From assembly GCF_018388445.1 (NCBI RefSeq), contig NZ_CP074405.1, forward strand, positions 3,844,001 through 3,908,000: a DNA stretch of 64,000 nt, read 5' to 3'. Shown piece after piece: positions 1 through 64,000 of this stretch; position 1 is the stretch's first letter, and every line of letters starts with the position of its first letter. A program made the position numbers and the translations under genes. This DNA comes from Cellulomonas wangleii (lineage in GTDB: Bacteria > Actinomycetota > Actinomycetes > Actinomycetales > Cellulomonadaceae). The notes under the pieces were generated by a model, which worked only from the letters and a program-made list of their open reading frames with translations, did not search any database and had not been told where the DNA came from.

Positions 1-771
1 GGGGCGGTCGTCGCCGGGGTACGTCGCCAGGGCGCGGCCCTCGGCGCGCACCGCGTGCGCCAGCACGTCCTCACGCGTGACGATGCTGCCCGGGCCCGTC
101 GGGGTGACGGCGTCCAGGTCGACGCCCAGGTCACGGGCCAGCTTGCGCACCGGTGGCTTGGCCAGCGCGTGCTGCGTGCCGTCGGGTCGCGCGGGCGCCG
201 CGGGGCGCGCGGGCGACGCCGCGGGGCGCGCGGGCGCCGCGGCGGACGACGTCGCCCGCGGGGCGGCCGGCCGGCGAGGGCGTCGCGCCGACCCGCCGTC
301 CGCCACGCCGTACCCGACGAGCACCGCCCCGGACCCGCCACCGGCCGCGGGCGCGCCGCTCGCCGGTCCGTCGGCGCCGACGGGCGCCTGCAGCTCGTCG
401 CGTGCCGCCCCGACCTCGTCCGCACCGCCGGGCTCTGCCGACGACCGGCTCGGGTGCGGGTGGTGGGCGCGCGCGCCGTCCGCACGGGCGTCGCCCGTCC
501 CCACCGGCTCCGGCGCCGCGCCGTCCGGGTCCACGTCCACCTCGATGATCGGCGTGCCGACCTCGACCGTCGTCCCCGTGTCGACCAGCAGCCGCGTCAC
601 GACGCCCGTCCACGGGCACGGCAGGTCGACCAGCGACTTGGCCGTCTCGATCTCGACGATCGTCTGGTTGACCTCGACACGGTCGCCGACGGCGACGTGC
701 CACGTGACGATCTCGGCCTCGGTGAGGCCCTCACCGGCGTCGGGCAGGGGGAACTGCTGGTACGTGGGCAC
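1..771 (-). CDS. 2-oxoacid dehydrogenase E2 (dihydrolipoamide acyltransferase), 3' end outside window
   Basis: E2 core subunit of a branched-chain 2-oxoacid or pyruvate dehydrogenase complex; it carries the acyl group on a swinging lipoyl arm. The open frame covers 257 residues and runs off the window, so the catalytic acyltransferase domain is not visible. Residues 1-78 form a lipoyl domain with the target lysine K45 in IETAKSL. An Ala/Pro/Arg-rich linker follows, with repeated PARPAA-like units encoded by near-identical DNA around 190-250. Then comes a peripheral-subunit-binding domain (KPPVRKLARDLGVDLDAVTP, about 200-240). The GTG start at 771 begins VPTYQQFPLPDAGEG, the usual lipoyl-domain opening. 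It lies 17 bases downstream of the E1 beta stop, so it is the third gene of the operon. Whether the substrate is branched-chain keto acids or pyruvate cannot be settled here. Confidence 0.9.
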   Translation of the reverse strand, partial: MPTYQQFPLPDAGEGLTEAEIVTWHVAVGDRVEVNQTIVEIETAKSLVDLPCPWTGVVTRLLVDTGTTVEVGTPIIEVDVDPDGAAPEPVGTGDARADGARAHHPHPSRSSAEPGGADEVGAARDELQAPVGADGPASGAPAAGGGSGAVLVGYGVADGGSARRPRRPAAPRATSSAAAPARPAASPARPAAPARPDGTQHALAKPPVRKLARDLGVDLDAVTPTGPGSIVTREDVLAHAVRAEGRALATYPGDDRP

Positions 772-788
772 GCGGGGTCTCCGGGGGG

Positions 789-1862
789 TCAGAACGCGAG
801 GGTGCGGTCGACGGCGTCGAGCAGCCGGTCGAGCCCGGGCAGGTAGTCGTGCTCGATCTTGGAGACCGGGTACGGGGTGTGGAACCCGCCGACGCGCAGC
901 ACGGGGGCCTGCAGGTGGTAGAAGCACTCCTCGGTGATGCGGGCCGCGACCTCGGCGCCGGACCCGTAGAGCACGGGCGCCTCGTGCACGACGACGCAGC
1001 GGCCCGTGCGGCGCACCGACGCGGCGATCGTGGCGGTGTCCAGCGGGGAGATGGTCCGCAGGTCGACGACCTCGACGCTCGTGCCGTCGGCCGCGGCGGC
1101 CTCGGCGGCCTTCAGCGCGGTGGCCACGGTCGGCCCGTAGGCGACGACCGTGACGTCCGTGCCCGGGCGCACCACGCGCGCGTGGTCGAGGTCGGCCGGG
1201 CTGCCGTGCGGTGCCGGCAGCGGCGCGTCGAGGTCGACGTCGCCCTTCTCCCAGTACCGGCCCTTGGGCTCGAAGAAGATCACGGGGTCGGGCGACGCGA
1301 CGGCCTGCTGGATCATCGTGAACGCGTCGGCGGCCGTCGCCGGCGACACGACGCGCAGGCCGGGCGTGTGCGCGAACAGCGCCTCGGGCGACTCGCTGTG
1401 GTGCTCGATGGCGCCGATGCCGCCGCCGTAGGGGATGCGGATGACGACGGGCAGCCTCAGACGTCCCTGCGAGCGGTAGTGCATCTTGGCCAGCTGCGTC
1501 GTGATCTGGTCGAACGCCGGGAAGACGAACCCGTCGAACTGGATCTCGCACACCGGCCGGTACCCGCGCAGCGCCAGGCCGATCGCGGTGCCGACGATGC
1601 CGGACTCCGCCAGCGGCGTGTCCACGACGCGGTCCTCGCCGAACTCCGCGAACAGCCCGTCGGTGACGCGGAAGACCCCGCCGAGCCGGCCGATGTCCTC
1701 CCCCATGAGCAGCGCGCGCGGGTCGTTCGCCAGCGCGCGCCGCAGGCCGAGGTTGAGCGCCTTGGCCATCGGCAGGCGCTGCGTGCCGGTCGGGAACGGC
1801 GCCGCGGCGGGTGCCGGCGGCAGGTCGGTCGTCGGTGCGGTGCGCTCGCCCGTCACGGTCAT
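789..1862 (-). CDS. 2-oxoacid dehydrogenase E1 component, beta subunit
   Basis: Beta subunit of the thiamine-diphosphate E1 decarboxylase (357 residues) that pairs with the alpha subunit encoded just upstream. The transketolase-like pyrimidine-binding domain fills the first half, including LLMGEDIG near residue 52-59, where the conserved glutamate E55 activates the cofactor. The C-terminal transketolase domain contains the VTVVAYGP and VVDLRTISPLD segments typical of the family. The ATG start overlaps the alpha-subunit stop by four bases (ATGA at 1859-1862), which implies translational coupling. Family assignment is firm. The substrate (branched-chain keto acids, BkdB-like, or pyruvate, PdhB-like) is inferred only from the separate alpha/beta organisation. 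Confidence 0.95.
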   Translation of the reverse strand: MTVTGERTAPTTDLPPAPAAAPFPTGTQRLPMAKALNLGLRRALANDPRALLMGEDIGRLGGVFRVTDGLFAEFGEDRVVDTPLAESGIVGTAIGLALRGYRPVCEIQFDGFVFPAFDQITTQLAKMHYRSQGRLRLPVVIRIPYGGGIGAIEHHSESPEALFAHTPGLRVVSPATAADAFTMIQQAVASPDPVIFFEPKGRYWEKGDVDLDAPLPAPHGSPADLDHARVVRPGTDVTVVAYGPTVATALKAAEAAAADGTSVEVVDLRTISPLDTATIAASVRRTGRCVVVHEAPVLYGSGAEVAARITEECFYHLQAPVLRVGGFHTPYPVSKIEHDYLPGLDRLLDAVDRTLAF

Positions 1863-3022
1863 CGGTGTCCCCCTGCCGTCTCGCGGCCGTCGTGGTCCAC
1901 GAACGACTGCTCGTACTGCGTGAACCACGCCCGCTCGGCGTCGACGACGGCGTGCGGCGTGGCGTAGACGTGCTCGAACATGCTGTGCGACGACGGGTGG
2001 CCCATCGCGCGGACGGTGGTGCGGATGTGCTCGCCGAACGCGTCGGACTCCGCCGCGAGCTGCGCCTGGAAGACCTCCGGCAGCTCGCCGGTGCGGTCCA
2101 GGTGCACCCGCAGCCGCTCGATCGGGTCGCGGCGGCGCCAGTGCTCCTCCTGCTCCGACGTGCGGTAGCGGGTCGGGTCGTCCGACGTGGTGTGGGCGCC
2201 CATGCGGTACGTGAAGGCCTCGACGAACGTCGGCCCGCCGCCGCTGCGGGCGCGCTCGAGCGCCTGGCGGGTCACGGCGTACGACGCGAGCACGTCGTTG
2301 CCGTCGACGCGCACGGACGGGATGCCGAAGCCCGGTGCGCGGTCGGCGAGAGGTACGCGCGCCTGGCGCGTCGTCGGCTCCGAGATCGCGAACTGGTTGT
2401 TCTGGCAGAACAGGACGACCGGCGCCTGGTTGACCGACGCGAAGACGAGGGCCTCGCTGACGTCGCCCTGCGCGGTGGCACCGTCGCCGAAGTAGGTGAC
2501 GACGGCGGTGTCGCGCGTCGGGTCGCCCGTGCCGACGAGGCCGTCGCGCTGCACGCCCATCGCGTACCCGGTCGCGTGCAGCGTGTGCGAGCCGATGACC
2601 AGGGTGAACAGGTGGAATCCGTGCGCTGCCGGGTCCCACCCGCCGTGGTCGACGCCGCGGAACAGCCGCAGCAGGTCGGTCATCTCCAGGCCGCGGACGT
2701 GCGCGACGCCGTGCTCGCGGTACGACGGGAACACGTGGTCCTGCGGCGCGAGCGCGTGGCCCGAGCCGACCTGGGCCGCCTCCTGGCCGAGCGACTGCGC
2801 CCACAGGCCCAGCTCCCCCTGCCGCTGCAGGGACGTCGCCTCGGTGTCGAACCGCCGGGTGAGCACCATGTCGCGGTACATCGCACGCAGGCGGTCGGCG
2901 TCGAGGTCGGCGGCCCACCCGTCGTACTCGGGGTGGTGCACGCGCTCGCCGGTCGGGGTGAGCAGCTGGACGAGGCCCTCGTCGGTGAGAGGGCCCTCGG
3001 CCGCGGGAACGGTCGTGCTCAC
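1859..3022 (-). CDS. 2-oxoacid dehydrogenase E1 component, alpha subunit
   Basis: Alpha subunit of the E1 decarboxylase (387 residues), first gene of the alpha-beta-E2 operon. The thiamine-diphosphate motif is clear: FGDGATAQGD (GDG at 179-181) through QNNQFAIS (NN at 208-209). SYREHGVAHVRG near residue 100 is the usual active-site loop region. The ATG at 3022 has an AAGGAGA ribosome site 7-8 bases upstream. Just upstream of that lies a compound inverted repeat (3047-3083), suggesting repression by a local or distant regulator. The gene could be bkdA or pdhA; the sequence alone does not decide. Confidence 0.95.
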   Translation of the reverse strand: MSTTVPAAEGPLTDEGLVQLLTPTGERVHHPEYDGWAADLDADRLRAMYRDMVLTRRFDTEATSLQRQGELGLWAQSLGQEAAQVGSGHALAPQDHVFPSYREHGVAHVRGLEMTDLLRLFRGVDHGGWDPAAHGFHLFTLVIGSHTLHATGYAMGVQRDGLVGTGDPTRDTAVVTYFGDGATAQGDVSEALVFASVNQAPVVLFCQNNQFAISEPTTRQARVPLADRAPGFGIPSVRVDGNDVLASYAVTRQALERARSGGGPTFVEAFTYRMGAHTTSDDPTRYRTSEQEEHWRRRDPIERLRVHLDRTGELPEVFQAQLAAESDAFGEHIRTTVRAMGHPSSHSMFEHVYATPHAVVDAERAWFTQYEQSFVDHDGRETAGGHR

Positions 3023-3046
3023 GCGGTTCTCCTTCGCCTGGGGTGC

Positions 3047-3083
3047 GAACCTACGTCAGCGTAGGCTACGGATGCGTAGGTTC
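3047..3083. promoter_or_regulatory. Compound inverted-repeat operator upstream of E1 alpha
   Basis: Perfect outer arms GAACCTACG (3047-3055) and CGTAGGTTC (3075-3083) enclose further copies of the same half-site: CGTAGG at 3060-3065 and CTACG at 3066-3070. The block ends 24 bases before the E1 alpha start codon and would lie in its 5' leader or core promoter. This arrangement of four half-sites suggests a multimeric repressor. The binding protein is unknown. Confidence 0.6.
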
Positions 3084-3265
3084 CGCCGGGGAGGTCCCGA
3101 CAACACTGGTGCGACGTGTTTGTCGGATCCCCACACCCCTCGCAGCCTGCCCGAGCCGCGGCCGGGCGTGCACGGCGACACCCCGAGCACGCCCGACCCC
3201 GCACCGGTGGCGGGCTCGCGTGCGATCGGCCACCCTCGGGGCTGTCGACCACCCCGGGAGGTGCC

Positions 3266-3790
3266 GTGGCCCCAGACCTCGCCGCCCCTGCGGCGCGCCG
3301 CCGCTCGGCCGCCGCCGCGGCGCTCGTCGGCGCCGGCGTCATGGCGGCGGTCGACGAGATCGTGTTCCACCAGGTGCTCGCCTGGCACCACTTCTACGAC
3401 CGCGGCACCCCGGACCTGGCGCTGCTGTCCGACGGGCTGCTGCACGCCGCCGAGCTCCTCGCGCTGGTCGCCGGGTTCTTCCTGCTCGGTGACCTGCGAC
3501 GACGCGGTGCGCTGGTCGTGCAGGCGGCGTGGGCCGGCTTCCTGCTCGGCGCCGGCGGGTTCCAGCTGTTCGACGCGCTCGTCGACCACAAGCTGCTGCG
3601 GGTGCACCAGATCCGGTACGGCGTCGACCTGCTCCCGTACGACGTGGCGTGGACCGCGAGCGCCGTCGTCCTGCTGCTGGCAGGCGCCGCGGTGTGGGTG
3701 TCCGCCCGGCGCGCGGCACCGGACGGCGCGTCCCGGACCGGGTCCTCCGACGGCACGACGGGAGGCAGGACACCGGGGCCGGACGCATGA
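3266..3790 (+). CDS. DUF2243 family membrane protein
   Basis: Membrane protein of 174 residues with about four hydrophobic segments. It carries the DUF2243 hallmarks: GVMAAVDEIVFHQVLAWHHFYD near the N-terminus, HAAELLALVAGFFLLGD in the middle and FDALVDHKLLRVHQIR near residue 100, rich in membrane histidines. The GTG at 3266 is chosen because GGGAGGT lies 5 bases upstream; the open frame extends further 5' without support. Its stop overlaps the next start (ATGA at 3787-3790). DUF2243 genes are commonly found next to CtaG, as here, which suggests a role in copper or cytochrome oxidase biogenesis. No biochemical function is established for the family. Confidence 0.85.
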   Translation: MAPDLAAPAARRRSAAAAALVGAGVMAAVDEIVFHQVLAWHHFYDRGTPDLALLSDGLLHAAELLALVAGFFLLGDLRRRGALVVQAAWAGFLLGAGGFQLFDALVDHKLLRVHQIRYGVDLLPYDVAWTASAVVLLLAGAAVWVSARRAAPDGASRTGSSDGTTGGRTPGPDA

Positions 3791-4734
3791 CACCGGGCGC
3801 GCTCGGCGCGTCGCCGCCGGGGACCGCCGTGCTCGCGCACGCGGGGCACGGCACCGCCGCGGCCGCCTGGGGACCGGACGCCGTGGCCGCCGCCCTGCTC
3901 GCCGCCGCCCTCGTCGCCGGGTACGTGCTGGCCGCCCGGCGGCACGGCCGCCGCGTGCTGCGACCGTGGCCGGTGCACCGCACGGTCGCCTGGGTGACCG
4001 GGTGCGCGCTGGTGGCGGTGGCGCTGTCCCCCGTGCTCGCGGTCGTGCCCGGGGACGCGAGCCGGCACATGGTGCAGCACCTGCTGCTCGGCATGCTCGC
4101 TCCCCTGGCGCTCGTGCTGGCGGCGCCCCTGACGCTGCTGCTGCGCGTGACGACGCCCGGGGTGCGACGCGTCGTGGGGGGCGTGCTCGCGGCGCGGCCG
4201 GTGCACGTCCTGTCGCACCCGGTGACGGCGGCCGTGCTGCACGTCGGCGGCGTCGCCGCGCTGTACCTGACGCCCCTGTACGCCCTGACCACCCGGTCCG
4301 CCGCGGCCCACGTCGCCGTGCACGTGCACTTCCTCGCCGCGGGGTACCTGTTCGCGTGGGCGCTCGCGGGGCCGGACCCGGCACCGCGCCGCCCCGGGAC
4401 CGCGACGCGGCTCGTGGTCCTGGTGCTCGCCGGGGGCGCGCACGCCGCGCTCGCCAAGCTGCTGTACGCGCACGCGGACCGGCTGCCGCCCGGGGCCGTG
4501 CACGCGCCGGGCGACGTCGAGGCCGCGGCGCAGTGGATGTACTACGGCGGGGACGTCGCCGAGGTGCTGCTGGCGGTGGCCGTGCTGGCCGCCTGGTACC
4601 GCGCCGGTGCGCGACGGGGGTCGGGCACGGGTCAGCGGGTCACGGGTGAGCGGGTCACGGGTGAGCGGGTCACGGCTCGTAGCGCGCCAGCGACCGCAAC
4701 CGCTCGTTCTCCCGGAGCACCGGCCACCGGCTGA
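3787..4734 (+). CDS. Cytochrome c oxidase assembly protein, CtaG/Caa3 type
   Basis: Polytopic membrane protein (315 residues) of the Caa3/CtaG family, linked to copper delivery to cytochrome c oxidase. About seven hydrophobic segments are visible. Family features include SRHMVQHLLLGMLAPLALVL near residue 95, the histidine pairs HVAVHVHFLAAGYLF, and a C-terminal QWMYYGGDVAEVLLA. It is translationally coupled to the DUF2243 gene. The last 50 codons contain an in-frame 15-bp tandem repeat (RVTGE units, about 4635-4675), and the final 65 bases overlap the 3' end of the convergent gene at 4670-4993. The true C-terminus may therefore be shorter than the reading frame allows. Confidence 0.87.
   Translation: MTPGALGASPPGTAVLAHAGHGTAAAAWGPDAVAAALLAAALVAGYVLAARRHGRRVLRPWPVHRTVAWVTGCALVAVALSPVLAVVPGDASRHMVQHLLLGMLAPLALVLAAPLTLLLRVTTPGVRRVVGGVLAARPVHVLSHPVTAAVLHVGGVAALYLTPLYALTTRSAAAHVAVHVHFLAAGYLFAWALAGPDPAPRRPGTATRLVVLVLAGGAHAALAKLLYAHADRLPPGAVHAPGDVEAAAQWMYYGGDVAEVLLAVAVLAAWYRAGARRGSGTGQRVTGERVTGERVTARSAPATATARSPGAPATG
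4635..4675. repeat. 15-bp tandem repeat in the CtaG 3' end
   Basis: The unit GCGGGTCACGGGTGA occurs twice in full and once in part, preceded by a related GGGTCAGCGGGTCACG segment. In the plus-strand frame it encodes RVTGE-RVTGE-RVT. It sits where two convergent genes overlap at their ends. Confidence 0.85.
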
Positions 4735-4993
4735 AGGCGAACACCAGGAACATCACGACGTTGAGCACGGGGACCAGACCCACCAGCACCCACCAGCCGG
4801 AGTACCCGGCCTTCTGGATGATCCGCACGTAGGCGACCAGCATCACCACGTACACGGCGATGAGGACGGCCAGCCCGACACCGCCCGCGAGCCAGTCGGT
4901 CCACTCGGTCGCGGTCTCGGTCGCGGTCTCGGTGACGTCCGATGTGTCGATGGCCGTCGGTACCCCGGTCAGCACCATGTCCATGCCTCCCAT
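4670..4993 (-). CDS. Small membrane protein of unknown function
   Basis: Protein of 107 residues with an acidic Thr-rich N-terminus (VTETATETATEWTDW) followed by two hydrophobic segments, LAGGVGLAVLIAVYVVMLVAY and WWVLVGLVPVLNVVMFLVFAF. The segment VRIIQKAGYSGWWVLVGLVPVLN resembles the DUF805/DUF5684-like small membrane proteins found near signal peptidases and lipoproteins. This is a resemblance, not an assignment. The gene is monocistronic and convergent with ctaG, and its last 65 bases overlap that gene. I do not recognise a specific function. Confidence 0.75.
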   Translation of the reverse strand: MGGMDMVLTGVPTAIDTSDVTETATETATEWTDWLAGGVGLAVLIAVYVVMLVAYVRIIQKAGYSGWWVLVGLVPVLNVVMFLVFAFSRWPVLRENERLRSLARYEP

Positions 4994-5039
4994 GGTGCTC
5001 CCGGCACCGGGGGACGGCGAGGGGAACGCCGTGCGCCCG

Positions 5040-6119
5040 TCAGCGCGGTGCGTGCGCCTGCGCCACCTCGAGGAAGATGTCGGTCGCCTCGCGCTCCCCC
5101 ACGCTCACCCGGACCCCGTCACCGGCGAACGGCCGGACCAGCACGCCGGCGCGCGCACAGCGCTCCGCGAAGGTGACGGCCCGGTCGCCCAGCGCGAGCC
5201 AGACGAAGTTGGCCTGGCTGTCGGGCACCGCCCAGCCCTGCGCACGCAGACCCTCGAGCATCCGGGTGCGCTCGGCGACGACCGCCTCGACCCGCACGAG
5301 GAGCTCCTGCTCCGCACGCAGCGACGCGATCGCGGCGAGCTGGGCGACGTGCGAGACCCCGAAGGGCGTCGACGCCGTCCGGATCGCCGCGGCCAGCCGG
5401 GGGCGCGCCACGGCGTACCCGACGCGCAGCCCCGCCAGCCCGTACGCCTTGGAGAACGTGCGCAGCAGCACGACGTTGGGGTGCTCGGCGAACAGGGCGA
5501 GCGCGTCGGGTGCCTGCGGGTCCCGCACGAACTCGACGTACGCCTCGTCGAGCACGACGAGGACGTCGCGCGGGACGGCGGCGAGGAAGTCCCGCAGCTC
5601 GGCGTCGCGCACGGCGGGGCCGGTGGGGTTGTTGGGCGTGCAGACCAGCACGACGCGGGTGCGGTCGGTGACCGCGGCCGCCATCGCCGGCAGGTCGAGA
5701 CGCCCGTCGGCGAGCACGGGGACGCGCACCTGCTCCGCGTGCGCGAGCGTCACCGCGATCGGGTACGCCTCGAACGACCGCCACGGCAGCACGACCTGGT
5801 CGCCCGCCTCGCACACCGCGGTGAGGACGTGACCCAGCACGGCCACCGACCCCGTCCCGGCGACGACGGACTCCGGCACCACCGCGAGGCGGTGGGCGAT
5901 CCCCTCGGTCAGCTCCGTGGCGTACATGTCCGGGTACCGGTTGACGTCGACGGCGGCGTCCGCGATGGCGGCGACCACGGACGGCAGCGGCGGGTACGGG
6001 TTCTCGTTGGACGACAGCTTGTACGCGGCGGCGCCGACCGCGGCACGGGCACCCGGCACGTACGCGGGCAGGTCGGCGAGGGCACGGCGGAGGGGGACGC
6101 GGCTCACGTCGGTCAGCAT
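5040..6119 (-). CDS. hisC: Histidinol-phosphate / aromatic aminotransferase (HisC family)
   Basis: Fold-type I PLP aminotransferase of 359 residues. The cofactor residues are visible: TPNNPTG (N163), DEAY (D191), and the Schiff-base lysine K224 in TFSKAYGLAGLRVG. The N-terminal KLSSNENPYPP is typical of HisC and of actinobacterial phenylalanine aminotransferases (Pat). It stands alone, away from other histidine genes, so a paralogue acting on aromatic keto acids is as likely as a true HisC. The ATG at 6119 gives MLTDVSRVPLRRALADLPAY, which aligns with family N-termini. The frame continues upstream, but that part is unlike the family. Confidence 0.88.
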   Translation of the reverse strand: MLTDVSRVPLRRALADLPAYVPGARAAVGAAAYKLSSNENPYPPLPSVVAAIADAAVDVNRYPDMYATELTEGIAHRLAVVPESVVAGTGSVAVLGHVLTAVCEAGDQVVLPWRSFEAYPIAVTLAHAEQVRVPVLADGRLDLPAMAAAVTDRTRVVLVCTPNNPTGPAVRDAELRDFLAAVPRDVLVVLDEAYVEFVRDPQAPDALALFAEHPNVVLLRTFSKAYGLAGLRVGYAVARPRLAAAIRTASTPFGVSHVAQLAAIASLRAEQELLVRVEAVVAERTRMLEGLRAQGWAVPDSQANFVWLALGDRAVTFAERCARAGVLVRPFAGDGVRVSVGEREATDIFLEVAQAHAPR

Positions 6120-6286
6120 GCCACCGCCGCCGGGCGGGCCGCGCCGTGCTCCGCGGAGTGACCCGACCGGTCTCCGAGCGCGGAGGGCGACCTGCCGGCC
6201 GCCCTCGAAGGACGTGCCTGCCGGCGCGACGCGCCGCACGGCCGCGCCGACCTGTGGAAACACACGACAAGGTGCACCATCGGAGC

Positions 6287-6667
6287 ATGGGATTCGTCGT
6301 CCGCGTGCTCATCAACGGGGTGGCCATCTGGTTGGCCACCCTGATCCTGCCCGGCCTGGTGATCGTCGGTGGCGAGACGACGACCCAGACCGTCGGGATC
6401 ATCCTGGCCGTGGCGCTCGTCTTCGGGATCGTCAACGCGATCGTCAAGCCGGTCGTCGCACTCCTGTCGTTGCCGCTGTACATCCTCACGCTGGGCCTGT
6501 TCACCCTCGTCGTGAACGCCCTCATGCTGCTGCTCACCGAGTGGATCACCGAGCAGACGTCGTGGGGGCTGCGGATCAACGACTTCGGCACCGCCGTGCT
6601 CGGTGCGCTGATCATCTCCATCGTCAGCTTCGTCCTGTCGTCGATGACGTCGTCGGACCGGGACTGA
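6287..6667 (+). CDS. Phage holin family 4 (Mistic-like) membrane protein
   Basis: Protein of 126 residues, mostly hydrophobic with four membrane segments. The motif GIVNAIVKPVVALLSLPLYILTLGLF is diagnostic of the PF04020 'phage holin family 4 superfamily IV' proteins, which are common chromosomal membrane proteins and not evidence of a prophage. CACCAT (6275-6280) lies six bases before the ATG, fitting a leaderless transcript. The last 44 bases overlap the 3' end of the convergent lipase-like gene. Function in the cell is unknown. Confidence 0.88.
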   Translation: MGFVVRVLINGVAIWLATLILPGLVIVGGETTTQTVGIILAVALVFGIVNAIVKPVVALLSLPLYILTLGLFTLVVNALMLLLTEWITEQTSWGLRINDFGTAVLGALIISIVSFVLSSMTSSDRD

Positions 6668-8267
6668 CGGCACCGCCGGCGCCCGCCCCGAGCGCGTCCC
6701 GCGTGAGCAGGCCAGGGGCGGGCGGCGGCCAGGCGGCCGGCTCCCCGAACGTGCCGTCGGGCGGGGTGGGCGGCGCCGCGCGCATCACCGGCGGGACCGG
6801 CAGCCCGCCGGGGGTCGCCGGGACCACGGGCGACCCCGTCGTGACGGTGACCTGGGACGTCGTCGCGCCTGCCGGGGTGTCCCCCAGCACCTCCGCGAGC
6901 GCCCGACGCACCGGGTCGCCCACCGGGGCGTCCGCCAGTGCCTGGTCGACCAGGGCGCCCGTGCGCACGTAGCCGGCCACGGCGTGCGCCTCGCTGAACG
7001 ACGGCCGCACCGGCCCGCCCGTGGCCGCCAGGTCCCGCACCACGGACAGCGTCCCGGGCCCGCCGCGCTCCCCCACGCGCCCGTCCAGCAGCGAGACCGC
7101 GTCCTCGCGGTGCCGCAGCGTCACGGTGGCCACACCCGGCGGCGGGACGGCGGGCACGTCGGGCGACCCGGCGGTCACGACCAGCCGCACCGCGTACGCG
7201 CCGGCCGTGGCGGCGGCGACGTTGGTGGCGACCATGCCGCCCTGGCTGTGACCCACCAGGGCGACGGGCTCGTCGGGGCCGATGCCCGCACCTGCCATCG
7301 CCGCGAGCACCGCGCGCGTCATGACGTCCGGCACCCCGCCCTCGAGGGCCAGGTTGGTGCCGTTGTCGGTCGGCACGTCACCCGTGAGCCCCGCGGCCCG
7401 CGTGCCGGGCACGGCGACGACCCAGGACCGGCTGCCGTCCGCGTGGTCGAGGCGCTGCAGGGTGACCGTCGCCAGGGGTGTGCCGGGCTCCCCGGTCGCG
7501 GTCCCCTCGTCGTACGTGCGTGCCGCGAGGGCCACGAGCCCCTCGACGCCGCGCGGGGCCGGCAGCCGCGGCGGGTCCGTCCGGGACACCAGCCGCACGT
7601 CCCGCGCCGGCAGGAGCCCCGCCACCAGGGCCGAGAACCGCCGCACCGGGTCGAGCTGCGGTGCCGACGCCCCGGCGACGGACCCGAGCGCGGCGGCCAG
7701 GAGCTGCAGGACGAGCGCGGCGCGGCCGTCCGTGACGATCCGCCGGGGGACGTCCACGAGGTCGGTGAGCTCCGCGAGCGCGTCGCCCGGGGACGTCCGG
7801 CCGCCCGGGGCGAGGGCGAGGTCGCGCGCCTCGGCGAGCAGCAGGTCACCGACCGCGACCCCCGCGGCGGCCGTCAGCAGCGCCGCCGGCCCGAACGGTC
7901 CGATGCCGACCGCGAGCCCCAGGGCACCGACGACCCCGGCCCACCGCGCCTGCGCGGCCGTCTCGGCCAGGTCGTACACGGCCGCCGCGTCGGCGGTCCG
8001 CGTCGCCAGGTCCCGCACGTCGTCCGCCAGGCCGGCCGGCCCGTGCACCGCGCGTCGCAGCGTCGCCAGCGCGTCACCGAGCGCGTGCGCCTGCGGGAGC
8101 AGCGCGGCCAGGTCCCCCGCCCGCCACGCGGCGGACCCGAGACGGATGTCGGCCGTGTCCAGCCGTTCCGCCGCGCCGCGCAGCCGGGCGGCGGCCTCCT
8201 GCAGCTCGCCCGGGTCGACCAGGACGTGCCCGCGCCCGTCGAGCGTGAGCGACAGCCCGTCCCTCAC
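6624..8267 (-). CDS. Alpha/beta-hydrolase (lipase-like) protein with helical N-terminus, possible secreted effector
   Basis: Protein of 547 residues. The first 110 are helical and Ala/Leu-rich (ELQEAAARLRGAAERLD, SAAWRAGDLAALL), resembling the N-terminal domain of ESX/WXG-type secretion substrates. A hydrophobic stretch lies at about 110-145. The C-terminal half is an alpha/beta-hydrolase: WVVAVPGTR near 282-290 and the nucleophile elbow GHSQGG with Ser341. The tail after residue 490 is Pro/Thr/Gly-rich. The GTG at 8267 overlaps the upstream stop (GTGA), which couples it to the 95-residue gene. No signal peptide is seen. Lipase or esterase fold is well supported; export and substrate are guesses. 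Confidence 0.75.
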   Translation of the reverse strand: MRDGLSLTLDGRGHVLVDPGELQEAAARLRGAAERLDTADIRLGSAAWRAGDLAALLPQAHALGDALATLRRAVHGPAGLADDVRDLATRTADAAAVYDLAETAAQARWAGVVGALGLAVGIGPFGPAALLTAAAGVAVGDLLLAEARDLALAPGGRTSPGDALAELTDLVDVPRRIVTDGRAALVLQLLAAALGSVAGASAPQLDPVRRFSALVAGLLPARDVRLVSRTDPPRLPAPRGVEGLVALAARTYDEGTATGEPGTPLATVTLQRLDHADGSRSWVVAVPGTRAAGLTGDVPTDNGTNLALEGGVPDVMTRAVLAAMAGAGIGPDEPVALVGHSQGGMVATNVAAATAGAYAVRLVVTAGSPDVPAVPPPGVATVTLRHREDAVSLLDGRVGERGGPGTLSVVRDLAATGGPVRPSFSEAHAVAGYVRTGALVDQALADAPVGDPVRRALAEVLGDTPAGATTSQVTVTTGSPVVPATPGGLPVPPVMRAAPPTPPDGTFGEPAAWPPPAPGLLTRDALGAGAGGAVSPGPTTSSTTGRS

Positions 8268-8551
8268 CCCCACGACGGCACCACCCCGCGGCCGACGCCG
8301 CCCGTCACCAGCGGGGGCAACGGGGCGCACTGCTGCTCCGCGCGCCGCACAGCCGCCAGCAGCCGGTCGACGTCGTCGAGCGCTGCCAGGCAGGCGCGCA
8401 CACCCGTGAGCACGGCGGTCCGCCGCGCCTCCGCGGCGTCCGCCGCCGTGCCCGTCCACGTGACGGCACCGGTCAGCGCCACCACGACCTGGGCGGACGT
8501 CAGGTGCGCCCGCACGTCCGCGAGTGCGGACTCGATGACCGTCGTCGACAT
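8264..8551 (-). CDS. Small WXG100-like protein
   Basis: Protein of 95 residues with two predicted helices separated by TWTGTAADAAEARR; the W-T-G at residues 32-34 matches the WXG turn of WXG100 proteins in position and context. Length is also right for that family. The C-terminus is Pro/Gly-rich (CAPLPPLVTGGVGRGVVPSWG). TAGCGT at 8558-8563 (minus strand) ends six bases before the ATG, fitting a leaderless start. It is translationally coupled to the lipase-like gene, a layout often seen for small chaperone-like partners of larger secreted proteins. No ESX secretion genes are in the window. The call rests on a short motif and is tentative. Confidence 0.6.
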   Translation of the reverse strand: MSTTVIESALADVRAHLTSAQVVVALTGAVTWTGTAADAAEARRTAVLTGVRACLAALDDVDRLLAAVRRAEQQCAPLPPLVTGGVGRGVVPSWG

Positions 8552-8690
8552 GCCGCGACGCTAGGGCGCGACGCAGGCGGCACCCGGGACGGGCGACAGG
8601 TCCGGGGACGGACGCGCCGTGTGCGGGAGCTGGGGTCGGGTCGCTGCCCGCCCGTGGTCCGGCGGGGCCGTCCGACGACGCGCCGCGCCC

Positions 8691-9329
8691 CTACGCGTCC
8701 GGCTGGCCCCGCCACCACGGCCGTACCGGCCGGATCATCACGGCCGCGGCCAGCCCGGCGACCGCGAGCATCCCGACCACGCGCCAGCCCCCACCCGCGG
8801 CACCCCCGGCCCCCGCCGCCGCGCCGGCGAGCAGCGCCAGCGCCTGCGCACCGACCTGCACGGCCACCGCCGCCCGCAGGTCGTCCGTGAGGACAGCCAC
8901 CTCGATCCGCCCCCGCCACCCGACCCGGGCGACGACGGCGGCGAGCCGCAGCACCACGTGCAGCGCCAGCACGAGCACCGCCAGCACCAGCGGCGACGCC
9001 GGGTCGGCCAGCAGCACCCGCACCCCCACGGCCAGCACGAGGAGCGCCGTCACCGGCACGCGCGGCACCACCGCGGGCGCGAGCGCCACCACCACCAGCA
9101 GCGTGAGCACCCAGGAGGGCACCATCCCGCCGGGCATCGTGCCCGCGACGAGCGCGGCGACCACCGCGGCCAGCGCGAGCACGGCCCGGACGGCGACGGC
9201 CGGCACGCTGGGCCCCGTCCGCACGGTGACCTCGGGCGGTTCGCCCCGCCCGCGCGGCGCGCGCGCCGTCGGGCCGATGCGGTCCAGCACCCACGCCCCG
9301 AACCCCTCGGAGCCGAACCGCGCGCTCAC
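8691..9329 (-). CDS. Membrane protein, last gene of the moxR-DUF58 operon
   Basis: Protein of 212 residues with about four hydrophobic segments between residues 45 and 205, a soluble N-terminus (FGAWVLDRIGPTARAPRGRGEPP) and a basic end (RPVRPWWRGQPDA). The GTG at 9329 overlaps the DUF58 stop (GTGA 9326-9329), so it is co-translated with it. I do not recognise a named family. Its place in this conserved operon suggests it works with the DUF58 and DUF4129 proteins at the membrane. It is followed by 139 bases with no visible gene. Confidence 0.75.
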   Translation of the reverse strand: MSARFGSEGFGAWVLDRIGPTARAPRGRGEPPEVTVRTGPSVPAVAVRAVLALAAVVAALVAGTMPGGMVPSWVLTLLVVVALAPAVVPRVPVTALLVLAVGVRVLLADPASPLVLAVLVLALHVVLRLAAVVARVGWRGRIEVAVLTDDLRAAVAVQVGAQALALLAGAAAGAGGAAGGGWRVVGMLAVAGLAAAVMIRPVRPWWRGQPDA

Positions 9330-10705
9330 CGCGCCACCCCCGCCCCGGCGCGCCGCTGCGCACGGCGGGCCAGCACCCGCAGCGCGACCGCGGGCTCGTC
9401 GCGCCACGTCACCAGCTCGACGTCCTGGTCGGCCAGCTCGGCCATCCGGTCCTCGCGGGTCAGCGTCATCATCCGCAACGCGAGGCGCTCGCGGTCGTAC
9501 AGGCCCGACGCCCGCAGGCGCGGCAGCACGTCGACGGCGACCACGCGGTGCCCGGCGGTCCGCCAGCGGGCCGCGACGGCTGCCGACTCGTCGTCCAGGA
9601 AGGTGGAGAACACCACGACGAGGGCACCCGACGGCAGCCGCGGCGGCCGCAGCCGTGCAGACGGCTCCCCCTCGGGTGCCGTCAGCGCCAGCGAGTGCCG
9701 GATGCGGTCGAGCTGTCGGCGCCCACCGCCGGGGGGCACGGGGCGGCGGCGCACGCCCAGGTCGTCGAGGCCGACACGGTCGCCTGCGGCCAGGTACGCG
9801 CGGGCCAGCGACGCGGCGGCCTGCCGTGCGCGGTCCAGCGACGTCGCGTCCTGCGGGCGGGGGGCGACCGACCCGCGCCACGTGCGCGGGTCGGGGCCGA
9901 CGTCGTCGCGGGAGTCGACGACCAGCACCACGACGGCCTCGGCCTGCGCGTGCTCGCGGCGCACGTACAGCTCGCGCAGGTCGGGCGAGCGGCGGGCGGT
10001 CACACGCCAGTCGATGCGGCGCAGCCGGTCGCCGGGCGCCCACGGGTGGACGTCGCGCAGACCGCCGCCCTCCCCGGGGCGGCGCGACTCGTGCGGGCCG
10101 GTGAGCCCGCGCAGCCGGCTCGGCAGCGGCAGGTCCAGCAGCGGGGTCGTCGCGGGGAGCACCACGGTGCTGCGCGTGACCGGCGGGGTCGGCTCGGCGA
10201 CCGACGCCCCGTCGGGCCCGACGCCCTGCACGACCGCGGTGGCGACCTCCTGCGGCCCGGTGCGCACGGTGCGGGCCACCACGGGCAGCCGGCGCTCGTC
10301 CGCCAGGCGCACCAGCACCTCGGTGCCGGGCCGGCCCTGACGCGTCGTGGTGACGGCGGCCCACCGCGCCGGGCCCTCGAGGCACAGGGTGGCGTGCAGC
10401 CCGCCCCCACCGCCGCGCGCGTCGGGGTCGTCGTCGACGTCGCCCGCCTCGAGCCGCGCCCGCAGGGGGCCGGCGGGCCGTCCGTGCAGCGCCCGCGCGG
10501 CCAGCACCAGCGGCGCGACGCCCAGCACCGCGGCGTCCGGGCGCCCCGCGAGGACCCCCAGCAGCAGCACGACGAGGCACGCGGCCGACGCCCACGTCGC
10601 GGCGCGCACGGGCGTCCACCGCCCCGTCGCGGCGGGGGCCGGGGGCGGCTCCGGGTCCTGCCCCCACGTGGGTGGGCGCGCGGGGGGCGGCTCGGGCAGG
10701 CTCAC
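9326..10705 (-). CDS. DUF58 domain protein
   Basis: Protein of 459 residues with a Pro-rich N-terminus, two membrane segments at about 36-72, and the DUF58 core around residues 215-300. The core is marked by LRDVHPWAPGDRLRRIDWRVTARR and the VRREHAQAEAVVVLVVDSRDD stretch, with a von Willebrand A-like fold predicted for the family. DUF58 proteins are the usual partners of MoxR ATPases and are thought to act in assembly or maturation of envelope-associated proteins. The GTG at 10705 overlaps the moxR stop by four bases. Assignment is firm; the substrate is unknown. Confidence 0.88.
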   Translation of the reverse strand: MSLPEPPPARPPTWGQDPEPPPAPAATGRWTPVRAATWASAACLVVLLLGVLAGRPDAAVLGVAPLVLAARALHGRPAGPLRARLEAGDVDDDPDARGGGGGLHATLCLEGPARWAAVTTTRQGRPGTEVLVRLADERRLPVVARTVRTGPQEVATAVVQGVGPDGASVAEPTPPVTRSTVVLPATTPLLDLPLPSRLRGLTGPHESRRPGEGGGLRDVHPWAPGDRLRRIDWRVTARRSPDLRELYVRREHAQAEAVVVLVVDSRDDVGPDPRTWRGSVAPRPQDATSLDRARQAAASLARAYLAAGDRVGLDDLGVRRRPVPPGGGRRQLDRIRHSLALTAPEGEPSARLRPPRLPSGALVVVFSTFLDDESAAVAARWRTAGHRVVAVDVLPRLRASGLYDRERLALRMMTLTREDRMAELADQDVELVTWRDEPAVALRVLARRAQRRAGAGVAR

Positions 10706-11682
10706 GCGCGGCGGGCGGTCGTCGGCACCGCGACCTGCGCGAGCACCTCCTGCACCACCGTGTCGGGGGCCAGGCCCGCGGCCCACGCCTGCGGCGTGAG
10801 GGACAGCCGGTGGGCCAGCGCCGCCGCGGCGACCTCCTTGACGTCCTCGGGCGTGACGTGGTCGCGGCCGTCGAGCACCGCGAGCGCGCGTGCCACCAGC
10901 ACCAGCGCCTGCGACCCGCGCGGCGACGCCCCGACCTCGACCGCGCGGTGCGTGCGCGTCGCGGCGGCCAGGTCCACGCAGTACGCGAGCACGTCGGGGT
11001 CCACGGCGACGGCCTCGACGCCTGCCTGCATGGCCAGCAGCGTCGCGACGTCGACGACCTGCCGCACCGACGCGCCCTCCTGCCGCCGTGCCAGGCGCCG
11101 GGCCAGCACGTCGACCTCGGCGTCCCGGTCGGGGTACCCGACGGCCAGGCGCACCATGAACCGGTCGAGCTGCGCCTCCGGCAGCGGGTACGTGCCCTCG
11201 TACTCGACGGGGTTGGAGGTGGCGACCACGTGGAACGGCGCGGGCAGCACGTGCGTGGTCCCGTCGACGCTCACCTGCCGCTCCGCCATGGCCTCCAGCA
11301 GCGCGGACTGCGTCTTGGGGGCGGTGCGGTTGATCTCGTCGGCCAGCAGCAGCCCGGCGAAGACGGGACCGGGACGGAACGTGAACTCGGACGTCGCGGG
11401 GTCGTACACCGACGAGCCCGTGACGTCCGACGGCAGCAGGTCCGGCGTGCACTGGATGCGGCGGAAGTCCAGGCCGAGCGCGGTCGCCAGGCTGCGCGCC
11501 GCCAGGGTCTTGCCCAGGCCGGGCACGTCCTCGAACAGCACGTGCCCGCCGGCGAGCACCGCGGCGAGCGCCACGCGCAGCGGCCCGCCCATCCCGACGA
11601 CGGCGGTGGCGACCTCGTCGAGCACGGCACGGCCGCTGCGGGCGACGTCGGCGACGGGCAGCGGCGCGGGGGTCGGCGTCAT
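10702..11682 (-). CDS. MoxR family AAA+ ATPase
   Basis: ATPase of 326 residues. Walker A is EDVPGLGKT (residues 51-59), Walker B is LLADEINR (112-119), and sensor-1 lies in VVATSNPVEYEGTYPLPEAQLDRF. The C-terminal helical lid carries PRGSQALVLVARALA. MoxR proteins act as chaperones with von Willebrand A-like partners, represented here by the DUF58 protein directly downstream. The start overlaps the preceding stop (ATGA 11679-11682). It is the central gene of a five-gene coupled operon running from 13012 to 8691. Confidence 0.95.
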   Translation of the reverse strand: MTPTPAPLPVADVARSGRAVLDEVATAVVGMGGPLRVALAAVLAGGHVLFEDVPGLGKTLAARSLATALGLDFRRIQCTPDLLPSDVTGSSVYDPATSEFTFRPGPVFAGLLLADEINRTAPKTQSALLEAMAERQVSVDGTTHVLPAPFHVVATSNPVEYEGTYPLPEAQLDRFMVRLAVGYPDRDAEVDVLARRLARRQEGASVRQVVDVATLLAMQAGVEAVAVDPDVLAYCVDLAAATRTHRAVEVGASPRGSQALVLVARALAVLDGRDHVTPEDVKEVAAAALAHRLSLTPQAWAAGLAPDTVVQEVLAQVAVPTTARRA

Positions 11683-12245
11683 CGGGGGCTCCTCGGGTCG
11701 GGGTCGTGCCGCGCGTCGGCGGCCGGGGGGTCGTGGGGGGCGGCCGTGCGCGACCGGCTGGCACCGAGCCGCTCGAGCACACCGAGCGTGTGCGTCAGGT
11801 CCCCGACGGTCGGGGTCGGGTGGCCCCGCCGGGCGAGGGTCCCGTAGGCGCGTCGGCCCAGCAGCCCGGTCAGCGCGTCGGCCTGCCGGTCGTCCGTCAG
11901 GTCCAGCCCGTGGCGTGCGACGCGGCGCGCGCCGGCGGCGCGCAGCGGGCGCAGGGCGCGCTCGGTCACGCGGCCGTCCCGCCCGACCATCGACCAGGCC
12001 ACGTCGAGGACCTCGCCGCGCCCGCCGTCGCGCGCGGCCTGCACGCGGCGGGCCGGACGCGGCTCGGGCAGCGAGTCGACCCGTTGCAGCACTGCCGTCA
12101 GGGTCGCGGCCGCCAGGCCGAGCACCAGCGCGGACGACGTCCTCATGCCCAGCGCCCACGCCAGCGCGGCGACGGCGGCGCCGACGGCGAGCGGTCGCCA
12201 GCCCGCGTCCCACACCGCCCGGACCAGCCGGCGCAGGGCGGTCAC
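11679..12245 (-). CDS. Membrane-anchored protein of unknown function in the moxR operon
   Basis: Protein of 188 residues with two adjacent membrane segments at about 15-52 (PLAVGAAVAALAWALGM and SALVLGLAAATLTAVL). A basic soluble region follows with HGLDLTDDRQADALTGLLGRRAYGTL, then a Pro/His/Asp-rich tail. I do not recognise a family. Both ends overlap neighbouring genes by four bases (DUF4129 upstream, moxR downstream), so it is almost certainly a real co-translated member of the operon. Confidence 0.75.
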   Translation of the reverse strand: MTALRRLVRAVWDAGWRPLAVGAAVAALAWALGMRTSSALVLGLAAATLTAVLQRVDSLPEPRPARRVQAARDGGRGEVLDVAWSMVGRDGRVTERALRPLRAAGARRVARHGLDLTDDRQADALTGLLGRRAYGTLARRGHPTPTVGDLTHTLGVLERLGASRSRTAAPHDPPAADARHDPDPRSPR

Positions 12246-13012
12246 GGGGCCGACCCCCGGTCCACCGTGTCCTCGCGACCGGCACCGTCCTCACGACCGG
12301 CACCGTCCTCACGCGGGACCAGCCCCTGCCCCACGACCGTCAGCAGGTCGCGGGCGCGCCGCACGTCGTCCGCGTCGACGCCGTGCGTGCCGTACCGCGC
12401 GGACAGGTACAGCCGCAGCAGCGCGCGCGTGGCCGTGGGGTCGGCGCGGGTGGCGCCGAGCACGCGCACGGTCAGCTCACCGGCCGTCTCCGCCGGGTCG
12501 CGGACCACGCCGGTGCGGGCCGCGGCGGTCTCCACCGCCACCCACGCGCCGATCACGGCGTCCCCGGGCGGCACGTCGTCCTCCAGGGCGCGGCTCGCCA
12601 CGCGCACCCCCTCGCGCAGGGCGGCCACGGCGGTGTCGCTGAGCTCGTCGTCCGTCTCGTCGCCGGCGGGCACGTCGTCCTCGTCGTCGGCCGGTCGGTC
12701 CAGGCGCCAGCCGCGCACCAGGTACCGCAGCACCAGCAGCACCACGACGGCGCCGGCGAGCGCGGCGAGGACCTGCACCGCGCGGACGATCCAGTCGGCC
12801 CACTCGAACGCCGGGGCCAGGTCGTCGAGGTCCAGGGGCCTCGGCGGGGGCGAGGAGGTCACCATCTCGATGGACGGCGTGTCGGTGGGCACCGGCGCCT
12901 CGCCGCCGCGACCCTCCAACGACAGCGGCCCGCTGACCGCGGCCGCGAGCACCGCCAGCACCACCAGCAGGGCGGACAGCGCCGTCACCGCAGCGGTGGA
13001 GCGGGTCGGCAC
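12242..13012 (-). CDS. DUF4129 domain protein, first gene of the moxR operon
   Basis: Protein of 256 residues. An N-terminal hydrophobic segment (about 8-27) and a second at about 62-85 flank a short extracytoplasmic loop rich in Pro and Asp. The DUF4129 region lies near the C-terminus: ETAGELTVRVL followed by LYLSARYGTHGVDADDVRRARDLL. The end repeats GREDGA, from a 15-bp tandem duplication at about 12275-12315. The GTG at 13012 is chosen because GGAGGT precedes it by 5 bases. A TAGCCT box on the minus strand at about 13063-13068 is a likely -10 element for the operon. Confidence 0.82.
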   Translation of the reverse strand: MPTRSTAAVTALSALLVVLAVLAAAVSGPLSLEGRGGEAPVPTDTPSIEMVTSSPPPRPLDLDDLAPAFEWADWIVRAVQVLAALAGAVVVLLVLRYLVRGWRLDRPADDEDDVPAGDETDDELSDTAVAALREGVRVASRALEDDVPPGDAVIGAWVAVETAAARTGVVRDPAETAGELTVRVLGATRADPTATRALLRLYLSARYGTHGVDADDVRRARDLLTVVGQGLVPREDGAGREDGAGREDTVDRGSAP

Positions 13013-13119
13013 CGAGGACCTCCGGGGGTGGGGGTGCCGTCCGACGGTGGACGGCCCGGTCAGGCTAGCCGGTGGCCGTCCCCCGGAGCAGGACCCCGGC
13101 GGCCGCGTCGGCGCGCACG

Positions 13120-14151
13120 TCACCAGCGGTTGTGCACGTCCTCGGCCCACCCGACGACGTCGCGCACCGGCACCCACGCGCCCGTCCCGTCGCGCACCCG
13201 CCCGGACCAGTGGCCGAAGCACTGGTGGGTGCGGGACGCGAAGACCGCCAGGTCGGTGACGGACTCCTTGAGGTGGAACGGGGTGAGCGTGAGCTCGACG
13301 TCCGTGCCGGTCACGCGCCAGGGCGCGAGCCAGTCCTCGGGGTCGTAGTCCCACACGAGCTCCTCGCTGATCTTCGTCAGCCGCCCGTCGACGAGGAACG
13401 CGTTCTCGACCGACCCCGTCCCGTCGGTCCAGCGTCCGCCGACCTGCACCCCGACGACGCGCCCGTCGGTGACCCCCGACCCGGCGCCCCAGTTCCACCG
13501 CACGTCGTACGGCCAGCGGCCGCGACCGTGGTCGAGGGTCGCCCAGGACTCGCCCGCGGGCACGTCGGACACGACCCCGTCCACCCGCACCGTGCCCGTG
13601 GCGGGGCGGGCGACGTCCTTGACCGTGTACTGGAACAGGGTGTCGGACCAGGGCACGACGACTCCCAGGGACTCGTGCCCCGCGGGCCGGTGGGCGACGA
13701 CGTCGACGCGCACCCGCGGGCCGACCGCGCGCAGCCGGGTGCCGCCGACCACCTCGTCGATCGCGATCCTGACCTGGCGGGTGCTGGTGCGGACCGTCCC
13801 GCCTCCGAGCGTGCCGGGCAGCCGCACGGAGCCGGTGAGCGCGCCGATCGCGTCGTGCGAGACCGCGGTGCCCGTCCGGCGGTCCAGCACCCAGATGCCG
13901 TGGACGGCGGCGTAGTCGATCGCGGAGGTCACGAGCGCGACGACGTGCGTCGGGGTGGTGACCGCCCAGTACTCCCACCGCTTGTTGCGTCCGAACCCGC
14001 GCAGCCCACGTCCGATGCCGTCGGTGGTGACGAGGGGCGTGCGCGTCCAGCCGACGGCGTCGGGGTTGAGCCGGCCGTCGGGCAGCGTGAGGCTGACGGG
14101 CGCGGTGATCTCGCGCTCGGGGACCGCGAGCGGGCCGGGGCGTCGTTGCAC
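13120..14151 (-). CDS. DUF2804 domain protein
   Basis: Protein of 343 residues matching the DUF2804 family across its length: an N-terminal ITAPVSLTLPDGRLNPDAVGW, KRWEYWAVTTP near residue 60, and the C-terminal WDYDPEDWLAPWRVTG and HQCFGHWSGRV. The family is predicted to be beta-rich and has no known activity. No signal peptide is seen. TACAGT (minus strand, 14158-14163) sits six bases before the GTG at 14151, and there is no Shine-Dalgarno sequence, so a leaderless start is likely. It is transcribed alone, divergent from the methyltransferase gene. Confidence 0.85.
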   Translation of the reverse strand: MQRRPGPLAVPEREITAPVSLTLPDGRLNPDAVGWTRTPLVTTDGIGRGLRGFGRNKRWEYWAVTTPTHVVALVTSAIDYAAVHGIWVLDRRTGTAVSHDAIGALTGSVRLPGTLGGGTVRTSTRQVRIAIDEVVGGTRLRAVGPRVRVDVVAHRPAGHESLGVVVPWSDTLFQYTVKDVARPATGTVRVDGVVSDVPAGESWATLDHGRGRWPYDVRWNWGAGSGVTDGRVVGVQVGGRWTDGTGSVENAFLVDGRLTKISEELVWDYDPEDWLAPWRVTGTDVELTLTPFHLKESVTDLAVFASRTHQCFGHWSGRVRDGTGAWVPVRDVVGWAEDVHNRW

Positions 14152-14328
14152 GGCTGGACTGTAGCCACGCCGGGCGGGCTGCCCGAGGAGCGCGGTGGGC
14201 GCCGCGCCGTGGCGATCGCACCGGCTCGCCCGTCCGGCTGCCTCGGCGTCGGGCCCCTCCCGCCGCCGCCTCCCAGCCCTGGGGCCCGCGTCCGGGCCGG
14301 CACAGCCACCGTTGCTAGCCTCGGCCCG

Positions 14329-15474
14329 GTGCCCGAGCTGAACGACGTCCTCGACGACCTGCGCCGCCACCCCGACCTCGAGGCGCCGAACCTCTACGCG
14401 GTCGACGCGACGGACCGGCTGGTCCTCGACGAGGCCGCGCCGTTGCTCGCGGACGCGCCCGCCGGCACGGTCGTCGTCGTCGGGGACCGGTACGGCGCGC
14501 TGACGCTCGGCGCGATCGCCCGCCACCGCGTCACCGGGGTCCGCACGCACCAGGACCGCCTGACGGGCGAGCGCGCGCTGCAGGAGAACGCCGAGCGCCT
14601 GGGCGTCGACGGGTTCACGTCGCACGGGCTCACCGCCGACCTGGTGGCGGGCGCCCGCGTCGTGCTCCTGCAGCTGCCGCGGTCCCTCGACGAGCTCGAC
14701 GAGGTCGCCGCGCTGGTCGCGGAGCACGCGGACCCGGCGGTCGTCGTCGTCGCTGGCGGGCGGGTCAAGCACATGACGACCGCGATGAACGACGTCCTCG
14801 ACCGGCACCTGGCCGTCGTCGAGGCGCGGCTCGCGCGGCAGAAGTCACGGGCCCTGGTCGCGTCGTCCCCGCGCCCCGCGGCCGAGCGCCCGACGCGGCG
14901 CTGGCCCGAGCGCGCGACGCACGCGTGGGCCGGGCACGACGACCTCGTGGTGTGCGCGCACGGCGGCGCGTTCGCCGGCACGAGCATCGACATCGGGACG
15001 CGGGCACTGCTCACCCACCTCGACGAGGTCCCGCAGACGACGGGCACGGCGGTCGACCTCGGCTGCGGCACGGGCGTGCTCGCCGTCGCGCTCGCGCGGC
15101 TGCGGCCCGGCATCGACGTGATCGCGACGGACGAGTCCGCGACCGCGGTCGCGTCGGCCCTCGCCACGGTCGACGCGAACGGTGTCGCCGACCGGGTGCG
15201 GGTCACCAGGGCGCTCGGTACCGAGGGCATCCCCGACGCGAGCGTCGACCTCGTGCTGCTCAACCCGCCGTTCCACGTCGGCGCCACCATCGCCCCGGCG
15301 ATCGCCCGCACCCTGTTCGCCGACGCCGCGCGCGTGCTGCGCCCCGGCGGGCAGCTGTGGGCGGTGTGGAACTCGCACCTGCGCTACCGGCCGACCCTCG
15401 AGCAGGTCGTCGGGCCGACGCGGCAGGTGGGCCGGGACCCGAAGTTCACGGTGACGGTGTCGACGCGACGCTGA
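14329..15474 (+). CDS. RlmG/RsmC-like class I methyltransferase
   Basis: SAM-dependent methyltransferase of 381 residues with the two-domain layout of the rRNA guanine-N2 methyltransferases. The N-terminal half is a degenerate Rossmann domain (GTVVVVGDRYGALTLGAI). The C-terminal catalytic domain has the SAM loop DLGCGTGVLAVAL (from about 243) and the amino-methylating motif NPPF (N312). The substrate is probably a guanine in 16S or 23S rRNA; which one cannot be told from here. TAGCCT at 14316-14321 ends seven bases before the GTG start, a leaderless arrangement. It is convergent with the leucine-rich-repeat gene. Confidence 0.87.
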   Translation: MPELNDVLDDLRRHPDLEAPNLYAVDATDRLVLDEAAPLLADAPAGTVVVVGDRYGALTLGAIARHRVTGVRTHQDRLTGERALQENAERLGVDGFTSHGLTADLVAGARVVLLQLPRSLDELDEVAALVAEHADPAVVVVAGGRVKHMTTAMNDVLDRHLAVVEARLARQKSRALVASSPRPAAERPTRRWPERATHAWAGHDDLVVCAHGGAFAGTSIDIGTRALLTHLDEVPQTTGTAVDLGCGTGVLAVALARLRPGIDVIATDESATAVASALATVDANGVADRVRVTRALGTEGIPDASVDLVLLNPPFHVGATIAPAIARTLFADAARVLRPGGQLWAVWNSHLRYRPTLEQVVGPTRQVGRDPKFTVTVSTRR

Positions 15475-15640
15475 CCCACCCGGCGGACGGGCGTATCACG
15501 CCGTCCACCTCGGTATGCGGTGCCGTCCACAGATCCACCGTGCGGCGAAGCCCCTCGCCGTGGACGATCGCATCCATCGTCGACGGAGCCGTCCGACGAC
15601 CACGGCCCGACCACGTCACGGACAGAGCCACGACTCCCGG

Positions 15641-16420
15641 TCAGCCCCGGCTGACCCCGTCCATGACCACCTTCTCCAGTCCTGCCAGTGCATCGGCCGC
15701 GTCGCCACGCAGCGGCTGACCGTGCCCCGGGAGCCGGATCACCCGCAGCGCGCGGGCCGCGGCCAGCGGCCCCAGGTCGAGCGGCGACCGCCCGGCGACC
15801 GTCCCGTGCGGCAGGACCGCCAGCTCCTCGAGCGCCGGAAGCGCCTGAACGCCCTCGAGCGAGACGAGGCACGCGTCATCGACCCACAGCTCACGGAGCG
15901 CATCCAGCCCGCACGCGGGCCGCAGATCGAACGCCTGGTCCCGAACCGACCGGTCGGCCTCCACCCGCGCGACCCGGAGACGAGGGAGGTGGCACAGCAA
16001 CGCGATCGACAGCGTGCGTACGCGGGACAGGTGCACCGTGGTCAGGTGCGCAGCATCCCGCAAGGGCCCCGTGACGTGACCCTCGTCGGCGGCCAGGTGC
16101 TCGAGTCGCAGCAGGTCACCGGACCGGACCGGCTCACGCAGAGACGCCCCGCTGGTGACGTCGAGACTCCGCAGACGTCCCAGCGTCCTGGCCGGCAGCC
16201 TGGGCACAGGGCGCCGCGAGTCGATCGTCAGCACGTCGAGGGACAGCCCGTCGAGCCACTCGAGGCTGTCACCCGTCGTCCTCTCGTCGAGGTCGATGCC
16301 TCGCACGCCGCTGCTGACAAGACGTGCCAGGTCGTCGTCGGTCGGGACTCGGCCGGGGCGCGCGCACCTGATCTTCTCGGCACCAGCCGCGAACACCACC
16401 TTGCGCGTCTCGTATCTCAT
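15641..16420 (-). CDS. Leucine-rich-repeat protein of unknown function
   Basis: Protein of 259 residues made largely of irregular 20-24 residue leucine-rich units, for example LPARTLGRLRSLDVTSG, GDLLRLEHLAADEG, AAHLTTVHLSRVRTLSI, CGLDALRELWVDDACL and LPALEELAVLPHG. The N-terminus (MRYETRKVVFAAGAEKIRC) has no signal peptide, so a cytoplasmic location is likely. GAAGGT precedes the ATG. A GGTCAGCC-CC-GGCTGACC hairpin (15639-15656) overlaps the stop codon and could end transcription. LRR proteins of this kind sometimes serve as immunity or binding proteins, but no toxin gene is adjacent. Function is not recognised. Confidence 0.72.
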   Translation of the reverse strand: MRYETRKVVFAAGAEKIRCARPGRVPTDDDLARLVSSGVRGIDLDERTTGDSLEWLDGLSLDVLTIDSRRPVPRLPARTLGRLRSLDVTSGASLREPVRSGDLLRLEHLAADEGHVTGPLRDAAHLTTVHLSRVRTLSIALLCHLPRLRVARVEADRSVRDQAFDLRPACGLDALRELWVDDACLVSLEGVQALPALEELAVLPHGTVAGRSPLDLGPLAAARALRVIRLPGHGQPLRGDAADALAGLEKVVMDGVSRG

Positions 16421-16715
16421 CGTGCGGACCTTCTGATCTCGACCCTCCGGTTCAGCAGTCGTGGCCCGATGCGAGCACTCCTCGCGCGGATCGGCTTGTC
16501 CTCGTTGCGCATCTGCTGCGCACGCGTCCCGACTCGTCGCGCGCCTCGACCGTAGCCGCGTCGAGCGCGAGCCACCGCTCGTCACCGGCGGGTCCCCGCG
16601 CGGGCGGGGCGTGGCCGGAAGAGCGCGACGAGCCGACCCGGTCACCCGTCCGGCGCGTCCGTACGCCCCGCGGACGCCCGCACGTCGGCACCGTCGCCTC
16701 TGAAACACTGAGCGC
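16421..16715. other. Intergenic region between LRR protein and purB
   Basis: A 295-base divergent gap. The only element I can name is AACACT at 16704-16709, six bases before the purB ATG, a candidate -10 box for a leaderless purB transcript. No reading frame in the gap looks like a protein. Confidence 0.5.
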
Positions 16716-18164
16716 ATGCCGCTCGACGACGCCCCCGCCACCCGCGTCCCCCTCGCCGACGTCACCCCGCCGATCGCGCTCGGCCCGCTCGACGGCCGGT
16801 ACCGGCCCGCGGTGGCGCCGCTCGTCGACCACCTCTCGGAGGCGGCGCTCAACCGGGCCCGCGTCGAGGTCGAGGTCGAATGGGTCATCCACCTGACGTC
16901 GCACGCCGTGGTCCCGGGCGCCCCGGAGCTCGCACCCGACGAGGAGCAGTACCTGCGCGACGTCGTCGCGACGTTCGGTGCGGCCGAGATCGCGGAGCTG
17001 GCGGAGATCGAGCGCACGACGGTGCACGACGTGAAGGCCGTCGAGTACTTCCTCAAGCGCCGCATCGCCGCGGCCCCGGAGGCGCTGCGCCCCGACACCG
17101 TGCTGCCGCAGGTCAACGAGCTCGTCCACTTCGCGCTGACCAGCGAGGACGTCAACAACCTGTCCTACGCCCTCATGGTGCGCGGCGCCGTCCGGGAGGT
17201 CTGGTTCCCCGCGGCGCTCGCGCTGAGCGACGAGGTCGCGGCCCTGGCGGCCGAGCACGCCGCCGTCCCGATGCTCGCGCTGACCCACGGCCAGCCCGCC
17301 ACCCCGACGACGCTCGGCAAGGAGATCGCGGTCCTCGCGCACCGCCTGCGTCGGCAGCTGCGCCGCATCGCGTCCGACGAGTACCTCGGCAAGCTCAACG
17401 GCGCGACGGGCACGTACGGCGCGCACCTGGCCGCGGTGCCGGACGCGGACTGGCAGATGGTCTCGCGCACGTTCGTCGAGCACCTGGGCCTGACGTGGAA
17501 CCCGCTGACCACGCAGATCGAGTCGCACGACTGGCAGGCCGAGCTCTACGCCGACGTCGCGCGCTTCAACCGGGTGCTGCACAACCTGGCCACCGACGTG
17601 TGGACGTACATCAGCCGGGGCGTGTTCACGCAGATCCCGGTCGCGGGGGCGACGGGCTCGTCGACGATGCCGCACAAGGTCAACCCGATCCGCTTCGAGA
17701 ACGCCGAGGCGAACCTCGAGATCTCGTGCGCGCTGCTCGACACGCTCGCCTCGACGCTCGTCACCAGCCGGCTGCAGCGCGACCTCACCGACTCCACCAC
17801 GCAGCGCAACATCGGCCCGGCGTTCGGGCACTCGCTGCTCGCGATCGACAACGTCCGGCGCGGGCTGCGGGCCCTGTCGGTGGACGAGGCGCTGCTCGCC
17901 CGCGAGCTCGACGCCAACTGGGAGGTGCTGGGCGAGGCCGTGCAGTCGGCGATGCGCGCGGCGTCCGTCGCGGGCGTCCCGGGCATGGACAACCCGTACG
18001 AGCGGCTCAAGGAGCTGACGCGCGGCCACCGGCTCACCGCGCAGGACATGCGGGACTTCGTCGACGGCCTCGGGCTTCCGGCCGACGTCACCGAGCGGCT
18101 GCGAAACCTCTCGCCCGCGACGTACACCGGACTCGCGACGTCGCTCGTCGCCCACCTGGAGTAG
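16716..18164 (+). CDS. purB: Adenylosuccinate lyase
   Basis: Purine biosynthesis enzyme (482 residues) that cleaves SAICAR to AICAR and adenylosuccinate to AMP. The fumarase/aspartase-superfamily signature GSSTMPHKVNP is at 314-324. Two other conserved regions are visible: TSEDVNNLSYALM near 145 and THGQPATPTTLGKE near 190. Length and sequence match the longer PurB subtype, as in E. coli, rather than the 430-residue Bacillus type. It is transcribed alone, with a probable leaderless start. Confidence 0.96.
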   Translation: MPLDDAPATRVPLADVTPPIALGPLDGRYRPAVAPLVDHLSEAALNRARVEVEVEWVIHLTSHAVVPGAPELAPDEEQYLRDVVATFGAAEIAELAEIERTTVHDVKAVEYFLKRRIAAAPEALRPDTVLPQVNELVHFALTSEDVNNLSYALMVRGAVREVWFPAALALSDEVAALAAEHAAVPMLALTHGQPATPTTLGKEIAVLAHRLRRQLRRIASDEYLGKLNGATGTYGAHLAAVPDADWQMVSRTFVEHLGLTWNPLTTQIESHDWQAELYADVARFNRVLHNLATDVWTYISRGVFTQIPVAGATGSSTMPHKVNPIRFENAEANLEISCALLDTLASTLVTSRLQRDLTDSTTQRNIGPAFGHSLLAIDNVRRGLRALSVDEALLARELDANWEVLGEAVQSAMRAASVAGVPGMDNPYERLKELTRGHRLTAQDMRDFVDGLGLPADVTERLRNLSPATYTGLATSLVAHLE

Positions 18165-18218
18165 CATCGCGCCCGGTTCGTCCGGTTCGAGGGCGGTACG
18201 TCCCCCGGATGCGTCACC

Positions 18219-18232
18219 CGTTCGGCCGAACG
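18219..18232. promoter_or_regulatory. 14-bp perfect palindrome between purB and the next gene
   Basis: CGTTCGGCCGAACG is a perfect palindrome with no spacer, 55 bases after the purB stop and 131 bases before the next start. It could be an operator for the downstream gene or part of a hairpin ending purB. No run of T follows, which favours a protein-binding site. Confidence 0.4.
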
Positions 18233-18362
18233 AGGGCCTCCGGAGTGGGAGCGATCCCTGTCGAGACGTTTCGATGCCTGGACATGTGACCTGAAGCGGG
18301 TCAGAATCGTCGGCGTCGTCGGAATCCTCCCCCTCCGTCCGATCCGGCAAGGAAGCCCCCTC

Positions 18363-19226
18363 GTGACACTGATGCAGAAGGCGATCACACCGTCGCTGGC
18401 GCACGCCCATCTCACGCAGGGTCACGACCGCATCGCCGGTTACGTGGTCCGCGCAGAGGACGTCGCCTTCGCGACCACCCCGGCCCAGCTCTTCGAGGTG
18501 CACGGCCTGGGCTACCCCGGGTCCCCGTTCAGCCCGTACGACCGGTACATCGACATCCTGCGGTTCGAGTCGTCCCCGCAGCTGCAGTACCGGGACGTGC
18601 CGGGCTACATCGTCCCGCTGTGGTGGCTGCGGCACTCCCGCATCCCCCCGGGCGCCGAGCTCATCCGCGTCCATGACGACGGGACGTCCACCCTGCTCGC
18701 GCGCTACGGCGACGTCGGCACGGGCTGGACGGTCACGCAGCTGGGGGCGCCCCGGCCGGCGCTCGCGTCGCTGTCCCGGTGCGTCGGGCCCGTCGCCAAG
18801 TGGCACGGCGCGTACCTCGAGGCGGACGTCGTCGACGGCGGGCACACGGTCGTGCTCGCCCTGGCCAACCCGCCGCTCGCGGAGACGGGCTTCCACCAGT
18901 CGCCGTCGGGCCGCTGGTACCGGCGCGTGGCCCGTGAGGACGTCACCGAGCTGTTCGAGCTCGACCTGACCGCGCGGTGGAACGGCCTGTCCGTGCGGGT
19001 GGTGGACCAGTGGCAGGACGCGCAGCGGTACGTCGTCGCGCGCATCTCGCACCTGGGCGACGACATCGAGCGGGCCGAGCGGCTGCACCTCGACCGGGTC
19101 GAGGCCGGGGTGTACGAGGCGATCGTCTACGCCGCCGAGCTCACCGACATCGAGACGAACCAGGTGGTCCCGCACACGTGGGCGCCCGGTCCGGCGGCCC
19201 AGCAGCGGGACTGGGCCCACTCGTGA
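18363..19226 (+). CDS. Protein of unknown function
   Basis: Protein of 287 residues, soluble, with no signal peptide and no motif I recognise. Codon use is typical of the genome (strong third-position GC) and the frame is clean, so it is a real gene. It is rich in Trp/Tyr and charged residues: YDRYIDILRFESSPQLQYRDVPGY near 60-80, YIVPLWWLRHSRIPPGAEL and KWHGAYLEADVVDGGHTVVLAL in the middle, ISHLGDDIERAERLHLDRVEAGVYEAIVYA near the end. The GTG at 18363 is used with a weak AAGGAAG upstream. The 198-base leader region contains the palindrome at 18219-18232. Confidence 0.75.
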   Translation: MTLMQKAITPSLAHAHLTQGHDRIAGYVVRAEDVAFATTPAQLFEVHGLGYPGSPFSPYDRYIDILRFESSPQLQYRDVPGYIVPLWWLRHSRIPPGAELIRVHDDGTSTLLARYGDVGTGWTVTQLGAPRPALASLSRCVGPVAKWHGAYLEADVVDGGHTVVLALANPPLAETGFHQSPSGRWYRRVAREDVTELFELDLTARWNGLSVRVVDQWQDAQRYVVARISHLGDDIERAERLHLDRVEAGVYEAIVYAAELTDIETNQVVPHTWAPGPAAQQRDWAHS

Positions 19227-19270
19227 GAATCTGGTCGATGAATTTTCACCCACGGAGCCCAGTCATCGCG

Positions 19271-19406
19271 TAGCATCACTGGACATACCGGCACGAACCC
19301 GAGCGGCACTCCACGGAGCGCCCCGGTCAGGTCAGACCTCACGGGTCCGGCCCACAGACCGCACCGGGCCTGGTCCTCCCCCCCGACCAGGCCCGGTGCG
19401 CTTTTT
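19271..19406 (+). ncRNA. Candidate short terminated transcript upstream of the DUF255 gene
   Basis: TAGCAT (19271-19276) is a plausible -10 box, although a good -35 is not obvious. A strong intrinsic terminator closes the segment at 19361-19406. The implied RNA of about 120 bases has no coding capacity that I can see and contains small inverted repeats such as AGGTCAGACCT. It may be an independent small RNA or the attenuated leader of the gene starting at 19454. It does not match the SRP, 6S or T-box RNAs as I know them. Confidence 0.35.
19361..19406 (+). terminator. Intrinsic terminator with 15-bp perfect stem
   Basis: Arms at 19361-19375 and 19385-19399 (starting GCACCGGGCC and GACCAGGCCC) pair perfectly over 15 bp around a 9-base C-rich loop, followed by GCTTTTTC. 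A true T-run is unusual in this very GC-rich sequence, so termination here is likely strong. It ends 47 bases before the DUF255 start codon. Confidence 0.9.
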
Positions 19407-19453
19407 CGTGCCCCCCGGTCGCACGCCCCCACCGCCTGCCCCAGGCTGGAGCC

Positions 19454-21502
19454 GTGCCCAACCGCCTCGCCACCGCCAGCAGCCCGTACCTGCTGCAGCA
19501 CGCCGACAACCCCGTCGACTGGTGGGAGTGGGGCGACGACGCGTTCGCTGAGGCCCGCCGGCGGGACGTCCCGCTGCTGGTCTCCGTCGGGTACGCCGCG
19601 TGCCACTGGTGCCACGTCATGGCGCACGAGTCGTTCGAGGACCCGGCGACCGCAGCCTTCATGAACGAGCACTTCGTGTGCGTGAAGGTGGACCGCGAGG
19701 AGCGGCCCGACGTCGACGCGGTCTACATGACCGCCACCCAGGCCATGACCGGCTCCGGCGGGTGGCCCATGACCGTGTTCACCACGCCCGACGGCAAGCC
19801 CTTCTACTGCGGCACCTACTTCCCGCCGCGTCGGGTGGGGCAGGTGCCGTCGTTCCCGGAGGTGCTGGCCGCGCTGGCCGCCGCGTGGACCACCCGCCGC
19901 GACGAGGTCGTCGGCAGCGCGTCGTCGATCGCCGGTGTGCTGGCACGCCGTCCTCCGACCGACGGGATCACCCCGACGGCAGATGACGTCGACGAGCGCG
20001 TCACCGCCCGGGCGCTGGGTGCGCTGGGCGCGTCCTTCGACGAGCACCACGGCGGGTTCGGGGGGGCACCGAAGTTCCCGCCGTCCACGACGCTCGAGTG
20101 GCTGCTGCGGCACCACGCCCGCACGGGGGACGCCGACGCGCTGGCCATGGCCCGCGGCACGCTCGACGCGATGGCCGGCGGCGGGATGTACGACCAGCTG
20201 GCCGGCGGGTTCGCGCGGTACTCGGTGGACGCGACGTGGACCGTCCCGCACTTCGAGAAGATGCTGTACGACAACGCGCTGCTGCTGCGGGCGTACCTGC
20301 ACGCGTGGCGCCTGACCGGCGAGCCGACGTACCGCCGCGTCGCCACGCAGACCGCGGACTGGCTGCTGGCGGACCTGCGCACTCCCGAGGGCGGCTTCGC
20401 GTCCGCGCTCGACGCCGACAGCGAGGGCCGCGAGGGCGCCTTCTACGCGTGGACGCCGCAGCAGCTGCGCGACGCGCTGGGTGACGACGACGGCGCGTGG
20501 GCGGCGGACGTGCTGGGCGTGACGCGCGACGGGACCTTCGAGCACGGGGCGTCGGTGCTGCAGCTGCGGCGCGCCCCTGACGACGCCGCACGGTACGCGG
20601 CCGTGCGCGACCGGCTCCGCCGCGCACGTGCCGCGCGACCGTGGCCCGCGCGCGACGACAAGGTGGTCACCGCGTGGAACGGACTGGCCGTCGCCGCGCT
20701 GGCCGAGGCCGGCGCGCTGCTCGACCGCCCCGACCTGGTGGCGGCGGCGCGGGACTGCGCGCAGCTGCTCGCGGACGTCCACACGCGGACCGACCCCGCC
20801 GGTGGGGACCGGCTCGTGCGGACCTCGCGCGGCGGGACCGCCGGCCACGCGCCGGGCGTCCTGGAGGACTACGCCGACGTGGCCGACGGGTACCTCGTGC
20901 TCGCCGCCGTGACCGGCGAGCACGGGTGGACGGCCCGCGCGCACCGCCTGACGACCACGGTGCTCGCCCACTTCCGGGACGACGACGGCGCGCTGTTCGA
21001 CACCGCCGACGACGAGACCGACTCCGTGCTCGGCGCGCTGATGCGCCCCCAGGACCCGACCGACGGCCCGACCCCCTCCGGTGCCGCGGCGGCCGCCGCG
21101 GTGCTCGTCACTCTCGGCGCGCTCACCGGCGACCTGACCCTGCGGGAGGCCGCGCTCGCCGCGCTGCGCGCACCGCTGGGGCTGGCCGGGCGCTACCCGC
21201 AGGCGGCGGGCTGGGCGCTGGCGACGGCCGAGGCGCTGCTCGACGGCCCCCGCGAGGTCGCCGTCGTCGGCCCGCCCGACGACCCGGCCGCCCGCACGCT
21301 GCACCGGGTGGCGCTCACGGCACCCGCACCCGGGCTGGTGGTCACGCTCGGCGACCCCGCGCACCTCGACCCCGACGCGCCCGCGCTGCTGCGCGACCGG
21401 CCGCTCGTCGACGGGCGCCCGGCGGCGTACGTCTGCCGAGGGTTCGTGTGCGAGCGGCCGACCACCGACGCCGAGGCCCTCACGCAGCAGCTGCGCGCCT
21501 GA
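19454..21502 (+). CDS. DUF255 thioredoxin-fold / six-hairpin glycosidase-like protein (YyaL family)
   Basis: Protein of 682 residues of the YyaL/SPATA20 family. The N-terminal thioredoxin-like DUF255 domain begins [25 protein letters not shown] and carries the redox-type motif C50-HW-C53 in [15 protein letters not shown]. The remainder is an alpha/alpha-toroid like six-hairpin glycosidases ([34 protein letters not shown]). Its biological role is not established. The GTG at 19454 gives the family N-terminus exactly. A terminator lies just upstream, so the gene must have its own promoter or be controlled by read-through. Confidence 0.92.
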
Positions 21503-21557
21503 GCGCGGGCGGTGCCCGGCCCGCGCCGCCGCATGGGCGAGTGTCTTGCCATCATGG

Positions 21558-21587
21558 AAAGTCCGAGTAGGGTTTCCGACATGGAAA
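21558..21587. promoter_or_regulatory. Promoter and overlapping GGAAA/TTTCC operator
   Basis: TAGGGT (21568-21573) lies seven bases before the ATG at 21581. It is interleaved with inverted repeats: GGAAA, then TTTCC, then GGAAA again. The second pair, TTTCC-GACAT-GGAAA, spans 21573-21587 and covers the start codon. A repressor bound here would block both initiation of transcription and clearance. The small winged-helix regulator encoded by the second gene of this operon is the obvious candidate. Confidence 0.6.
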
Positions 21588-22036
21588 CTCACTCGCCGGT
21601 CCCGGACGCCCGCGGCGCCGAGGAGCTGCTCGCCCACCTCGACGCCGACCGGACCGCGCTCGCGCCGCACGTGACGACCCCGACGTGGTACCTCACCGGC
21701 ATGGCCGGGCTGGCCGCCGTGTTCGTCGTGGCGCCGCTGCTGGGCGACCGCCGCAGCGGGCTGCTCACCCCGCTCCTCGCCGGCGCCCTCGTGCTGGTCA
21801 CCGCCCTGCGGCAGCGCCGGCTCGTGCGCCCGGCCGGGAGCGGGGTGGCGGCCGGTGGGACGCTCGCCGTGCTGATCGGTGCCCTGCTCGTGCTGCTCAG
21901 CACGTCGTTCGGGCTCGTGGCGGCCGACCTGCACCCCTGGGTCGCGCTGCCCGCGCTGGCCGCCGGCGCCCTGACGTACCTGCTCGGGCGTCGTCTCGAC
22001 AGGATCGCGCAGGAGCGGCTCGCCCGTGTCCGCTGA
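21581..22036 (+). CDS. Membrane protein paired with a winged-helix regulator
   Basis: Protein of 151 residues with four hydrophobic segments between about 30 and 135 (TPTWYLTGMAGLAAVFVVAPLLG, LTPLLAGALVLVTAL, GGTLAVLIGALLVLLS, PALAAGALTYLLG) and an acidic N-terminus. I do not recognise a named family. Such membrane proteins are commonly paired with a small winged-helix regulator in actinobacteria. The next gene overlaps its 3' end by 11 bases. The start at 21581 is preferred over upstream codons because the -10 box fits a leaderless mRNA. Confidence 0.78.
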   Translation: METHSPVPDARGAEELLAHLDADRTALAPHVTTPTWYLTGMAGLAAVFVVAPLLGDRRSGLLTPLLAGALVLVTALRQRRLVRPAGSGVAAGGTLAVLIGALLVLLSTSFGLVAADLHPWVALPALAAGALTYLLGRRLDRIAQERLARVR

Positions 22037-22367
22037 GCGCGAGCCCGCCGGTCCCGGGACCGCCGCCGCACGGTTCGACGAGATCGTGCACGCGCCCGTG
22101 CGGCTGCGGGTGTGCGGGCTGCTCGCGGCCACCGAGCAGGTCGAGTTCTCCGTCGTCCGCGACGCCGTGGGGGTCTCGGACGCGACCTTGTCCAAGCACC
22201 TCAAGGTGCTCACCGAGGCCGGCTACGCGGAGGTGCGCAAGGCGGCGTCCGCCAGCCGCGACGACGCCCGCAGGCTGGCGTGGCTGCGCCTCACGCCGGC
22301 CGGCCGGCGCGCGTTCTCCGCGCACGTGGCGGCCCTGCGGGCGATCACCGAGGGCACGGTGCACTGA
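22026..22367 (+). CDS. Winged-helix transcriptional regulator (ArsR/MarR-like)
   Basis: DNA-binding protein of 113 residues. FDEIVHAPVRLRVCGLLAATEQVEFSVVRDAVGVSDATLSKHLKVLTEAGY is a typical winged helix, with the recognition helix at SDATLSKHLKVL. RLAWLRLTPAGRRAF is the wing and following helix. It has no effector domain and only one cysteine, so metal sensing is unlikely. The GTG at 22026 overlaps the membrane protein gene. It probably represses its own operon through the GGAAA/TTTCC repeats at 21558-21587. Confidence 0.85.
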   Translation: MSAEREPAGPGTAAARFDEIVHAPVRLRVCGLLAATEQVEFSVVRDAVGVSDATLSKHLKVLTEAGYAEVRKAASASRDDARRLAWLRLTPAGRRAFSAHVAALRAITEGTVH

Positions 22368-22434
22368 CACGGCGCGGCCCGATCGCGGCCCGGTCGCGGC
22401 CCGACCGGGACGGATCGCGCCGCGCCGACAGCAC

Positions 22435-22470
22435 GACGGCCCGGCCGCCCACGCGGGCGACCGGGCCGTC
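22435..22470. terminator. Bidirectional hairpin between convergent genes
   Basis: GACGGCCCGG (22435-22444) pairs with CCGGGCCGTC (22461-22470), and the loop itself contains GCCC/GGGC. It lies between the regulator (plus) and the SRPBCC gene (minus) and can serve both. There is no T-run. Confidence 0.6.
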
Positions 22471-22478
22471 GGCGCAGG

Positions 22479-23018
22479 TCAGGGAGTCGTCGTGCCGCCC
22501 TCGACCGGGGTACCGGCCGGGAACGCGGTGCCACCGGTCGCAGCGGTGCCGCGGTCGACCGGGGTCCCGCCCTCGACCTCGCCGCGCCAGGCACCGGTCT
22601 CGGTGCGGCGCGACTCGATGAACTCCTTGAACCGGTGCAGGTCCTTCTTCACCTGCCGGTCGTCGGCACCCACCGCGGCGCCGATCTTCTCCTTGAACGA
22701 GCCCGGCTCCCACTCGATGTGCGTCGTGATCCGCGTGGACCCGGGCCCGAGGGGCTCGAAGGTCACACGGCCGGAGTGCGTCGTGCCGTCGATGCTGCTC
22801 CACGCGACGACCACGTCCGGCTGCTGCTCACGGATCGCCGCGTCGAACTCACGCTCGACCCCCTGGATGTCGGTGACCCAGCGCGTCAGCGTGTCGCTGA
22901 TCTGCTTGACCTCCTTGACGCCGTCCATGAAGTGCGGGAACTCCTCGAACTGCGTCCACTGGTCGTACGCCGTGCGGACCGGGACGTCGACGTCGATCGT
23001 CTCGTCGATCGTGGCCAT
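22479..23018 (-). CDS. SRPBCC family protein (polyketide cyclase/dehydrase-like)
   Basis: Protein of 179 residues with a START/Bet v1-like fold. MATIDETIDVDVPVRTAYDQWTQFEEFPHFMDGVKEV is the standard opening of the cyclase/dehydrase subgroup, and GSTRITTHIEWEPGSFKEKIGAAVG is the later strand-helix part. The last 35 residues are a low-complexity Gly/Thr/Pro tail with repeated GGTP units. GGAGGAG precedes the ATG. The ligand is unknown; these proteins often bind small hydrophobic molecules. Confidence 0.87.
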   Translation of the reverse strand: MATIDETIDVDVPVRTAYDQWTQFEEFPHFMDGVKEVKQISDTLTRWVTDIQGVEREFDAAIREQQPDVVVAWSSIDGTTHSGRVTFEPLGPGSTRITTHIEWEPGSFKEKIGAAVGADDRQVKKDLHRFKEFIESRRTETGAWRGEVEGGTPVDRGTAATGGTAFPAGTPVEGGTTTP

Positions 23019-23135
23019 GCCGTCTCCTCCTGCGGGTCGGGGATGGTGCGCCGACGACGCTACGGCGGGTTCGGTGGCAGCGCGCGCGGGGCCGGGACGT
23101 GAGGAGCCGGGACCGACGCGACGGTGCCCGCGCGG

Positions 23136-24425
23136 TCAGGCGGACGGCACCTGCGGGACCGGCACGGCCGCGAGGTCGGCCAGCGCGCGGGCGTACCCCG
23201 CGGCGTCACCCTCGCGCGCGGCGGTGCGCGCCGCGACCGTGGGCCCGTGCAGCGCGGCGCGGGTGCGCCGGCGCAGCGACCGCGCGCGGGCCTCGTCGCG
23301 GTCCTGCGGCGGCAGGGCGTCGAGCGCGGCCTCCAGGCCCCCGAGCACCCGGGTGCGCTGGGCCACCACGGCCGGGTCCCACTCGCGCACACGGCGGTCC
23401 GCCTCGAAGTCCCGGGCCGCCTGCAGCACCACCTCGCGCGCACGGCCGAGCGCCGCGTGCTCGGCGGGTGCGTGCTCGGCCACCGACTGCAGCGAGACCA
23501 GCGCGACACCCGGCAGCGACCGGACGTCCGGGTCCACGTCGTGCCGCAGCGCCAGGTCGACCACGGTGAGCGGGTGCGTCACGCCCCGGCGCGCCTCGGC
23601 CAGCGCCTCGACACCCAGCACCGGGCCGGCGGCACCCGAGCACGCCACGACGAGGTCGGTGCGCGCCAGCTCGTCGCGCAGGTCGGCACCGGCGGGCAGC
23701 GCCGCGACACCGCGCGCCGACGCGAACGGCCCCGCGCGGCCGCTCGGGGAGTACACGCGCACGTCGTGCACGCCGCGGGCCTTCAGGGCAGCCAGGCTCG
23801 CCCCGGCGTAGGAGCCGGTGCCCACGAGCACGCAGCGCACGGCCGCCCAGTCCGCACCGTCGTCGCCCTGCGGCAGGGTGGCGGCGGCCAGGTCGAGCGC
23901 GACCCCGACCACCGAGCGTCCGGTCGACCCGAGGCCGGTGGTGGCCTCGACGGCCCGTGAGGCCCGGGACGCCGCCTGGAACAGCGCCTCGAGCGTCGAC
24001 GTCGTCGTGCCGTCGCTGCGGGCCGTGGTCAGCGCGCGCCGCACCTGCCCGGCGATCTCCCGCTCCCCCACCACCATCGACTCCAGGCCGGACGCGACCG
24101 CGAACAGGTGCTCCCCGGCGTCGGCCCCGACCAGCGGGCGCAGGTGCTCGACGACCTCGTCGACGTCGTACCCGGACCGCGCGGCCACCGCCTGCGCGAC
24201 GGCGCGACGGGCACGGGAGGTGTGGGCGGTGTCGTCGACGTCCAGGTACAGCTCGAACCGGTTGCACGTCGCGAGCACGACGGCACCGGACACGGCGTTG
24301 GTCGCGGCGACGAGCTCACGCCCGACCGCGTGGACGTCGGACTGCAGACGCTCCAGGACGGTCAGGTCGAGGTCGTGGTGGCTCGCGACGAGCGACAGGA
24401 GCACCACGGGAACCGATTGAATCAT
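23136..24425 (-). CDS. hemA: Glutamyl-tRNA reductase
   Basis: First committed step of C5 heme synthesis: reduction of glutamyl-tRNA to glutamate-1-semialdehyde. The catalytic cysteine C54 is in VVLATCNRFELYL, and the substrate-recognition loop GLESMVVGEREIAGQVRRAL follows. The NADPH domain has CVLVGTGSYAGASLAALKARG, with GTGSYA in place of the usual GAGxMG. Length is 429 residues with the ATG at 24425. GACATT (minus strand, 24433-24438) ends seven bases upstream, fitting a leaderless start. A GTG at 24407 is a possible alternative. It is divergent from hemE, with only 29 bases between the start codons. Confidence 0.95.
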   Translation of the reverse strand: MIQSVPVVLLSLVASHHDLDLTVLERLQSDVHAVGRELVAATNAVSGAVVLATCNRFELYLDVDDTAHTSRARRAVAQAVAARSGYDVDEVVEHLRPLVGADAGEHLFAVASGLESMVVGEREIAGQVRRALTTARSDGTTTSTLEALFQAASRASRAVEATTGLGSTGRSVVGVALDLAAATLPQGDDGADWAAVRCVLVGTGSYAGASLAALKARGVHDVRVYSPSGRAGPFASARGVAALPAGADLRDELARTDLVVACSGAAGPVLGVEALAEARRGVTHPLTVVDLALRHDVDPDVRSLPGVALVSLQSVAEHAPAEHAALGRAREVVLQAARDFEADRRVREWDPAVVAQRTRVLGGLEAALDALPPQDRDEARARSLRRRTRAALHGPTVAARTAAREGDAAGYARALADLAAVPVPQVPSA

Positions 24426-24454
24426 CCTCAGAAATGTCCGGCACAATCGATCAC
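24426..24454. promoter_or_regulatory. Back-to-back hemA/hemE promoters
   Basis: The 29-base gap holds both -10 boxes: GACATT for hemA (minus strand, 24433-24438) and CACAAT for hemE (24442-24447). Each ends seven bases from its start codon. TCAGAAAT at 24428-24435 is identical to a word upstream of hemC (27158-27165). The gap is much richer in A/T than its surroundings. Both genes must compete for or share polymerase and any regulator bound here. Confidence 0.55.
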
Positions 24455-25519
24455 GTGAGTCTTCCCCCACACCATCCTCTCGTCGACGGCCGCACCTCCG
24501 GTTCCGCACTCGTGCGCGCCTATTCCGGGGACCGCCCGGAGCGCCCGCCCGTGTGGTTCATGCGCCAGGCGGGACGGTCCCTGCCGGAGTACCGCGAGTC
24601 CCGCGCGGGCGTCGCGATGCTCGACGCGTGCCTGGACCCGGACCTGGCCGCCGAGATCACCCTGCAGCCCGTGCGCCGCCACGGCGTCGACGCCGCCGTG
24701 TTCTTCTCCGACATCGTGGTGCCCCTGCGCCTGGTCGGCGTGGACGTCGAGATCGTGCCCGGCACGGGCCCGGTCATCGCCTCGCCCGTGCGCACCGTGG
24801 ACGACGTCGCCCGCCTGCGCGACCTGGGCCCGCTGGACGCCGAGCGCGTGGCACCGGTCGCCGAGGGCGTGGCGCGGACGGTGTCCCAGCTGGGCAGCAC
24901 CCCGCTGGTCGGGTTCGCCGGGGCGCCGTTCACGCTGGCGGCGTACCTGGTCGAGGGCGGCCCGTCGCGCGACCACCTGGCGGCACGGCGCCTCATGCAC
25001 GCCGACCCCGCCGCGTGGGCCGCGCTGATGGACTGGACGGCCGAGGTCACCGGTGCGTTCGTCGCAGCCCAGGTCACCGCCGGGGCGAGCGCCGCGCAGC
25101 TCTTCGACTCCTGGGCCGGCGCCCTCACCCTGGCCGACTACACGGCGCACTGCGCTCCCGCGTCGGCGCGGGTGCTGGCGCAGGCCGGTGCGCTGGGGGT
25201 GCGCACGGTGCACTTCGGCGTCGGGACCGGCGAGCTGCTCGTCGCCATGCGGGACGCCGGTGCGGACGTCATGGGCGTCGACTACCGGGTGCCGCTCGAC
25301 GAGGCCTCGGCGCGGCTCGGCGGTCGCACACCGCTGCAGGGCAACGTCGACCCGGCCCTGCTGGCGGCGCCCTGGGAGGTCCTCGAGGCGCACGTGCGGG
25401 ACGTGGTGCGCCGCGGGACCGCCGCGCCCGCGCACGTGGTGAACCTGGGCCACGGCGTGCCGCCGGACACCGACCCGACCGTGCTGACGCGGCTCGTGCA
25501 GCTGGTCCACTCGCTGTGA
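24455..25519 (+). CDS. hemE: Uroporphyrinogen III decarboxylase
   Basis: Converts uroporphyrinogen III to coproporphyrinogen III. Length is 354 residues. The N-terminal signature PPVWFMRQAGRSLPEYRE and the second signature GFAGAPFTLAAYLVEGG are intact, with the substrate aspartate in FFSDIVVPL. The GTG at 24455 gives the family N-terminus. Its stop overlaps the start of the oxidase gene (GTGA at 25516-25519). It is the lead gene of a two-gene unit. Confidence 0.96.
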   Translation: MSLPPHHPLVDGRTSGSALVRAYSGDRPERPPVWFMRQAGRSLPEYRESRAGVAMLDACLDPDLAAEITLQPVRRHGVDAAVFFSDIVVPLRLVGVDVEIVPGTGPVIASPVRTVDDVARLRDLGPLDAERVAPVAEGVARTVSQLGSTPLVGFAGAPFTLAAYLVEGGPSRDHLAARRLMHADPAAWAALMDWTAEVTGAFVAAQVTAGASAAQLFDSWAGALTLADYTAHCAPASARVLAQAGALGVRTVHFGVGTGELLVAMRDAGADVMGVDYRVPLDEASARLGGRTPLQGNVDPALLAAPWEVLEAHVRDVVRRGTAAPAHVVNLGHGVPPDTDPTVLTRLVQLVHSL

Positions 25520-27147
25520 CCGACGGCGGGTCGGGGCCGCTCACGGGGGCGCCGGCGTGGGAGGCCGTCGTCGTCGGGGCCGGGGTCGCGGGCCTGGTGG
25601 CGGCGCGTGAGCTGACGCGCGCGGGGCTGCGCACGCTCGTCCTCGACGAGCGTGACACCCCCGGCGGCGCGGTCCGCGGGCACGACGTCGCCGGGCTGCG
25701 GCTCGACGCGGGCGCCGAGTCCTACGCGACCCGCAACGGCTCCGTGGCGGCGCTGCTCGCCGACCTGGGGCTCGCCGAGGACGTCGTCGCACCCGAGCCG
25801 CGCGGCGCGTGGACGCACCTGACCAGCGGTGACGGGCCACTGCCGCGCACGGGTCTGCTGGGCGTCCCCGCGTACCCGCTGACGCCCGACGTGCGGCGGA
25901 CGCTGGGGACGGCCGGGGCGCTGCGGGCGGCGCTGGACCTGGTGCTGCCGGCACGGGTGGGGGCGCGGGCCACGACCCTGGGCGGGCTCGTGCGCGCGCG
26001 CATGGGTCGCGCCGTGGTGACGCGGCTGGTGCACCCCGTGGTCGGCGGCGTGCACGCTGCCGACCCGGACGACCTGGCCGTCGATGCGGCCGCACCGGGT
26101 CTGCGCGAGGCCCGGGCCGCCGCCGGGGGCTCGCTGGCACGTGCGGTGCGTCGCCTGCGGGCGTCCGCGCCGGCCGGCAGCGCGGTCGAGGGCGTCGCCG
26201 GCGGGGTGCACCGCCTGGTCGACGCGCTGGTCGCCGACGTGACCGCGCACGGCGGCGTGGTGCTCACCGGCACGCGCGCGGAGTCGGTGACGCGGGCGGC
26301 GGACGGCACGCTGGTCGTCGGGACGCAGGACCGGCACCGCCCGCCCCGGCCGTCACGCGACCTGCGCACCCAGCGCCTGGCGGTCGCGACGCCCGGTGCC
26401 GCGCGCGTGCTGGACGGGCTGGACGGGGCCGACCTGCGGGACGTGCGGCTCGACGACGGCGCCCCCGTCACCCTGGTCACGCTGGTGCTCGACGCGCCCG
26501 CGCTGGACGCCGCACCGCGCGGCACCGGGGTGCTGGTGGGGCCGGGCGTGGACGACGTGCGGGCCAAGGCGCTGACCCACGCGACGGCCAAGTGGGCCTG
26601 GGTGGCCGACGCCGCCGGGCCGGGCCGGCACGTGGTGCGCCTGTCCTACGGCCGTGCGGGCGGCACGCCGGCCGACGGCGCGGACGGCCGGGACCACGGG
26701 GCGACGACGCCGGACCGGGACGCGCTGCCGGACGGCCCCGCCCTGGTGGACCTCGCGCTGCGCGACGCCACGACCCTGCTCGGCGTGCCCCTGGGTCGCG
26801 CGCAGCTGCGCGGGTCGGCGGTGGTGCGGTGGACGCAGTCGCTGCCCCGGCCGAGCGCCGCGCACCGGGCGGCGGTCGCCGCGGTGCGGGCGGCCGCGGC
26901 GGGCATGCCGGGCGTCGCCGTGTGCGGTGCGTGGGCGGCGGGCAACGGGCTGGCGTCGGTGGTCCCGGACGCGCGCGCCGCGGCGGCGGCGCTGCTGGCG
27001 GAGGCGCCGGTCGAGCCGTCGACCGAACCGTCGCCGGAGCCGCCGACCGAGCCGCCGACCGAGGCGCCGACGGGCGTCGAGGACGACGCCGTCGTGGACG
27101 GCACCGACCCCTCGCCGTCGGCCCCCACCCCACCGGACGCGGCGTGA
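25516..27147 (+). CDS. hemY: Coproporphyrinogen III / protoporphyrinogen oxidase (HemY type)
   Basis: FAD-dependent oxidase of 543 residues. The dinucleotide-binding fold is at the N-terminus (VVVGAGVAGLVAARELTRAG, GxGxxG at 21-26), followed by GGAVR and a C-terminal VCGAWAAGNGLASVVPDAR, which closes the FAD site. In Gram-positive bacteria this family oxidises coproporphyrinogen III (CgoX), and that role is inferred here. The last 45 residues are an unusual Pro/Glu/Thr tail (repeated EPPTE) ending in Asp/Pro-rich sequence, unlikely to be part of the enzyme. It is translationally coupled to hemE. Confidence 0.92.
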   Translation: MTDGGSGPLTGAPAWEAVVVGAGVAGLVAARELTRAGLRTLVLDERDTPGGAVRGHDVAGLRLDAGAESYATRNGSVAALLADLGLAEDVVAPEPRGAWTHLTSGDGPLPRTGLLGVPAYPLTPDVRRTLGTAGALRAALDLVLPARVGARATTLGGLVRARMGRAVVTRLVHPVVGGVHAADPDDLAVDAAAPGLREARAAAGGSLARAVRRLRASAPAGSAVEGVAGGVHRLVDALVADVTAHGGVVLTGTRAESVTRAADGTLVVGTQDRHRPPRPSRDLRTQRLAVATPGAARVLDGLDGADLRDVRLDDGAPVTLVTLVLDAPALDAAPRGTGVLVGPGVDDVRAKALTHATAKWAWVADAAGPGRHVVRLSYGRAGGTPADGADGRDHGATTPDRDALPDGPALVDLALRDATTLLGVPLGRAQLRGSAVVRWTQSLPRPSAAHRAAVAAVRAAAAGMPGVAVCGAWAAGNGLASVVPDARAAAAALLAEAPVEPSTEPSPEPPTEPPTEAPTGVEDDAVVDGTDPSPSAPTPPDAA

Positions 27148-27326
27148 TGACGACCTGTCAGAAATAGCGCGGAGAAATGGCGTGCGTCACATTCTGAGCA
27201 GCACCTCGGAAACGTTCTGACGAATTGTCAGAACGGCGCCCGGACGGAATTCCACGGGGACCTGCGGAGGGGCACCGACGAGCTCGCCATTTCGACATCC
27301 GCACGCGCGACGACGACACTGGGCGC
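27148..27326. promoter_or_regulatory. hemC promoter region
   Basis: Relatively A/T-rich gap of 179 bases. TCGACA (27292-27297) and GACACT (27315-27320), separated by 17 bases, make a good promoter whose transcript would start at the hemC ATG (27327). Upstream are TCAGAAAT (27158-27165), ATTCTGAG (27191-27198) and the palindrome at 27213-27235. The hemE-hemY unit ends just before it, so hemC can be controlled separately. Confidence 0.6.
27213..27235. promoter_or_regulatory. Perfect palindrome, candidate hem operator
   Basis: CGTTCTGAC-GAATT-GTCAGAACG: 9-bp perfect arms around a 5-base centre. It is centred about 100 bases upstream of the hemC start and about 70 bases upstream of the predicted -35. 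Half-sites of the same sequence occur at 27157-27163 and 27192-27197, and TCAGAAAT recurs between hemA and hemE. It does not match the Rex, LexA or DtxR/IdeR consensus as I know them. Confidence 0.6.
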
Positions 27327-28355
27327 ATGCCTCAGCAGGTCCGTGTCGGCACGCGCGCGAGCGCCCTGGCCCTCACGCAGACGGGTCACGTCGCCGACGC
27401 GCTCGCCGCCCTCGGCGGCCTCGCCGTCGAGACGGTGCGCGTGCGCACCCAGGGCGACCGCGTCCGCGCGTCCCTGGCCACCATCGGCGGCACCGGCGTC
27501 TTCGTCACCGCCCTGCGCGACGCGCTGCTCGACGGCCGCTGCGACGTGGCCGTGCACTCGCTCAAGGACCTGCCCACGGTCCCCGCGGACGGGCTGGTCA
27601 TCGCCGCGGTCCCCCCGCGGCAAGACCCGCGCGACGCCCTGTGCGCCCGCGACGGCCTCACGCTGGCGACGCTGCCGGCGGGTGCGCGCGTGGGCACCGG
27701 GTCCCCGCGGCGCGCCGCGCAGCTGCGTGCGCTGCGCCCCGACCTCGACGTGGTCGACATCCGCGGCAACGTCGGCACCCGGCTGGGGCGCGTCCGCGGG
27801 CTCGACCCGACCACCCACGCCACCGGCGCGCACATCGGCGCCGAGGCGCCGCACCCCGGCGTCGCCACCGACGCACCCCGCGGCGACCTCGACGCGGTGG
27901 TCCTGGCCGCGGCCGGGCTGGCGCGGCTCGGACGCCTCGACGCCGTGAGCGAGACCCTCGATCCCGACGTCCTGGCGCCCGCGCCGGGGCAGGGCGCGCT
28001 GGCCGTGGAGGTCCGGGCCGCGGACGCCGGCGGCGACACCGCGCTGGCCGCCGCGCTGCGTGCGCTGGACCACACCCCCACCCGCCGGGCGGTCGTCGCC
28101 GAGCGCGCCGTGCTGGCGCGCCTGGAGGCCGGGTGCGCCGCACCCATCGGCGCCTGGGGACGGCTCGACGAGACGACGGGCACCCTCGTGCTCGACGCCG
28201 TCGTGGCCGCACCCGACGGCTCGCGCGTCCTGCGCCTCGCCGCCCGCGGCCCGGCCGACGACGACGCGGCGGCCGACGCCCTCGGTCGGCGGCTGGCCGA
28301 GGACCTCCTGGACGCCGGCGCCACCGACCTCGCACCCCTCGGCCCGGTGCGATGA
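27327..28355 (+). CDS. hemC: Hydroxymethylbilane synthase (porphobilinogen deaminase)
   Basis: Polymerises four porphobilinogen units. Length is 342 residues. The N-terminus VRVGTRASALALTQTGHV, the HSLKDLPTV active-site segment, and the cofactor cysteine C270 in LEAGCAAPIGA, which carries the dipyrromethane, are all present. An extra loop of about 20 residues (THATGAHIGAEAPHPGVATD) sits after VRGLD, longer than in most HemC proteins. It probably has a leaderless start. The stop overlaps hemD by four bases. Confidence 0.96.
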   Translation: MPQQVRVGTRASALALTQTGHVADALAALGGLAVETVRVRTQGDRVRASLATIGGTGVFVTALRDALLDGRCDVAVHSLKDLPTVPADGLVIAAVPPRQDPRDALCARDGLTLATLPAGARVGTGSPRRAAQLRALRPDLDVVDIRGNVGTRLGRVRGLDPTTHATGAHIGAEAPHPGVATDAPRGDLDAVVLAAAGLARLGRLDAVSETLDPDVLAPAPGQGALAVEVRAADAGGDTALAAALRALDHTPTRRAVVAERAVLARLEAGCAAPIGAWGRLDETTGTLVLDAVVAAPDGSRVLRLAARGPADDDAAADALGRRLAEDLLDAGATDLAPLGPVR

Positions 28356-29356
28356 CGGCCGACGGCCCGACCCCGGCCCGCCCCGCGGCCGACGCGCCGA
28401 GGGGTGCGGCCGCCGCCGGTGCCCTCGACGGGTGGCGCGTGCTGGTCCCCCGGCCCCCGCTCGACCCCGCCCCTGCGGCCGGTGCGTCCGCCGCGGGCCA
28501 CCCGGACACCCCCGACGCGCTCGCCCCCGCCGTCAGCCCGGCGGCGATCGCGCTGCGCGCCGCGGGCGCCGAGCCCGTGGTCGTCCCCCTCGTCCGCACG
28601 CAACCCGTCGACGACCAGGGCCCCCTCGACGACGCCCTGCTCGCCCTCGGCGCCGGCTGGTACCCGTGGCTCGCGGTGACCAGCCAGGCCGCCGTCGCCG
28701 TGCTGGCCGACCGCGCCGCCGCCCACGACGACGGTCTCGCGGCCCTGGTCGCGCGCGGCGGCGCCCGGGTCGCCGCGGTGGGCCCGGGCACGGCGCGCGC
28801 GCTGCGGGCCCTGGGCGTGCGCGTCGACGTCGTCCCCCCGGTGCGCTCCACCGCGGCGGACCTGGTCGTCGCGCTGCTGGCCGCGGCCGCCGGCGCACCG
28901 CCGCTGCGCCCCGGTGACGCCCCGACCGGCCCCCGCGTCCTGTTCCCCCGCGGGGACCTGGCCGCCGGCACGCTGGCGGACGGGCTGCGGGCCGCAGGGT
29001 GGGCCGTCGACGACCTCGTCGTGTACCGGACCACCCCCGCCGGTCCGCCCGACGCGGCCGTCGCGCGCGCCTGGGCCGACGGCGACGTCCACGCGGCCCT
29101 GCTCACGTCCGCCAGCAGCGTGCGGGCCCTGCTCGACCACCTCGGCACGCCGCCGCCCGCCACCCGCGTCGTCGTCATCGGCCCCAGCACCGCCGACGAG
29201 GCCCGCCGCCGCGGGCTGCGCGTCGACGCGGTCGCGGACCAGCAGACCCTCGCCGGCCTCGTCGACGCGCTCACCCGCCACGTGGTGGGCACCGGCGCGA
29301 CGCCCGGCGCCGTCCCCCCGTCCGCACCCGTCACCCCCACGGAGGACACCCCGTGA
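28352..29356 (+). CDS. hemD: Uroporphyrinogen-III synthase
   Basis: Cyclises hydroxymethylbilane to uroporphyrinogen III. Length is 334 residues. The two-domain HemD fold is poorly conserved, but [44 protein letters not shown] and [17 protein letters not shown] are the expected landmarks. It carries about 30 extra N-terminal residues rich in Ala/Pro and a Thr/Pro-rich tail. ATGA coupling with hemC and GTGA coupling with hemB place it firmly in the pathway. There is no methyltransferase (CobA) fusion. Confidence 0.92.
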
Positions 29357-30345
29357 CGACCCCCACCCCCGGCCGGCTGCGTCCCCGCCGGACCCGCCGC
29401 ACGCCGGCGATGCGTCGGCTGACCGCGCAGACCCGCCTGCACCCGGCCGACCTCGTGCTGCCGCTGTTCGTCCGCGAGGGTCTCGACGCCCCGCGGCCGA
29501 TCACCTCGATGCCGGGCGTGCAGCAGCACACGCGCGACTCGCTGCGCCGCGAGGCGACCCGCGCGGCCGAGGCGGGCCTGGGCGGCGTCATGCTCTTCGG
29601 CGTCCCCGCGCACCGCGATGCGCTCGGCACGGGCGCCACGGACCCGGACGGCGTGCTCAACGTCGCGATCGCCGACGTCGTGGCGGAGGTCGGTGACGCC
29701 CTGGTCGTGCAGGCGGACCTGTGCCTGGACGAGTTCACCGACCACGGGCACTGCGGCGTGCTGACCCCGCAGGGGGTCGTCGACAACGACGCGACGCTCG
29801 AGCGGTACGCCGCGATGGCGCTCGCGCAGGCCGAGGCGGGCGCCCACCTGCTCGGGCTCAGCGGCATGATGGACGGCCAGACCGCGGCCGTGCGTGACGC
29901 GCTGGACACCGCCGGGCACCACGAGGTGGCCGTGCTGGCCTACGCGGCGAAGTACGCGTCCGCGTTCTACGGGCCGTTCCGCGAGGCCGTCGAGTCGCAG
30001 CTCGACGGTGACCGCCGCACGTACCAGATGGACCCCGCCAACCGCCGCGAGGCGGCGCGCGAGGTCGCCACCGACATCGCCGAGGGCGCGGACGTCGTCA
30101 TGGTGAAGCCCGCGATGTCCTACCTCGACGTGCTCGCGGACGTCGCGGCGACGGCGACGGTGCCCGTATGGGCGTACCAGGTGTCCGGCGAGTACGCGAT
30201 GATCGAGGCGGCGTCCGCGCAGGGGTGGATCGGCCGTCGGGGTGCTGTCACGGAGTCCGTGCTCAGCATCCGCCGGGCCGGTGCCGATGCCGTCCTGACG
30301 TACTGGGCGACGGAGCTGGCCGGCTGGCTGGCAGAGGAGCGGTGA
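29353..30345 (+). CDS. hemB: Delta-aminolevulinic acid dehydratase (porphobilinogen synthase)
   Basis: Condenses two 5-aminolevulinate molecules to porphobilinogen. Length is 330 residues. The two Schiff-base lysines are visible: K200 in [15 protein letters not shown] and K252 in [11 protein letters not shown]. The metal-site region reads [14 protein letters not shown], with both cysteines, suggesting a zinc-type rather than Asp-rich magnesium-type site. The GTG at 29353 has GGAGG nine bases upstream and overlaps the hemD stop. An ATG at 29410 is a less likely alternative. Confidence 0.96.
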
Positions 30346-31724
30346 TGACGCAGGTGGAGGACGACGTCGCAGGTGGTCCCGCCCCCGCGGACGGCCCGAC
30401 CTGGACCGCCAGCAGCACGGAGGCGTTCGCGCACGCCACGGCGGTGATCCCCGGCGGGGTGAACTCGCCCGTGCGCGCGTTCGGGTCCGTCGGCGGCACG
30501 CCGCGGTTCCTGGCCTCGGCGCGCGGTGCGTACGTGACGGACGTGGAGGGCCGCGACTACGTGGACCTCGTCGGGTCGTGGGGGCCGGCGCTCGTCGGCC
30601 ACGCGCACCCGCAGGTGGTCGAGGCGGTGCAGCAGGCGGCCGCGCGCGGTCTGGGCTTCGGCGCCCCGACGACGACCGAGGTCGAGCTGGTCGACGAGAT
30701 CCGTGACCGCGTGCCGGTGGCGGAGCGGGTGCGGCTGGTCTCGACCGGCACCGAGGCGACGATGACGGCGCTGCGCCTGGCGCGCGCGTGGACGGGCCGC
30801 GACAAGGTCGTGAAGTTCGCCGGCTGCTACCACGGGCACGTGGACGCGCTGCTCGCGCAGGCCGGCTCGGGCGTCGCGACGCTCGCGCTGCCCGGGTCCG
30901 CGGGCGTCACCGCCGCGGTCGCGGCCGAGACGATCGTCGTGCCCTACAACGACCTCGAGGCGCTGCAGGCCGCCTTCGACGAGCACGGGTCGTCCATCGC
31001 CGCCGTCATCACCGAGGCCGCGCCGGCCAACATGGGCGTCGTCCCGCCGCTGCCCGGCTTCAACCGTGAGCTGCGCCGCATCACCCAGCACCACGACGCC
31101 GTGATGATCCAGGACGAGGTGCTCACCGGGTTCCGTGTCGGCCGTGCTGGCTGGTGGGGCCTGGAGGGTGCCTCCGAGCAGTGGGCGCCGGACCTGCTGA
31201 CGTTCGGCAAGGTCATCGGCGGCGGGCTGCCCGTGGCCGCGGTCGCCGGACGCGCGGACATCATGGAGCAGCTCGCGCCGCTCGGGCCCGTCTACCAGGC
31301 CGGGACCCTCTCGGGGAACCCGGTGGCCACCACGGCCGGCCTGGCGACGCTGCGGCTGGCCGACGCCGAGGTGTACGCGCGGGTCGACGCCGCGTCCGCG
31401 CACCTGCGCCGGGCCGTGACGGGCGCACTGGCCGAGGCCGGTGTGCCGCACGCCCTGCAGTGGGCGGGCAGCCTGTTCAGCATCGTGTTCGGCGAGCGGG
31501 CCGCGACCGAGGGCGCGCGCGACTACGCCGCGGTCCAGGCGTCGGAGCACTGGCGGTACGCACCGTTCTTCCACGCGCTGCTCGACGCGGGCGTGCTGGC
31601 TCCCCCGTCGGCGTTCGAGGCGTGGTTCGTCTCGGCCGCGCACGACGAGTCGGTGCTGGACCGCGTGCTGGAGGCGCTGCCGGCGGCGGCACAGGCCGCG
31701 GCCACCGCCGACCGTCCGGAGTGA
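30345..31724 (+). CDS. hemL: Glutamate-1-semialdehyde 2,1-aminomutase
   Basis: PLP enzyme that makes 5-aminolevulinate from the HemA product. Length is 459 residues. The signature segments [26 protein letters not shown], and K289 in [16 protein letters not shown], which binds PLP, are all present. It overlaps hemB by one base (TGATG) with GAGGAG upstream. It is the last gene of the hemCDBL unit and is followed by a very long hairpin. Confidence 0.96.
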
Positions 31725-31766
31725 CCCACCCGCGCTGAGGCGTCCACGTCCTCAGGCCCCGGGACG

Positions 31767-31826
31767 CACGAGACCGGGCTCAGGTCGCTCACCGCAGTCG
31801 ATGAGCGACCTGAGCCCGGTCTCGTG
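31767..31826. terminator. 25-bp perfect inverted repeat between hemL and the TauE-like gene
   Basis: Arms at 31767-31791 and 31802-31826 (beginning CACGAGACCG and ending CGGTCTCGTG) pair perfectly over 25 bp around a 10-base loop. It lies between two convergent genes, 43 bases after each stop codon, so a bidirectional terminator is the simplest explanation. There is no T-run. The stem is much longer than the other hairpins in the window. Confidence 0.8.
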
Positions 31827-31868
31827 GCGGGTCCGTCCGGCGTGTGCGCCGGCGACGGTGGGACGAGG

Positions 31869-32858
31869 TCAGCGGGTCGGCGGTGCCGGGTCGGCGTCGG
31901 CCGCGGCGAGGGCGGGCTCGACACTCGCCGGCTCGGCGCCCGGCCCGGCCGCGCCGTGGTCCACCGCGACGATGTCACCGCGCCCGGCGGCCAGGTCGTG
32001 GCGGTACGCCCGGACCGACCACGTGATCGCGGCGATCCACACGAGCGCGATCGCGCCGAGCACGAGGCGCTCGGTCGGGGTGTCGCCCACGCCGACCCAG
32101 TCGGAGCGCAGCAGCGTGCGGGTGTTGGTCAGGACGATGACGCCGCCGACCGCGGACCCGAGCACGCGGCCCGGGACCTTGCGGACCAGCCACGCGGCGA
32201 GGGGTGCGGCGATGAGCCCACCGACGAGCAGCGCGGCGACCCACGTGAAGTCGATGCCCTGCGAGCCGATGGCGAGCAGGAAGCCGAGGCTCGCGGCGAT
32301 CGCGACAAGGAACTCCGAGGTGTCGATCGACCCGACCACCTTGCGCGGCTCGAGCCGGCCGCTGGCGAGCAGCGCGGGCGTGCCGACCGGCCCCCAGCCG
32401 CCGCCGCCGGTCGCGTCGACGAAGCCGGCGACCAGCCCGAGCGGTGCGAGGAACCGCGAGCGCAGGGGCAGGTGCAGGCGGTCGGTGCGCAGGCCCTTGA
32501 GCGTGAACCGGACGAGCAGGTAGACGCCGAGGCCGAGCAGGATCAGGGACATCACCGGCTTGGCGGCGTCGGTGGACAGGTTCGACAGGACCGTCGCCCC
32601 GGCGAACGCCCCGATCGCACCGGGTACGCCGACCCGCAGGACGACCTTCCAGTCGACGTTGCCGAACTTCCAGTGCGAGACGCCCGACGCGAGCGTCGTG
32701 CCGATCTCGGCGAGGTGGACCGTCGCGGACGCGGCGGCCGGGTTGGTGCCGATGGCCAGCAGCAGCGTCGTGGACGTCACGCCGTAGGCCATGCCCAGGC
32801 TTCCGTCGACGAGCTGGGCGGCGAGCCCGACGAGGGCGAGCAGGACGATCGCGGGCAC
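31869..32858 (-). CDS. TauE/SafE family sulfite/sulfonate exporter-like permease
   Basis: Membrane protein of 329 residues with about eight hydrophobic segments. The family repeat is visible as VGLAAQLVDGSLGMAYGVTSTTLLLAIG at the N-terminus and GLVAGFVDATGGGGWGPVGTPALLASG in the second half. The family moves organosulfur or sulfite-type anions. The GTG at 32858 is chosen because GAGGTG lies six bases upstream; a GTG at 32867 would add three residues. The C-terminal 35 residues are Ala/Asp/Pro-rich and cytoplasmic. A palindrome sits in its promoter and an Rrf2 regulator is encoded just upstream, suggesting control by sulfur or cysteine status. Confidence 0.88.
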   Translation of the reverse strand: MPAIVLLALVGLAAQLVDGSLGMAYGVTSTTLLLAIGTNPAAASATVHLAEIGTTLASGVSHWKFGNVDWKVVLRVGVPGAIGAFAGATVLSNLSTDAAKPVMSLILLGLGVYLLVRFTLKGLRTDRLHLPLRSRFLAPLGLVAGFVDATGGGGWGPVGTPALLASGRLEPRKVVGSIDTSEFLVAIAASLGFLLAIGSQGIDFTWVAALLVGGLIAAPLAAWLVRKVPGRVLGSAVGGVIVLTNTRTLLRSDWVGVGDTPTERLVLGAIALVWIAAITWSVRAYRHDLAAGRGDIVAVDHGAAGPGAEPASVEPALAAADADPAPPTR

Positions 32859-32923
32859 GGGGACCACCTCGGGAGCGGCCCGGCGGAGCGCCGGGGTGGG
32901 ATCGGACGTATCGGACGTGCTGC

Positions 32924-32965
32924 GTACCAGCCCGATAATTCCGACCCGAGTGCTCGGGTTACAAG
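32924..32965 (-). promoter_or_regulatory. Promoter of the TauE-like gene with operator in the spacer
   Basis: On the minus strand, TTGTAA serves as -35 and AATTAT as -10 with an 18-base spacer. The palindrome ACCCGAG-TG-CTCGGGT (32944-32959, read on the plus strand) fills the spacer. A repressor bound there would exclude polymerase. Two direct copies of ATCGGACGT (32901-32918) lie in the leader. The Rrf2 protein encoded just upstream is the natural candidate regulator. Confidence 0.6.
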
Positions 32966-33037
32966 ACCCATCCGCATCGCGAGACGACGTCTCGTAGCGC
33001 GGACGTCGCGTCGGGCCGCATTCTGCCCAGGGCCCCG

Positions 33038-33496
33038 TCAGGGGTTCTGCCAGGCGTCCTCACGGGCGGCGAGCCGGTGGACCGACTCGGGCAGGTCGCG
33101 GCGCACCACGTCGGCCAGCGTCACGACGTCGAGCACGTCGCGCACCGAGGTCCGCAGCGCGACCCAGACCTCGAGCAGCGCGGTCGCCGAGCCCTCGTAC
33201 GTCAGCCCCGGGGGACGCACGTCACGCACCGTGACCAACGGGCCGTCGACGGCCCGGATGACGTCCGCGAGCGTGATCTCCTCGGCCGGCCGCGCCAGCA
33301 GGTAGCCACCGGCCCGCCCGCGCACGCTCGTCACGATGCCGCCGCGGCGCAGGTCGCCCATGATCCGCTCGAGGAAGCTGGTGGGGATGTCCTGGCCCGC
33401 GGCGAGCGCGTCGCTCGTGACGGACTCACCGCCCGGCCTGCTCGCCAGCTCGGCGCACGCCCGCACCGCATAGTCCGCCTTCGCCGAGACCCGCAT
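33038..33496 (-). CDS. Rrf2 family transcriptional regulator
   Basis: Winged-helix regulator of 152 residues: MRVSAKADYAVRACAELASR, then SFLERIMGDLRRGGIVTSVRGRAGGYLLARP, the recognition helix and wing typical of Rrf2. It contains a single cysteine near the N-terminus and none in the cluster region, so it is not an Fe-S sensor like IscR or NsrR. A CymR-like role in sulfur metabolism is plausible, given the TauE-like gene immediately downstream on the same strand. CAGAAT ends six bases before the ATG, indicating a leaderless start. Confidence 0.9.
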   Translation of the reverse strand: MRVSAKADYAVRACAELASRPGGESVTSDALAAGQDIPTSFLERIMGDLRRGGIVTSVRGRAGGYLLARPAEEITLADVIRAVDGPLVTVRDVRPPGLTYEGSATALLEVWVALRTSVRDVLDVVTLADVVRRDLPESVHRLAAREDAWQNP

Positions 33497-33602
33497 GGCG
33501 CGATTCTGCCCCGGGACGGCGGCCGGGCGGGGCAGCACCGGTCGCGCGGTCGGGTGAGAGCGGTCGACGGGCGTGCCGTCGGCGGGACGGACCCGACGGG
33601 AA

Positions 33603-33617
33603 TACCCCCCAGGGGTA
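33603..33617. promoter_or_regulatory. CsoR operator
   Basis: TACCCC-CCA-GGGGTA matches the known copper-CsoR operator (ATACCCC, short spacer, GGGGTAT). It overlaps the -10 box TACCGT (33616-33621) of the csoR gene, so apo-CsoR would block transcription and Cu(I) would release it. Confidence 0.9.
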
Positions 33618-33627
33618 CCGTGTTGGG

Positions 33628-34014
33628 GTGCACGTGACGACGACACCGACCGACACGCAGGCGACGGCCCCCACGGCCCCGCACCCCGCGGACGTCGACG
33701 CACCCGCGACCCCCGGGGAGACCGGGTCACCGGTGCACGGGTACACGCCCGCCAAGGACGAGTACCTGCGCCGGCTGCGCCGCGTCGAGGGCCAGGTGCG
33801 CGGGATCGCCCGCATGGTCGACGAGGACGTGTACTGCATCGACGTCCTCACGCAGATCGCGGCGGTGACCAAGGCCCTGCAGGCCGTGGGCATCGGCCTG
33901 GTCGAGGACCACCTGAGCCACTGCGTCGTCGACGCGGCCCGCCAGTCCCCCGAGGAGGGCGCCGCCAAGGTCCGCGAGGCGTCCGCCGCCATCGCACGGC
34001 TCGTCCGCAGCTGA
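33628..34014 (+). CDS. csoR: Copper-sensing repressor CsoR
   Basis: Four-helix-bundle-type copper sensor of 128 residues (family DUF156). The Cu(I) ligands are C70, H95 and C99, with the 25- and 4-residue spacings of the M. tuberculosis protein. The conserved LRRVEGQVRGIARMV lies at the start of the domain. The first 40 residues are a disordered Thr/Pro-rich extension. The GTG at 33628 is six bases after TACCGT, so the mRNA is probably leaderless. The operator overlaps that promoter, implying autoregulation. copZ and copA follow. Confidence 0.95.
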   Translation: MHVTTTPTDTQATAPTAPHPADVDAPATPGETGSPVHGYTPAKDEYLRRLRRVEGQVRGIARMVDEDVYCIDVLTQIAAVTKALQAVGIGLVEDHLSHCVVDAARQSPEEGAAKVREASAAIARLVRS

Positions 34015-34138
34015 AGCCCCCGGCCGCCCGTCACCCCACCAGGACGGACGGCCCCACCCCACCGGCCGCCCGGCCGCTCGCCGCACACCCGCGCGGGCCC
34101 CCGCCGCACCGGACCACCGAGGTCGAAGGAGCACCACC

Positions 34139-34365
34139 ATGAGCACCACCACCTTCCGGGTCGACGGCATGACGTGCGGGCACTGCGTGAACGCCGTGAC
34201 CGAGGAGCTGTCCGCGCTGCCCGGCGTCACCGGCGTCGACGTCGAGCTCGTCACCGGCGGCTCGTCCCCCGTGACCGTCACGTCCGACGCACCGCTCGAC
34301 CCCGCGGCGGTGGACGCCGCCGTGGCCGAGGCCGGGTACGCCGTCACACCCACCCGGTCGCTGCT

Positions 34366-34369
<4 letters not shown>
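34139..34369 (+). CDS. copZ: Copper chaperone (heavy-metal-associated domain)
   Basis: Single HMA domain of 76 residues with the Cu(I) site MTCGHC (C13, C16) and a ferredoxin-like pattern ending EAGYAVTP. It carries copper to the CopA ATPase encoded next; the two genes overlap (GTGA at 34366-34369). GAAGGAG precedes the ATG. Expression is expected to depend on the csoR promoter, 124 bases after the csoR stop. Confidence 0.94.
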
Positions 34370-36897
<2,528 letters not shown>

Positions 36898-36942
36898 CCG
36901 GGCGCCCGAGGGACCCCACGACGGGCGGTCGGGTGGTAAAGT

Positions 36943-36959
36943 GCTATCACTTTGATAGC
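36943..36959. promoter_or_regulatory. Inverted-repeat operator upstream of the SPFH gene
   Basis: GCTATCA-CTT-TGATAGC: 7-bp perfect arms, 33 bases before the start codon, in the A/T-rich promoter segment. The size suits a ribbon-helix-helix dimer pair, and the second gene of the operon encodes such a protein. Confidence 0.65.
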
Positions 36960-36992
36960 GCACCAGCGCTTCGTCGTCCCCTGGAGGTCACC

Positions 36993-37952
36993 ATGCCCGA
37001 CACCGCACCGCCGCAGGACTCCGTCGGGGGGGACCCGAGCGGTCGCCCGGTCGGGCACGACGGCGCCCGGGTGGACGTCGTCGAGCGCGACGCCTGGGCG
37101 CTCGGCCCCGGCCCGGCGGCGTTCGTGGCCCTGCTGGCACTGACCGGGCTCGCCGCCTCGATCCCGCTGTTCATCGTCGCCGACATCACCGGGCAGAACT
37201 GGTACGGCGTCCTGGGCATCGCCACCCTCGTCCTCGGGGTGGTGCTGCTCACCTCCATCGCCGTCATCAGCCCCGGGCAGACCCGCGTGGTGCAGTTCTT
37301 CGGCCGCTACATCGGCACCATCCGGCGCACCGGCCTCGTCCTCACCGTGCCGCTGACGTTCCGCAAGAACGTGTCGGTGCGCGTGCGCAACTTCGAGACC
37401 AACGAGCTCAAGGTCAACGACGCGGACGGCAACCCGATCAACATCGCGGCCATCGTCGTCTGGCAGGTCGCCGACACCGCCAAGGCCACGTTCGCGGTCG
37501 AGGACTACGCCGACTTCGTGCGCGTGCAGTCCGAGTCCGCGCTGCGCCACGTCGCGATGTCGCACCCGTACGACCACGCGGACGACGGCGAGAACTCGCT
37601 GCGCGGTGCCACCGACGTCGTCTCCGCGGAGATCGCGGCCGAGGTCGCGGCCCGCGTCGTCATCGCCGGCCTCGAGGTCATCGAGGCGCGCATCTCCAAC
37701 CTCGCGTACGCCCCGGAGATCGCCCAGGCCATGCTGCAGCGCCAGCAGGCAGGCGCGATCATCGCCGCCCGCGAGCGCATCGTCGAGGGTGCGGTGTCGA
37801 TGGTCGAGGGCGCACTGGGTCGGCTCGAGGCGGACGGTCTGGTCACGCTGGACGACGACCGCCGGGCCGCGATGGTGTCCAACCTGCTGGTCGTGCTGTG
37901 CGGCGAGTCCCGCGCGACACCCGTCATCAACACCGGGTCGCTCTACGCGTGA
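36993..37952 (+). CDS. SPFH/Band 7 domain membrane protein
   Basis: Protein of 319 residues. Two hydrophobic segments lie at about 45-65 and 72-92. The SPFH domain follows (SPGQTRVVQFFGRYIGTIRRTGL, then FETNELKVNDADGNPINIAAIVVWQVADTAKA) and a helical C-terminal region (EIAQAMLQRQQAGAIIAARERIVEGAV) that would oligomerise. Such proteins scaffold membrane microdomains. GGAGG precedes the ATG. The stop overlaps the start of the ribbon-helix-helix gene, so the two are translationally coupled. Confidence 0.9.
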   Translation: MPDTAPPQDSVGGDPSGRPVGHDGARVDVVERDAWALGPGPAAFVALLALTGLAASIPLFIVADITGQNWYGVLGIATLVLGVVLLTSIAVISPGQTRVVQFFGRYIGTIRRTGLVLTVPLTFRKNVSVRVRNFETNELKVNDADGNPINIAAIVVWQVADTAKATFAVEDYADFVRVQSESALRHVAMSHPYDHADDGENSLRGATDVVSAEIAAEVAARVVIAGLEVIEARISNLAYAPEIAQAMLQRQQAGAIIAARERIVEGAVSMVEGALGRLEADGLVTLDDDRRAAMVSNLLVVLCGESRATPVINTGSLYA

Positions 37953-38278
37953 CGGTCGACGAGCCCGCGGGGGCGCAGGGGCGCGAGGCCCCGGACGGCG
38001 AGCAGAGGGCTGCGCCGACCGGGGCCGGACCGGCCCCTGGCCCACCCGGGGTGGGGGGCGACGACGGCGCGCGTCCGGCCCGTCGCGAGCGGCGCCAGGT
38101 GCTGCTGCGGCTCGACCCCGCGGTGCACGACGCGCTGGCCAAGTGGGCAGCGGACGACCTGCGCAGCGTCAACGCGCAGATCGACCTGCTGCTGCGCCGC
38201 GCGCTGCAGGACGCCGGACGCATGCCGGACGCGGCCGGCGCCCCGCCGCGCCGCGGGCGGCCGCGCTCGACGCCGTGA
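37949..38278 (+). CDS. Ribbon-helix-helix (Arc-like) protein
   Basis: Protein of 109 residues. After a 45-residue disordered Gly/Pro/Ala-rich segment comes RRQVLLRLDPAVHDALAKWAADDLRSVNAQIDLLLRRALQDAGR, the beta-strand and two helices of the Arc/MetJ-type DNA-binding fold. The tail is basic (PPRRGRPRSTP). Database labels of such proteins as HicB antitoxins are common, but there is no toxin gene here; the partner is the SPFH gene. It probably binds the GCTATCA operator at 36943-36959 and represses its own operon. Confidence 0.82.
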   Translation: MTVDEPAGAQGREAPDGEQRAAPTGAGPAPGPPGVGGDDGARPARRERRQVLLRLDPAVHDALAKWAADDLRSVNAQIDLLLRRALQDAGRMPDAAGAPPRRGRPRSTP

Positions 38279-38282
38279 CGCG

Positions 38283-38314
38283 GCGCCGACGCCCCGGGCG
38301 AGGGGCGTCGGCGC
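38283..38314. terminator. 13-bp bidirectional hairpin
   Basis: GCGCCGACGCCCC pairs perfectly with GGGGCGTCGGCGC around a 6-base loop, in the 44-base gap between convergent genes. It can serve both the SPFH unit and the ABC permease gene. There is no T-run. Confidence 0.75.
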
Positions 38315-38322
38315 GGCAGCCG

Positions 38323-39117
38323 TCAGCGGAAACGACGCCCCTCGTCCGAGCGGACGGCGGCGACGGCGAGCGCCGCGAGGACGGCCGTCCAGGCGAGCAG
38401 CACCGGCAGCGCCGCCGGGCTGCCCTCGACACCCGTGGTGACCTGCACGATGAGGTCGCGCGCGGCCCGCGACGGCAGGGCCTGCGAGATCGCGTCGAGC
38501 CAGCCGGGGAAGACCTCGGGCGGCATGAAGACCCCGCCGGCGAACGCGAGCGGGAACAGCACGCACTGCGTGACGGCCAGCGCCGCCTTGGTCGACATGG
38601 AGAACCCGATCGCCATGCCGAGCAGCGTGAACGGCACCGCGACGCCCGCGACCATGGCCACGGCACCGAGCGCGCGCGCGGGCGTCAGCGTCGCCGACGT
38701 GAGCAGCACCCCGATGAGCACCAGCGGCACGAGCGCGAGGTACGCCCACAGCAGCCCGTTGAGGACGCGCCCGGCGAGCCGCGGGCCGGGCCGCGCGGGC
38801 AGCGTGCGGACGAACGTGTCGAACGGCTGCGCCCGGTCCTCCGCGACGCCCGCGCCGTGCGTGAACATGCAGGCCGACATGATGGCGAAGGTCCCGAGCT
38901 GCGCGATCGCCGCGGTCGACGCCAGGGGGTCGGCCATGATCGCGCCCTGCGGCACGACGAAGAACAGCAGCGCCAGGCCGGGGAAGAGCATGTTGCCGAT
39001 GACCGCGAGCGGCACGCGCACGGTCTCGAGGAACTGGTAGCGGGTGTGCAGCCACGCGAGCGACGCCCAGGGGCGCAGCGCCGGGGCCGGCACGGCCGCG
39101 CGGGTCGTCGTGCTCAT
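38323..39117 (-). CDS. ABC transporter permease (ABC-2 type)
   Basis: Membrane protein of 264 residues with six hydrophobic segments. The ABC-2 features are MLFPGLALLFFVVPQGAI near the start, a central MVAGVAVPFTLLGMAIGFSM, and the family segment LFPLAFAGGVFMPPEVFPGWLDAISQALPSRAARDLI. It forms the export channel for the ATPase encoded directly upstream (4-base overlap). The substrate is unknown: such pairs export drugs, peptides or lipids. It is the last gene of a four-gene coupled operon. Confidence 0.9.
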   Translation of the reverse strand: MSTTTRAAVPAPALRPWASLAWLHTRYQFLETVRVPLAVIGNMLFPGLALLFFVVPQGAIMADPLASTAAIAQLGTFAIMSACMFTHGAGVAEDRAQPFDTFVRTLPARPGPRLAGRVLNGLLWAYLALVPLVLIGVLLTSATLTPARALGAVAMVAGVAVPFTLLGMAIGFSMSTKAALAVTQCVLFPLAFAGGVFMPPEVFPGWLDAISQALPSRAARDLIVQVTTGVEGSPAALPVLLAWTAVLAALAVAAVRSDEGRRFR

Positions 39118-40094
39118 CGGGCCACCTCCGGGAGGGCGGGTGCGGCGGCCGCGGCGGCCGGCGCGGGTGCGTCGGGCGGGACGGCGGCGTCGCGCGTCGT
39201 GAGGGACAGGAAGGCCTCCTCGAGGGACGCGCCGCGCACCTCGAGGTCGGCGAACGGCACGCCCGCGGTGACGAGCGCGCGCACGGCGGCGTCGGCGTCG
39301 GACGCGACGAGGGTGACCCGCGTGCCTCCCGGGACCTCGCTGGTCCCGGTCACCTCGTGCACGCCCGGCAGCGCGGCGAGGCCGGCGACCGGGCCGGCGA
39401 CGGTGAGCGTCACCCGCCGGACGGCGACCAGGTCGAGGACGTGCGGCAGGGTGTCGTCGGCCAGCACCCGCCCGCTCCCGACGACCACGACGCGCTGGGC
39501 CAGCGCCTCGATCTCCTCGAGGTAGTGGCTGGTGACGATGACCGTGGCGCCGTCGGCGTGGTAGTCGCGCAGCGCCTGCCACAGCACGTGCCGCGCCTCG
39601 ACGTCGAGGCCGGTGGTCGGCTCGTCGAGGAGCACGAGGCGCGGGCGGCCGACGAGGGACAGCCCGACGGCGAGCCGGCGCTTCTGCCCGCCGGACAGCG
39701 CACCGGTCTGCCGGTCGGCCAGCTCGGTGAGGCCGAACCGTGCCATGACCTCGTCGCGGGGCATGGGGTCGGCGAAGTGCCCGGCGACGAAGTCGATGAC
39801 CTCACGGACCTTCAGCGTCTCCGGCAGGCCCGTCTCCTGCGGCGTGGTGCCGAGCGAGGTGCGCGCGGCGGGGTCGCGGGGGTCGGCGCCGAAGAGGCGG
39901 ACGGTGCCCTCGTCCGGGGTGCGCAGCCCGGCGACCAGCGACAGCAGGGTCGTCTTGCCGGCGCCGTTGGGGCCCAGCAGGCCGACGATCTCGCCCGCGT
40001 CGACACGCAGGCTGACGTCGTCGAGCGCGGTGACGGCGCCGAAGCGCCGCGTGACGTGCTCGACGAGCACGGGGGGTGGGGTGTCGGTGCTCAT
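39114..40094 (-). CDS. ABC transporter ATP-binding protein
   Basis: ATPase of 326 residues: Walker A GPNGAGKTT (41-49), Q-loop in TTPQETGLP, signature LSGGQ (132-136), Walker B LVLLDE (152-157), and the H-loop in VTSHYLEEIEALA. After residue 215 comes a C-terminal regulatory domain seen in drug-export ATPases (DrrA-like). A Pro/Ala-rich tail ends the protein. The start overlaps the regulator gene by four bases, and the stop overlaps the permease gene. Confidence 0.94.
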   Translation of the reverse strand: MSTDTPPPVLVEHVTRRFGAVTALDDVSLRVDAGEIVGLLGPNGAGKTTLLSLVAGLRTPDEGTVRLFGADPRDPAARTSLGTTPQETGLPETLKVREVIDFVAGHFADPMPRDEVMARFGLTELADRQTGALSGGQKRRLAVGLSLVGRPRLVLLDEPTTGLDVEARHVLWQALRDYHADGATVIVTSHYLEEIEALAQRVVVVGSGRVLADDTLPHVLDLVAVRRVTLTVAGPVAGLAALPGVHEVTGTSEVPGGTRVTLVASDADAAVRALVTAGVPFADLEVRGASLEEAFLSLTTRDAAVPPDAPAPAAAAAAPALPEVAR

Positions 40095-40396
40095 TCCTGC
40101 GCTCCTTTGAGCAGCTCCGTGAGGGTCTGCGTGTACCGCTCGAACGCGAGCCGTCCGGCGGGGGTCAGCTCCACGTACGTCGCCGGGGTCCGGCCGACGT
40201 GCGTCTTGGTCTGGGTGACGTACCCGGCGTCCTCGAGGCGCCGCAGGTGCGTGGACAGGTTCCCGGCGGTCATGTCGAGCAGCTTCTGCAGCCGGGGGAA
40301 GGAGACCCGGTCGCCGCGGTCGAGGGCGGCGAGGGTGGCGACGACCCGCAGCCGGGACGCCGAGTGGATGACGGGGTCGAGATCGACCTCGCTCAT
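40091..40396 (-). CDS. Winged-helix transcriptional regulator (MarR/ArsR-like)
   Basis: DNA-binding protein of 101 residues: VIHSASRLRVVATLAALDRGDRVSFPRLQKLLDMTAGNLSTHLRRLEDAGYVTQTKT, the recognition helix being TAGNLSTHLRRLE. The end matches the 'transcriptional regulator, winged helix' family PF13601. It lacks a ligand domain and cysteines. It overlaps the flanking genes by four bases on both sides. The TGCAAA inverted repeats at the head of the operon (41050-41073) are its likely target. Confidence 0.87.
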   Translation of the reverse strand: MSEVDLDPVIHSASRLRVVATLAALDRGDRVSFPRLQKLLDMTAGNLSTHLRRLEDAGYVTQTKTHVGRTPATYVELTPAGRLAFERYTQTLTELLKGAQE

Positions 40397-41058
40397 GCGC
40401 GCCGCCGTCGCACCGCGGCCAGGCCCGCGCCGACGAGCATCCCGCCGCCGCCGGCCACCGACATGACGAGGTAGCCGGCGGGCATGGCGACCAGGCCGGC
40501 GGCCGCCGCGGTGACGATCATCCAGCCGCCGAGGACGTACATCGACACCTCGCGCCACAATGCGCCCCCGGCCATGTAGAGCAGGCCGACGACCAGGCAG
40601 GCGACCCCGTTGGCGACGACGGTGACGACCACCGGGCTCGCGTCGGCGCGCACGACGCCCGCGACGAGCAGGCCCTGGCCGACGAACCCCAGCATCCAGG
40701 CCCAGCCGTACATCGCACCGACCTGGCGGCTGGTGCCGGCGAGCCCGTGGGTGGCCCGCGTGACGTGGACGAGCGTGACCACGAGCCCGGCGATCGCCAG
40801 CACGCCGAACACGAGGCCGCCGACTCCGGTGGCCGTGCGGGTGGGCGACGTGGTGGCGGTCCACCACTGCGCGCCGTAGCCCAGGAGCCAGGCGACGCCC
40901 CAGACGCCGAAGAGCACGCGGTCGTCGACGTCGGAGTCGCGCACGCGGCGCTGCTGGGCGGCGACGATCGCGAGCCCCTCGCGGGGGTCGGGCGGGGTGT
41001 CGTCGTCGGGTGCGTCCGGCGCGGCGGACCTCCGCGCGTCGTCGTTCGAGTTTGTCAT
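40393..41058 (-). CDS. Multispanning membrane protein, first gene of the ABC exporter operon
   Basis: Protein of 221 residues. After an acidic N-terminus (about 45 residues) it has six hydrophobic segments, starting VLFGVWGVAWLLGYGAQWW and ending MSVAGGGGMLVGAGLAAV. I do not recognise a named family. Its position ahead of a winged-helix regulator and an ABC exporter is common in actinobacteria and suggests a sensory or accessory role. The ATG at 41058 lies inside the operator, so the mRNA leader is short or absent; an upstream GTG at 41067 would add three residues. Confidence 0.75.
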   Translation of the reverse strand: MTNSNDDARRSAAPDAPDDDTPPDPREGLAIVAAQQRRVRDSDVDDRVLFGVWGVAWLLGYGAQWWTATTSPTRTATGVGGLVFGVLAIAGLVVTLVHVTRATHGLAGTSRQVGAMYGWAWMLGFVGQGLLVAGVVRADASPVVVTVVANGVACLVVGLLYMAGGALWREVSMYVLGGWMIVTAAAAGLVAMPAGYLVMSVAGGGGMLVGAGLAAVRRRRA

Positions 41059-41073
41059 GCAAACCACTTTGCA
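41050..41073. promoter_or_regulatory. Overlapping inverted repeats at the start of the ABC exporter operon
   Basis: GTTTG-TCATG-CAAAC (41050-41064) and TGCAAA-CCAC-TTTGCA (41058-41073) overlap each other and cover the start codon of the operon's first gene. The half-site TGCAAA/TTTGCA is repeated three times. The likely ligand is the winged-helix protein encoded by the second gene. Confidence 0.6.
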
Positions 41074-41193
41074 CCTGCGGGCGCTCTGCGGTCAAGACCC
41101 GCTCTCGTGCGGGTGCGTGGCCGGGACGGCCGGGCCGGGACACACCCCGGGGCCGGCCGGGCCGGCCGGGCGCACGGCACGTAGCCTGCGGGC

Positions 41194-42060
41194 ATGGGAC
41201 GTGCGGTCGGGGGGCGCGGGGGCGCGCGCGAGGACGACGGGCGCGGCAGCGCCGCCGGAGCCGTCGACGGGCTGCCCGACGCCGCGCCACCCCCCGGAGA
41301 GCGCGCCGTCGCCCGGCGGTTCACGGCCGAGATCTGGATCGTGCTGGGCCTGTCGCTCGGGAAGTCGGCGGTCTACGCCGTCGTCTCGCTCATCGCCAAG
41401 CTCACCGCGGGCCCTCCCCTGGCGAGCCAGACCACCACGCTCAACGCCAGCCGGTCGCCGCGCCCCTACCTCGACCTGACCTACCAGCTGCTGTCCATCG
41501 GGTTCGCGCTGCTGCCCGTCGCGCTCGCGCTGTACCTGCTGTCGGCCAACGGTCGCTCCGCGGTGCGGCGCATCGGGCTCGACCGCACGCGACCGTGGCG
41601 GGACCTGGGCATCGGCGTGGGGCTCGCGGCGCTCATCGGCATCCCCGGCCTCGGCCTCTACGTGGCCGGTCGCGCGCTCGGCATCACGGTCGAGGTGCAG
41701 GCCGCGGCGCTCAACGCGGCCTGGTGGACCGTGCCCGTGCTCATCCTCTCGGCGCTGCAGAACGCCCTGCTCGAGGAGGTCGTCGCGGTCGGCTACCTCA
41801 TGGAGCGCCTGCGCGACCTGCGGTGGCGGACGCCGGCGATCATCGCCGCCAGCGCGCTGCTGCGCGGCTCGTACCACCTGTACCAGGGGTGGGGGCCGTT
41901 CGTCGGCAACGTGGTCATGGGCGTCGTCTTCGCCGAGTACTACCGGCGCCGACGACGCGTCATGCCCCTGGTCGTCGCGCACACGGCGCTCGACGTCGTC
42001 GCGTTCGTGGGCTACGCGCTGCTGCCCGAGGAGTGGCTCGAGGCCATCGGCGTCACCTGA
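41194..42060 (+). CDS. CPBP family intramembrane metalloprotease/glutamic protease
   Basis: Membrane protein of 288 residues with about seven hydrophobic segments. The CPBP (Rce1-like) motifs are visible: E194-E195 in ALLEEVVAVGYL, H228 in GSYHLYQGW, and H263 in VVAHTALDVVAF. The first 42 residues are a charged Gly-rich cytoplasmic extension. In bacteria such proteins include immunity and maturation proteases; no bacteriocin gene is nearby. TAGCCT ends six bases before the ATG, indicating a leaderless start. Confidence 0.9.
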   Translation: MGRAVGGRGGAREDDGRGSAAGAVDGLPDAAPPPGERAVARRFTAEIWIVLGLSLGKSAVYAVVSLIAKLTAGPPLASQTTTLNASRSPRPYLDLTYQLLSIGFALLPVALALYLLSANGRSAVRRIGLDRTRPWRDLGIGVGLAALIGIPGLGLYVAGRALGITVEVQAAALNAAWWTVPVLILSALQNALLEEVVAVGYLMERLRDLRWRTPAIIAASALLRGSYHLYQGWGPFVGNVVMGVVFAEYYRRRRRVMPLVVAHTALDVVAFVGYALLPEEWLEAIGVT

Positions 42061-42071
42061 CGCCCCGCACC

Positions 42072-42122
42072 GCGGGGCTCACGGCACAGCGGGGGTCACG
42101 GCACTGCGGGGCTCACGGCACC
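42072..42122. repeat. Three 17-bp tandem repeats between convergent genes
   Basis: Three copies of GCGGGG(C/G)TCACGGCAC(A/T/C) follow one another directly, differing only at the seventh and last bases. They fill the gap between the CPBP gene and the HdeD-like gene and include the stop codon of the latter. Confidence 0.85.
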
Positions 42123-42697
42123 GCGGGACGGCCGAGGTCCTTGACCATCTGCCGCACCGCGAACCCGCTGACCAGGTTCATGGCGCCGCCGACGAACGCG
42201 AACAGGCCCAGCAGGACGCCGAACACCGCGAGCGAGCCCTGCGGCCGGGCGATGAGCAGCACCGCAAACAGCGTGCTGACCAGCCCGAACGCAAGCGGCC
42301 AGTGCCAGCCGGGGTCGCGGTAGCGGGACAGCGCCACCGCTCCGATGATCGAGACGATGCCGAGCACGAGCAGCCAGGCGGCGAGCAGGAAGAACAGCAC
42401 GCGCACGGTGGGGCCGGGCCACAGCACCACGACCGCGCCGACGGCGACGCCGGCGAGACCCTCGACCACCCACCACGTCCAGCCCGGGACGCCGCGGTCG
42501 AGCAGTCCCTGCACGACCAGCAGCACGCCGTCGACGATGGCGAAGATCCCGAAGAGCCAGACGATCGCCTCGAGCGACGCGGCGGGCTGGGCCATGAGCA
42601 GCAGCCCGAGCACCAGCAGCAGCACGCCGCGCACGACCGGCAGCCACCACACCTTGCGCACCGTCCGCACGACCTGCGCGGTGACGTCGTCGACCAT
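42113..42697 (-). CDS. HdeD/DUF308 family membrane protein
   Basis: Protein of 194 residues with six hydrophobic segments arranged as a repeat: VVRGVLLLVLGLLLMAQPAASLEAIVWLFGIFAIVDG, then later RPQGSLAVFGVLLGLFAFVGGAMNLVSGF. This matches the DUF308 repeat of HdeD-like proteins, linked to acid resistance in enterobacteria; the role in actinobacteria is not established. GAGGAGG precedes the ATG. It is a single gene. Confidence 0.87.
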   Translation of the reverse strand: MVDDVTAQVVRTVRKVWWLPVVRGVLLLVLGLLLMAQPAASLEAIVWLFGIFAIVDGVLLVVQGLLDRGVPGWTWWVVEGLAGVAVGAVVVLWPGPTVRVLFFLLAAWLLVLGIVSIIGAVALSRYRDPGWHWPLAFGLVSTLFAVLLIARPQGSLAVFGVLLGLFAFVGGAMNLVSGFAVRQMVKDLGRPAVP

Positions 42698-42826
42698 CGT
42701 GACCTCCTCACGGAGCCCTGCGGCCCGGGGACGGGTGGCGCGGTCGGTGACCACGCGGCGGCACCCCCGGGCCGAAGGTAGCGCGGTCGGCCGCACGGGG
42801 CGCGCCGGGCGCCCCGTGCGACGCGG

Positions 42827-43060
42827 TCAGTCCTCGCGGCGCCGCCCGCCGTAGCGGCGGTGGACGGCCTGCTTGCTGACCCCGAGCATCACGGCGATCG
42901 CCGCCCACGGGACGCCGGCGGCGCGGGCGCGGCGCACGGCGACGGCCTCGCGGCGGTCGACCTCACGGCGCAGCCGCGACAGCGCCAGCAGCGCGCCGAG
43001 CGGGTCGTCGTCCTCGGCGCGGGCGACCAGAGCGGTCATGTCGGCCTCCTCCTCGGTCAT
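42827..43060 (-). CDS. Small helix-turn-helix protein
   Basis: Protein of 77 residues. A charged helix (LGALLALSRLRREVDRREAVAVRRARAAG) leads into the helix-turn-helix VPWAAIAVMLGVSKQAVHRRYGGRR. There is no effector domain. Such proteins are frequent in actinobacteria, sometimes next to Clp N-domain genes; none is present here. GGAGG lies upstream of the ATG. Two copies of a strong palindrome (GTCAACA-N2-TGTTGAC) sit across its promoter, so autoregulation is very likely. Confidence 0.82.
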   Translation of the reverse strand: MTEEEADMTALVARAEDDDPLGALLALSRLRREVDRREAVAVRRARAAGVPWAAIAVMLGVSKQAVHRRYGGRRRED

Positions 43061-43086
43061 GCGTGGTCCTCCGTCGACGTCCTGAC

Positions 43087-43134
43087 GTCAACATATGTTG
43101 ACGCGCCCAGCGTGCGACGTCAACACCTGTTGAC
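43087..43134. promoter_or_regulatory. Paired GTCAACA-N2-TGTTGAC operators
   Basis: Copy 1 is at 43087-43102 (centre TA) and copy 2 at 43119-43134 (centre CC), 32 bases apart, about three helical turns. On the minus strand TTGACG inside copy 2 and CAACAT inside copy 1 are spaced 17 bases apart as -35 and -10 boxes. The mirror arrangement exists on the plus strand. Binding by the HTH protein encoded at 42827-43060 would close both directions. Confidence 0.75.
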
Positions 43135-43215
43135 CCCGTGGGCGGAGAGACGGCCGCACAGGACCCGCCGCAAGGTGGACGAGCGCCGTGCGGCACGCTG
43201 CCTAGACTCGCCATC

Positions 43216-45810
43216 ATGTCGACCTCGCCGCCGCGCGCACCGGACGGTGCCGGCGACGACCCCCGACCAGTGTCCGCAGCACCGTCGGCCACGGCACCCG
43301 GTGCCGCACCCCCCGACCCCTCGCCCGACGGCGAGGTCCGCGCCGTCCGCTCACCGGTCGACGTGCTGGACGTCCGCCCCCCGCGGGTGCACCGCCCGGT
43401 CGACCTGCTCGGCGCCACGCTGTCCACGGTGATCGCCGTGATCGTCGTCGTGCTGGCGACGTACGCGCAGAACACCACCACGGGCGTGGCCGAGGACGTC
43501 CAGGGGTTCGCGACCCTGCTGCGCCGCATCCTGTTCGTGCCCGTCAACGTGCTCGTCGGGTTCACCACCGTCGTCGTGCCGATCGCCGTGCTGACGGAGC
43601 TCGCCCTGCGACGCCTCGGCCGCCAGCTGCTGCAGGCCGTGCTGGCCGCGATCGGCGCGCTCCTGCTCGTCGCCGCCCTGTACTGGACGTTCGACACCTT
43701 CGGCTCCGAGGGCCTGCGCCACGGACTGTCCGTGCGGCTGGGCGGGGTGTGGCAGCTGACCATCCCCGAGTACGCCGCCATGCTGACGGCCCTGCTCACC
43801 GTCGCCGGCCCCCGCAGCCGGCGACGCAGCGTCGCCTGGTCGTGGAACCTGCTGTGGGTGACCACCGGCGTCGTGCTCATCACGGCGGCCGTGTCCCTCG
43901 CCGGGATCGGCCTGGCGCTGCTCGTGGGCCGCACCGCCGGGCTGCTGGGTCGCTACGTGGGCGGCGTGGACCCCGAGCGCGCCTACGCCCGCACCCTCCT
44001 CGCCGGCATCCGCCGCGCCGGCGTCGAGCCCGCCACCGTCACCCGCGTGCCCGACCCTGCCCTGCTGGGCGACCGCACCACCGCGACCGTCGAGGGGCTC
44101 GCCCGCCTGCCGCAGGGCACGCCCGCCCAGCGGGCGCTCGTGCGCGCCGCCGGCGACCGGCTCTACGACGTGACCACCGACGACGGGCGCCACCTGGACC
44201 TGCTGGTGTTCGACGGCGACCGTCAGGTGGTCGGCATGATCACCCGGCTGTGGCGCTCGCTGCGCCTGCGCGGCCTGGAGGGCCGGTCCGCCCTGTCGCT
44301 GCGGCAGGCCACCGAGCGCGCGGCACTGCTCTCCTACGCCGCGAGCGCCGCCGGCGTGCGGACCCCGCAGCTGCTGAGCATCGCCGAGGCGGAGGACTCG
44401 ATGCTCCTGCTGCAGGAGAGCACCGGGTCCGCGGTGCCCCTGTCCGACCTCGACGCCGACGACGTCGACGACGACGTGCTGCACGCCATCTGGGCCCAGC
44501 TGCAGCTCGGCCACGCCGCGGGCATCGCCCACCGTGCGCTCACGTCCGACGCCATCCTCGTCGAGCGGGGACCCACGGGACCGCGCGTGTGGCTGACGGC
44601 GTGGGAGCAGGGCGACGTCGCCTCCTCCGAGCTCGCGCGCCGCATGGACACCACCCAGATGATCGCCCTCCTGGCCCTGCGCGTCGGCGCGGAGCGTGCC
44701 GTCGGCTCGGCCGCCGAGGTGCTGCCCGACGGCGACATCGAGGCCATCGGCCCGCTGCTGCAGACCGTGGCCCTGCCGCGACGCACCCGCGACGAGATGC
44801 GCGCCCACAAGGAGGTGCTGGCCGAGCTGCGCTCCGCGCTCGTCGCACGCCTGCCCGAGGCCGACGTCCACCCCGAGCAGCTCGTCCGGTTCGGCGCCCG
44901 CACGCTGTTCACCATCGTGCTGACGATCGTCGCGGTGTTCGCCGTGCTCACGGCCGTCAACGTCGCGGAGATCGGCCCCGTGCTGGCCGCCAGCGACTGG
45001 AGGTACTCGGCCCTCGCAGCGGCCCTCGGCATGGTGACCCTCCTCGGGGCCGGTCTCGCGTTCGTCGCGTTCTCCCCCGTGAGGCTGCCGGTGTGGCGCG
45101 CCACGCTGGTGCAGACGGCCGCCACGTTCGTGGCCCTCGCGGCGCCCGCGGGCATCGGACCGGCGGCGCTCAACCTGCGGATGCTCACCCGCCGCGGCGT
45201 CAGCACGACCCTGGCCGGCGCCACGGTCGCCCTGGTGCAGGTGAGCCAGTTCATCACCACGCTGCTGCTGCTCCTGGTCCTCACCGTGACGTCGGGCGTG
45301 CACTCGCCGTCCTCGTTCTCCGTGTCACCGACCATGCTGGTGGCGCTCGCCGTCCTCGCGGCCCTGGTCGGCATCGCCCTGCTGTTCCCCCAGGTGCGCG
45401 CGTGGGTGCAGCGACGGGTGGGGCCGACCATGCGCCAGACCCTGCCGCGCCTCATCGAGGTGCTCGGGCAGCCGTGGCGGCTCGCCCTCGCGCTGGGCGG
45501 CAACGTCCTCATGACGATGGGGTACGTGCTCGCGTTCGACGCCGCGCTGGCCGCGCTGGGGCAGCACGCCTCGCTGGTGCAGGTCGCGCTCGTGTACCTC
45601 ACCGGCAACACCGCCGGCGCGGTCATCCCCACGCCCGGCGGCATCGGCACCGTCGAGTCCGCGCTGGGCCTCGGCCTCTACACCATCACCGGCATCAACG
45701 CCGGTGTCGCCACCACGGTCGCCCTGCTGTTCCGCCTGCTGACGTTCTGGCTGCGGATCCCGTTCGGCTGGATGGCGATGCGGTACCTCACGCGCGTCGG
45801 CGAGCTCTGA
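43216..45810 (+). CDS. Pseudokinase-like domain fused to LPG-synthase/YbhN-type membrane domain
   Basis: Protein of 864 residues. About seven hydrophobic segments lie in the first 250 residues. A soluble kinase-like region follows (about 270-540): lobe elements GVRTPQLLSIAEAEDSMLLLQE, then AAGIAHRALTSDAILVE, where HRA (H439) replaces the catalytic HRD and no DFG is found. The C-terminal 320 residues match the lysylphosphatidylglycerol synthase TM (YbhN/AglD) family with VYLTGNTAGAVIPTPGGIGTVESALG. Related fusions occur widely in actinobacteria. A role in lipid or cell-wall precursor transport is inferred from the family. TAGACT ends seven bases before the ATG at 43216. Confidence 0.85.
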   Translation: MSTSPPRAPDGAGDDPRPVSAAPSATAPGAAPPDPSPDGEVRAVRSPVDVLDVRPPRVHRPVDLLGATLSTVIAVIVVVLATYAQNTTTGVAEDVQGFATLLRRILFVPVNVLVGFTTVVVPIAVLTELALRRLGRQLLQAVLAAIGALLLVAALYWTFDTFGSEGLRHGLSVRLGGVWQLTIPEYAAMLTALLTVAGPRSRRRSVAWSWNLLWVTTGVVLITAAVSLAGIGLALLVGRTAGLLGRYVGGVDPERAYARTLLAGIRRAGVEPATVTRVPDPALLGDRTTATVEGLARLPQGTPAQRALVRAAGDRLYDVTTDDGRHLDLLVFDGDRQVVGMITRLWRSLRLRGLEGRSALSLRQATERAALLSYAASAAGVRTPQLLSIAEAEDSMLLLQESTGSAVPLSDLDADDVDDDVLHAIWAQLQLGHAAGIAHRALTSDAILVERGPTGPRVWLTAWEQGDVASSELARRMDTTQMIALLALRVGAERAVGSAAEVLPDGDIEAIGPLLQTVALPRRTRDEMRAHKEVLAELRSALVARLPEADVHPEQLVRFGARTLFTIVLTIVAVFAVLTAVNVAEIGPVLAASDWRYSALAAALGMVTLLGAGLAFVAFSPVRLPVWRATLVQTAATFVALAAPAGIGPAALNLRMLTRRGVSTTLAGATVALVQVSQFITTLLLLLVLTVTSGVHSPSSFSVSPTMLVALAVLAALVGIALLFPQVRAWVQRRVGPTMRQTLPRLIEVLGQPWRLALALGGNVLMTMGYVLAFDAALAALGQHASLVQVALVYLTGNTAGAVIPTPGGIGTVESALGLGLYTITGINAGVATTVALLFRLLTFWLRIPFGWMAMRYLTRVGEL

Positions 45811-45821
45811 CGGCAGACCGA

Positions 45822-45854
45822 GGCCCCGCCGTCCGGGGGGAGGACGACGGGGCC
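45822..45854 (+). terminator. Imperfect GC-rich hairpin after the flippase-like gene
   Basis: GGCCCCGCCGTCC and GGACGACGGGGCC pair with one bulge around a G-rich loop, 12 bases after the stop codon. There is no T-run. It may also act on the small ORF arriving from the other strand. Confidence 0.5.
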
Positions 45855-45885
45855 GCGGGGTGGTGCGTCGAGGGGTGTGACGTCG

Positions 45886-46023
45886 TCAGGCCGCCAGCGC
45901 GTCGCGCTGAGCGGGGACGCTCACCGTGGCCTCCAGGCGCGCGGCGATGGCCGCCCACCGGGCGACGGGCAGGACCTGGGGGCGAACCTCGTGCGGCTCT
46001 GCGGCGGAGTTGCGCTGGTCCAT
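45886..46023 (-). CDS. 45-residue protein downstream of a c-di-GMP riboswitch
   Basis: Small ORF of 45 codons beginning MDQRNSAAEPHEV and ending AQRDALAA. The middle (VLPVARWAAIAARLEATV) should form one amphipathic helix. No signal peptide or known domain is seen. It has a good ribosome site (GAAGGG, 8 bases before the ATG), normal codon bias and a riboswitch ending 13 bases upstream, so it is very probably translated. Nothing else on this strand lies close enough to be the riboswitch target, since the next minus-strand gene downstream starts at 43060. Function is unknown. Confidence 0.72.
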   Translation of the reverse strand: MDQRNSAAEPHEVRPQVLPVARWAAIAARLEATVSVPAQRDALAA

Positions 46024-46036
46024 GACGGAACCCTTC

Positions 46037-46121
46037 GTTCGGTAGCCCGGCTGACCTCGTGGGTCCCGTGGCTTTGCGTCCCCTCCTTGCAGAGGGTTTG
46101 CCGTTTCGCTGACAAGTCCGA
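46037..46121 (-). promoter_or_regulatory. Cyclic di-GMP-I (GEMM) riboswitch
   Basis: Read on the minus strand, the aptamer contains the GEMM hallmarks in order: ACGGCAAACC, a CCUCU-GCAA-GGAGG hairpin closed by a GNRA tetraloop, GGGACGCAAAGCC, a GACC-CACGA-GGUC hairpin, and the tetraloop-receptor side AGCCGGGCUACCGA. The outer P1 stem can form from UCGG and CCGA. The spacing and invariant bases agree with the known c-di-GMP-I class (Vc2-like). TCTAAT just upstream is a possible -10. The 3' part of P1 (CGAAC) could instead pair with GUUC after the GAAGGG ribosome site, offering translational control. Confidence 0.9.
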
Positions 46122-46286
46122 CATTAGACGGCTCTCACGTGCAGCGGTAGTGGTTCGAGTCACTCGTCCTGGACAGGAGCCCAATTCACCCGCTCGGCGG
46201 AGCATCGCGCGCCCCGCGGCGGGCGTGTCGGCGCGACGCGGCGCTGACCTGCGCCCGTCCGGGTGATGCGGGCACCCCGGCAGCAC

Positions 46287-46322
46287 GACGCCCCCGGGAC
46301 CGACGTCGGTCCCGGGGGCGTC
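46287..46322. terminator. 36-bp perfect palindrome after csbD
   Basis: GACGCCCCCGGGACCGAC and its exact complement run without a spacer, giving an 18-bp-arm hairpin. It lies 38 bases beyond the csbD stop on the minus strand and separates csbD from the riboswitch promoter. There is no T-run. Confidence 0.75.
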
Positions 46323-46359
46323 GAAAGGGTGCGGAGCACCCGCTCACGCTGGCGAAAGA

Positions 46360-46530
46360 TCAGCGGAAGGCGTCCTTGACGTTCTCGCCGGCCTGCTTGA
46401 GGTTGGCGGAGGACTGGTCCGCGCGGCCCTCGGCCTCGCGCTCCTCGTCGCCGGTCGCCTTGCCGACCGCCTCCTTGGCCTTGCCCTCGGCCTGCTGCGC
46501 GGAGTTCTTGATCTTGTCGTCGAGACCCAT
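46360..46530 (-). CDS. CsbD family stress protein
   Basis: Protein of 56 residues: MGLDDKIKNSAQQAEGKAKEAVG, then DEEREAEGRADQSSANLKQAGENVKDAFR. This is the CsbD fold pattern, including the repeated KAKEAVGKATGDEE segment. CsbD is a general-stress (sigma-B-type) protein of unknown activity in Bacillus; related genes are induced by stress in many bacteria. GAAGGGAG lies upstream of the ATG. It is transcribed alone. Confidence 0.92.
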   Translation of the reverse strand: MGLDDKIKNSAQQAEGKAKEAVGKATGDEEREAEGRADQSSANLKQAGENVKDAFR

Positions 46531-46560
46531 GATGAGCTCCCTTCGTCGGGACCCCCGAGG

Positions 46561-47190
46561 TTAGGGCCGGTCCGGCGCTCCCGCATCCGCAGGGCCCTCG
46601 CCGGCGGGTCCACCGCCGGCGGTCCCCTCGTCGCGCAGCCGCGGCTCCGTGCGGCGGGCGGGCACCACGCCGGCCTTGTCCGCGTAGAACGCGCGCACCC
46701 GGTCCATGTCCGCGCGGACGTCGCCGGTGAGCGTGAGCGTCGGGCCCAGGCCGGCCGTCATGGTCGTGCGGTCCACGTACCCGAGCGTGACCGGCAGGTC
46801 CGTCGCACGCGCGATCCGGTAGAAGCCCGACTTCCACCCGGACCCGGACCGGGAGCCCTCCGGCGTCACCACGAGGTAGAAGTGCTCGCCGGCACCCATG
46901 CGCGCGACCAGGTCGTCCACCAGACCGGCGGGGTCGCGCCGGTCGACCGGGATGCCACCGAGCCCGCGCATCAGCGGGCCGGCAGGCCCCCGGAACAGCG
47001 TGTGCTTGCCGAGCCACCGGAACGGCAGCCCCGCCTCCCACGCGATCGCGAGCATCAGGACGAAGTCCCAGTTGGACGTGTGCGGGGCGCCCAGGATGAT
47101 GCCGGACCCGTCCTGCGGCACGCGCTCGGTGCGCAGCGTCCAGCGGCTCACCCGCCAGTAGGCGCGGGCGACGGCCCGACGGGCGCTCAC
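46561..47190 (-). CDS. Lysophospholipid/glycerol acyltransferase (PlsC-like)
   Basis: Acyltransferase of 209 residues. The catalytic HX4D motif is in GAPHTSNWDFVLML (residues about 38-45), and the substrate motif is VTPEGSRSGSGWKSGFYRIA, EG-S-R in place of the usual EGTR. The short form lacks membrane segments and is likely a peripheral enzyme of phospholipid synthesis. The GTG at 47190 overlaps the phytochrome-phosphatase stop by four bases, so the two genes are co-translated. The functional link between the two is unclear. Confidence 0.87.
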   Translation of the reverse strand: MSARRAVARAYWRVSRWTLRTERVPQDGSGIILGAPHTSNWDFVLMLAIAWEAGLPFRWLGKHTLFRGPAGPLMRGLGGIPVDRRDPAGLVDDLVARMGAGEHFYLVVTPEGSRSGSGWKSGFYRIARATDLPVTLGYVDRTTMTAGLGPTLTLTGDVRADMDRVRAFYADKAGVVPARRTEPRLRDEGTAGGGPAGEGPADAGAPDRP

Positions 47191-49484
47191 GGCCGGGCCC
47201 CCGGCGGCAGGTCGGCGTCCCGGCACAGCAGCAGCAGTGTCATGTCGTCCTTGGAGTCAGGGTCGGAGCACACGGCCACGACCTCGTCGATGTCGACCGG
47301 GACCGTCGGGTCGGGGCGGTCGAAGCGGCGGATCAGCCGGTCGATGCCGTCGGCCAGGGCGGTCGACCGCGAGTCGACCAGACCGTCGCTGTACAGGACC
47401 AGCCCACCACCCGGCTCGATGTGCAGACGCTGCACGGGCGGCTCCCCGGAGCCCACACCGATGGGCCGGTCCACCCGCAGCGGCAGCAGCGCCGCGTCCC
47501 CGTCGGCGCTCAGGACCAGCGGCCGCGGGTGCCCGGCGGCACCCACCTGCGCCTCCCCCGTTGCCGGGTCGACCACGACGACCACGACCGTCGCCATGTC
47601 GTCCGGCATGGTGCGACGCGCCAGCTCGTCGAGGTCGACGAGCGCCTCGCGGATCTCCGCCCCCCGCATGACGTAGGCCCGCAGGGCGTTGCGCAGCTGG
47701 CCCATCGCGGCGGCCGCGCCCAGCCCGTGGCCTGCCACGTCACCGACGACGACGACGAAGCGGCCGTCCGGCAGCTCCAGCGCGTCGTACCAGTCGCCGC
47801 CGACGCGCCCGCCGGCCGCCGGGACGTAGCGTGCCTGCAGGCTCCAGCCGGGCAGCTCGGGCAGCCGTCGCGGCAGCAGGGAGAGCTGGACGGCGTGCGC
47901 CGCCGCCATCTGCCACCGGTTGCGCGTGATGATCACCTCGAGCAGCCCGCTGCGCAGGTCCGCCACCGCCCGCACGTGCTCCGGCGCCCACGGCTCGCTG
48001 CGGCCGCGCACCACCTCGCGCCACTGGTCGAAGGACTTGCGCGGGCTCAGCCGCACCTCGTCACCCTCGCGGTGCGCGATCGCCTTGTTGTGCGGGTCGC
48101 CGCCCCAGTAGATGTCACGCACCTGCTCGTACCGCAGCCAGGCGATCACCTGGTCGTCGGGCAGCCGGACCGCCAGCACGCCGGCGACGTCCGGCAGCGC
48201 ACCCGCCAGCTCCGGGTCGGTGACGCCGAGCTGCGTGCGCACCGTCACCGGCTCCGGCTGCGCGAGCACCCACGCGCGCAGGGCCGCCACGTCCACGGGG
48301 ACGTCACCGGCCGTGACGGTGGTCCCGTCCGCGACGACGACCAGGCCGTGGGCGGGCACGGCCGCCAGCAGGCCGTGGTCACCGGCCAGGGCCTCCGCCA
48401 GCCCGTGGTCCGGGTCGCGCGCGAGGCCCAGGACGCGGGTCATCGCCCCCTGGGCGGCGAGCTCCCGCTCCAGCTCGCGGTCCTCCGCGCGGGCGACCAA
48501 CCGCAACGACAGGGCCGACCCGAGGAACTCCGCCGCCGCCCGCACGCCGAACGGCACCACGTGCGGACCGGCGTAGTGGTGGCAGGCGACCAGGCCCCAC
48601 AGGCGGCCCTCGCGCAGCAGCGAGATCGACATCGAGGCCCGCACGCCCATGTTCGTCAGGTACTCGACGTGCACGGGCGAGACGCTGCGCAGCACCGCGT
48701 GCGTCAGGTCCAGCGGCTCGCCCGACGCGGGGTCCCACGCGGGCACGATCGGCGCCGGTCGGTACCCGACGTCGGCGATGAGCCGGATCCAGTTGGTCTC
48801 GTACAGCGCGCGGGCCTGCTGTGGGATGTCGGACGCCGGGTAGTGCAGGCCGAGGAACGCGTTGAGGTCCGCCCGGCGCGCCTCGGCGACGACCTCACCG
48901 TTGTGGTCCTCGTCGAACCGGTACACCATCACCCGGTCGAACCCGGTCAGCGCGCGGACCTCCTGCGCGGCGACGTCGTACAGCTCCTCCAGGGTGCCGG
49001 CACCGTGGAGCTTCTCGAGAGCGGCGCGCACGGCCTGGTACGTGTTGGGGAACGAGAAGGGACGCGGCCCGGTGGCCGTCTCCAGCTCGACCACGAGCAG
49101 CGTGCGCCCACCGATGGCGATGCGGTGCAGGATCGCGTCGGCCGTCACCAGGCCGTGCGGTCCGGCCACGTCGACGGACACCGGGTTGCGCGCCCGCAGG
49201 TCGCCGAACGTGCGCACGTGCACCCGCACCGCCTGCTCGGCGGCCACGCCCAGCACGTCGCGCAGCGGCGCACCGACGACCTCGTCGACCGAGCGCCCCG
49301 TGAGGTCCGCGACGTTGGCGGACACGTGCCGGACCACCAGGTCCGGCTCCGAGACCGCGAGCAGCACCCCGTGCGGCTGCACCGAGCCGGGGATCCGGAT
49401 CGGCTCCTCGGCGCAGGCGTCGAGGTCCGCGAGTGCCTCCCCCGCGGACGGCAGAGGTCCTGGCCCAGTGCCCTGGTCGGTCAT
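47187..49484 (-). CDS. Bacteriophytochrome with SpoIIE-type PP2C phosphatase output
   Basis: Photoreceptor of 765 residues. The N-terminal PAS domain (about 25-130) has C24 in LDACAEEPIRIPGSVQPHG, the biliverdin-binding cysteine position of bacteriophytochromes. The GAF domain (150-315) carries D219-I-P221 in YPASDIPQQARALYETNWIRL and H272 in SPVHVEYLTNMGVRASMSISL. The PHY domain has the tongue WGGDPHNKAIAHREGDEVRLSP. Instead of a histidine kinase, the output is a SpoIIE/RsbU-like phosphatase (about 545-755: GGRVGGDWYDALELPDGR, VVVGDVAGHGLGAAAAMG, SDGLVDSR). It should dephosphorylate an anti-anti-sigma factor in response to red/far-red light. No heme oxygenase gene is nearby to make the chromophore. 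Confidence 0.93.
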   Translation of the reverse strand: MTDQGTGPGPLPSAGEALADLDACAEEPIRIPGSVQPHGVLLAVSEPDLVVRHVSANVADLTGRSVDEVVGAPLRDVLGVAAEQAVRVHVRTFGDLRARNPVSVDVAGPHGLVTADAILHRIAIGGRTLLVVELETATGPRPFSFPNTYQAVRAALEKLHGAGTLEELYDVAAQEVRALTGFDRVMVYRFDEDHNGEVVAEARRADLNAFLGLHYPASDIPQQARALYETNWIRLIADVGYRPAPIVPAWDPASGEPLDLTHAVLRSVSPVHVEYLTNMGVRASMSISLLREGRLWGLVACHHYAGPHVVPFGVRAAAEFLGSALSLRLVARAEDRELERELAAQGAMTRVLGLARDPDHGLAEALAGDHGLLAAVPAHGLVVVADGTTVTAGDVPVDVAALRAWVLAQPEPVTVRTQLGVTDPELAGALPDVAGVLAVRLPDDQVIAWLRYEQVRDIYWGGDPHNKAIAHREGDEVRLSPRKSFDQWREVVRGRSEPWAPEHVRAVADLRSGLLEVIITRNRWQMAAAHAVQLSLLPRRLPELPGWSLQARYVPAAGGRVGGDWYDALELPDGRFVVVVGDVAGHGLGAAAAMGQLRNALRAYVMRGAEIREALVDLDELARRTMPDDMATVVVVVVDPATGEAQVGAAGHPRPLVLSADGDAALLPLRVDRPIGVGSGEPPVQRLHIEPGGGLVLYSDGLVDSRSTALADGIDRLIRRFDRPDPTVPVDIDEVVAVCSDPDSKDDMTLLLLCRDADLPPGARP

Positions 49485-49553
49485 CCTCGCTCCGTCCCCG
49501 CGGCCGGGGCACCCGCCCCGAGCCCGCCCTGAAACGGTAATGGATGCCGGGCG

Positions 49554-50531
49554 TCAGCTGTCGAAGGGGGCGTCCAGCCACGTCGCCGCAGGCGGCACGA
49601 GCGTCTCCAGCTCCTCGAACAGGTCGTCCGGCAGGGGGACGGCCGCCGCGGCCAGGGTCTGGGCGACCCGCTCCGGGCGCGACATGCCCACGATGGTCGA
49701 GGCGAAGCGCTCGTCGCGCAGGGAGAACTGCAGGGCGGCGGTGCCCAGGTCGGTGCCGTGCCGCGCGCACGTGCGCCGCATCGCGTCCACCGCGTCGAGC
49801 ACCTGCGGCGGAGCGGGGCGGTAGCCGTAGGTCGTGGGCCCGCCCTGCTGGTGGGCGAGGATCCCGCCGCCGTACACGGCCGCGTTCAGCACCCCCATGC
49901 CCTGCGCACGGGCCTCGGCGACGACCGCGCCGGCGGACCGGTCCACCAGGGTCCAGCGGTTGTGCACGAGCAGCACGTCGAACACCCCGAGCGCCAGGTA
50001 GCGCGCCATCTCCTGCACCCGTCCGCCCGCCAGGCCGATCGCCCCGACCTCCCCGGACTCGCGCAGCTCGACGAGCGCCTCGACAGCACCGTCGGGACCC
50101 GTCAGGTCGTCGAACTCGTGGAACTCCGGGTCGTGCAGGTGCACGAGCGGCAGGTGGTCCAGGCCCAGGCGGGACCGCGACTCCTCGACCGACCGGCGCA
50201 CCCGCTCGCCGGAGTAGTCGGCGCCGTCGGGGTCGACCTTGGTGGCGACCGCGTAGCCGGCCGGGAGGCCGCCGGCCGCGGTCAGCGCGGCACCGATGCG
50301 ACGCTCGCTCTCACCGTCCGAGTAGCCGTTGGACGTGTCGATGAACCGGACGTCGCTGTGCAGCGCGGCGCGGACCGTGTCGATCCCGCGCTCCGGGGAG
50401 ACCTCCTGCCCGAAGAGCTGCGGCATGCTGCCCAGCGGTCCCCCGCCGAGGGCGAGCGCGCTCACGGTCAGCGCGGTCCCCGGCAGCGGGCGCAACCAGC
50501 CCGGCCCGCCCGGCACGTGGCGTGCGGTCAT
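49554..50531 (-). CDS. Aldo/keto reductase
   Basis: NADPH-dependent oxidoreductase of 325 residues with a TIM-barrel fold. Catalytic residues are visible: D65 and Y70 in FIDTSNGYSDGESERRIG, K98 in AVATKVD, and the histidine in LVHLHDPEF. It resembles the pyridoxal reductase/L-fucose dehydrogenase-like subgroup. GGAGG lies seven bases before the ATG at 50531. It follows the penicillin-binding protein gene by 44 bases and may be co-transcribed with it. Confidence 0.9.
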   Translation of the reverse strand: MTARHVPGGPGWLRPLPGTALTVSALALGGGPLGSMPQLFGQEVSPERGIDTVRAALHSDVRFIDTSNGYSDGESERRIGAALTAAGGLPAGYAVATKVDPDGADYSGERVRRSVEESRSRLGLDHLPLVHLHDPEFHEFDDLTGPDGAVEALVELRESGEVGAIGLAGGRVQEMARYLALGVFDVLLVHNRWTLVDRSAGAVVAEARAQGMGVLNAAVYGGGILAHQQGGPTTYGYRPAPPQVLDAVDAMRRTCARHGTDLGTAALQFSLRDERFASTIVGMSRPERVAQTLAAAAVPLPDDLFEELETLVPPAATWLDAPFDS

Positions 50532-50575
50532 CGTCCCTCCTGACGTCGGCGCCCCCGGGGGGCGGACCCCGGCCG

Positions 50576-52582
50576 TCATCCGGCCAGGAACGCGCGCAGC
50601 AGCGGACCGGCCGTCGTCGAACCGTAGTCCCCCTCGGACACGAACACCGCGACGGCCAGGTCGCCGTGCACCGCGATGATCCAGGCGTGGTTGCGCAGGT
50701 CCGCGTCCTGCCCGAACTGCGCGGTGCCGGTCTTGGCCAGCACCGGGTCGCCCGGCACGTCGGCCAGCAGCCCGGCCCCGCCCTCGGTGACGACGGCCCG
50801 CATCATCGCCTGGAGCGCGGACGCCTCGTCGCCGGTCAGGGGCGCGGCGGCGGGCAGGTCGTCCTGCGGCTCGCCGGAGGCGTCGCCGTCGTCCGCGGCG
50901 TCGTCCCCCGGCCCGCCCTCGGCGTCGCCGGCCTGCGCGCCGTCCGCGTCCGGGAGCACGAGGAGCGGCACGACCGTGCGACCGGCCCCCACCGAGGCGG
51001 CCACGGTCGCCATGCCCAGCGGGGAGGTCAGCACCTGCCCCTGGCCGATGACCGACGCGGCGTGGGCCGTGGCCGACGCCTCGTCCGGCACGGTCCCCAG
51101 GAACGCCGGGAACCCGAGCTCGGCGGCCGGCTCGAGACCCAGCGAGCGGGCGGCGGCCAGCAGCTCGCCCTGGTCCGCCATGTCCCGCAGCCCGATCATC
51201 GCGGTGTTGCAGGAGTTGGCGAAGGCCGTGCGCAGCGGCACGTCGCCGAGCGCCGACGCCGGGTAGCCGGGGAAGTTCTGGAACGTGCGACCGTCGACCG
51301 TGACGGTCGGCGGGCAGGTGACCGTGGAGTCCGGCGTGAGCCCGCCCCGCAGGTACGCCAGCGCACTGACCACCTTGAAGGTCGAGCCCGGTGCGTACTG
51401 CCCCACGGTCGCCGTCGACAGCCCTTCGCCGCCCGGCCCGCTCGCGGCGGCCAGCACCTCACCGGTGGACGGCCGCAGGGCGACGATCGCCGCCGCGGGC
51501 TCGATCCCGGCGAGCAGTCCCTCGGCGCGCGCCTGGAGGTCGAGGTCCAGGGTCGTGCGCAGGGGCTCGCCGGCCACGGGCGGCACGTCCAGCAGCAGCC
51601 GCTCCGCGCCGCCGTCCTGCGAGACGGCCCGCAGGGTCAGCCCGGGGGTGCCGCGCAGGCGGGCGTCGTACTGGCGCTGCAGCCCGGAGAGCCCGGCCTG
51701 GTCACCCGCCGCGACGGCCCCCTCGGACGCCTCGATGATCTCGGCGGTCGCCTCGCCGACCGTGCCCAGGACCGGCCGCGCGAAGGTCCGGGTCGGCGCC
51801 AGCGGGATCTCGTCGGCGACCAGCGTGACGCCCGGCAGCGCGCCCAGGGCGGCCAGGTCGTACGACGGGTCCTCCTCGCGCACGACGATCGCCTCGACGA
51901 ACGCCTTGGGCCCCGCCGCCACGGCGCGCGCGGCGTACGCGTCCGCGTCCGTCCCGAGCGCCGCGGCCAGACCGCGCGCGGCCGCGTCGACGTCGCCCTC
52001 GGCGACACGCGTGCGGTCGATGCCGATGCGTCGGACCGGGCGGTCGACGACGATCGGGGCGTCGCCCTGACCGAGCACCGGGCCGCGCGCGGCCGACTGC
52101 CGGGACACGGTCAGCCGCTCCCCCGCCGTCAGGTCGGGGCCCAGCAGGGGAAGCTGCCACCGGGCGCGCCACGGCCGCTCCGCGTCGTCCTCGACGCGCT
52201 CGAGCCGGGCCGTCGCCTCGTACGACCAGTCCTGGTCGGTCCACGGGAGGTCCCAGGCCACGGCGAGCCGCGCGGTGGCGCTCTGCTCGTCCTCCGCGAC
52301 GGTGACCTCCCGCACCGTGGCGGTCGCGGTCGAGTCCCCCAGCCCCTCGACCACGGCCGTACGGGTCGCGGCGATCTCGTCGGGCGCCGGGGAGTCGCCG
52401 GTCAGGGGGACCGCACCGAAGTCGCCCGATCCGAGCGCGTCCGCCAGGGCCTCGGCCGCGGGTCGGGCGTCCGGGACGCTCGGGCTGCAGGCGGCGAGCC
52501 CGGCCGCCGTCAGGGCGGCGACCAGCACCGCGGTGGCCCGGCGCCGGGCGGCGCCCCGGTCGGTCGTTCGTACGGCTCGCAC
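50576..52582 (-). CDS. Penicillin-binding transpeptidase lipoprotein (PBP with NTF2-like domain)
   Basis: Class B-type penicillin-binding protein of 668 residues. The lipobox LAAC (C32) follows a short hydrophobic signal, so it is likely a membrane-anchored lipoprotein. An NTF2/MecA-N-like domain fills about 35-150, a dimerisation domain about 165-330, and the transpeptidase domain the rest: S400-T-F-K403, S457-C-N459 and K617-T-G. An Asp/Gly/Ala-rich insertion lies near 560-590. It cross-links peptidoglycan in the cell envelope; the MecA-like architecture can carry low beta-lactam affinity, but this cannot be judged here. GAGGAGG precedes the GTG at 52582. Confidence 0.9.
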   Translation of the reverse strand: MRAVRTTDRGAARRRATAVLVAALTAAGLAACSPSVPDARPAAEALADALGSGDFGAVPLTGDSPAPDEIAATRTAVVEGLGDSTATATVREVTVAEDEQSATARLAVAWDLPWTDQDWSYEATARLERVEDDAERPWRARWQLPLLGPDLTAGERLTVSRQSAARGPVLGQGDAPIVVDRPVRRIGIDRTRVAEGDVDAAARGLAAALGTDADAYAARAVAAGPKAFVEAIVVREEDPSYDLAALGALPGVTLVADEIPLAPTRTFARPVLGTVGEATAEIIEASEGAVAAGDQAGLSGLQRQYDARLRGTPGLTLRAVSQDGGAERLLLDVPPVAGEPLRTTLDLDLQARAEGLLAGIEPAAAIVALRPSTGEVLAAASGPGGEGLSTATVGQYAPGSTFKVVSALAYLRGGLTPDSTVTCPPTVTVDGRTFQNFPGYPASALGDVPLRTAFANSCNTAMIGLRDMADQGELLAAARSLGLEPAAELGFPAFLGTVPDEASATAHAASVIGQGQVLTSPLGMATVAASVGAGRTVVPLLVLPDADGAQAGDAEGGPGDDAADDGDASGEPQDDLPAAAPLTGDEASALQAMMRAVVTEGGAGLLADVPGDPVLAKTGTAQFGQDADLRNHAWIIAVHGDLAVAVFVSEGDYGSTTAGPLLRAFLAG

Positions 52583-52822
52583 CGTCGTCCTCCTCGTGGT
52601 CCCCGCGCGGGCGCCGACGGGTGCGGCACCCTCCCCGCGCACGACGTCGTGGCGGGCCGGACGGGGACTCTCCGAGCCTGTCATCCCGGGGCCGTACCGC
52701 GTGCGGGTTCGGGGGGCATCTTCACCCGTCCTCCCCACCTCCAGTTGCGACCGCGGCGACGAAGCGGACGCGCCACCACGTTCCGGTTGCACCTGGACGC
52801 ACGTCCGAGACACGATGCCCTC

Positions 52823-53488
52823 ATGGACGCAGGGGGACGCCCGCCCGGGACACAGCGCGCCGACCCGCCCGACGCCGTCGGGCCTCTGGCCCCGGGCGAC
52901 CGACGGCAGGCCGCCGCCGTCCTCGCGGCCGCCCTGGCGGACGACCCCGGCTACCGGCACCTCTTCCCCGTCACGGCACGCCGCGAGCGTGAGCTGCGTG
53001 AGGTGTACCGCATGACCCTGGCGGACGGGCTGCGCCACGGCCAGGTGCTGGCCACGACGCTCGACGGCGAGGTCACGGGCGTGCTCGCGCTCTACCCGCC
53101 GGGGACCTACCCCATGACCGTCGGACGCTGGGCGCGGCAGGCGGGGCGGATCGTGCGCATCGCGTCCCGCACGCGCGAGCACAGCCCGGGCATCATCCGC
53201 TTCGGGGACCTCACGTCCCGCGGCGTCCCCGCGGACAGCTGGTACGTCGAGGCCTTCGGTGTGCGGCCCGACCTGCAGCGGGCCGGGCGCGGCAGCGTCC
53301 TGCTGCGCCGGTTCCTCACCGAGGTCGACGCGCACGGCGCGCGCTCCTACCTGGAGACGACGAACGAGGAGAACGTCGGCTACTACACCGACCGCGGCTA
53401 CACCGAGTCGCACGAGCCGGTGCCGCTCGCGCCCCGCGGCCCGCAGATCTACCGCATGAGCCGACCGGCGGTCGACCCCGGCCGCTGA
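52823..53488 (+). CDS. GNAT family N-acetyltransferase
   Basis: Acetyltransferase of 221 residues. The acetyl-CoA site is RPDLQRAGRGSVLLRRFLTEVDAHG (the R/Q-x-x-G-x-G/A loop), preceded by WYVEAFGV and followed by SYLETTNEENVGYYTDRGYTES. The substrate is unknown. CACGAT ends six bases before the ATG, consistent with a leaderless start. It is divergent from the penicillin-binding protein gene, with a 240-base gap in which I recognise nothing further. Confidence 0.87.
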   Translation: MDAGGRPPGTQRADPPDAVGPLAPGDRRQAAAVLAAALADDPGYRHLFPVTARRERELREVYRMTLADGLRHGQVLATTLDGEVTGVLALYPPGTYPMTVGRWARQAGRIVRIASRTREHSPGIIRFGDLTSRGVPADSWYVEAFGVRPDLQRAGRGSVLLRRFLTEVDAHGARSYLETTNEENVGYYTDRGYTESHEPVPLAPRGPQIYRMSRPAVDPGR

Positions 53489-53512
53489 CGGCCACGGTGC
53501 CCTCATGCCGCG

Positions 53513-54361
53513 TCACGTCCCCGGAGGCCCGAGCCGGGCCCGCGTCCGCAGCGCCTCGGGCGTCGCCGTGGCGGGGTCCCACAGCGCGTCGACGAACCAG
53601 GTCGCCCCGGCCTCGGCGAGCGCCGCCACGCGCTCGCGCGCCGCACCGCGGTCGGCGGGCAGCGCACCGTGCAGGACCACCTCGAACGGGCCGGCGTCCG
53701 ACGGGCGGTGGGCCCGCAGCCACGCGACCACCTCCGCGACGTCCTGCGGCTCGAGGTCGGCCATGGCCCGCTCCCCGCGGTGCTGGGGCACCACCCCGTC
53801 CCACCGCGCGGCACGGGCCATCGACCGGTCGGACGGGTGGGCGGCGACGACCCACACCGGGATCCGCGTGCGCCCGTCGGGCCGGGCCACCGGCACGGGT
53901 CGCAGCTGCAGCCCGTGCACCGTGAGGTGCCGCCCGTCCAGGTCGAACCGCTCGCCGGTGAACGCCCGGTCCAGCACGTCGAGCGCGTCGTCGAGCCGTT
54001 CGGCGCGCTCGCGCACCGTCGCCGCCTCACCGCTGACGCACGCGACGGCGCCGTCGGTGGGCACCCCGAGGCCGACAGGCAGCACCAGCCGCCCCCCGGA
54101 CAGGTGGTCGACGGTCACCGCCTGCTTGGCGACCACCCAGGGCCGCCGCCGCGGCAGCGCGAGCACCAGGGCGCCGAGGGTCACCCGGTGCGTGCGCACC
54201 GCGGCCGCCGCGAGGACCGCCCAGGGGTCCCACGCGTCCATCCCGTCGATGTCGACGCCGTCCCACGTGAAGAAGCCGTCCCAGCCGTGCTCCTCGACGT
54301 CCACCGCCAGGTCGACGACCTGTTGGACCGTCCCGAAGCTGCCCACGAAACCGAACCGCAC
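53513..54361 (-). CDS. LLM class flavin-dependent oxidoreductase
   Basis: Luciferase-like monooxygenase fold, 282 residues: VRFGFVGSFGTVQQVVDLAVDVEEHGWDGFFTWDG at the start, LVLALPRRRPWVVAKQAVTVDHLSGGRLVLPVGLG in the middle. It probably uses FMN or F420; the substrate is unknown. The GTG at 54361 is chosen for its GAGGAGGGG ribosome site. It is convergent with the GNAT gene, 24 bases away. Confidence 0.9.
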   Translation of the reverse strand: MRFGFVGSFGTVQQVVDLAVDVEEHGWDGFFTWDGVDIDGMDAWDPWAVLAAAAVRTHRVTLGALVLALPRRRPWVVAKQAVTVDHLSGGRLVLPVGLGVPTDGAVACVSGEAATVRERAERLDDALDVLDRAFTGERFDLDGRHLTVHGLQLRPVPVARPDGRTRIPVWVVAAHPSDRSMARAARWDGVVPQHRGERAMADLEPQDVAEVVAWLRAHRPSDAGPFEVVLHGALPADRGAARERVAALAEAGATWFVDALWDPATATPEALRTRARLGPPGT

Positions 54362-54775
54362 GGCACCCCTCCTCTCGTCCGGGACGCCACGCCCGACCCC
54401 CGCCGCCGGGGCGCCCCGGGGCTGCGTCCCCGGTCGCCGTGCGCGCCTCGTCGGCGGGCACCGCCGGGCGTCCCCGCCCGACTCTGCCGACGCTACCGGG
54501 GCCCACCCACACCGCCCCGCGCACCTGCGTGCCCGCGGTTCCGGTACCTCGCGGTACCGTCTGACGCGTCCGACCCGGCCCCTCCGGTCCCGGGCGGCGC
54601 CCCAATGGCCCTCGCGGGCACGGCTGGACGGCGGTTCATCTCGTCCCCGGCGCACCGCGGTCCTCAGTGGTGGGATCCGGCGTGGGCGCCTACCGTGGCC
54701 GGGAACCCGACGGCGGACGACGCGCACAGACGGACACGCGGCCGCCCGAGGGACCGAGGAGAGGGGGTGCGGGAG
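54362..54775. promoter_or_regulatory. Intergenic region upstream of the RsbW-like gene
   Basis: A 414-base divergent gap. CGGTACC-TCGC-GGTACCG (54542-54559) is an inverted repeat overlapping a TACCGT box (54555-54560). A second TACCGT box is at 54691-54696, about 80 bases before the start codon. The reading frame of the downstream gene stays open to an ATG at 54605, but no ribosome site supports it. No other gene is seen. Confidence 0.45.
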
Positions 54776-55339
54776 ATGACCGACGACGAGCAGCTGACGT
54801 CGCCGAGGATCCCGCCGCCCCCCGCCGGCAGCCAGTTCGAGGCGGAGCACACGCCCCCGGCCGCCCTGCCGCCCGACGACGTCCTCACCGACCCCACCCA
54901 CGGGCGCACGCTGCCCGCCACGCGCCCGCCGGAGGAGTTCGTCCCGCTGCGCCGCTGGGTGCTGCGCAGCGCCTCGGAGCTGCGGGCCATGCGCGGGGAC
55001 CTGCGTGAGCAGCTCGCCGCGTCCGCGCCGCCCCCGGACGGTGGCGACGCCGCCGGGCCGGACAACGTCGTCCTCGTGGCGTCCGAGCTCGCGACCAACG
55101 CGCTCGCGCACGGGCGTCCCCCCGCGCAGGTGAGTCTGGCGGTCGACGGGCACGCGGTGCTCATCGTCGTGTCCGACTGCGACACGACGCACGCCCCGTT
55201 CCTCGCCCAGGGCCGCGAGCCCGGCGAGGGCGGGTTCGGCCTGCAGATCGCGCGCCGGCTCTCGAGCAGCGTGGGCTGGTGGTCCGACCCGGGCGGCAAG
55301 CACGTCTGGGCCACGTTCCCGGCCGAGCCGACGACCTGA
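54776..55339 (+). CDS. RsbW-like ATP-binding protein (anti-sigma factor type kinase domain)
   Basis: Protein of 187 residues. After a Pro-rich disordered N-terminus (about 60 residues), a GHKL ATPase domain of the HATPase_c_2 type follows. The N-box is VLVASELATNALAHGRPPAQVSL, the G1 region is VVSDCDTTHAP, and the glycine-rich lid is EGGFGLQIARRLSSSVGWW. Such proteins act as anti-sigma factors or serine kinases in partner-switching. No sigma or STAS gene is adjacent. The ATG at 54776 is used; the GTG nine bases earlier, with GAGGAGAG upstream, is equally possible. Confidence 0.87.
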   Translation: MTDDEQLTSPRIPPPPAGSQFEAEHTPPAALPPDDVLTDPTHGRTLPATRPPEEFVPLRRWVLRSASELRAMRGDLREQLAASAPPPDGGDAAGPDNVVLVASELATNALAHGRPPAQVSLAVDGHAVLIVVSDCDTTHAPFLAQGREPGEGGFGLQIARRLSSSVGWWSDPGGKHVWATFPAEPTT

Positions 55340-55409
55340 CGACACCCGTGGGCGTCCCGGCCGCGGGACGGGCGCGGTGCTCGCGCCGCCCACCGGCGAC
55401 AATCAGCGC

Positions 55410-56189
55410 ATGACGACGAACGACGCGCTGCTCCGCCTGCGGGGGACGACCCTGGGCGCGGGGTCCCCGAGCGTGTGCGTGCCCCTGGTGGCGACGACCG
55501 TCGGCGACGCCGTCGACGCCGCGCACGCCCTGCCGACCGGCGTCGCCGACGTCGTCGAGCTGCGCCTGGACCACCTCACGGGTGCCGCGGCCGACCCGGC
55601 CCTCGTGGGCGCTGCCGTCGCGGCGGTGCGGGCCGCGCTGCCCGGGGAGGTGCCGCTGCTCGCCACCTTCCGCTCCGCCCGGGAGGGCGGTGCCCAGCCC
55701 GCGGACGACGCGGCGTACGCCGCCGTCGTCGCCGCCGTGGTCGCCGGCGCCGGGCCGGACGGGGCCGACGCCGTGGACGTGGAGCTCGCCACCCCGGACG
55801 TCGCGGACACCGTGGCGCGGGCGCGGGCCGCCGGGCTCGCGGTGGTCGTCTCCCACCACGACTTCGTGCGCACGCCTCCCGCGGCCGACCTCGTCGCCCT
55901 GCTGCGCCGGCAGCGGGACGTCGGTGCCGACGTCTGCAAGGTCGCCGTCCTGCCGCACGACCCCGACGACGTCCTCGCCCTGCTCACGGCCACGCGGGAG
56001 TTCGCGCGCGACGCCGACCGGCCCGTCGTGACCGTCGCGATGGGTGCGCTCGGGCTGGTGACGCGCCTGGCCGGCGGGGTGTTCGGGTCGGCGATGACGT
56101 TCGGTGCCGTGGGGACCGCGAGCGCGCCGGGCCAGGTGGACGCCGCGCGGCTGCGCGACGTGCTGACCCTGCTGCACGACGCGTCGTAG
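55410..56189 (+). CDS. aroD: 3-dehydroquinate dehydratase, type I
   Basis: Shikimate pathway enzyme (259 residues). The Schiff-base lysine K177 is in ADVCKVAVLP and the catalytic histidine H150 in VVVSHHDF; their 27-residue spacing matches E. coli AroD. VPLVATTVGDA and VVELRLDHL complete the pattern. Type I is less usual in actinobacteria than the AroQ type. GACAAT ends six bases before the ATG. The frame continues 33 bases upstream but lacks support. Confidence 0.93.
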   Translation: MTTNDALLRLRGTTLGAGSPSVCVPLVATTVGDAVDAAHALPTGVADVVELRLDHLTGAAADPALVGAAVAAVRAALPGEVPLLATFRSAREGGAQPADDAAYAAVVAAVVAGAGPDGADAVDVELATPDVADTVARARAAGLAVVVSHHDFVRTPPAADLVALLRRQRDVGADVCKVAVLPHDPDDVLALLTATREFARDADRPVVTVAMGALGLVTRLAGGVFGSAMTFGAVGTASAPGQVDAARLRDVLTLLHDAS

Positions 56190-56253
56190 GCCTGCCCGGG
56201 ACGGCCCGCCCCGGCACCGGACCGGCGGGCACCGGCGGCCGGCACCGGGAGGG

Positions 56254-57567
56254 TCAGGCGCCGTTCGCGCGCCGCTCGTCGACCTCGCGTGCCGCGGCCC
56301 GTGCCTTGTCCGCGTCGCCGCGGCCCCGGCTCGGGTCGTCGTCCCCGCCCGGGTCCTCGCCGGACGCCTCGCCCGGGTCGTGCAGCATGTGCGAGTGCAC
56401 CAGCTCGTGGCGCTGCACGTACGTGTTGGCCACCGCCTGGATCGTCGCCGCGATCGGCAGCGCGAGGAACGCGCCGAGCGCCCCGAACACGGCGCCGAAC
56501 GCCAGCACGACGACGAACGACACCGCCGGGTTCATCTCCAGGGCACGCGCCGACACCTTGGGCGCCAGCCACAGGTTCTCGACCTGCTGGTACGCGAGGA
56601 TGAACGCCAGCACGCCCAGCGCCTGGGGCACGCCCTGCGACGTCAGCGCGACCGCGACCGGCAGCGCACCGCCGATGTACGTGCCGATGGTGGGCACGAA
56701 CTGCGAGACGACCCCGGTGAACAGGGCCAGCGGGAGCGAGTACGGCGTGCCCAGGATGGCGAGGAACGCGAACGTCGCGACCGTGGCGATCGCCGCCAGG
56801 ACGATGCGGGTGTTGAGGAAGTCCGAGACCTTGACCTGGGTGACCTCCCAGAGCCGCAGCACCTCCTGCTGCCGGTTCGGGGTGAGCCACCGGCAGATCG
56901 ACGCGCGGAACCGCGGGCCGGCAGCCAGCAGGTAGTAGGTGACGAGCAGGATGGTCAGGGCGGCGAAGACGCCGCCGACGATCGTGGAGCCGACCAGCAG
57001 GGCCCCGGAGGCGACCTCGGTGCCCCACTCCTCGGCGCCCTGGCGCAGCAGCTCGGCGACGTCCGGCACCTCGACGTCGAACCGCTCCTGCACCATCTCC
57101 TGCGCGGACGTGTACAGGTCCGGGACGTTGCCGACGAGCTGGACGAGCTGCTGCACGAACAGGTTGCCGAACAGCGCCGTGACCACCAGCACGACGGCGA
57201 GCCCGCCGAGCAGCGCGAACGCTGCCGCACCACCCCGCTTCCACCCGTGCCGCACCAGCCACACGACGATCGGCTCGAGCGCGAGCGCGACGAAGAACGC
57301 GATCAGCAGGTTGACCAGCAGGCTCTGCAGGGCCCCGATCGCGTCCCACGCGAAGATCCCGACGAAGACCGCGACGACCGCCATCGCCAGGCCCTTGCCC
57401 CACCAGCGGGGCGGGCGGCGGGCGTCGTGCTGCAGCGGGCGCGTGCCCTCGTCGCCCGGGGAGTCGGGTGCCCCGAACAGGGGCGCACCGGTCGCGGGTG
57501 GCGCGTCGGGGGCCGGGGCGTCGCTGCCCGGGGAGTACGGCGACGCAGGCGTGGTGTCGGTGGTCAC
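56254..57567 (-). CDS. AI-2E family transporter (PerM/YdiK)
   Basis: Membrane protein of 437 residues with eight hydrophobic segments. The family features are a central long loop (PDLYTSAQEMVQERFDVEVPDVAELLRQG) and the C-terminal FVPTIGTYIGGALPVAVAL ... LEMNPAVSFVVVLAFGAVFGALGAFLALPIAATIQAV. Despite the family name, most members are permeases with other or unknown substrates. The N-terminus is a 60-residue Pro-rich region. GGAGG supports the GTG at 57567 over an ATG at 57588. A TAGGGT box on the minus strand (57676-57681) is a likely -10. Confidence 0.92.
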   Translation of the reverse strand: MTTDTTPASPYSPGSDAPAPDAPPATGAPLFGAPDSPGDEGTRPLQHDARRPPRWWGKGLAMAVVAVFVGIFAWDAIGALQSLLVNLLIAFFVALALEPIVVWLVRHGWKRGGAAAFALLGGLAVVLVVTALFGNLFVQQLVQLVGNVPDLYTSAQEMVQERFDVEVPDVAELLRQGAEEWGTEVASGALLVGSTIVGGVFAALTILLVTYYLLAAGPRFRASICRWLTPNRQQEVLRLWEVTQVKVSDFLNTRIVLAAIATVATFAFLAILGTPYSLPLALFTGVVSQFVPTIGTYIGGALPVAVALTSQGVPQALGVLAFILAYQQVENLWLAPKVSARALEMNPAVSFVVVLAFGAVFGALGAFLALPIAATIQAVANTYVQRHELVHSHMLHDPGEASGEDPGGDDDPSRGRGDADKARAAAREVDERRANGA

Positions 57568-57710
57568 GGGTGGTCCTCCGCGGAGCATGACGTCGGGGGT
57601 GACGGGCGGGCTGCTGACCTGCTGCTGGGTGCCGGACGAGGTGCCGACGGTGCCGGCGCCGCGCGTGCGGGCCCCACCCTAGGGCGGGACGCGGCCGCTA
57701 GGGTCCGAAC

Positions 57711-58274
57711 ATGCCCAGCGGCGTCCCGGCCCCTGACCCGCCCGTGGTCGTCCGCGACGCGACGCCCGCCGACGGTGCCGCGTGCGCGGCGGTCTACGCG
57801 CCGTACGTGCACGACACCGCCGTGTCGTTCGAGGACCTCCCGCCGACGCCCGACGAGATGGCCGGTCGCATCGCTGCCGCGCTGGCGTCGCACGCGTGGC
57901 TGGTCGCCGTGCTGCCACCCGGCACCCCGGACGCGGGACGGGTCGTGGGGTACGCGTACGCGGTGCCGTTCGCGGCGCGTCCGGCGTACCGGTGGGCGTG
58001 CGAGACGAGCGTGTACCTGGAGCCGGGCCGGCGGCGCACGGGCGCGGGGCGGGCCCTGTACTCCGCGCTGCTCGAGCGGCTGGCCTCCCTGGGGTACCGG
58101 CAGGCGGTCGCCGGGTACGCGGAGCCGAACCCCGCCAGCGCCGCCCTGCACGCGGCCCTCGGGTTCGAGCCCGTCGGCACGTTCCGCGACATCGGGTTCA
58201 AGCACGGCGCGTGGCGGGACGTCACGCGGGTGCAGCGTGCGCTCGGTGCAGGGGGGACGACGCCGCCGGAGTGA
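57711..58274 (+). CDS. GNAT N-acetyltransferase (phosphinothricin acetyltransferase-like)
   Basis: Acetyltransferase of 187 residues close to the PAT/YncA subgroup: VRDATPADGAACAAVYAPYVHDTAVSFEDLPPTPDEMAGRI at the start, YRWACETSVYLEPGRRRTGAGRALYSALLERL around the CoA loop, and GFKHGAWRDVTRVQRAL at the end, a typical PAT ending. It may acetylate glufosinate-like or methionine-derivative substrates. TAGGGT ends six bases before the ATG at 57711. Confidence 0.93.
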   Translation: MPSGVPAPDPPVVVRDATPADGAACAAVYAPYVHDTAVSFEDLPPTPDEMAGRIAAALASHAWLVAVLPPGTPDAGRVVGYAYAVPFAARPAYRWACETSVYLEPGRRRTGAGRALYSALLERLASLGYRQAVAGYAEPNPASAALHAALGFEPVGTFRDIGFKHGAWRDVTRVQRALGAGGTTPPE

Positions 58275-58289
58275 CGCTCGACCCGGCGT

Positions 58290-58500
58290 GAGGCGGGCGG
58301 GTGCAGCAGGTCGGCCAGGTGCGTGAGGTGCTCGCGGACGGCGGCCGGGCCGCGCGTCTGCACGTCGGCGAGGTAGGCGGTGTGCTCGTCGACCAGCGCC
58401 GGGACGTCGTAGCGGGCACGGGCGTGCAGCAGCAGGAGGGCGACCTCGGCGCCGAGGGCCGCGTACGCCTCCGTCAGCCGGGGCGACCCGGCAGTGGCCG
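58290..58500 (-). pseudogene. Possible remnant of a GntR-type regulator (FCD domain fragment)
   Basis: The minus-strand frame reads RLTEAYAALGAEVALLLLHARARYDVPALVDEHTAYLADVQTRGPAAVREHLTHLADLL, which resembles the last three helices of an FCD ligand-binding domain, including the two histidine positions. No DNA-binding domain precedes it. The frame runs on without a stop into the antisense of the acetyltransferase gene, so it is not an intact gene. It could instead be a chance similarity in an unusually long gap (58275-58596). Confidence 0.35.
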
Positions 58501-58596
58501 GTCGCGCGCGCCCTGCGCGAGGCGCTGGCGGACTGAGCCGTCCCGCAGGAGACGCGCCTGCCACCCCTCACACCCGGCGGGCGACCGAGGGGCGTG

Positions 58597-59049
58597 TCAG
58601 GAGGCCGGGGTCGCCCGCGCGTCGCCCGGAGCCCGGCCACCGGCGTCGCGCCGCTGCCGTCGGCCGCGCGCCAGCTCCGTCCCCAGCGCGTCGAGCGGCT
58701 GCGCGAACGGGTCGAGGAACCCGGCCAGCCAGTCCTCGACGACGCTCAGCGCCCCCGGCTCGACGCGGTAGAGCCGCCGCGGTCCGTCCGCACGGACCGT
58801 GACGACACCGGCCTCCCGCAGCACCCGCAGGTGCTGGGACGTCGCGGGCTGCGAGATGCCGAACTCGTCGGCGGCCGCCGCGACCAGCTCCCCGGCCGCG
58901 CGCTCGCCACGCCCGAGGTGCTCCAGCAGGCGCCGTCGCACGGGTTCCGCGAGCGCGGCGAGGACGACGTCGACCGGCACGGCACCCGCCCGCTCGGCCC
59001 GCGCGGGCGTACCGTCGGCGGCCGTGGCGCTCGCGGCCACCTCGCTCAT
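58597..59049 (-). CDS. ArsR family transcriptional regulator
   Basis: Winged-helix regulator of 150 residues: VLAALAEPVRRRLLEHLGRGERAAGELVAAAADEFGISQPATSQHLRVLREAGVVTVRADGPRRLYRVEPGAL. The recognition helix is QPATSQHLRVLRE. No metal-binding cysteines are present. This subgroup regulates an adjacent AHSA1/SRPBCC gene, which is directly upstream here. GAGGGAGG precedes the ATG. The order is SRPBCC first, regulator second; the reverse order is more usual. Confidence 0.92.
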   Translation of the reverse strand: MSEVAASATAADGTPARAERAGAVPVDVVLAALAEPVRRRLLEHLGRGERAAGELVAAAADEFGISQPATSQHLRVLREAGVVTVRADGPRRLYRVEPGALSVVEDWLAGFLDPFAQPLDALGTELARGRRQRRDAGGRAPGDARATPAS

Positions 59050-59089
59050 GCCTCCCTCATGCCCGCGCCCCTCCCCACGTCCGCGACGC

Positions 59090-59737
59090 TCATGCCTCGG
59101 GCGCCGCCGTGCCCGTGTAGAACGCGAACGTCCGCTGCCCGGCGGCCTCCGCCGACGCCGCCTCGCGCCCGTCCGCGGTGTCCGCCCGGGCCCAGCCGGT
59201 CGCCGCCCGCTCGATGAACCCCTGCCCCTCGGGCGTCATGGGCCACTGCTCGCCGCCCTCCTGTGCGACCGCCGCCCCGGTGGCGAGGTGCACCGCGAGC
59301 CCCCACAGCGCCAGGTCCCACCCGACGCCGACGGCCCCGGGCCCGAACTGCTCCCAGAACGCCGGGTCGACGTGGGCCTCGTGCAGCAGCGTGAGCTCGG
59401 TGCCGCCGTCGGCCGGGGCCAGCAGCACCTCGACCCAGCTGACCTGCTCGCCCATCTCCCAGGTCAGGGCGAACCGCTCGGGCGCCCGGCACTCCTCGAC
59501 GACGCCGCCGGCGTTGCCCACCACCTGGTAGCGGCCGCCCTCGCGCAGGTCGCCGGTGACGGGCGCGAACCAGCGCGGCAGCCGCTCGGGATCCGTGAGC
59601 GCGTCCCAGACGTCGTCGACCGCGGCGCGGTACGTGCGGCGCGCGACCGCGACCTTCGTCGGCGCGCCGCCCCGCTCGCCGCGGCGCAGCTCACGCGTGA
59701 CGAGGCCGGCCTGCTGCAGTGCGTCGATGCCGGTCAT
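59090..59737 (-). CDS. SRPBCC (AHSA1-like) protein
   Basis: Protein of 215 residues with the activator-of-Hsp90-like fold: VARRTYRAAVDDVWDALTDPERLPRWFAPVTGDLREGGRYQV at the start, followed by FALTWEMGEQVSWVEVLLAPADGGTELTLLHEAHV. It is 40 bases upstream of the arsR-type gene in the same operon. These pairs are widespread and the SRPBCC partner is thought to bind a small ligand; the ligand is unknown. GGAGGAG precedes the ATG. A palindromic operator lies 22 bases upstream. Confidence 0.9.
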   Translation of the reverse strand: MTGIDALQQAGLVTRELRRGERGGAPTKVAVARRTYRAAVDDVWDALTDPERLPRWFAPVTGDLREGGRYQVVGNAGGVVEECRAPERFALTWEMGEQVSWVEVLLAPADGGTELTLLHEAHVDPAFWEQFGPGAVGVGWDLALWGLAVHLATGAAVAQEGGEQWPMTPEGQGFIERAATGWARADTADGREAASAEAAGQRTFAFYTGTAAPEA

Positions 59738-59759
59738 GGCTCCTCCAGAGACCTTGTGA

Positions 59760-59775
59760 ATAAGTCGTGACTTAT
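59760..59775. promoter_or_regulatory. ATAAGTC-GT-GACTTAT operator
   Basis: 7-bp perfect arms around GT, 22 bases upstream of the SRPBCC start codon, in the most A/T-rich stretch nearby. TATAAG, a possible -10 on the minus strand, is part of it. The form is that of an ArsR-family operator, and the ArsR gene is the second gene of this operon. Confidence 0.7.
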
Positions 59776-59880
59776 ACGCTACGCCCGGCGGTCCGACGGC
59801 GTCCACCCCTCGGCGCACGTCCGGCACTCCCGCGTCCCAGCCGTGCGCCCCGGGCCACCCGACCCCTCGACGCGCCCGGC

Positions 59881-60567
59881 ATGACCCGGCACGCTGGCCA
59901 GGTGCTCCTGCCACCCACGGTCGCCGCCGGGGTCGCCGACGGCTCCGTCACCCTGGCCTTCCGCCGCTGGCAACGCCCCGACGTGCGCGCCGGCGCGCGC
60001 TTCCGCACCGGTGCGGGCGTGGTCGAGGTGACGTCCGTGGACACCGTCGACCCGGCGTCCCTGACCGACGACGACGCCCGCGCGGCCGGGTTCGCGGGCG
60101 CCGCCGCGCTGCTGCGCGTGCTCGACCCCGCGGAGGTCGCCCGGCGCCGGCGCACCGCGCGCTACGGCCGCACCCCGGCGGACGACACCGCACCCGCCGA
60201 CGCGGCCACGTGGCCGGTGTACCGCATCGGCCTGACGTGGGCCGGCCCCGACCCCCGCGTCGCCCTGCGCGACGACGCCGCGCTCACCGACGCCGACGTC
60301 GCCGCGATCGACGCGCGCCTCGACCGGCTGGACCGTGCCGGCAGCCACGGCCCGTGGACCGCCGCCACGCTCGACGTCATCCGCCGCCGCCCCCACGTGC
60401 GCGCGCCGGACCTCGCCGCCGAGCTGGGCCGCGAGCGCGACCCGTTCAAGATCGACGTCCGCAAGCTCAAGGGCCTGGGCCTGACGCAGAGCTTCGACGT
60501 CGGCTACGCGCTCAGCCCGCGCGGGGAGGCGTACCTCGCGCGCACGGAACGCACCGGGCGCAGCTGA
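59881..60567 (+). CDS. ASCH/PUA-like domain protein
   Basis: Protein of 228 residues. [50 protein letters not shown] resembles an ASCH (PUA-related, RNA-binding) domain. The C-terminal part [53 protein letters not shown] looks like a winged helix. The combination suggests nucleic-acid binding. The ATG at 59881 is the first plausible start. Function is not established. Confidence 0.75.
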
Positions 60568-60601
60568 CGTCGCCGGGCGGACGGGCGCGACGCGGGCCGC
60601 C

Positions 60602-61084
60602 TCACGCGTCGGCCCCGAGCGTCCGCTCGTACCGGCGCAGCACCGGGTACGGCGGGAAGGTCGTCCGCGTGACCACGTCGGTGGCCCGCCAGCCGCGGCG
60701 CTCGTAGAACCGCACGGCCCGGAGGTTGTCGTCGAACACGCGCAGCCAGGCCGTCCGGTGCCCCTGGGCGCGCAGGTGGTCGAGCACCTCGTCGTGCGCG
60801 AGGCCCGCCAGGCCGGTCCCCCAGGTGGCCACCGCCGTGCCGAAGTGCAGGAGCTCGTCCCCCCGCGTGGCGGCGAACCCGGCGACCTGACCGTCCCGCA
60901 CGACCGCGAAGCAGTCCACGCCCGGGTCGTCGAGCTCCGCCTCCCACCGCGCGCGGACCCGCGCGGTCGGGAACGGGTGCTCGTCCTGGGGGAAGAGGTG
61001 CCCCAGCCCGGCGACGGCGCCCTCGCGCTGGACCTCCAGGAGCACCTCGAGGTCGTCGCGCGTCAGAGGGTGCAGGACCGCCAT
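60602..61084 (-). CDS. GNAT family N-acetyltransferase
   Basis: Acetyltransferase of 160 residues: [36 protein letters not shown] at the start, the CoA-binding region [21 protein letters not shown], and [24 protein letters not shown], which is the typical GNAT motif B. TACCGT ends six bases before the ATG at 61084, a leaderless arrangement. The substrate is unknown. Confidence 0.9.
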
Positions 61085-61165
61085 GCGGTCACGGTAGCGG
61101 CCGGAGGGCGGCCACCGGCCACCCGCCCGCGATACTCGTCCCACCCCCGACGAGAGGCCTCCACC

Positions 61166-61501
61166 ATGACCGTCCTGCGCTCGGTCCTGCTGTTCGTCGC
61201 GGCCGCGGGCCTGGAGATCGGTGGCGCGTGGCTCGTCTGGCAGGGCATCCGCGAGCACCGTGGCTGGGTCTGGGTCGGGCTCGGTGTGATCGCGCTGGGG
61301 CTGTACGGCGCGGTGGCGACGCTGCAGCCGGACGCGAGCTTCGGGCGGATCCTGGCCGCGTACGGCGGGGTGTTCGTCGCCGGGTCGCTGCTGTGGGGCA
61401 CGGTCGTCGACGGGTTCCGACCGGACCGGTGGGACGTCATCGGCGCCCTGGTGTGCCTCGTCGGCGTCGGGCTGATCATGTACGCGCCGCGTCCGGCCTG
61501 A
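61166..61501 (+). CDS. YnfA family membrane protein (UPF0060)
   Basis: Protein of 111 residues with four membrane segments. The UPF0060 signature is intact: [28 protein letters not shown], then [63 protein letters not shown]. Structurally the family resembles small multidrug (SMR-like) transporters; function is unproven. It is divergent from the GNAT gene with 81 bases between. Confidence 0.95.
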
Positions 61502-61618
61502 CGCACCGGCCGCATGACCTGCGGTGTCACGCACGCCCCGCGTTGTGCCGCGGCGCCTCGCCCACGACACTGTCGGCACACGGCCGGCCCCCGCCGGTCA
61601 CGGTACGGCGGAGGCGGC

Positions 61619-62752
61619 ATGACGCGGACGAAGGCGAAGCGGGTCGGGATCCTCACGGCGGGCGGCGACAGCCCCGGCCTGAACGCCGCGATCCGCGGGT
61701 TCGGCAAGACCGCGATCGCGCACTACGGCATGGAGCTGTTCGGGTTCCGTGACGGTGTGACGGGGCTGGTGGAGAACCGGTACGTGGAGCTCGACGGCAA
61801 GGCCCTGTCCGGCATCCTCACCATCGGCGGGACGATCCTCGGGACGAGCCGCGACAAGGTCCACCGGTACGTCGTGGACGGCGAGCCGCAGGACATGGTG
61901 CCGGTGGTCGCGGAGAACTACCGCGAGCTGGGCCTGGACGCCCTCATCATGCTGGGCGGCGGCGGGACCGCGAAGAACGCGATGCGCCTGGTCGAGGCCG
62001 GGCTCAACGTCATCCACCTGCCCAAGACCATCGACAACGACATCGCCGAGACCGACACGAGCTTCGGGTTCGCCACGGCCACGGAGATCGCGACCGACGC
62101 GGTGGACCGGGTGCACTCCACGGCGCACAGCCACCACCGCATCATCCTCACGGAGATCATGGGGCACCGAGCGGGCTGGCTGACGCTGGCCGCCGGGGTC
62201 GCGGGCGGCGCGGACATCATCCTGATCCCCGAGATCCCGTACACGATCGAGTCGGTCGCCGAGACGATCCGGCGTCGTACCGCCCACGGCTCGTCGTTCT
62301 CCGTGGTGGCCGTCGCCGAGGGCGCCCGGGACGTCGAGGACACCGCGGACTACGAGGCGGCACAGCTGCTCGTGAAGTCCGCGAAGACGCCCGAGTCGCG
62401 GCGTGCGGCCAAGAAGCACCTGGCCCACGTCGAGGACGCGCAGCGGGAGCACACGTTCAAGCTGGCGCGCGAGCTCGAGGCCGCCACAGGGCTGGAGACG
62501 CGCGTGACGATCCTGGGGTACGTGCAGCGCGGCGGGACGCCGTGCGCGGCGGACCGTCTGCTCGCGACGCGCCTGGGTGCGGCGGCGGCGGACCTCGTGG
62601 ACCGCGGCGAGTTCGGTGTGATGGTCGCCGCGCGCGGTGACGACGCCGTCCCGGTGCCGCTGTCCGACGTGGCCGGCAAGGTCAAGCTCGTCCCGCCGGA
62701 CCACGCGTGGGTGCGGGCGGCGCGCCAGGTGGGCACCGGGCTGGGCGACTGA
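61619..62752 (+). CDS. pfkA: 6-phosphofructokinase
   Basis: Glycolytic enzyme of 377 residues. [18 protein letters not shown] is the N-terminal signature, and PKTIDND (135-141) carries the catalytic aspartate D139. The nucleotide loop reads [11 protein letters not shown]: the position of E. coli Asp103 is Gly115, and Gly104 is kept as Gly116. The glycine is typical of ATP-using enzymes (PPi enzymes have Asp there), but loss of Asp103 is unusual. [19 protein letters not shown] and [20 protein letters not shown] are normal. GGAGG lies upstream of the ATG. Confidence 0.93.
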
Positions 62753-62836
62753 CCCGCCCGCCTGGCGCGTGGCGCCCGGTCGGCGCAAGGTGGGCCGAGG
62801 GTCCCGCGACGCGCGGGCCGCCGCGAGGGGGCCGAC

Positions 62837-63676
62837 ATGTGCCGATGGCTGGCGTACTCCGGGGCTCCGGTCACGCTGAACGACCTGCTCTACAAGCCGG
62901 CGAACTCGCTCGTGCTGCAGAGCCTGCACAGCCGGATGGGTGCGGAGCCCACCAACGGTGACGGCTTCGGCATCGGCTGGTACGACGGGCACGCGCCGGA
63001 GCCGGGCATCTTCCGCAGCACCGAGCCCGCGTGGAGCGACCCCAACCTGCGCGAGCTGGCGCGTCACGTCCGCTCGGGCACGGTGTTCGCGCACGTGCGC
63101 GCCACCAGCGGCACGGCGATCCAGCTGACCAACTGCCACCCCTTCCGCCAGGGTGACTGGCTGTTCATGCACAACGGGGCGGTCGACCGGTTCCCGCTCC
63201 TCAAGCGGGACCTGCAGCTCGCGGTCGACCCCGCGCTGTTCCCGACGATCGAGGGCACGACCGACTCCGAGACCCTGTTCCACCTGGCGCTCACGTTCGG
63301 CCTGACGGACGACCCGCCGGCCGCGATGGCGACCGCGGTCGGCCTCGTCGAGGCGACGGGCCGGCGCCACGGCGTCGACTTCCCGTTCCAGGGCACGCTC
63401 GCCGTGACCGACGGGCACCGCATGTGGGCCGTCCGCTACTCCTCCGAGGGCCGCTCGCGCACGCTGTTCCGCAACGCCGACGTGTCGGTCCTGCGGCAGC
63501 ACTACCCGGACCACGCCGCGCTGCAGGGCCTGTCGGACGACACCCGCGTCATCGTGTCCGAGCCGCTGGGCGAGCTGCGCGGCGCGTGGCTCGAGGTACC
63601 CGAGGGCACGTGCCTCGTCGTCGACGGCGCGGACGAGGAGCTGCACCCGTTCGTCCCGACGGCGCCGGCCGCCTGA
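62837..63676 (+). CDS. Class II glutamine amidotransferase
   Basis: Ntn-hydrolase of 279 residues. The catalytic cysteine is C2 (MCRWLAYSG), exposed after removal of Met1. Other family motifs are GDGFGIGWYDG, VFAHVRATSG, NCHPFRQGDWLFMHNGAV and GTTDSETLFHLAL. It resembles the EgtC/YafJ group. Ergothioneine genes are not in the window, so an EgtC role is not supported. GAGGGGG lies seven bases before the ATG. Confidence 0.93.
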   Translation: MCRWLAYSGAPVTLNDLLYKPANSLVLQSLHSRMGAEPTNGDGFGIGWYDGHAPEPGIFRSTEPAWSDPNLRELARHVRSGTVFAHVRATSGTAIQLTNCHPFRQGDWLFMHNGAVDRFPLLKRDLQLAVDPALFPTIEGTTDSETLFHLALTFGLTDDPPAAMATAVGLVEATGRRHGVDFPFQGTLAVTDGHRMWAVRYSSEGRSRTLFRNADVSVLRQHYPDHAALQGLSDDTRVIVSEPLGELRGAWLEVPEGTCLVVDGADEELHPFVPTAPAA

Positions 63677-63702
63677 CCTCGCCGGGGACCACGGGCGCCC
63701 GG

Positions 63703-63724
63703 CCGGCCCGAGGGTCCGGGCCGG
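63703..63724. terminator. 8-bp hairpin between convergent genes
   Basis: CCGGCCCG and CGGGCCGG pair around a 6-base loop, ending one base before the stop codon of the XRE gene. It could act in both directions. There is no T-run. Confidence 0.55.
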
Positions 63725-63958
63725 TCACACCGGGCTGGGCGCCTCGTGTTCCCCGTCCGGCTCCCAGCGCAGCAGGTCGCCCGGCTGGCACTCCAGCACC
63801 TCGCACAGCGCGGCGAGCGTGGTGAAGCGCACGGCCTTGGCGCGCCCGTTCTTCAGCACCGCGAGGTTGGCGGGCGTGATGCCGACGCGCTCCGCGAGCG
63901 TCCCGACGGACATCTTGCGGCGCGCGAGCATGACGTCGACGTCCACGACGATCGGCAT
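63725..63958 (-). CDS. XRE family helix-turn-helix regulator (YozG-like)
   Basis: Regulator of 77 residues: MPIVVDVDVMLARRKMSVGTLAERVGITPANLAVLKNGRAKAVRFTTLAALCEVLECQPGDLLRWEP. This is the compact Cro/C1 HTH of the YozG group, with the recognition helix in PANLAVLKNGRA. The start overlaps the stop of the upstream partial gene (TGATG at 63956-63960). YozG-type proteins are usually paired with a DUF2975 membrane protein, as is probably the case here. Confidence 0.93.
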   Translation of the reverse strand: MPIVVDVDVMLARRKMSVGTLAERVGITPANLAVLKNGRAKAVRFTTLAALCEVLECQPGDLLRWEPDGEHEAPSPV

Positions 63959-64000
63959 CAGATCACCTCGTCGAGCTCGTCGCGCAGGCGCCGGGCCTCG
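63958..64000 (-). CDS. C-terminal end of a gene extending beyond the window
   Basis: Only the last 13 residues are present (EARRLRDELDEVI, then stop). The stop overlaps the XRE start. By analogy with other YozG pairs this is probably a DUF2975 membrane protein with a charged C-terminus, but the visible part cannot prove it. Confidence 0.5.
   Translation of the reverse strand, partial: EARRLRDELDEVI

Follow-up and report, generated by a model that had tools for sequence, protein, structure and literature searches.

In Cellulomonas wangleii, c-di-GMP probably has a two-gene output: an aptamer-led mRNA for a 45-residue mini-protein, and a BldC-type regulator of which the mini-protein would be a partner or modulator. 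In the reading we rather favour, a c-di-GMP-I riboswitch would make up almost all of the 5' leader of an mRNA that probably carries one gene and the transcription of which would begin at about the 5' end of the aptamer, and c-di-GMP would act at the initiation of translation of the mini-protein. Within the genus, the mini-protein has a counterpart in a bldC paralogue that is led by an aptamer of its own. Inside the cell, the mini-protein, which has one short stretch resembling a helix and a PxQ tail like that of BldC, would be a partner of this BldC-type regulator or would modulate it.

A canonical c-di-GMP-I aptamer

The aptamer of the c-di-GMP-I (GEMM) riboswitch lies on the minus strand at positions 46110-46037 of the window, i.e. 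the whole stretch of 64,000 nucleotides (64 kb) that was analysed. The preliminary description had recognised a complete GEMM aptamer on this strand, and covariance-model matches bear this out: the aptamer scores 67.7 bits with RF01051, above the gathering value of 35, and its pocket letters are intact. It also scores 59.5 bits with RF03167, the c-di-GMP-I-GGC family (E 1.6e-11 in the 64-kb window), barely over the gathering value of 59. Of 112 distinct aptamers, that of the window counted with the rest, 109 have a canonical fourth pair in stem P2 (shuffled mean 68.1, maximum 81), with GC, GT, TA, AT and TG all seen; only P2 was counted, and its remaining five pairs vary little and hence hold little information.

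The letter 3' of ACGC, which we take to be position 47 of Vc2, is A in all 120 aptamers examined, including that of the window, whereas the consensus of RF03167 has G, presumably the letter from which that family has its name. In the Vc2 numbering the pocket nucleotides are G20, A47 and C92, and the window letters aligned to them are G, A and C. The window RNA thus has the covariance model, stems and pocket letters of the c-di-GMP-I riboswitch (GEMM-I, RF01051), but differs in that the start codon lies only 13 nt past the aptamer and in that the target is an uncharacterised mini-protein. Because the letter after ACGC is A and not G, the RNA is, by that letter, better filed under canonical c-di-GMP-I than as a specificity variant, and, judged from its sequence, it is itself an ordinary member of its class. 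G20 is reported to be a selectivity factor (PMC9262584).

The mini-protein and the aptamer across genomes

We have surveyed a sample of 150 genomes of the family (G000-G149), in which aptamers were scored with stricter filters, by which weak ones may be missed. RF03167 matches were obtained in 51 of the 150 genomes and in 7 of the 25 genera, and in none of 14 controls. A profile of the mini-protein, derived from loci found through their aptamers and searched against the whole of the same 150 genomes, gave 60 matches. All 45 strong matches (E 1.1e-6 or better) have a c-di-GMP-I aptamer directly upstream, 44 of these aptamers coming from the search tables and one from reading its locus; the weak matches in the 150 genomes (E 4e-4 to 0.01) were associated with an aptamer in 0 of 15 cases. 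The strong set spans 42 genomes, which are 42 of the 51 aptamer-positive genomes and none of the 99 aptamer-negative ones. Since whole genomes were searched, relatives of similar score that stand apart from an aptamer would have come to light; as judged by the profile, the clear members of the family in the genomes searched all sit behind such aptamers.

The ORF had been expected to be kept behind GEMM matches in relatives, which is what the 45 strong matches display without exception, and loss of the ORF with the aptamer kept was not seen within the genus, all 17 members of which in the 150-genome sample carry both. The earlier proposal that the small protein is an output of c-di-GMP is therefore well supported by comparison, through this linkage and through the selection described below. 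In an order-wide sample, RF01051 matches were found in 41 of 396 genomes; at 13 loci outside the family the first likely ORF was read, and neither a bldC gene nor a mini-protein of this family was found there, the ORFs encoding a response regulator and proteins that look secreted, or being short ORFs of other kinds.

Other genes behind the aptamers and the bldC pair

Among the matches listed in the 150-genome aptamer search, 131 loci were considered. A script classed 120 aptamers in 119 of them, with classes and start codons assigned by rule and uncurated, and the 12 loci missed by its text pattern were read separately (7 long, 2 BldC, 1 mini-protein, 1 tiny, 1 unassigned). The 132 aptamers read, among the matches listed, precede 46 mini-proteins (one doubtful), 46 BldC-type genes, 26 longer ORFs and 13 tiny ORFs, with 1 aptamer left unassigned. 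A mini-protein under such control, previously thought a rare case, thus follows 46 of 132 aptamers in this lineage.

Of the 26 longer ORFs, nine were scanned: DUF4214 was matched in four of them, PKD repeats in one and EAL in one, and the remaining three gave no family. An aptamer stands 5' of an EAL-domain gene (Pfam) at L068 and of a gene that is EAL-like by eye at L091, and at L126 it stands 5' of an ORF without a family match, in the downstream stretch of which there is a GGDEF match; the targets at these three loci hint at feedback on c-di-GMP turnover. The 13 tiny ORFs include one probable bldC in a shifted frame (L055, scripted as tiny) and one long gene ended by its contig (L065). Ten others, at L009, L023, L027, L031, L095, L106, L109, L111, L121 and L122, have 19-43 codons with an aptamer upstream and are without the PxQ tail, and at most of these loci GGGTGA occurs 117-126 nt 5' of GCAAAC.

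Two aptamers were found in the window's own genome, one before the mini-protein and the other (L001, G000:C1:2391619-2391693) 5' of a 74-residue BldC-family regulator; a second bldC paralogue (G000:C1:3214086-3214277) has no aptamer among those listed for the genome. Each of the 17 members of the genus in the 150-genome sample has both a bldC aptamer and a mini-protein aptamer, although the bldC of G144 could be read only after a frame shift. Exactly two aptamers, one for each gene, were counted in 14 of the 17. At L097 (G079), two aptamer-bldC units stand in direct tandem, 436 nt apart.

A c-di-GMP signal is plausible in this genome because it has 6 GGDEF matches; GGDEF matches occur in all 51 aptamer-positive genomes versus 48 of the 99 others. 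An obligatory flagellar role was considered and rejected, since flagellin was matched in 12 of the 17 genus members and the mini-protein in 17. The five without a flagellin match, including the genomes of L041 and L046, still keep the mini-protein, which is therefore not tied to motility.

Layout of the leader and upstream elements

As previously described, 13 bases with a ribosome site lie between the aptamer and the 45-codon ORF: the spacer (46036-46024) is exactly of this length, the ATG is at 46023, the ORF ends at 45886, and the Shine-Dalgarno sequence GAAGG (46032..46036, minus strand) abuts the 3' end of the aptamer. With start codons chosen by script, the distance from the first letter of GCAAAC to the start codon is 76-85 nt in 115 of the 120 leaders. 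On the 5' side, a -10-like TAATGT (46121..46126, minus strand) corresponds to a peak in the position of TAnnnT 24-26 nt 5' of GCAAAC across the 120 leaders, with 31 occurrences at -25, 11 at -24 and 6 at -26. Since TAnnnT stands at this distance in many leaders, transcription probably starts near 46113, at about the 5' end of the aptamer. By eye, the aligned upstream sequences may also be read to contain a -35-like CTACCG (46145..46150, minus strand; CTTCCG in orthologues), and a strict sigma-70 scan and a terminator scan gave no match. A G+C-rich hairpin without a U run 3' of the ORF (45822..45854, minus strand), likewise noticed by eye, is a possible terminator; it was missed by the terminator scan and by a repeat search with 9-base seeds.

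Two further elements were derived from motif counts over the leaders. The TGTCC box (46171..46175, minus strand) occurs in 41 of 44 bldC leaders (11.9 expected) and in 20 of 45 mini-protein leaders (11.6 expected; mononucleotide shuffles in both cases). The upstream element CGGGTGAA (46185..46192, minus strand) is a probable transcription-factor site. Within 150 nt upstream and on either strand, GGGTGA is present in 43 of 45 mini-protein leaders, 30 of 44 bldC leaders, 11 of 12 tiny-ORF leaders and 10 of 19 long-ORF leaders, the numbers expected by mononucleotide shuffle being 3.4, 3.2, 1.0 and 1.3, respectively. It is near-fixed in 35 of the 45 mini-protein leaders, where it reads forward 90-94 nt 5' of GCAAAC, and in the bldC leaders the CGGGTGAA element is mostly reversed. 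Taken by itself, the CGGGTGAA 8-mer is no rarity, the window having 2 copies against an expected 1.38. The pattern CGGGTGAAWT has 7 sites in the window's own genome, including that of the window, and its reversed-pattern control has 0. A site CGGGTGAAAT with the upstream element precedes a polysaccharide-type sugar-transferase gene (L163), and another CGGGTGAAWT site lies 1.8 kb beyond it, before an ORF that is secreted-looking by eye; no regulon is claimed for the seven sites, the gene context at the remaining ones having been only glanced at. CGGGTGAA probably marks a shared, putative transcription factor, which would add a second layer of control. The string TTCACCCG was not found in the accessible parts of the literature searched on BldM/WhiI.

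In the neighbourhood, a perfect 19-bp inverted repeat without a loop (46286-46323) lies 3' of a csbD-like gene and is probably its terminator, and two genes upstream of csbD a phytochrome-type sensor is fused to a SpoIIE phosphatase domain (47187-49484).

Level and sense of the control

Control is most likely exerted at translation initiation, because the start codon follows the aptamer after 13 nt, with no room for a terminator in between. The preliminary description had likewise proposed translational control, through a GAAC/GUUC pairing around the ribosome site; the tetramers are present (GAAC 46040-46037, GUUC 46031-46028), but the pairing finds no comparative support in 119 folded leaders. 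These leaders, one of the 120 being left out, were folded both freely and with the aptamer forced. The mean access of the ribosome site was 0.54 free and 0.49 forced in the mini-protein leaders, and 0.54 and 0.54 in the bldC leaders; on forcing, 4 of the 45 mini-protein leaders shifted up by more than 0.15 and 7 shifted down. The folding difference of the bldC leaders lies within that of their leader swaps, and no consistent change in ribosome-site access was seen across the 119 leaders.

We lean slightly towards c-di-GMP turning translation on, since surface proteins with DUF4214 or PKD, as well as an EAL phosphodiesterase, are encoded behind aptamers of the same layout. The opposite sense, in which the aptamer with c-di-GMP bound would abut the ribosome site and block the 30S subunit, is a serious if tentative possibility. 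It gains its weight from the mini-protein leaders, the mean access of which falls slightly when the aptamer is forced, by a difference (-0.046) below those of all six within-class leader swaps (mean -0.004, range -0.020 to 0.011); the direct contact of the aptamer end with GAAGG and the narrow range of the GCAAAC-to-start distance point the same way. However, the ligand-free fold of the window's own sequence hides the site, with an access of 0.26 versus 0.50 when the aptamer is forced, through pairing of ACGGGACCC (46069-46061) with GGGUUCCGU (46025..46033, minus strand), and the adhesin-like proteins and the EAL enzyme behind aptamers of the same layout would suit an on-switch better. As a general mechanism the ACGGGACCC/GGGUUCCGU helix was rejected, being confined to the fold of this one sequence and absent from the folds of L041 and L046.

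Likeness of the mini-protein to BldC

Two features are common to the mini-proteins and the BldC family (NF033787; Streptomyces BldC, PDB 6ama and 6amk), a C-terminal tail of the form [VIL]PxQ and a stretch with RWA, and in this lineage the same riboswitch class stands upstream of both; unlike BldC, the window's mini-protein has no complete winged helix-turn-helix (wHTH) and no NF033787 or Pfam match. The motif [VIL]PxQ was picked after viewing both families and falls outside the part that NF033787 matches. Among distinct sequences, 40 of 43 mini-proteins and 36 of 42 BldC proteins have it within their final 16 residues; it occurs in 0 of 12 tiny ORFs and in 0 of the 162 further gene-like ORFs, with at least 90 residues, from the same loci and the window. 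Alignment to 6ama places it in Streptomyces BldC as well. A second type of mini-protein, with 62-66 residues and without the tryptophan motif, is present at L063, L075, L083 and L101, with the tails LGFVPAQVR, LSFVPTQER or LSFVPAQIR, which are very like some BldC tails.

Over the whole length, profile comparison by hhalign gave a weak likeness between the two families (probability 6%, E 0.0059), aligning RWA and the tail; the real score exceeded those of 299 of 300 column shuffles, the exception being one anomalous score of 130.8. With the tail alone, the probability is 35% (E 4e-4), and the remainder without the tail is not significant (E 0.066). Since the profile likeness is weak and the remainder gives this value, the mini-protein is not filed under BldC; no NF033787 or MerR-type wHTH match was obtained with the four mini-proteins scanned.

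It is conceivable, though in our view doubtful, that the mini-protein is a c-di-GMP output independent of BldC, for instance a small factor of the membrane surface or of the polysaccharide machinery, whose PxQ likeness would be convergent or due to chance. Such a protein would fit the insignificant likeness of the tail-less part, the lack of any Pfam or NCBIfam family at E<=1 for the window ORF and three further mini-proteins, the failure to find a complete helix-turn-helix in the mini-protein, and the CGGGTGAAAT site before the sugar-transferase gene; it would leave the constant pairing with a riboswitch-led bldC in the genus, as well as the likeness of the tail (E 4e-4 when compared alone; 0 of 162 other ORFs), unaccounted for. 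A search of solved structures with the mini-protein gave only noise (E 4.3).

If the mini-protein is a partner or modulator of a BldC-type regulator, as we prefer, one particular form of this would be a stripped-down BldC mimic, which has kept the tryptophan-bearing helix and the PxQ tail, lacks the DNA-binding wing, and caps or titrates the head-to-tail oligomers of BldC or a partner of BldC. We consider this form unlikely. The tryptophan of that helix would correspond to Trp31 of Streptomyces BldC, which is reported to pack in the head-to-tail interface (PMC5859096), and this makes a capping mini-protein thinkable. Were the mimic real, twin riboswitches would place under c-di-GMP a regulator that oligomerises and, besides it, the antagonist of that regulator.

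Selection on the ORF

The mini-protein ORF (45886..46023, minus strand), with its RWAAIA stretch and VPAQR tail, was examined through alignments, a family profile and dN/dS. Three pairs among the window ORF and its orthologues at L041 and L046 have dN/dS values of 0.13, 0.21 and 0.14, and looser groups have values of 0.5-1.1 (up to 1.06). Differences at codon positions 1, 2 and 3 number 98, 60 and 191, summed over 16 overlapping within-group pairs. The family alignment (A1), which holds 39 of the 43 distinct mini-protein rows, the four without the tryptophan motif being excluded, shows an N terminus that varies but often reads MDQxG, a stretch similar to RLxxWAAxA, and PxQR in the tail; the 30-residue product at L116 was left out of the mini-protein alignment and the tail counts and kept in the 45-leader counts of motifs, folding and spacing. 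Searched against a large protein set, the profile of these 39 members found 99 proteins at E <=0.01, a number that includes the window's own protein and some query members. The ORF had been called of unannotated type, and this stands in so far as no function is named; relatives do exist, however, the named matches, from Cellulomonas and Actinotalea, being labelled as hypothetical or uncharacterized proteins.

By these comparisons the ORF is a real gene under selection. That it is instead a leader peptide or by-product, the work being done by the RNA (aptamer and short transcript), for example as a c-di-GMP sponge, is very improbable: the leader is more alike than the ORF between the window and L041 and L046 (161 and 160 of 178 positions, and 115 of 135 both times), but the dN/dS of 0.13-0.21, the residues conserved across genera and the strong family profile all speak for the protein.

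Implications

In Streptomyces, c-di-GMP acts via BldD, and BldC activates cdgE, a predicted diguanylate cyclase gene (PMC6428758). In the literature searched, which covered few subscription papers and was in part accessible, no description was found of a riboswitch-bound mini-protein family or of a bldC riboswitch; as judged from it, the new part is the mini-protein family together with the paired bldC switch. For an uncharacterised family of mini-proteins, c-di-GMP now stands as a clear input and a BldC-type regulator as the likely partner. If c-di-GMP acts on bldC directly, through a riboswitch, in an actinobacterial lineage other than Streptomyces, the network known from Streptomyces would there be wired in a new way.
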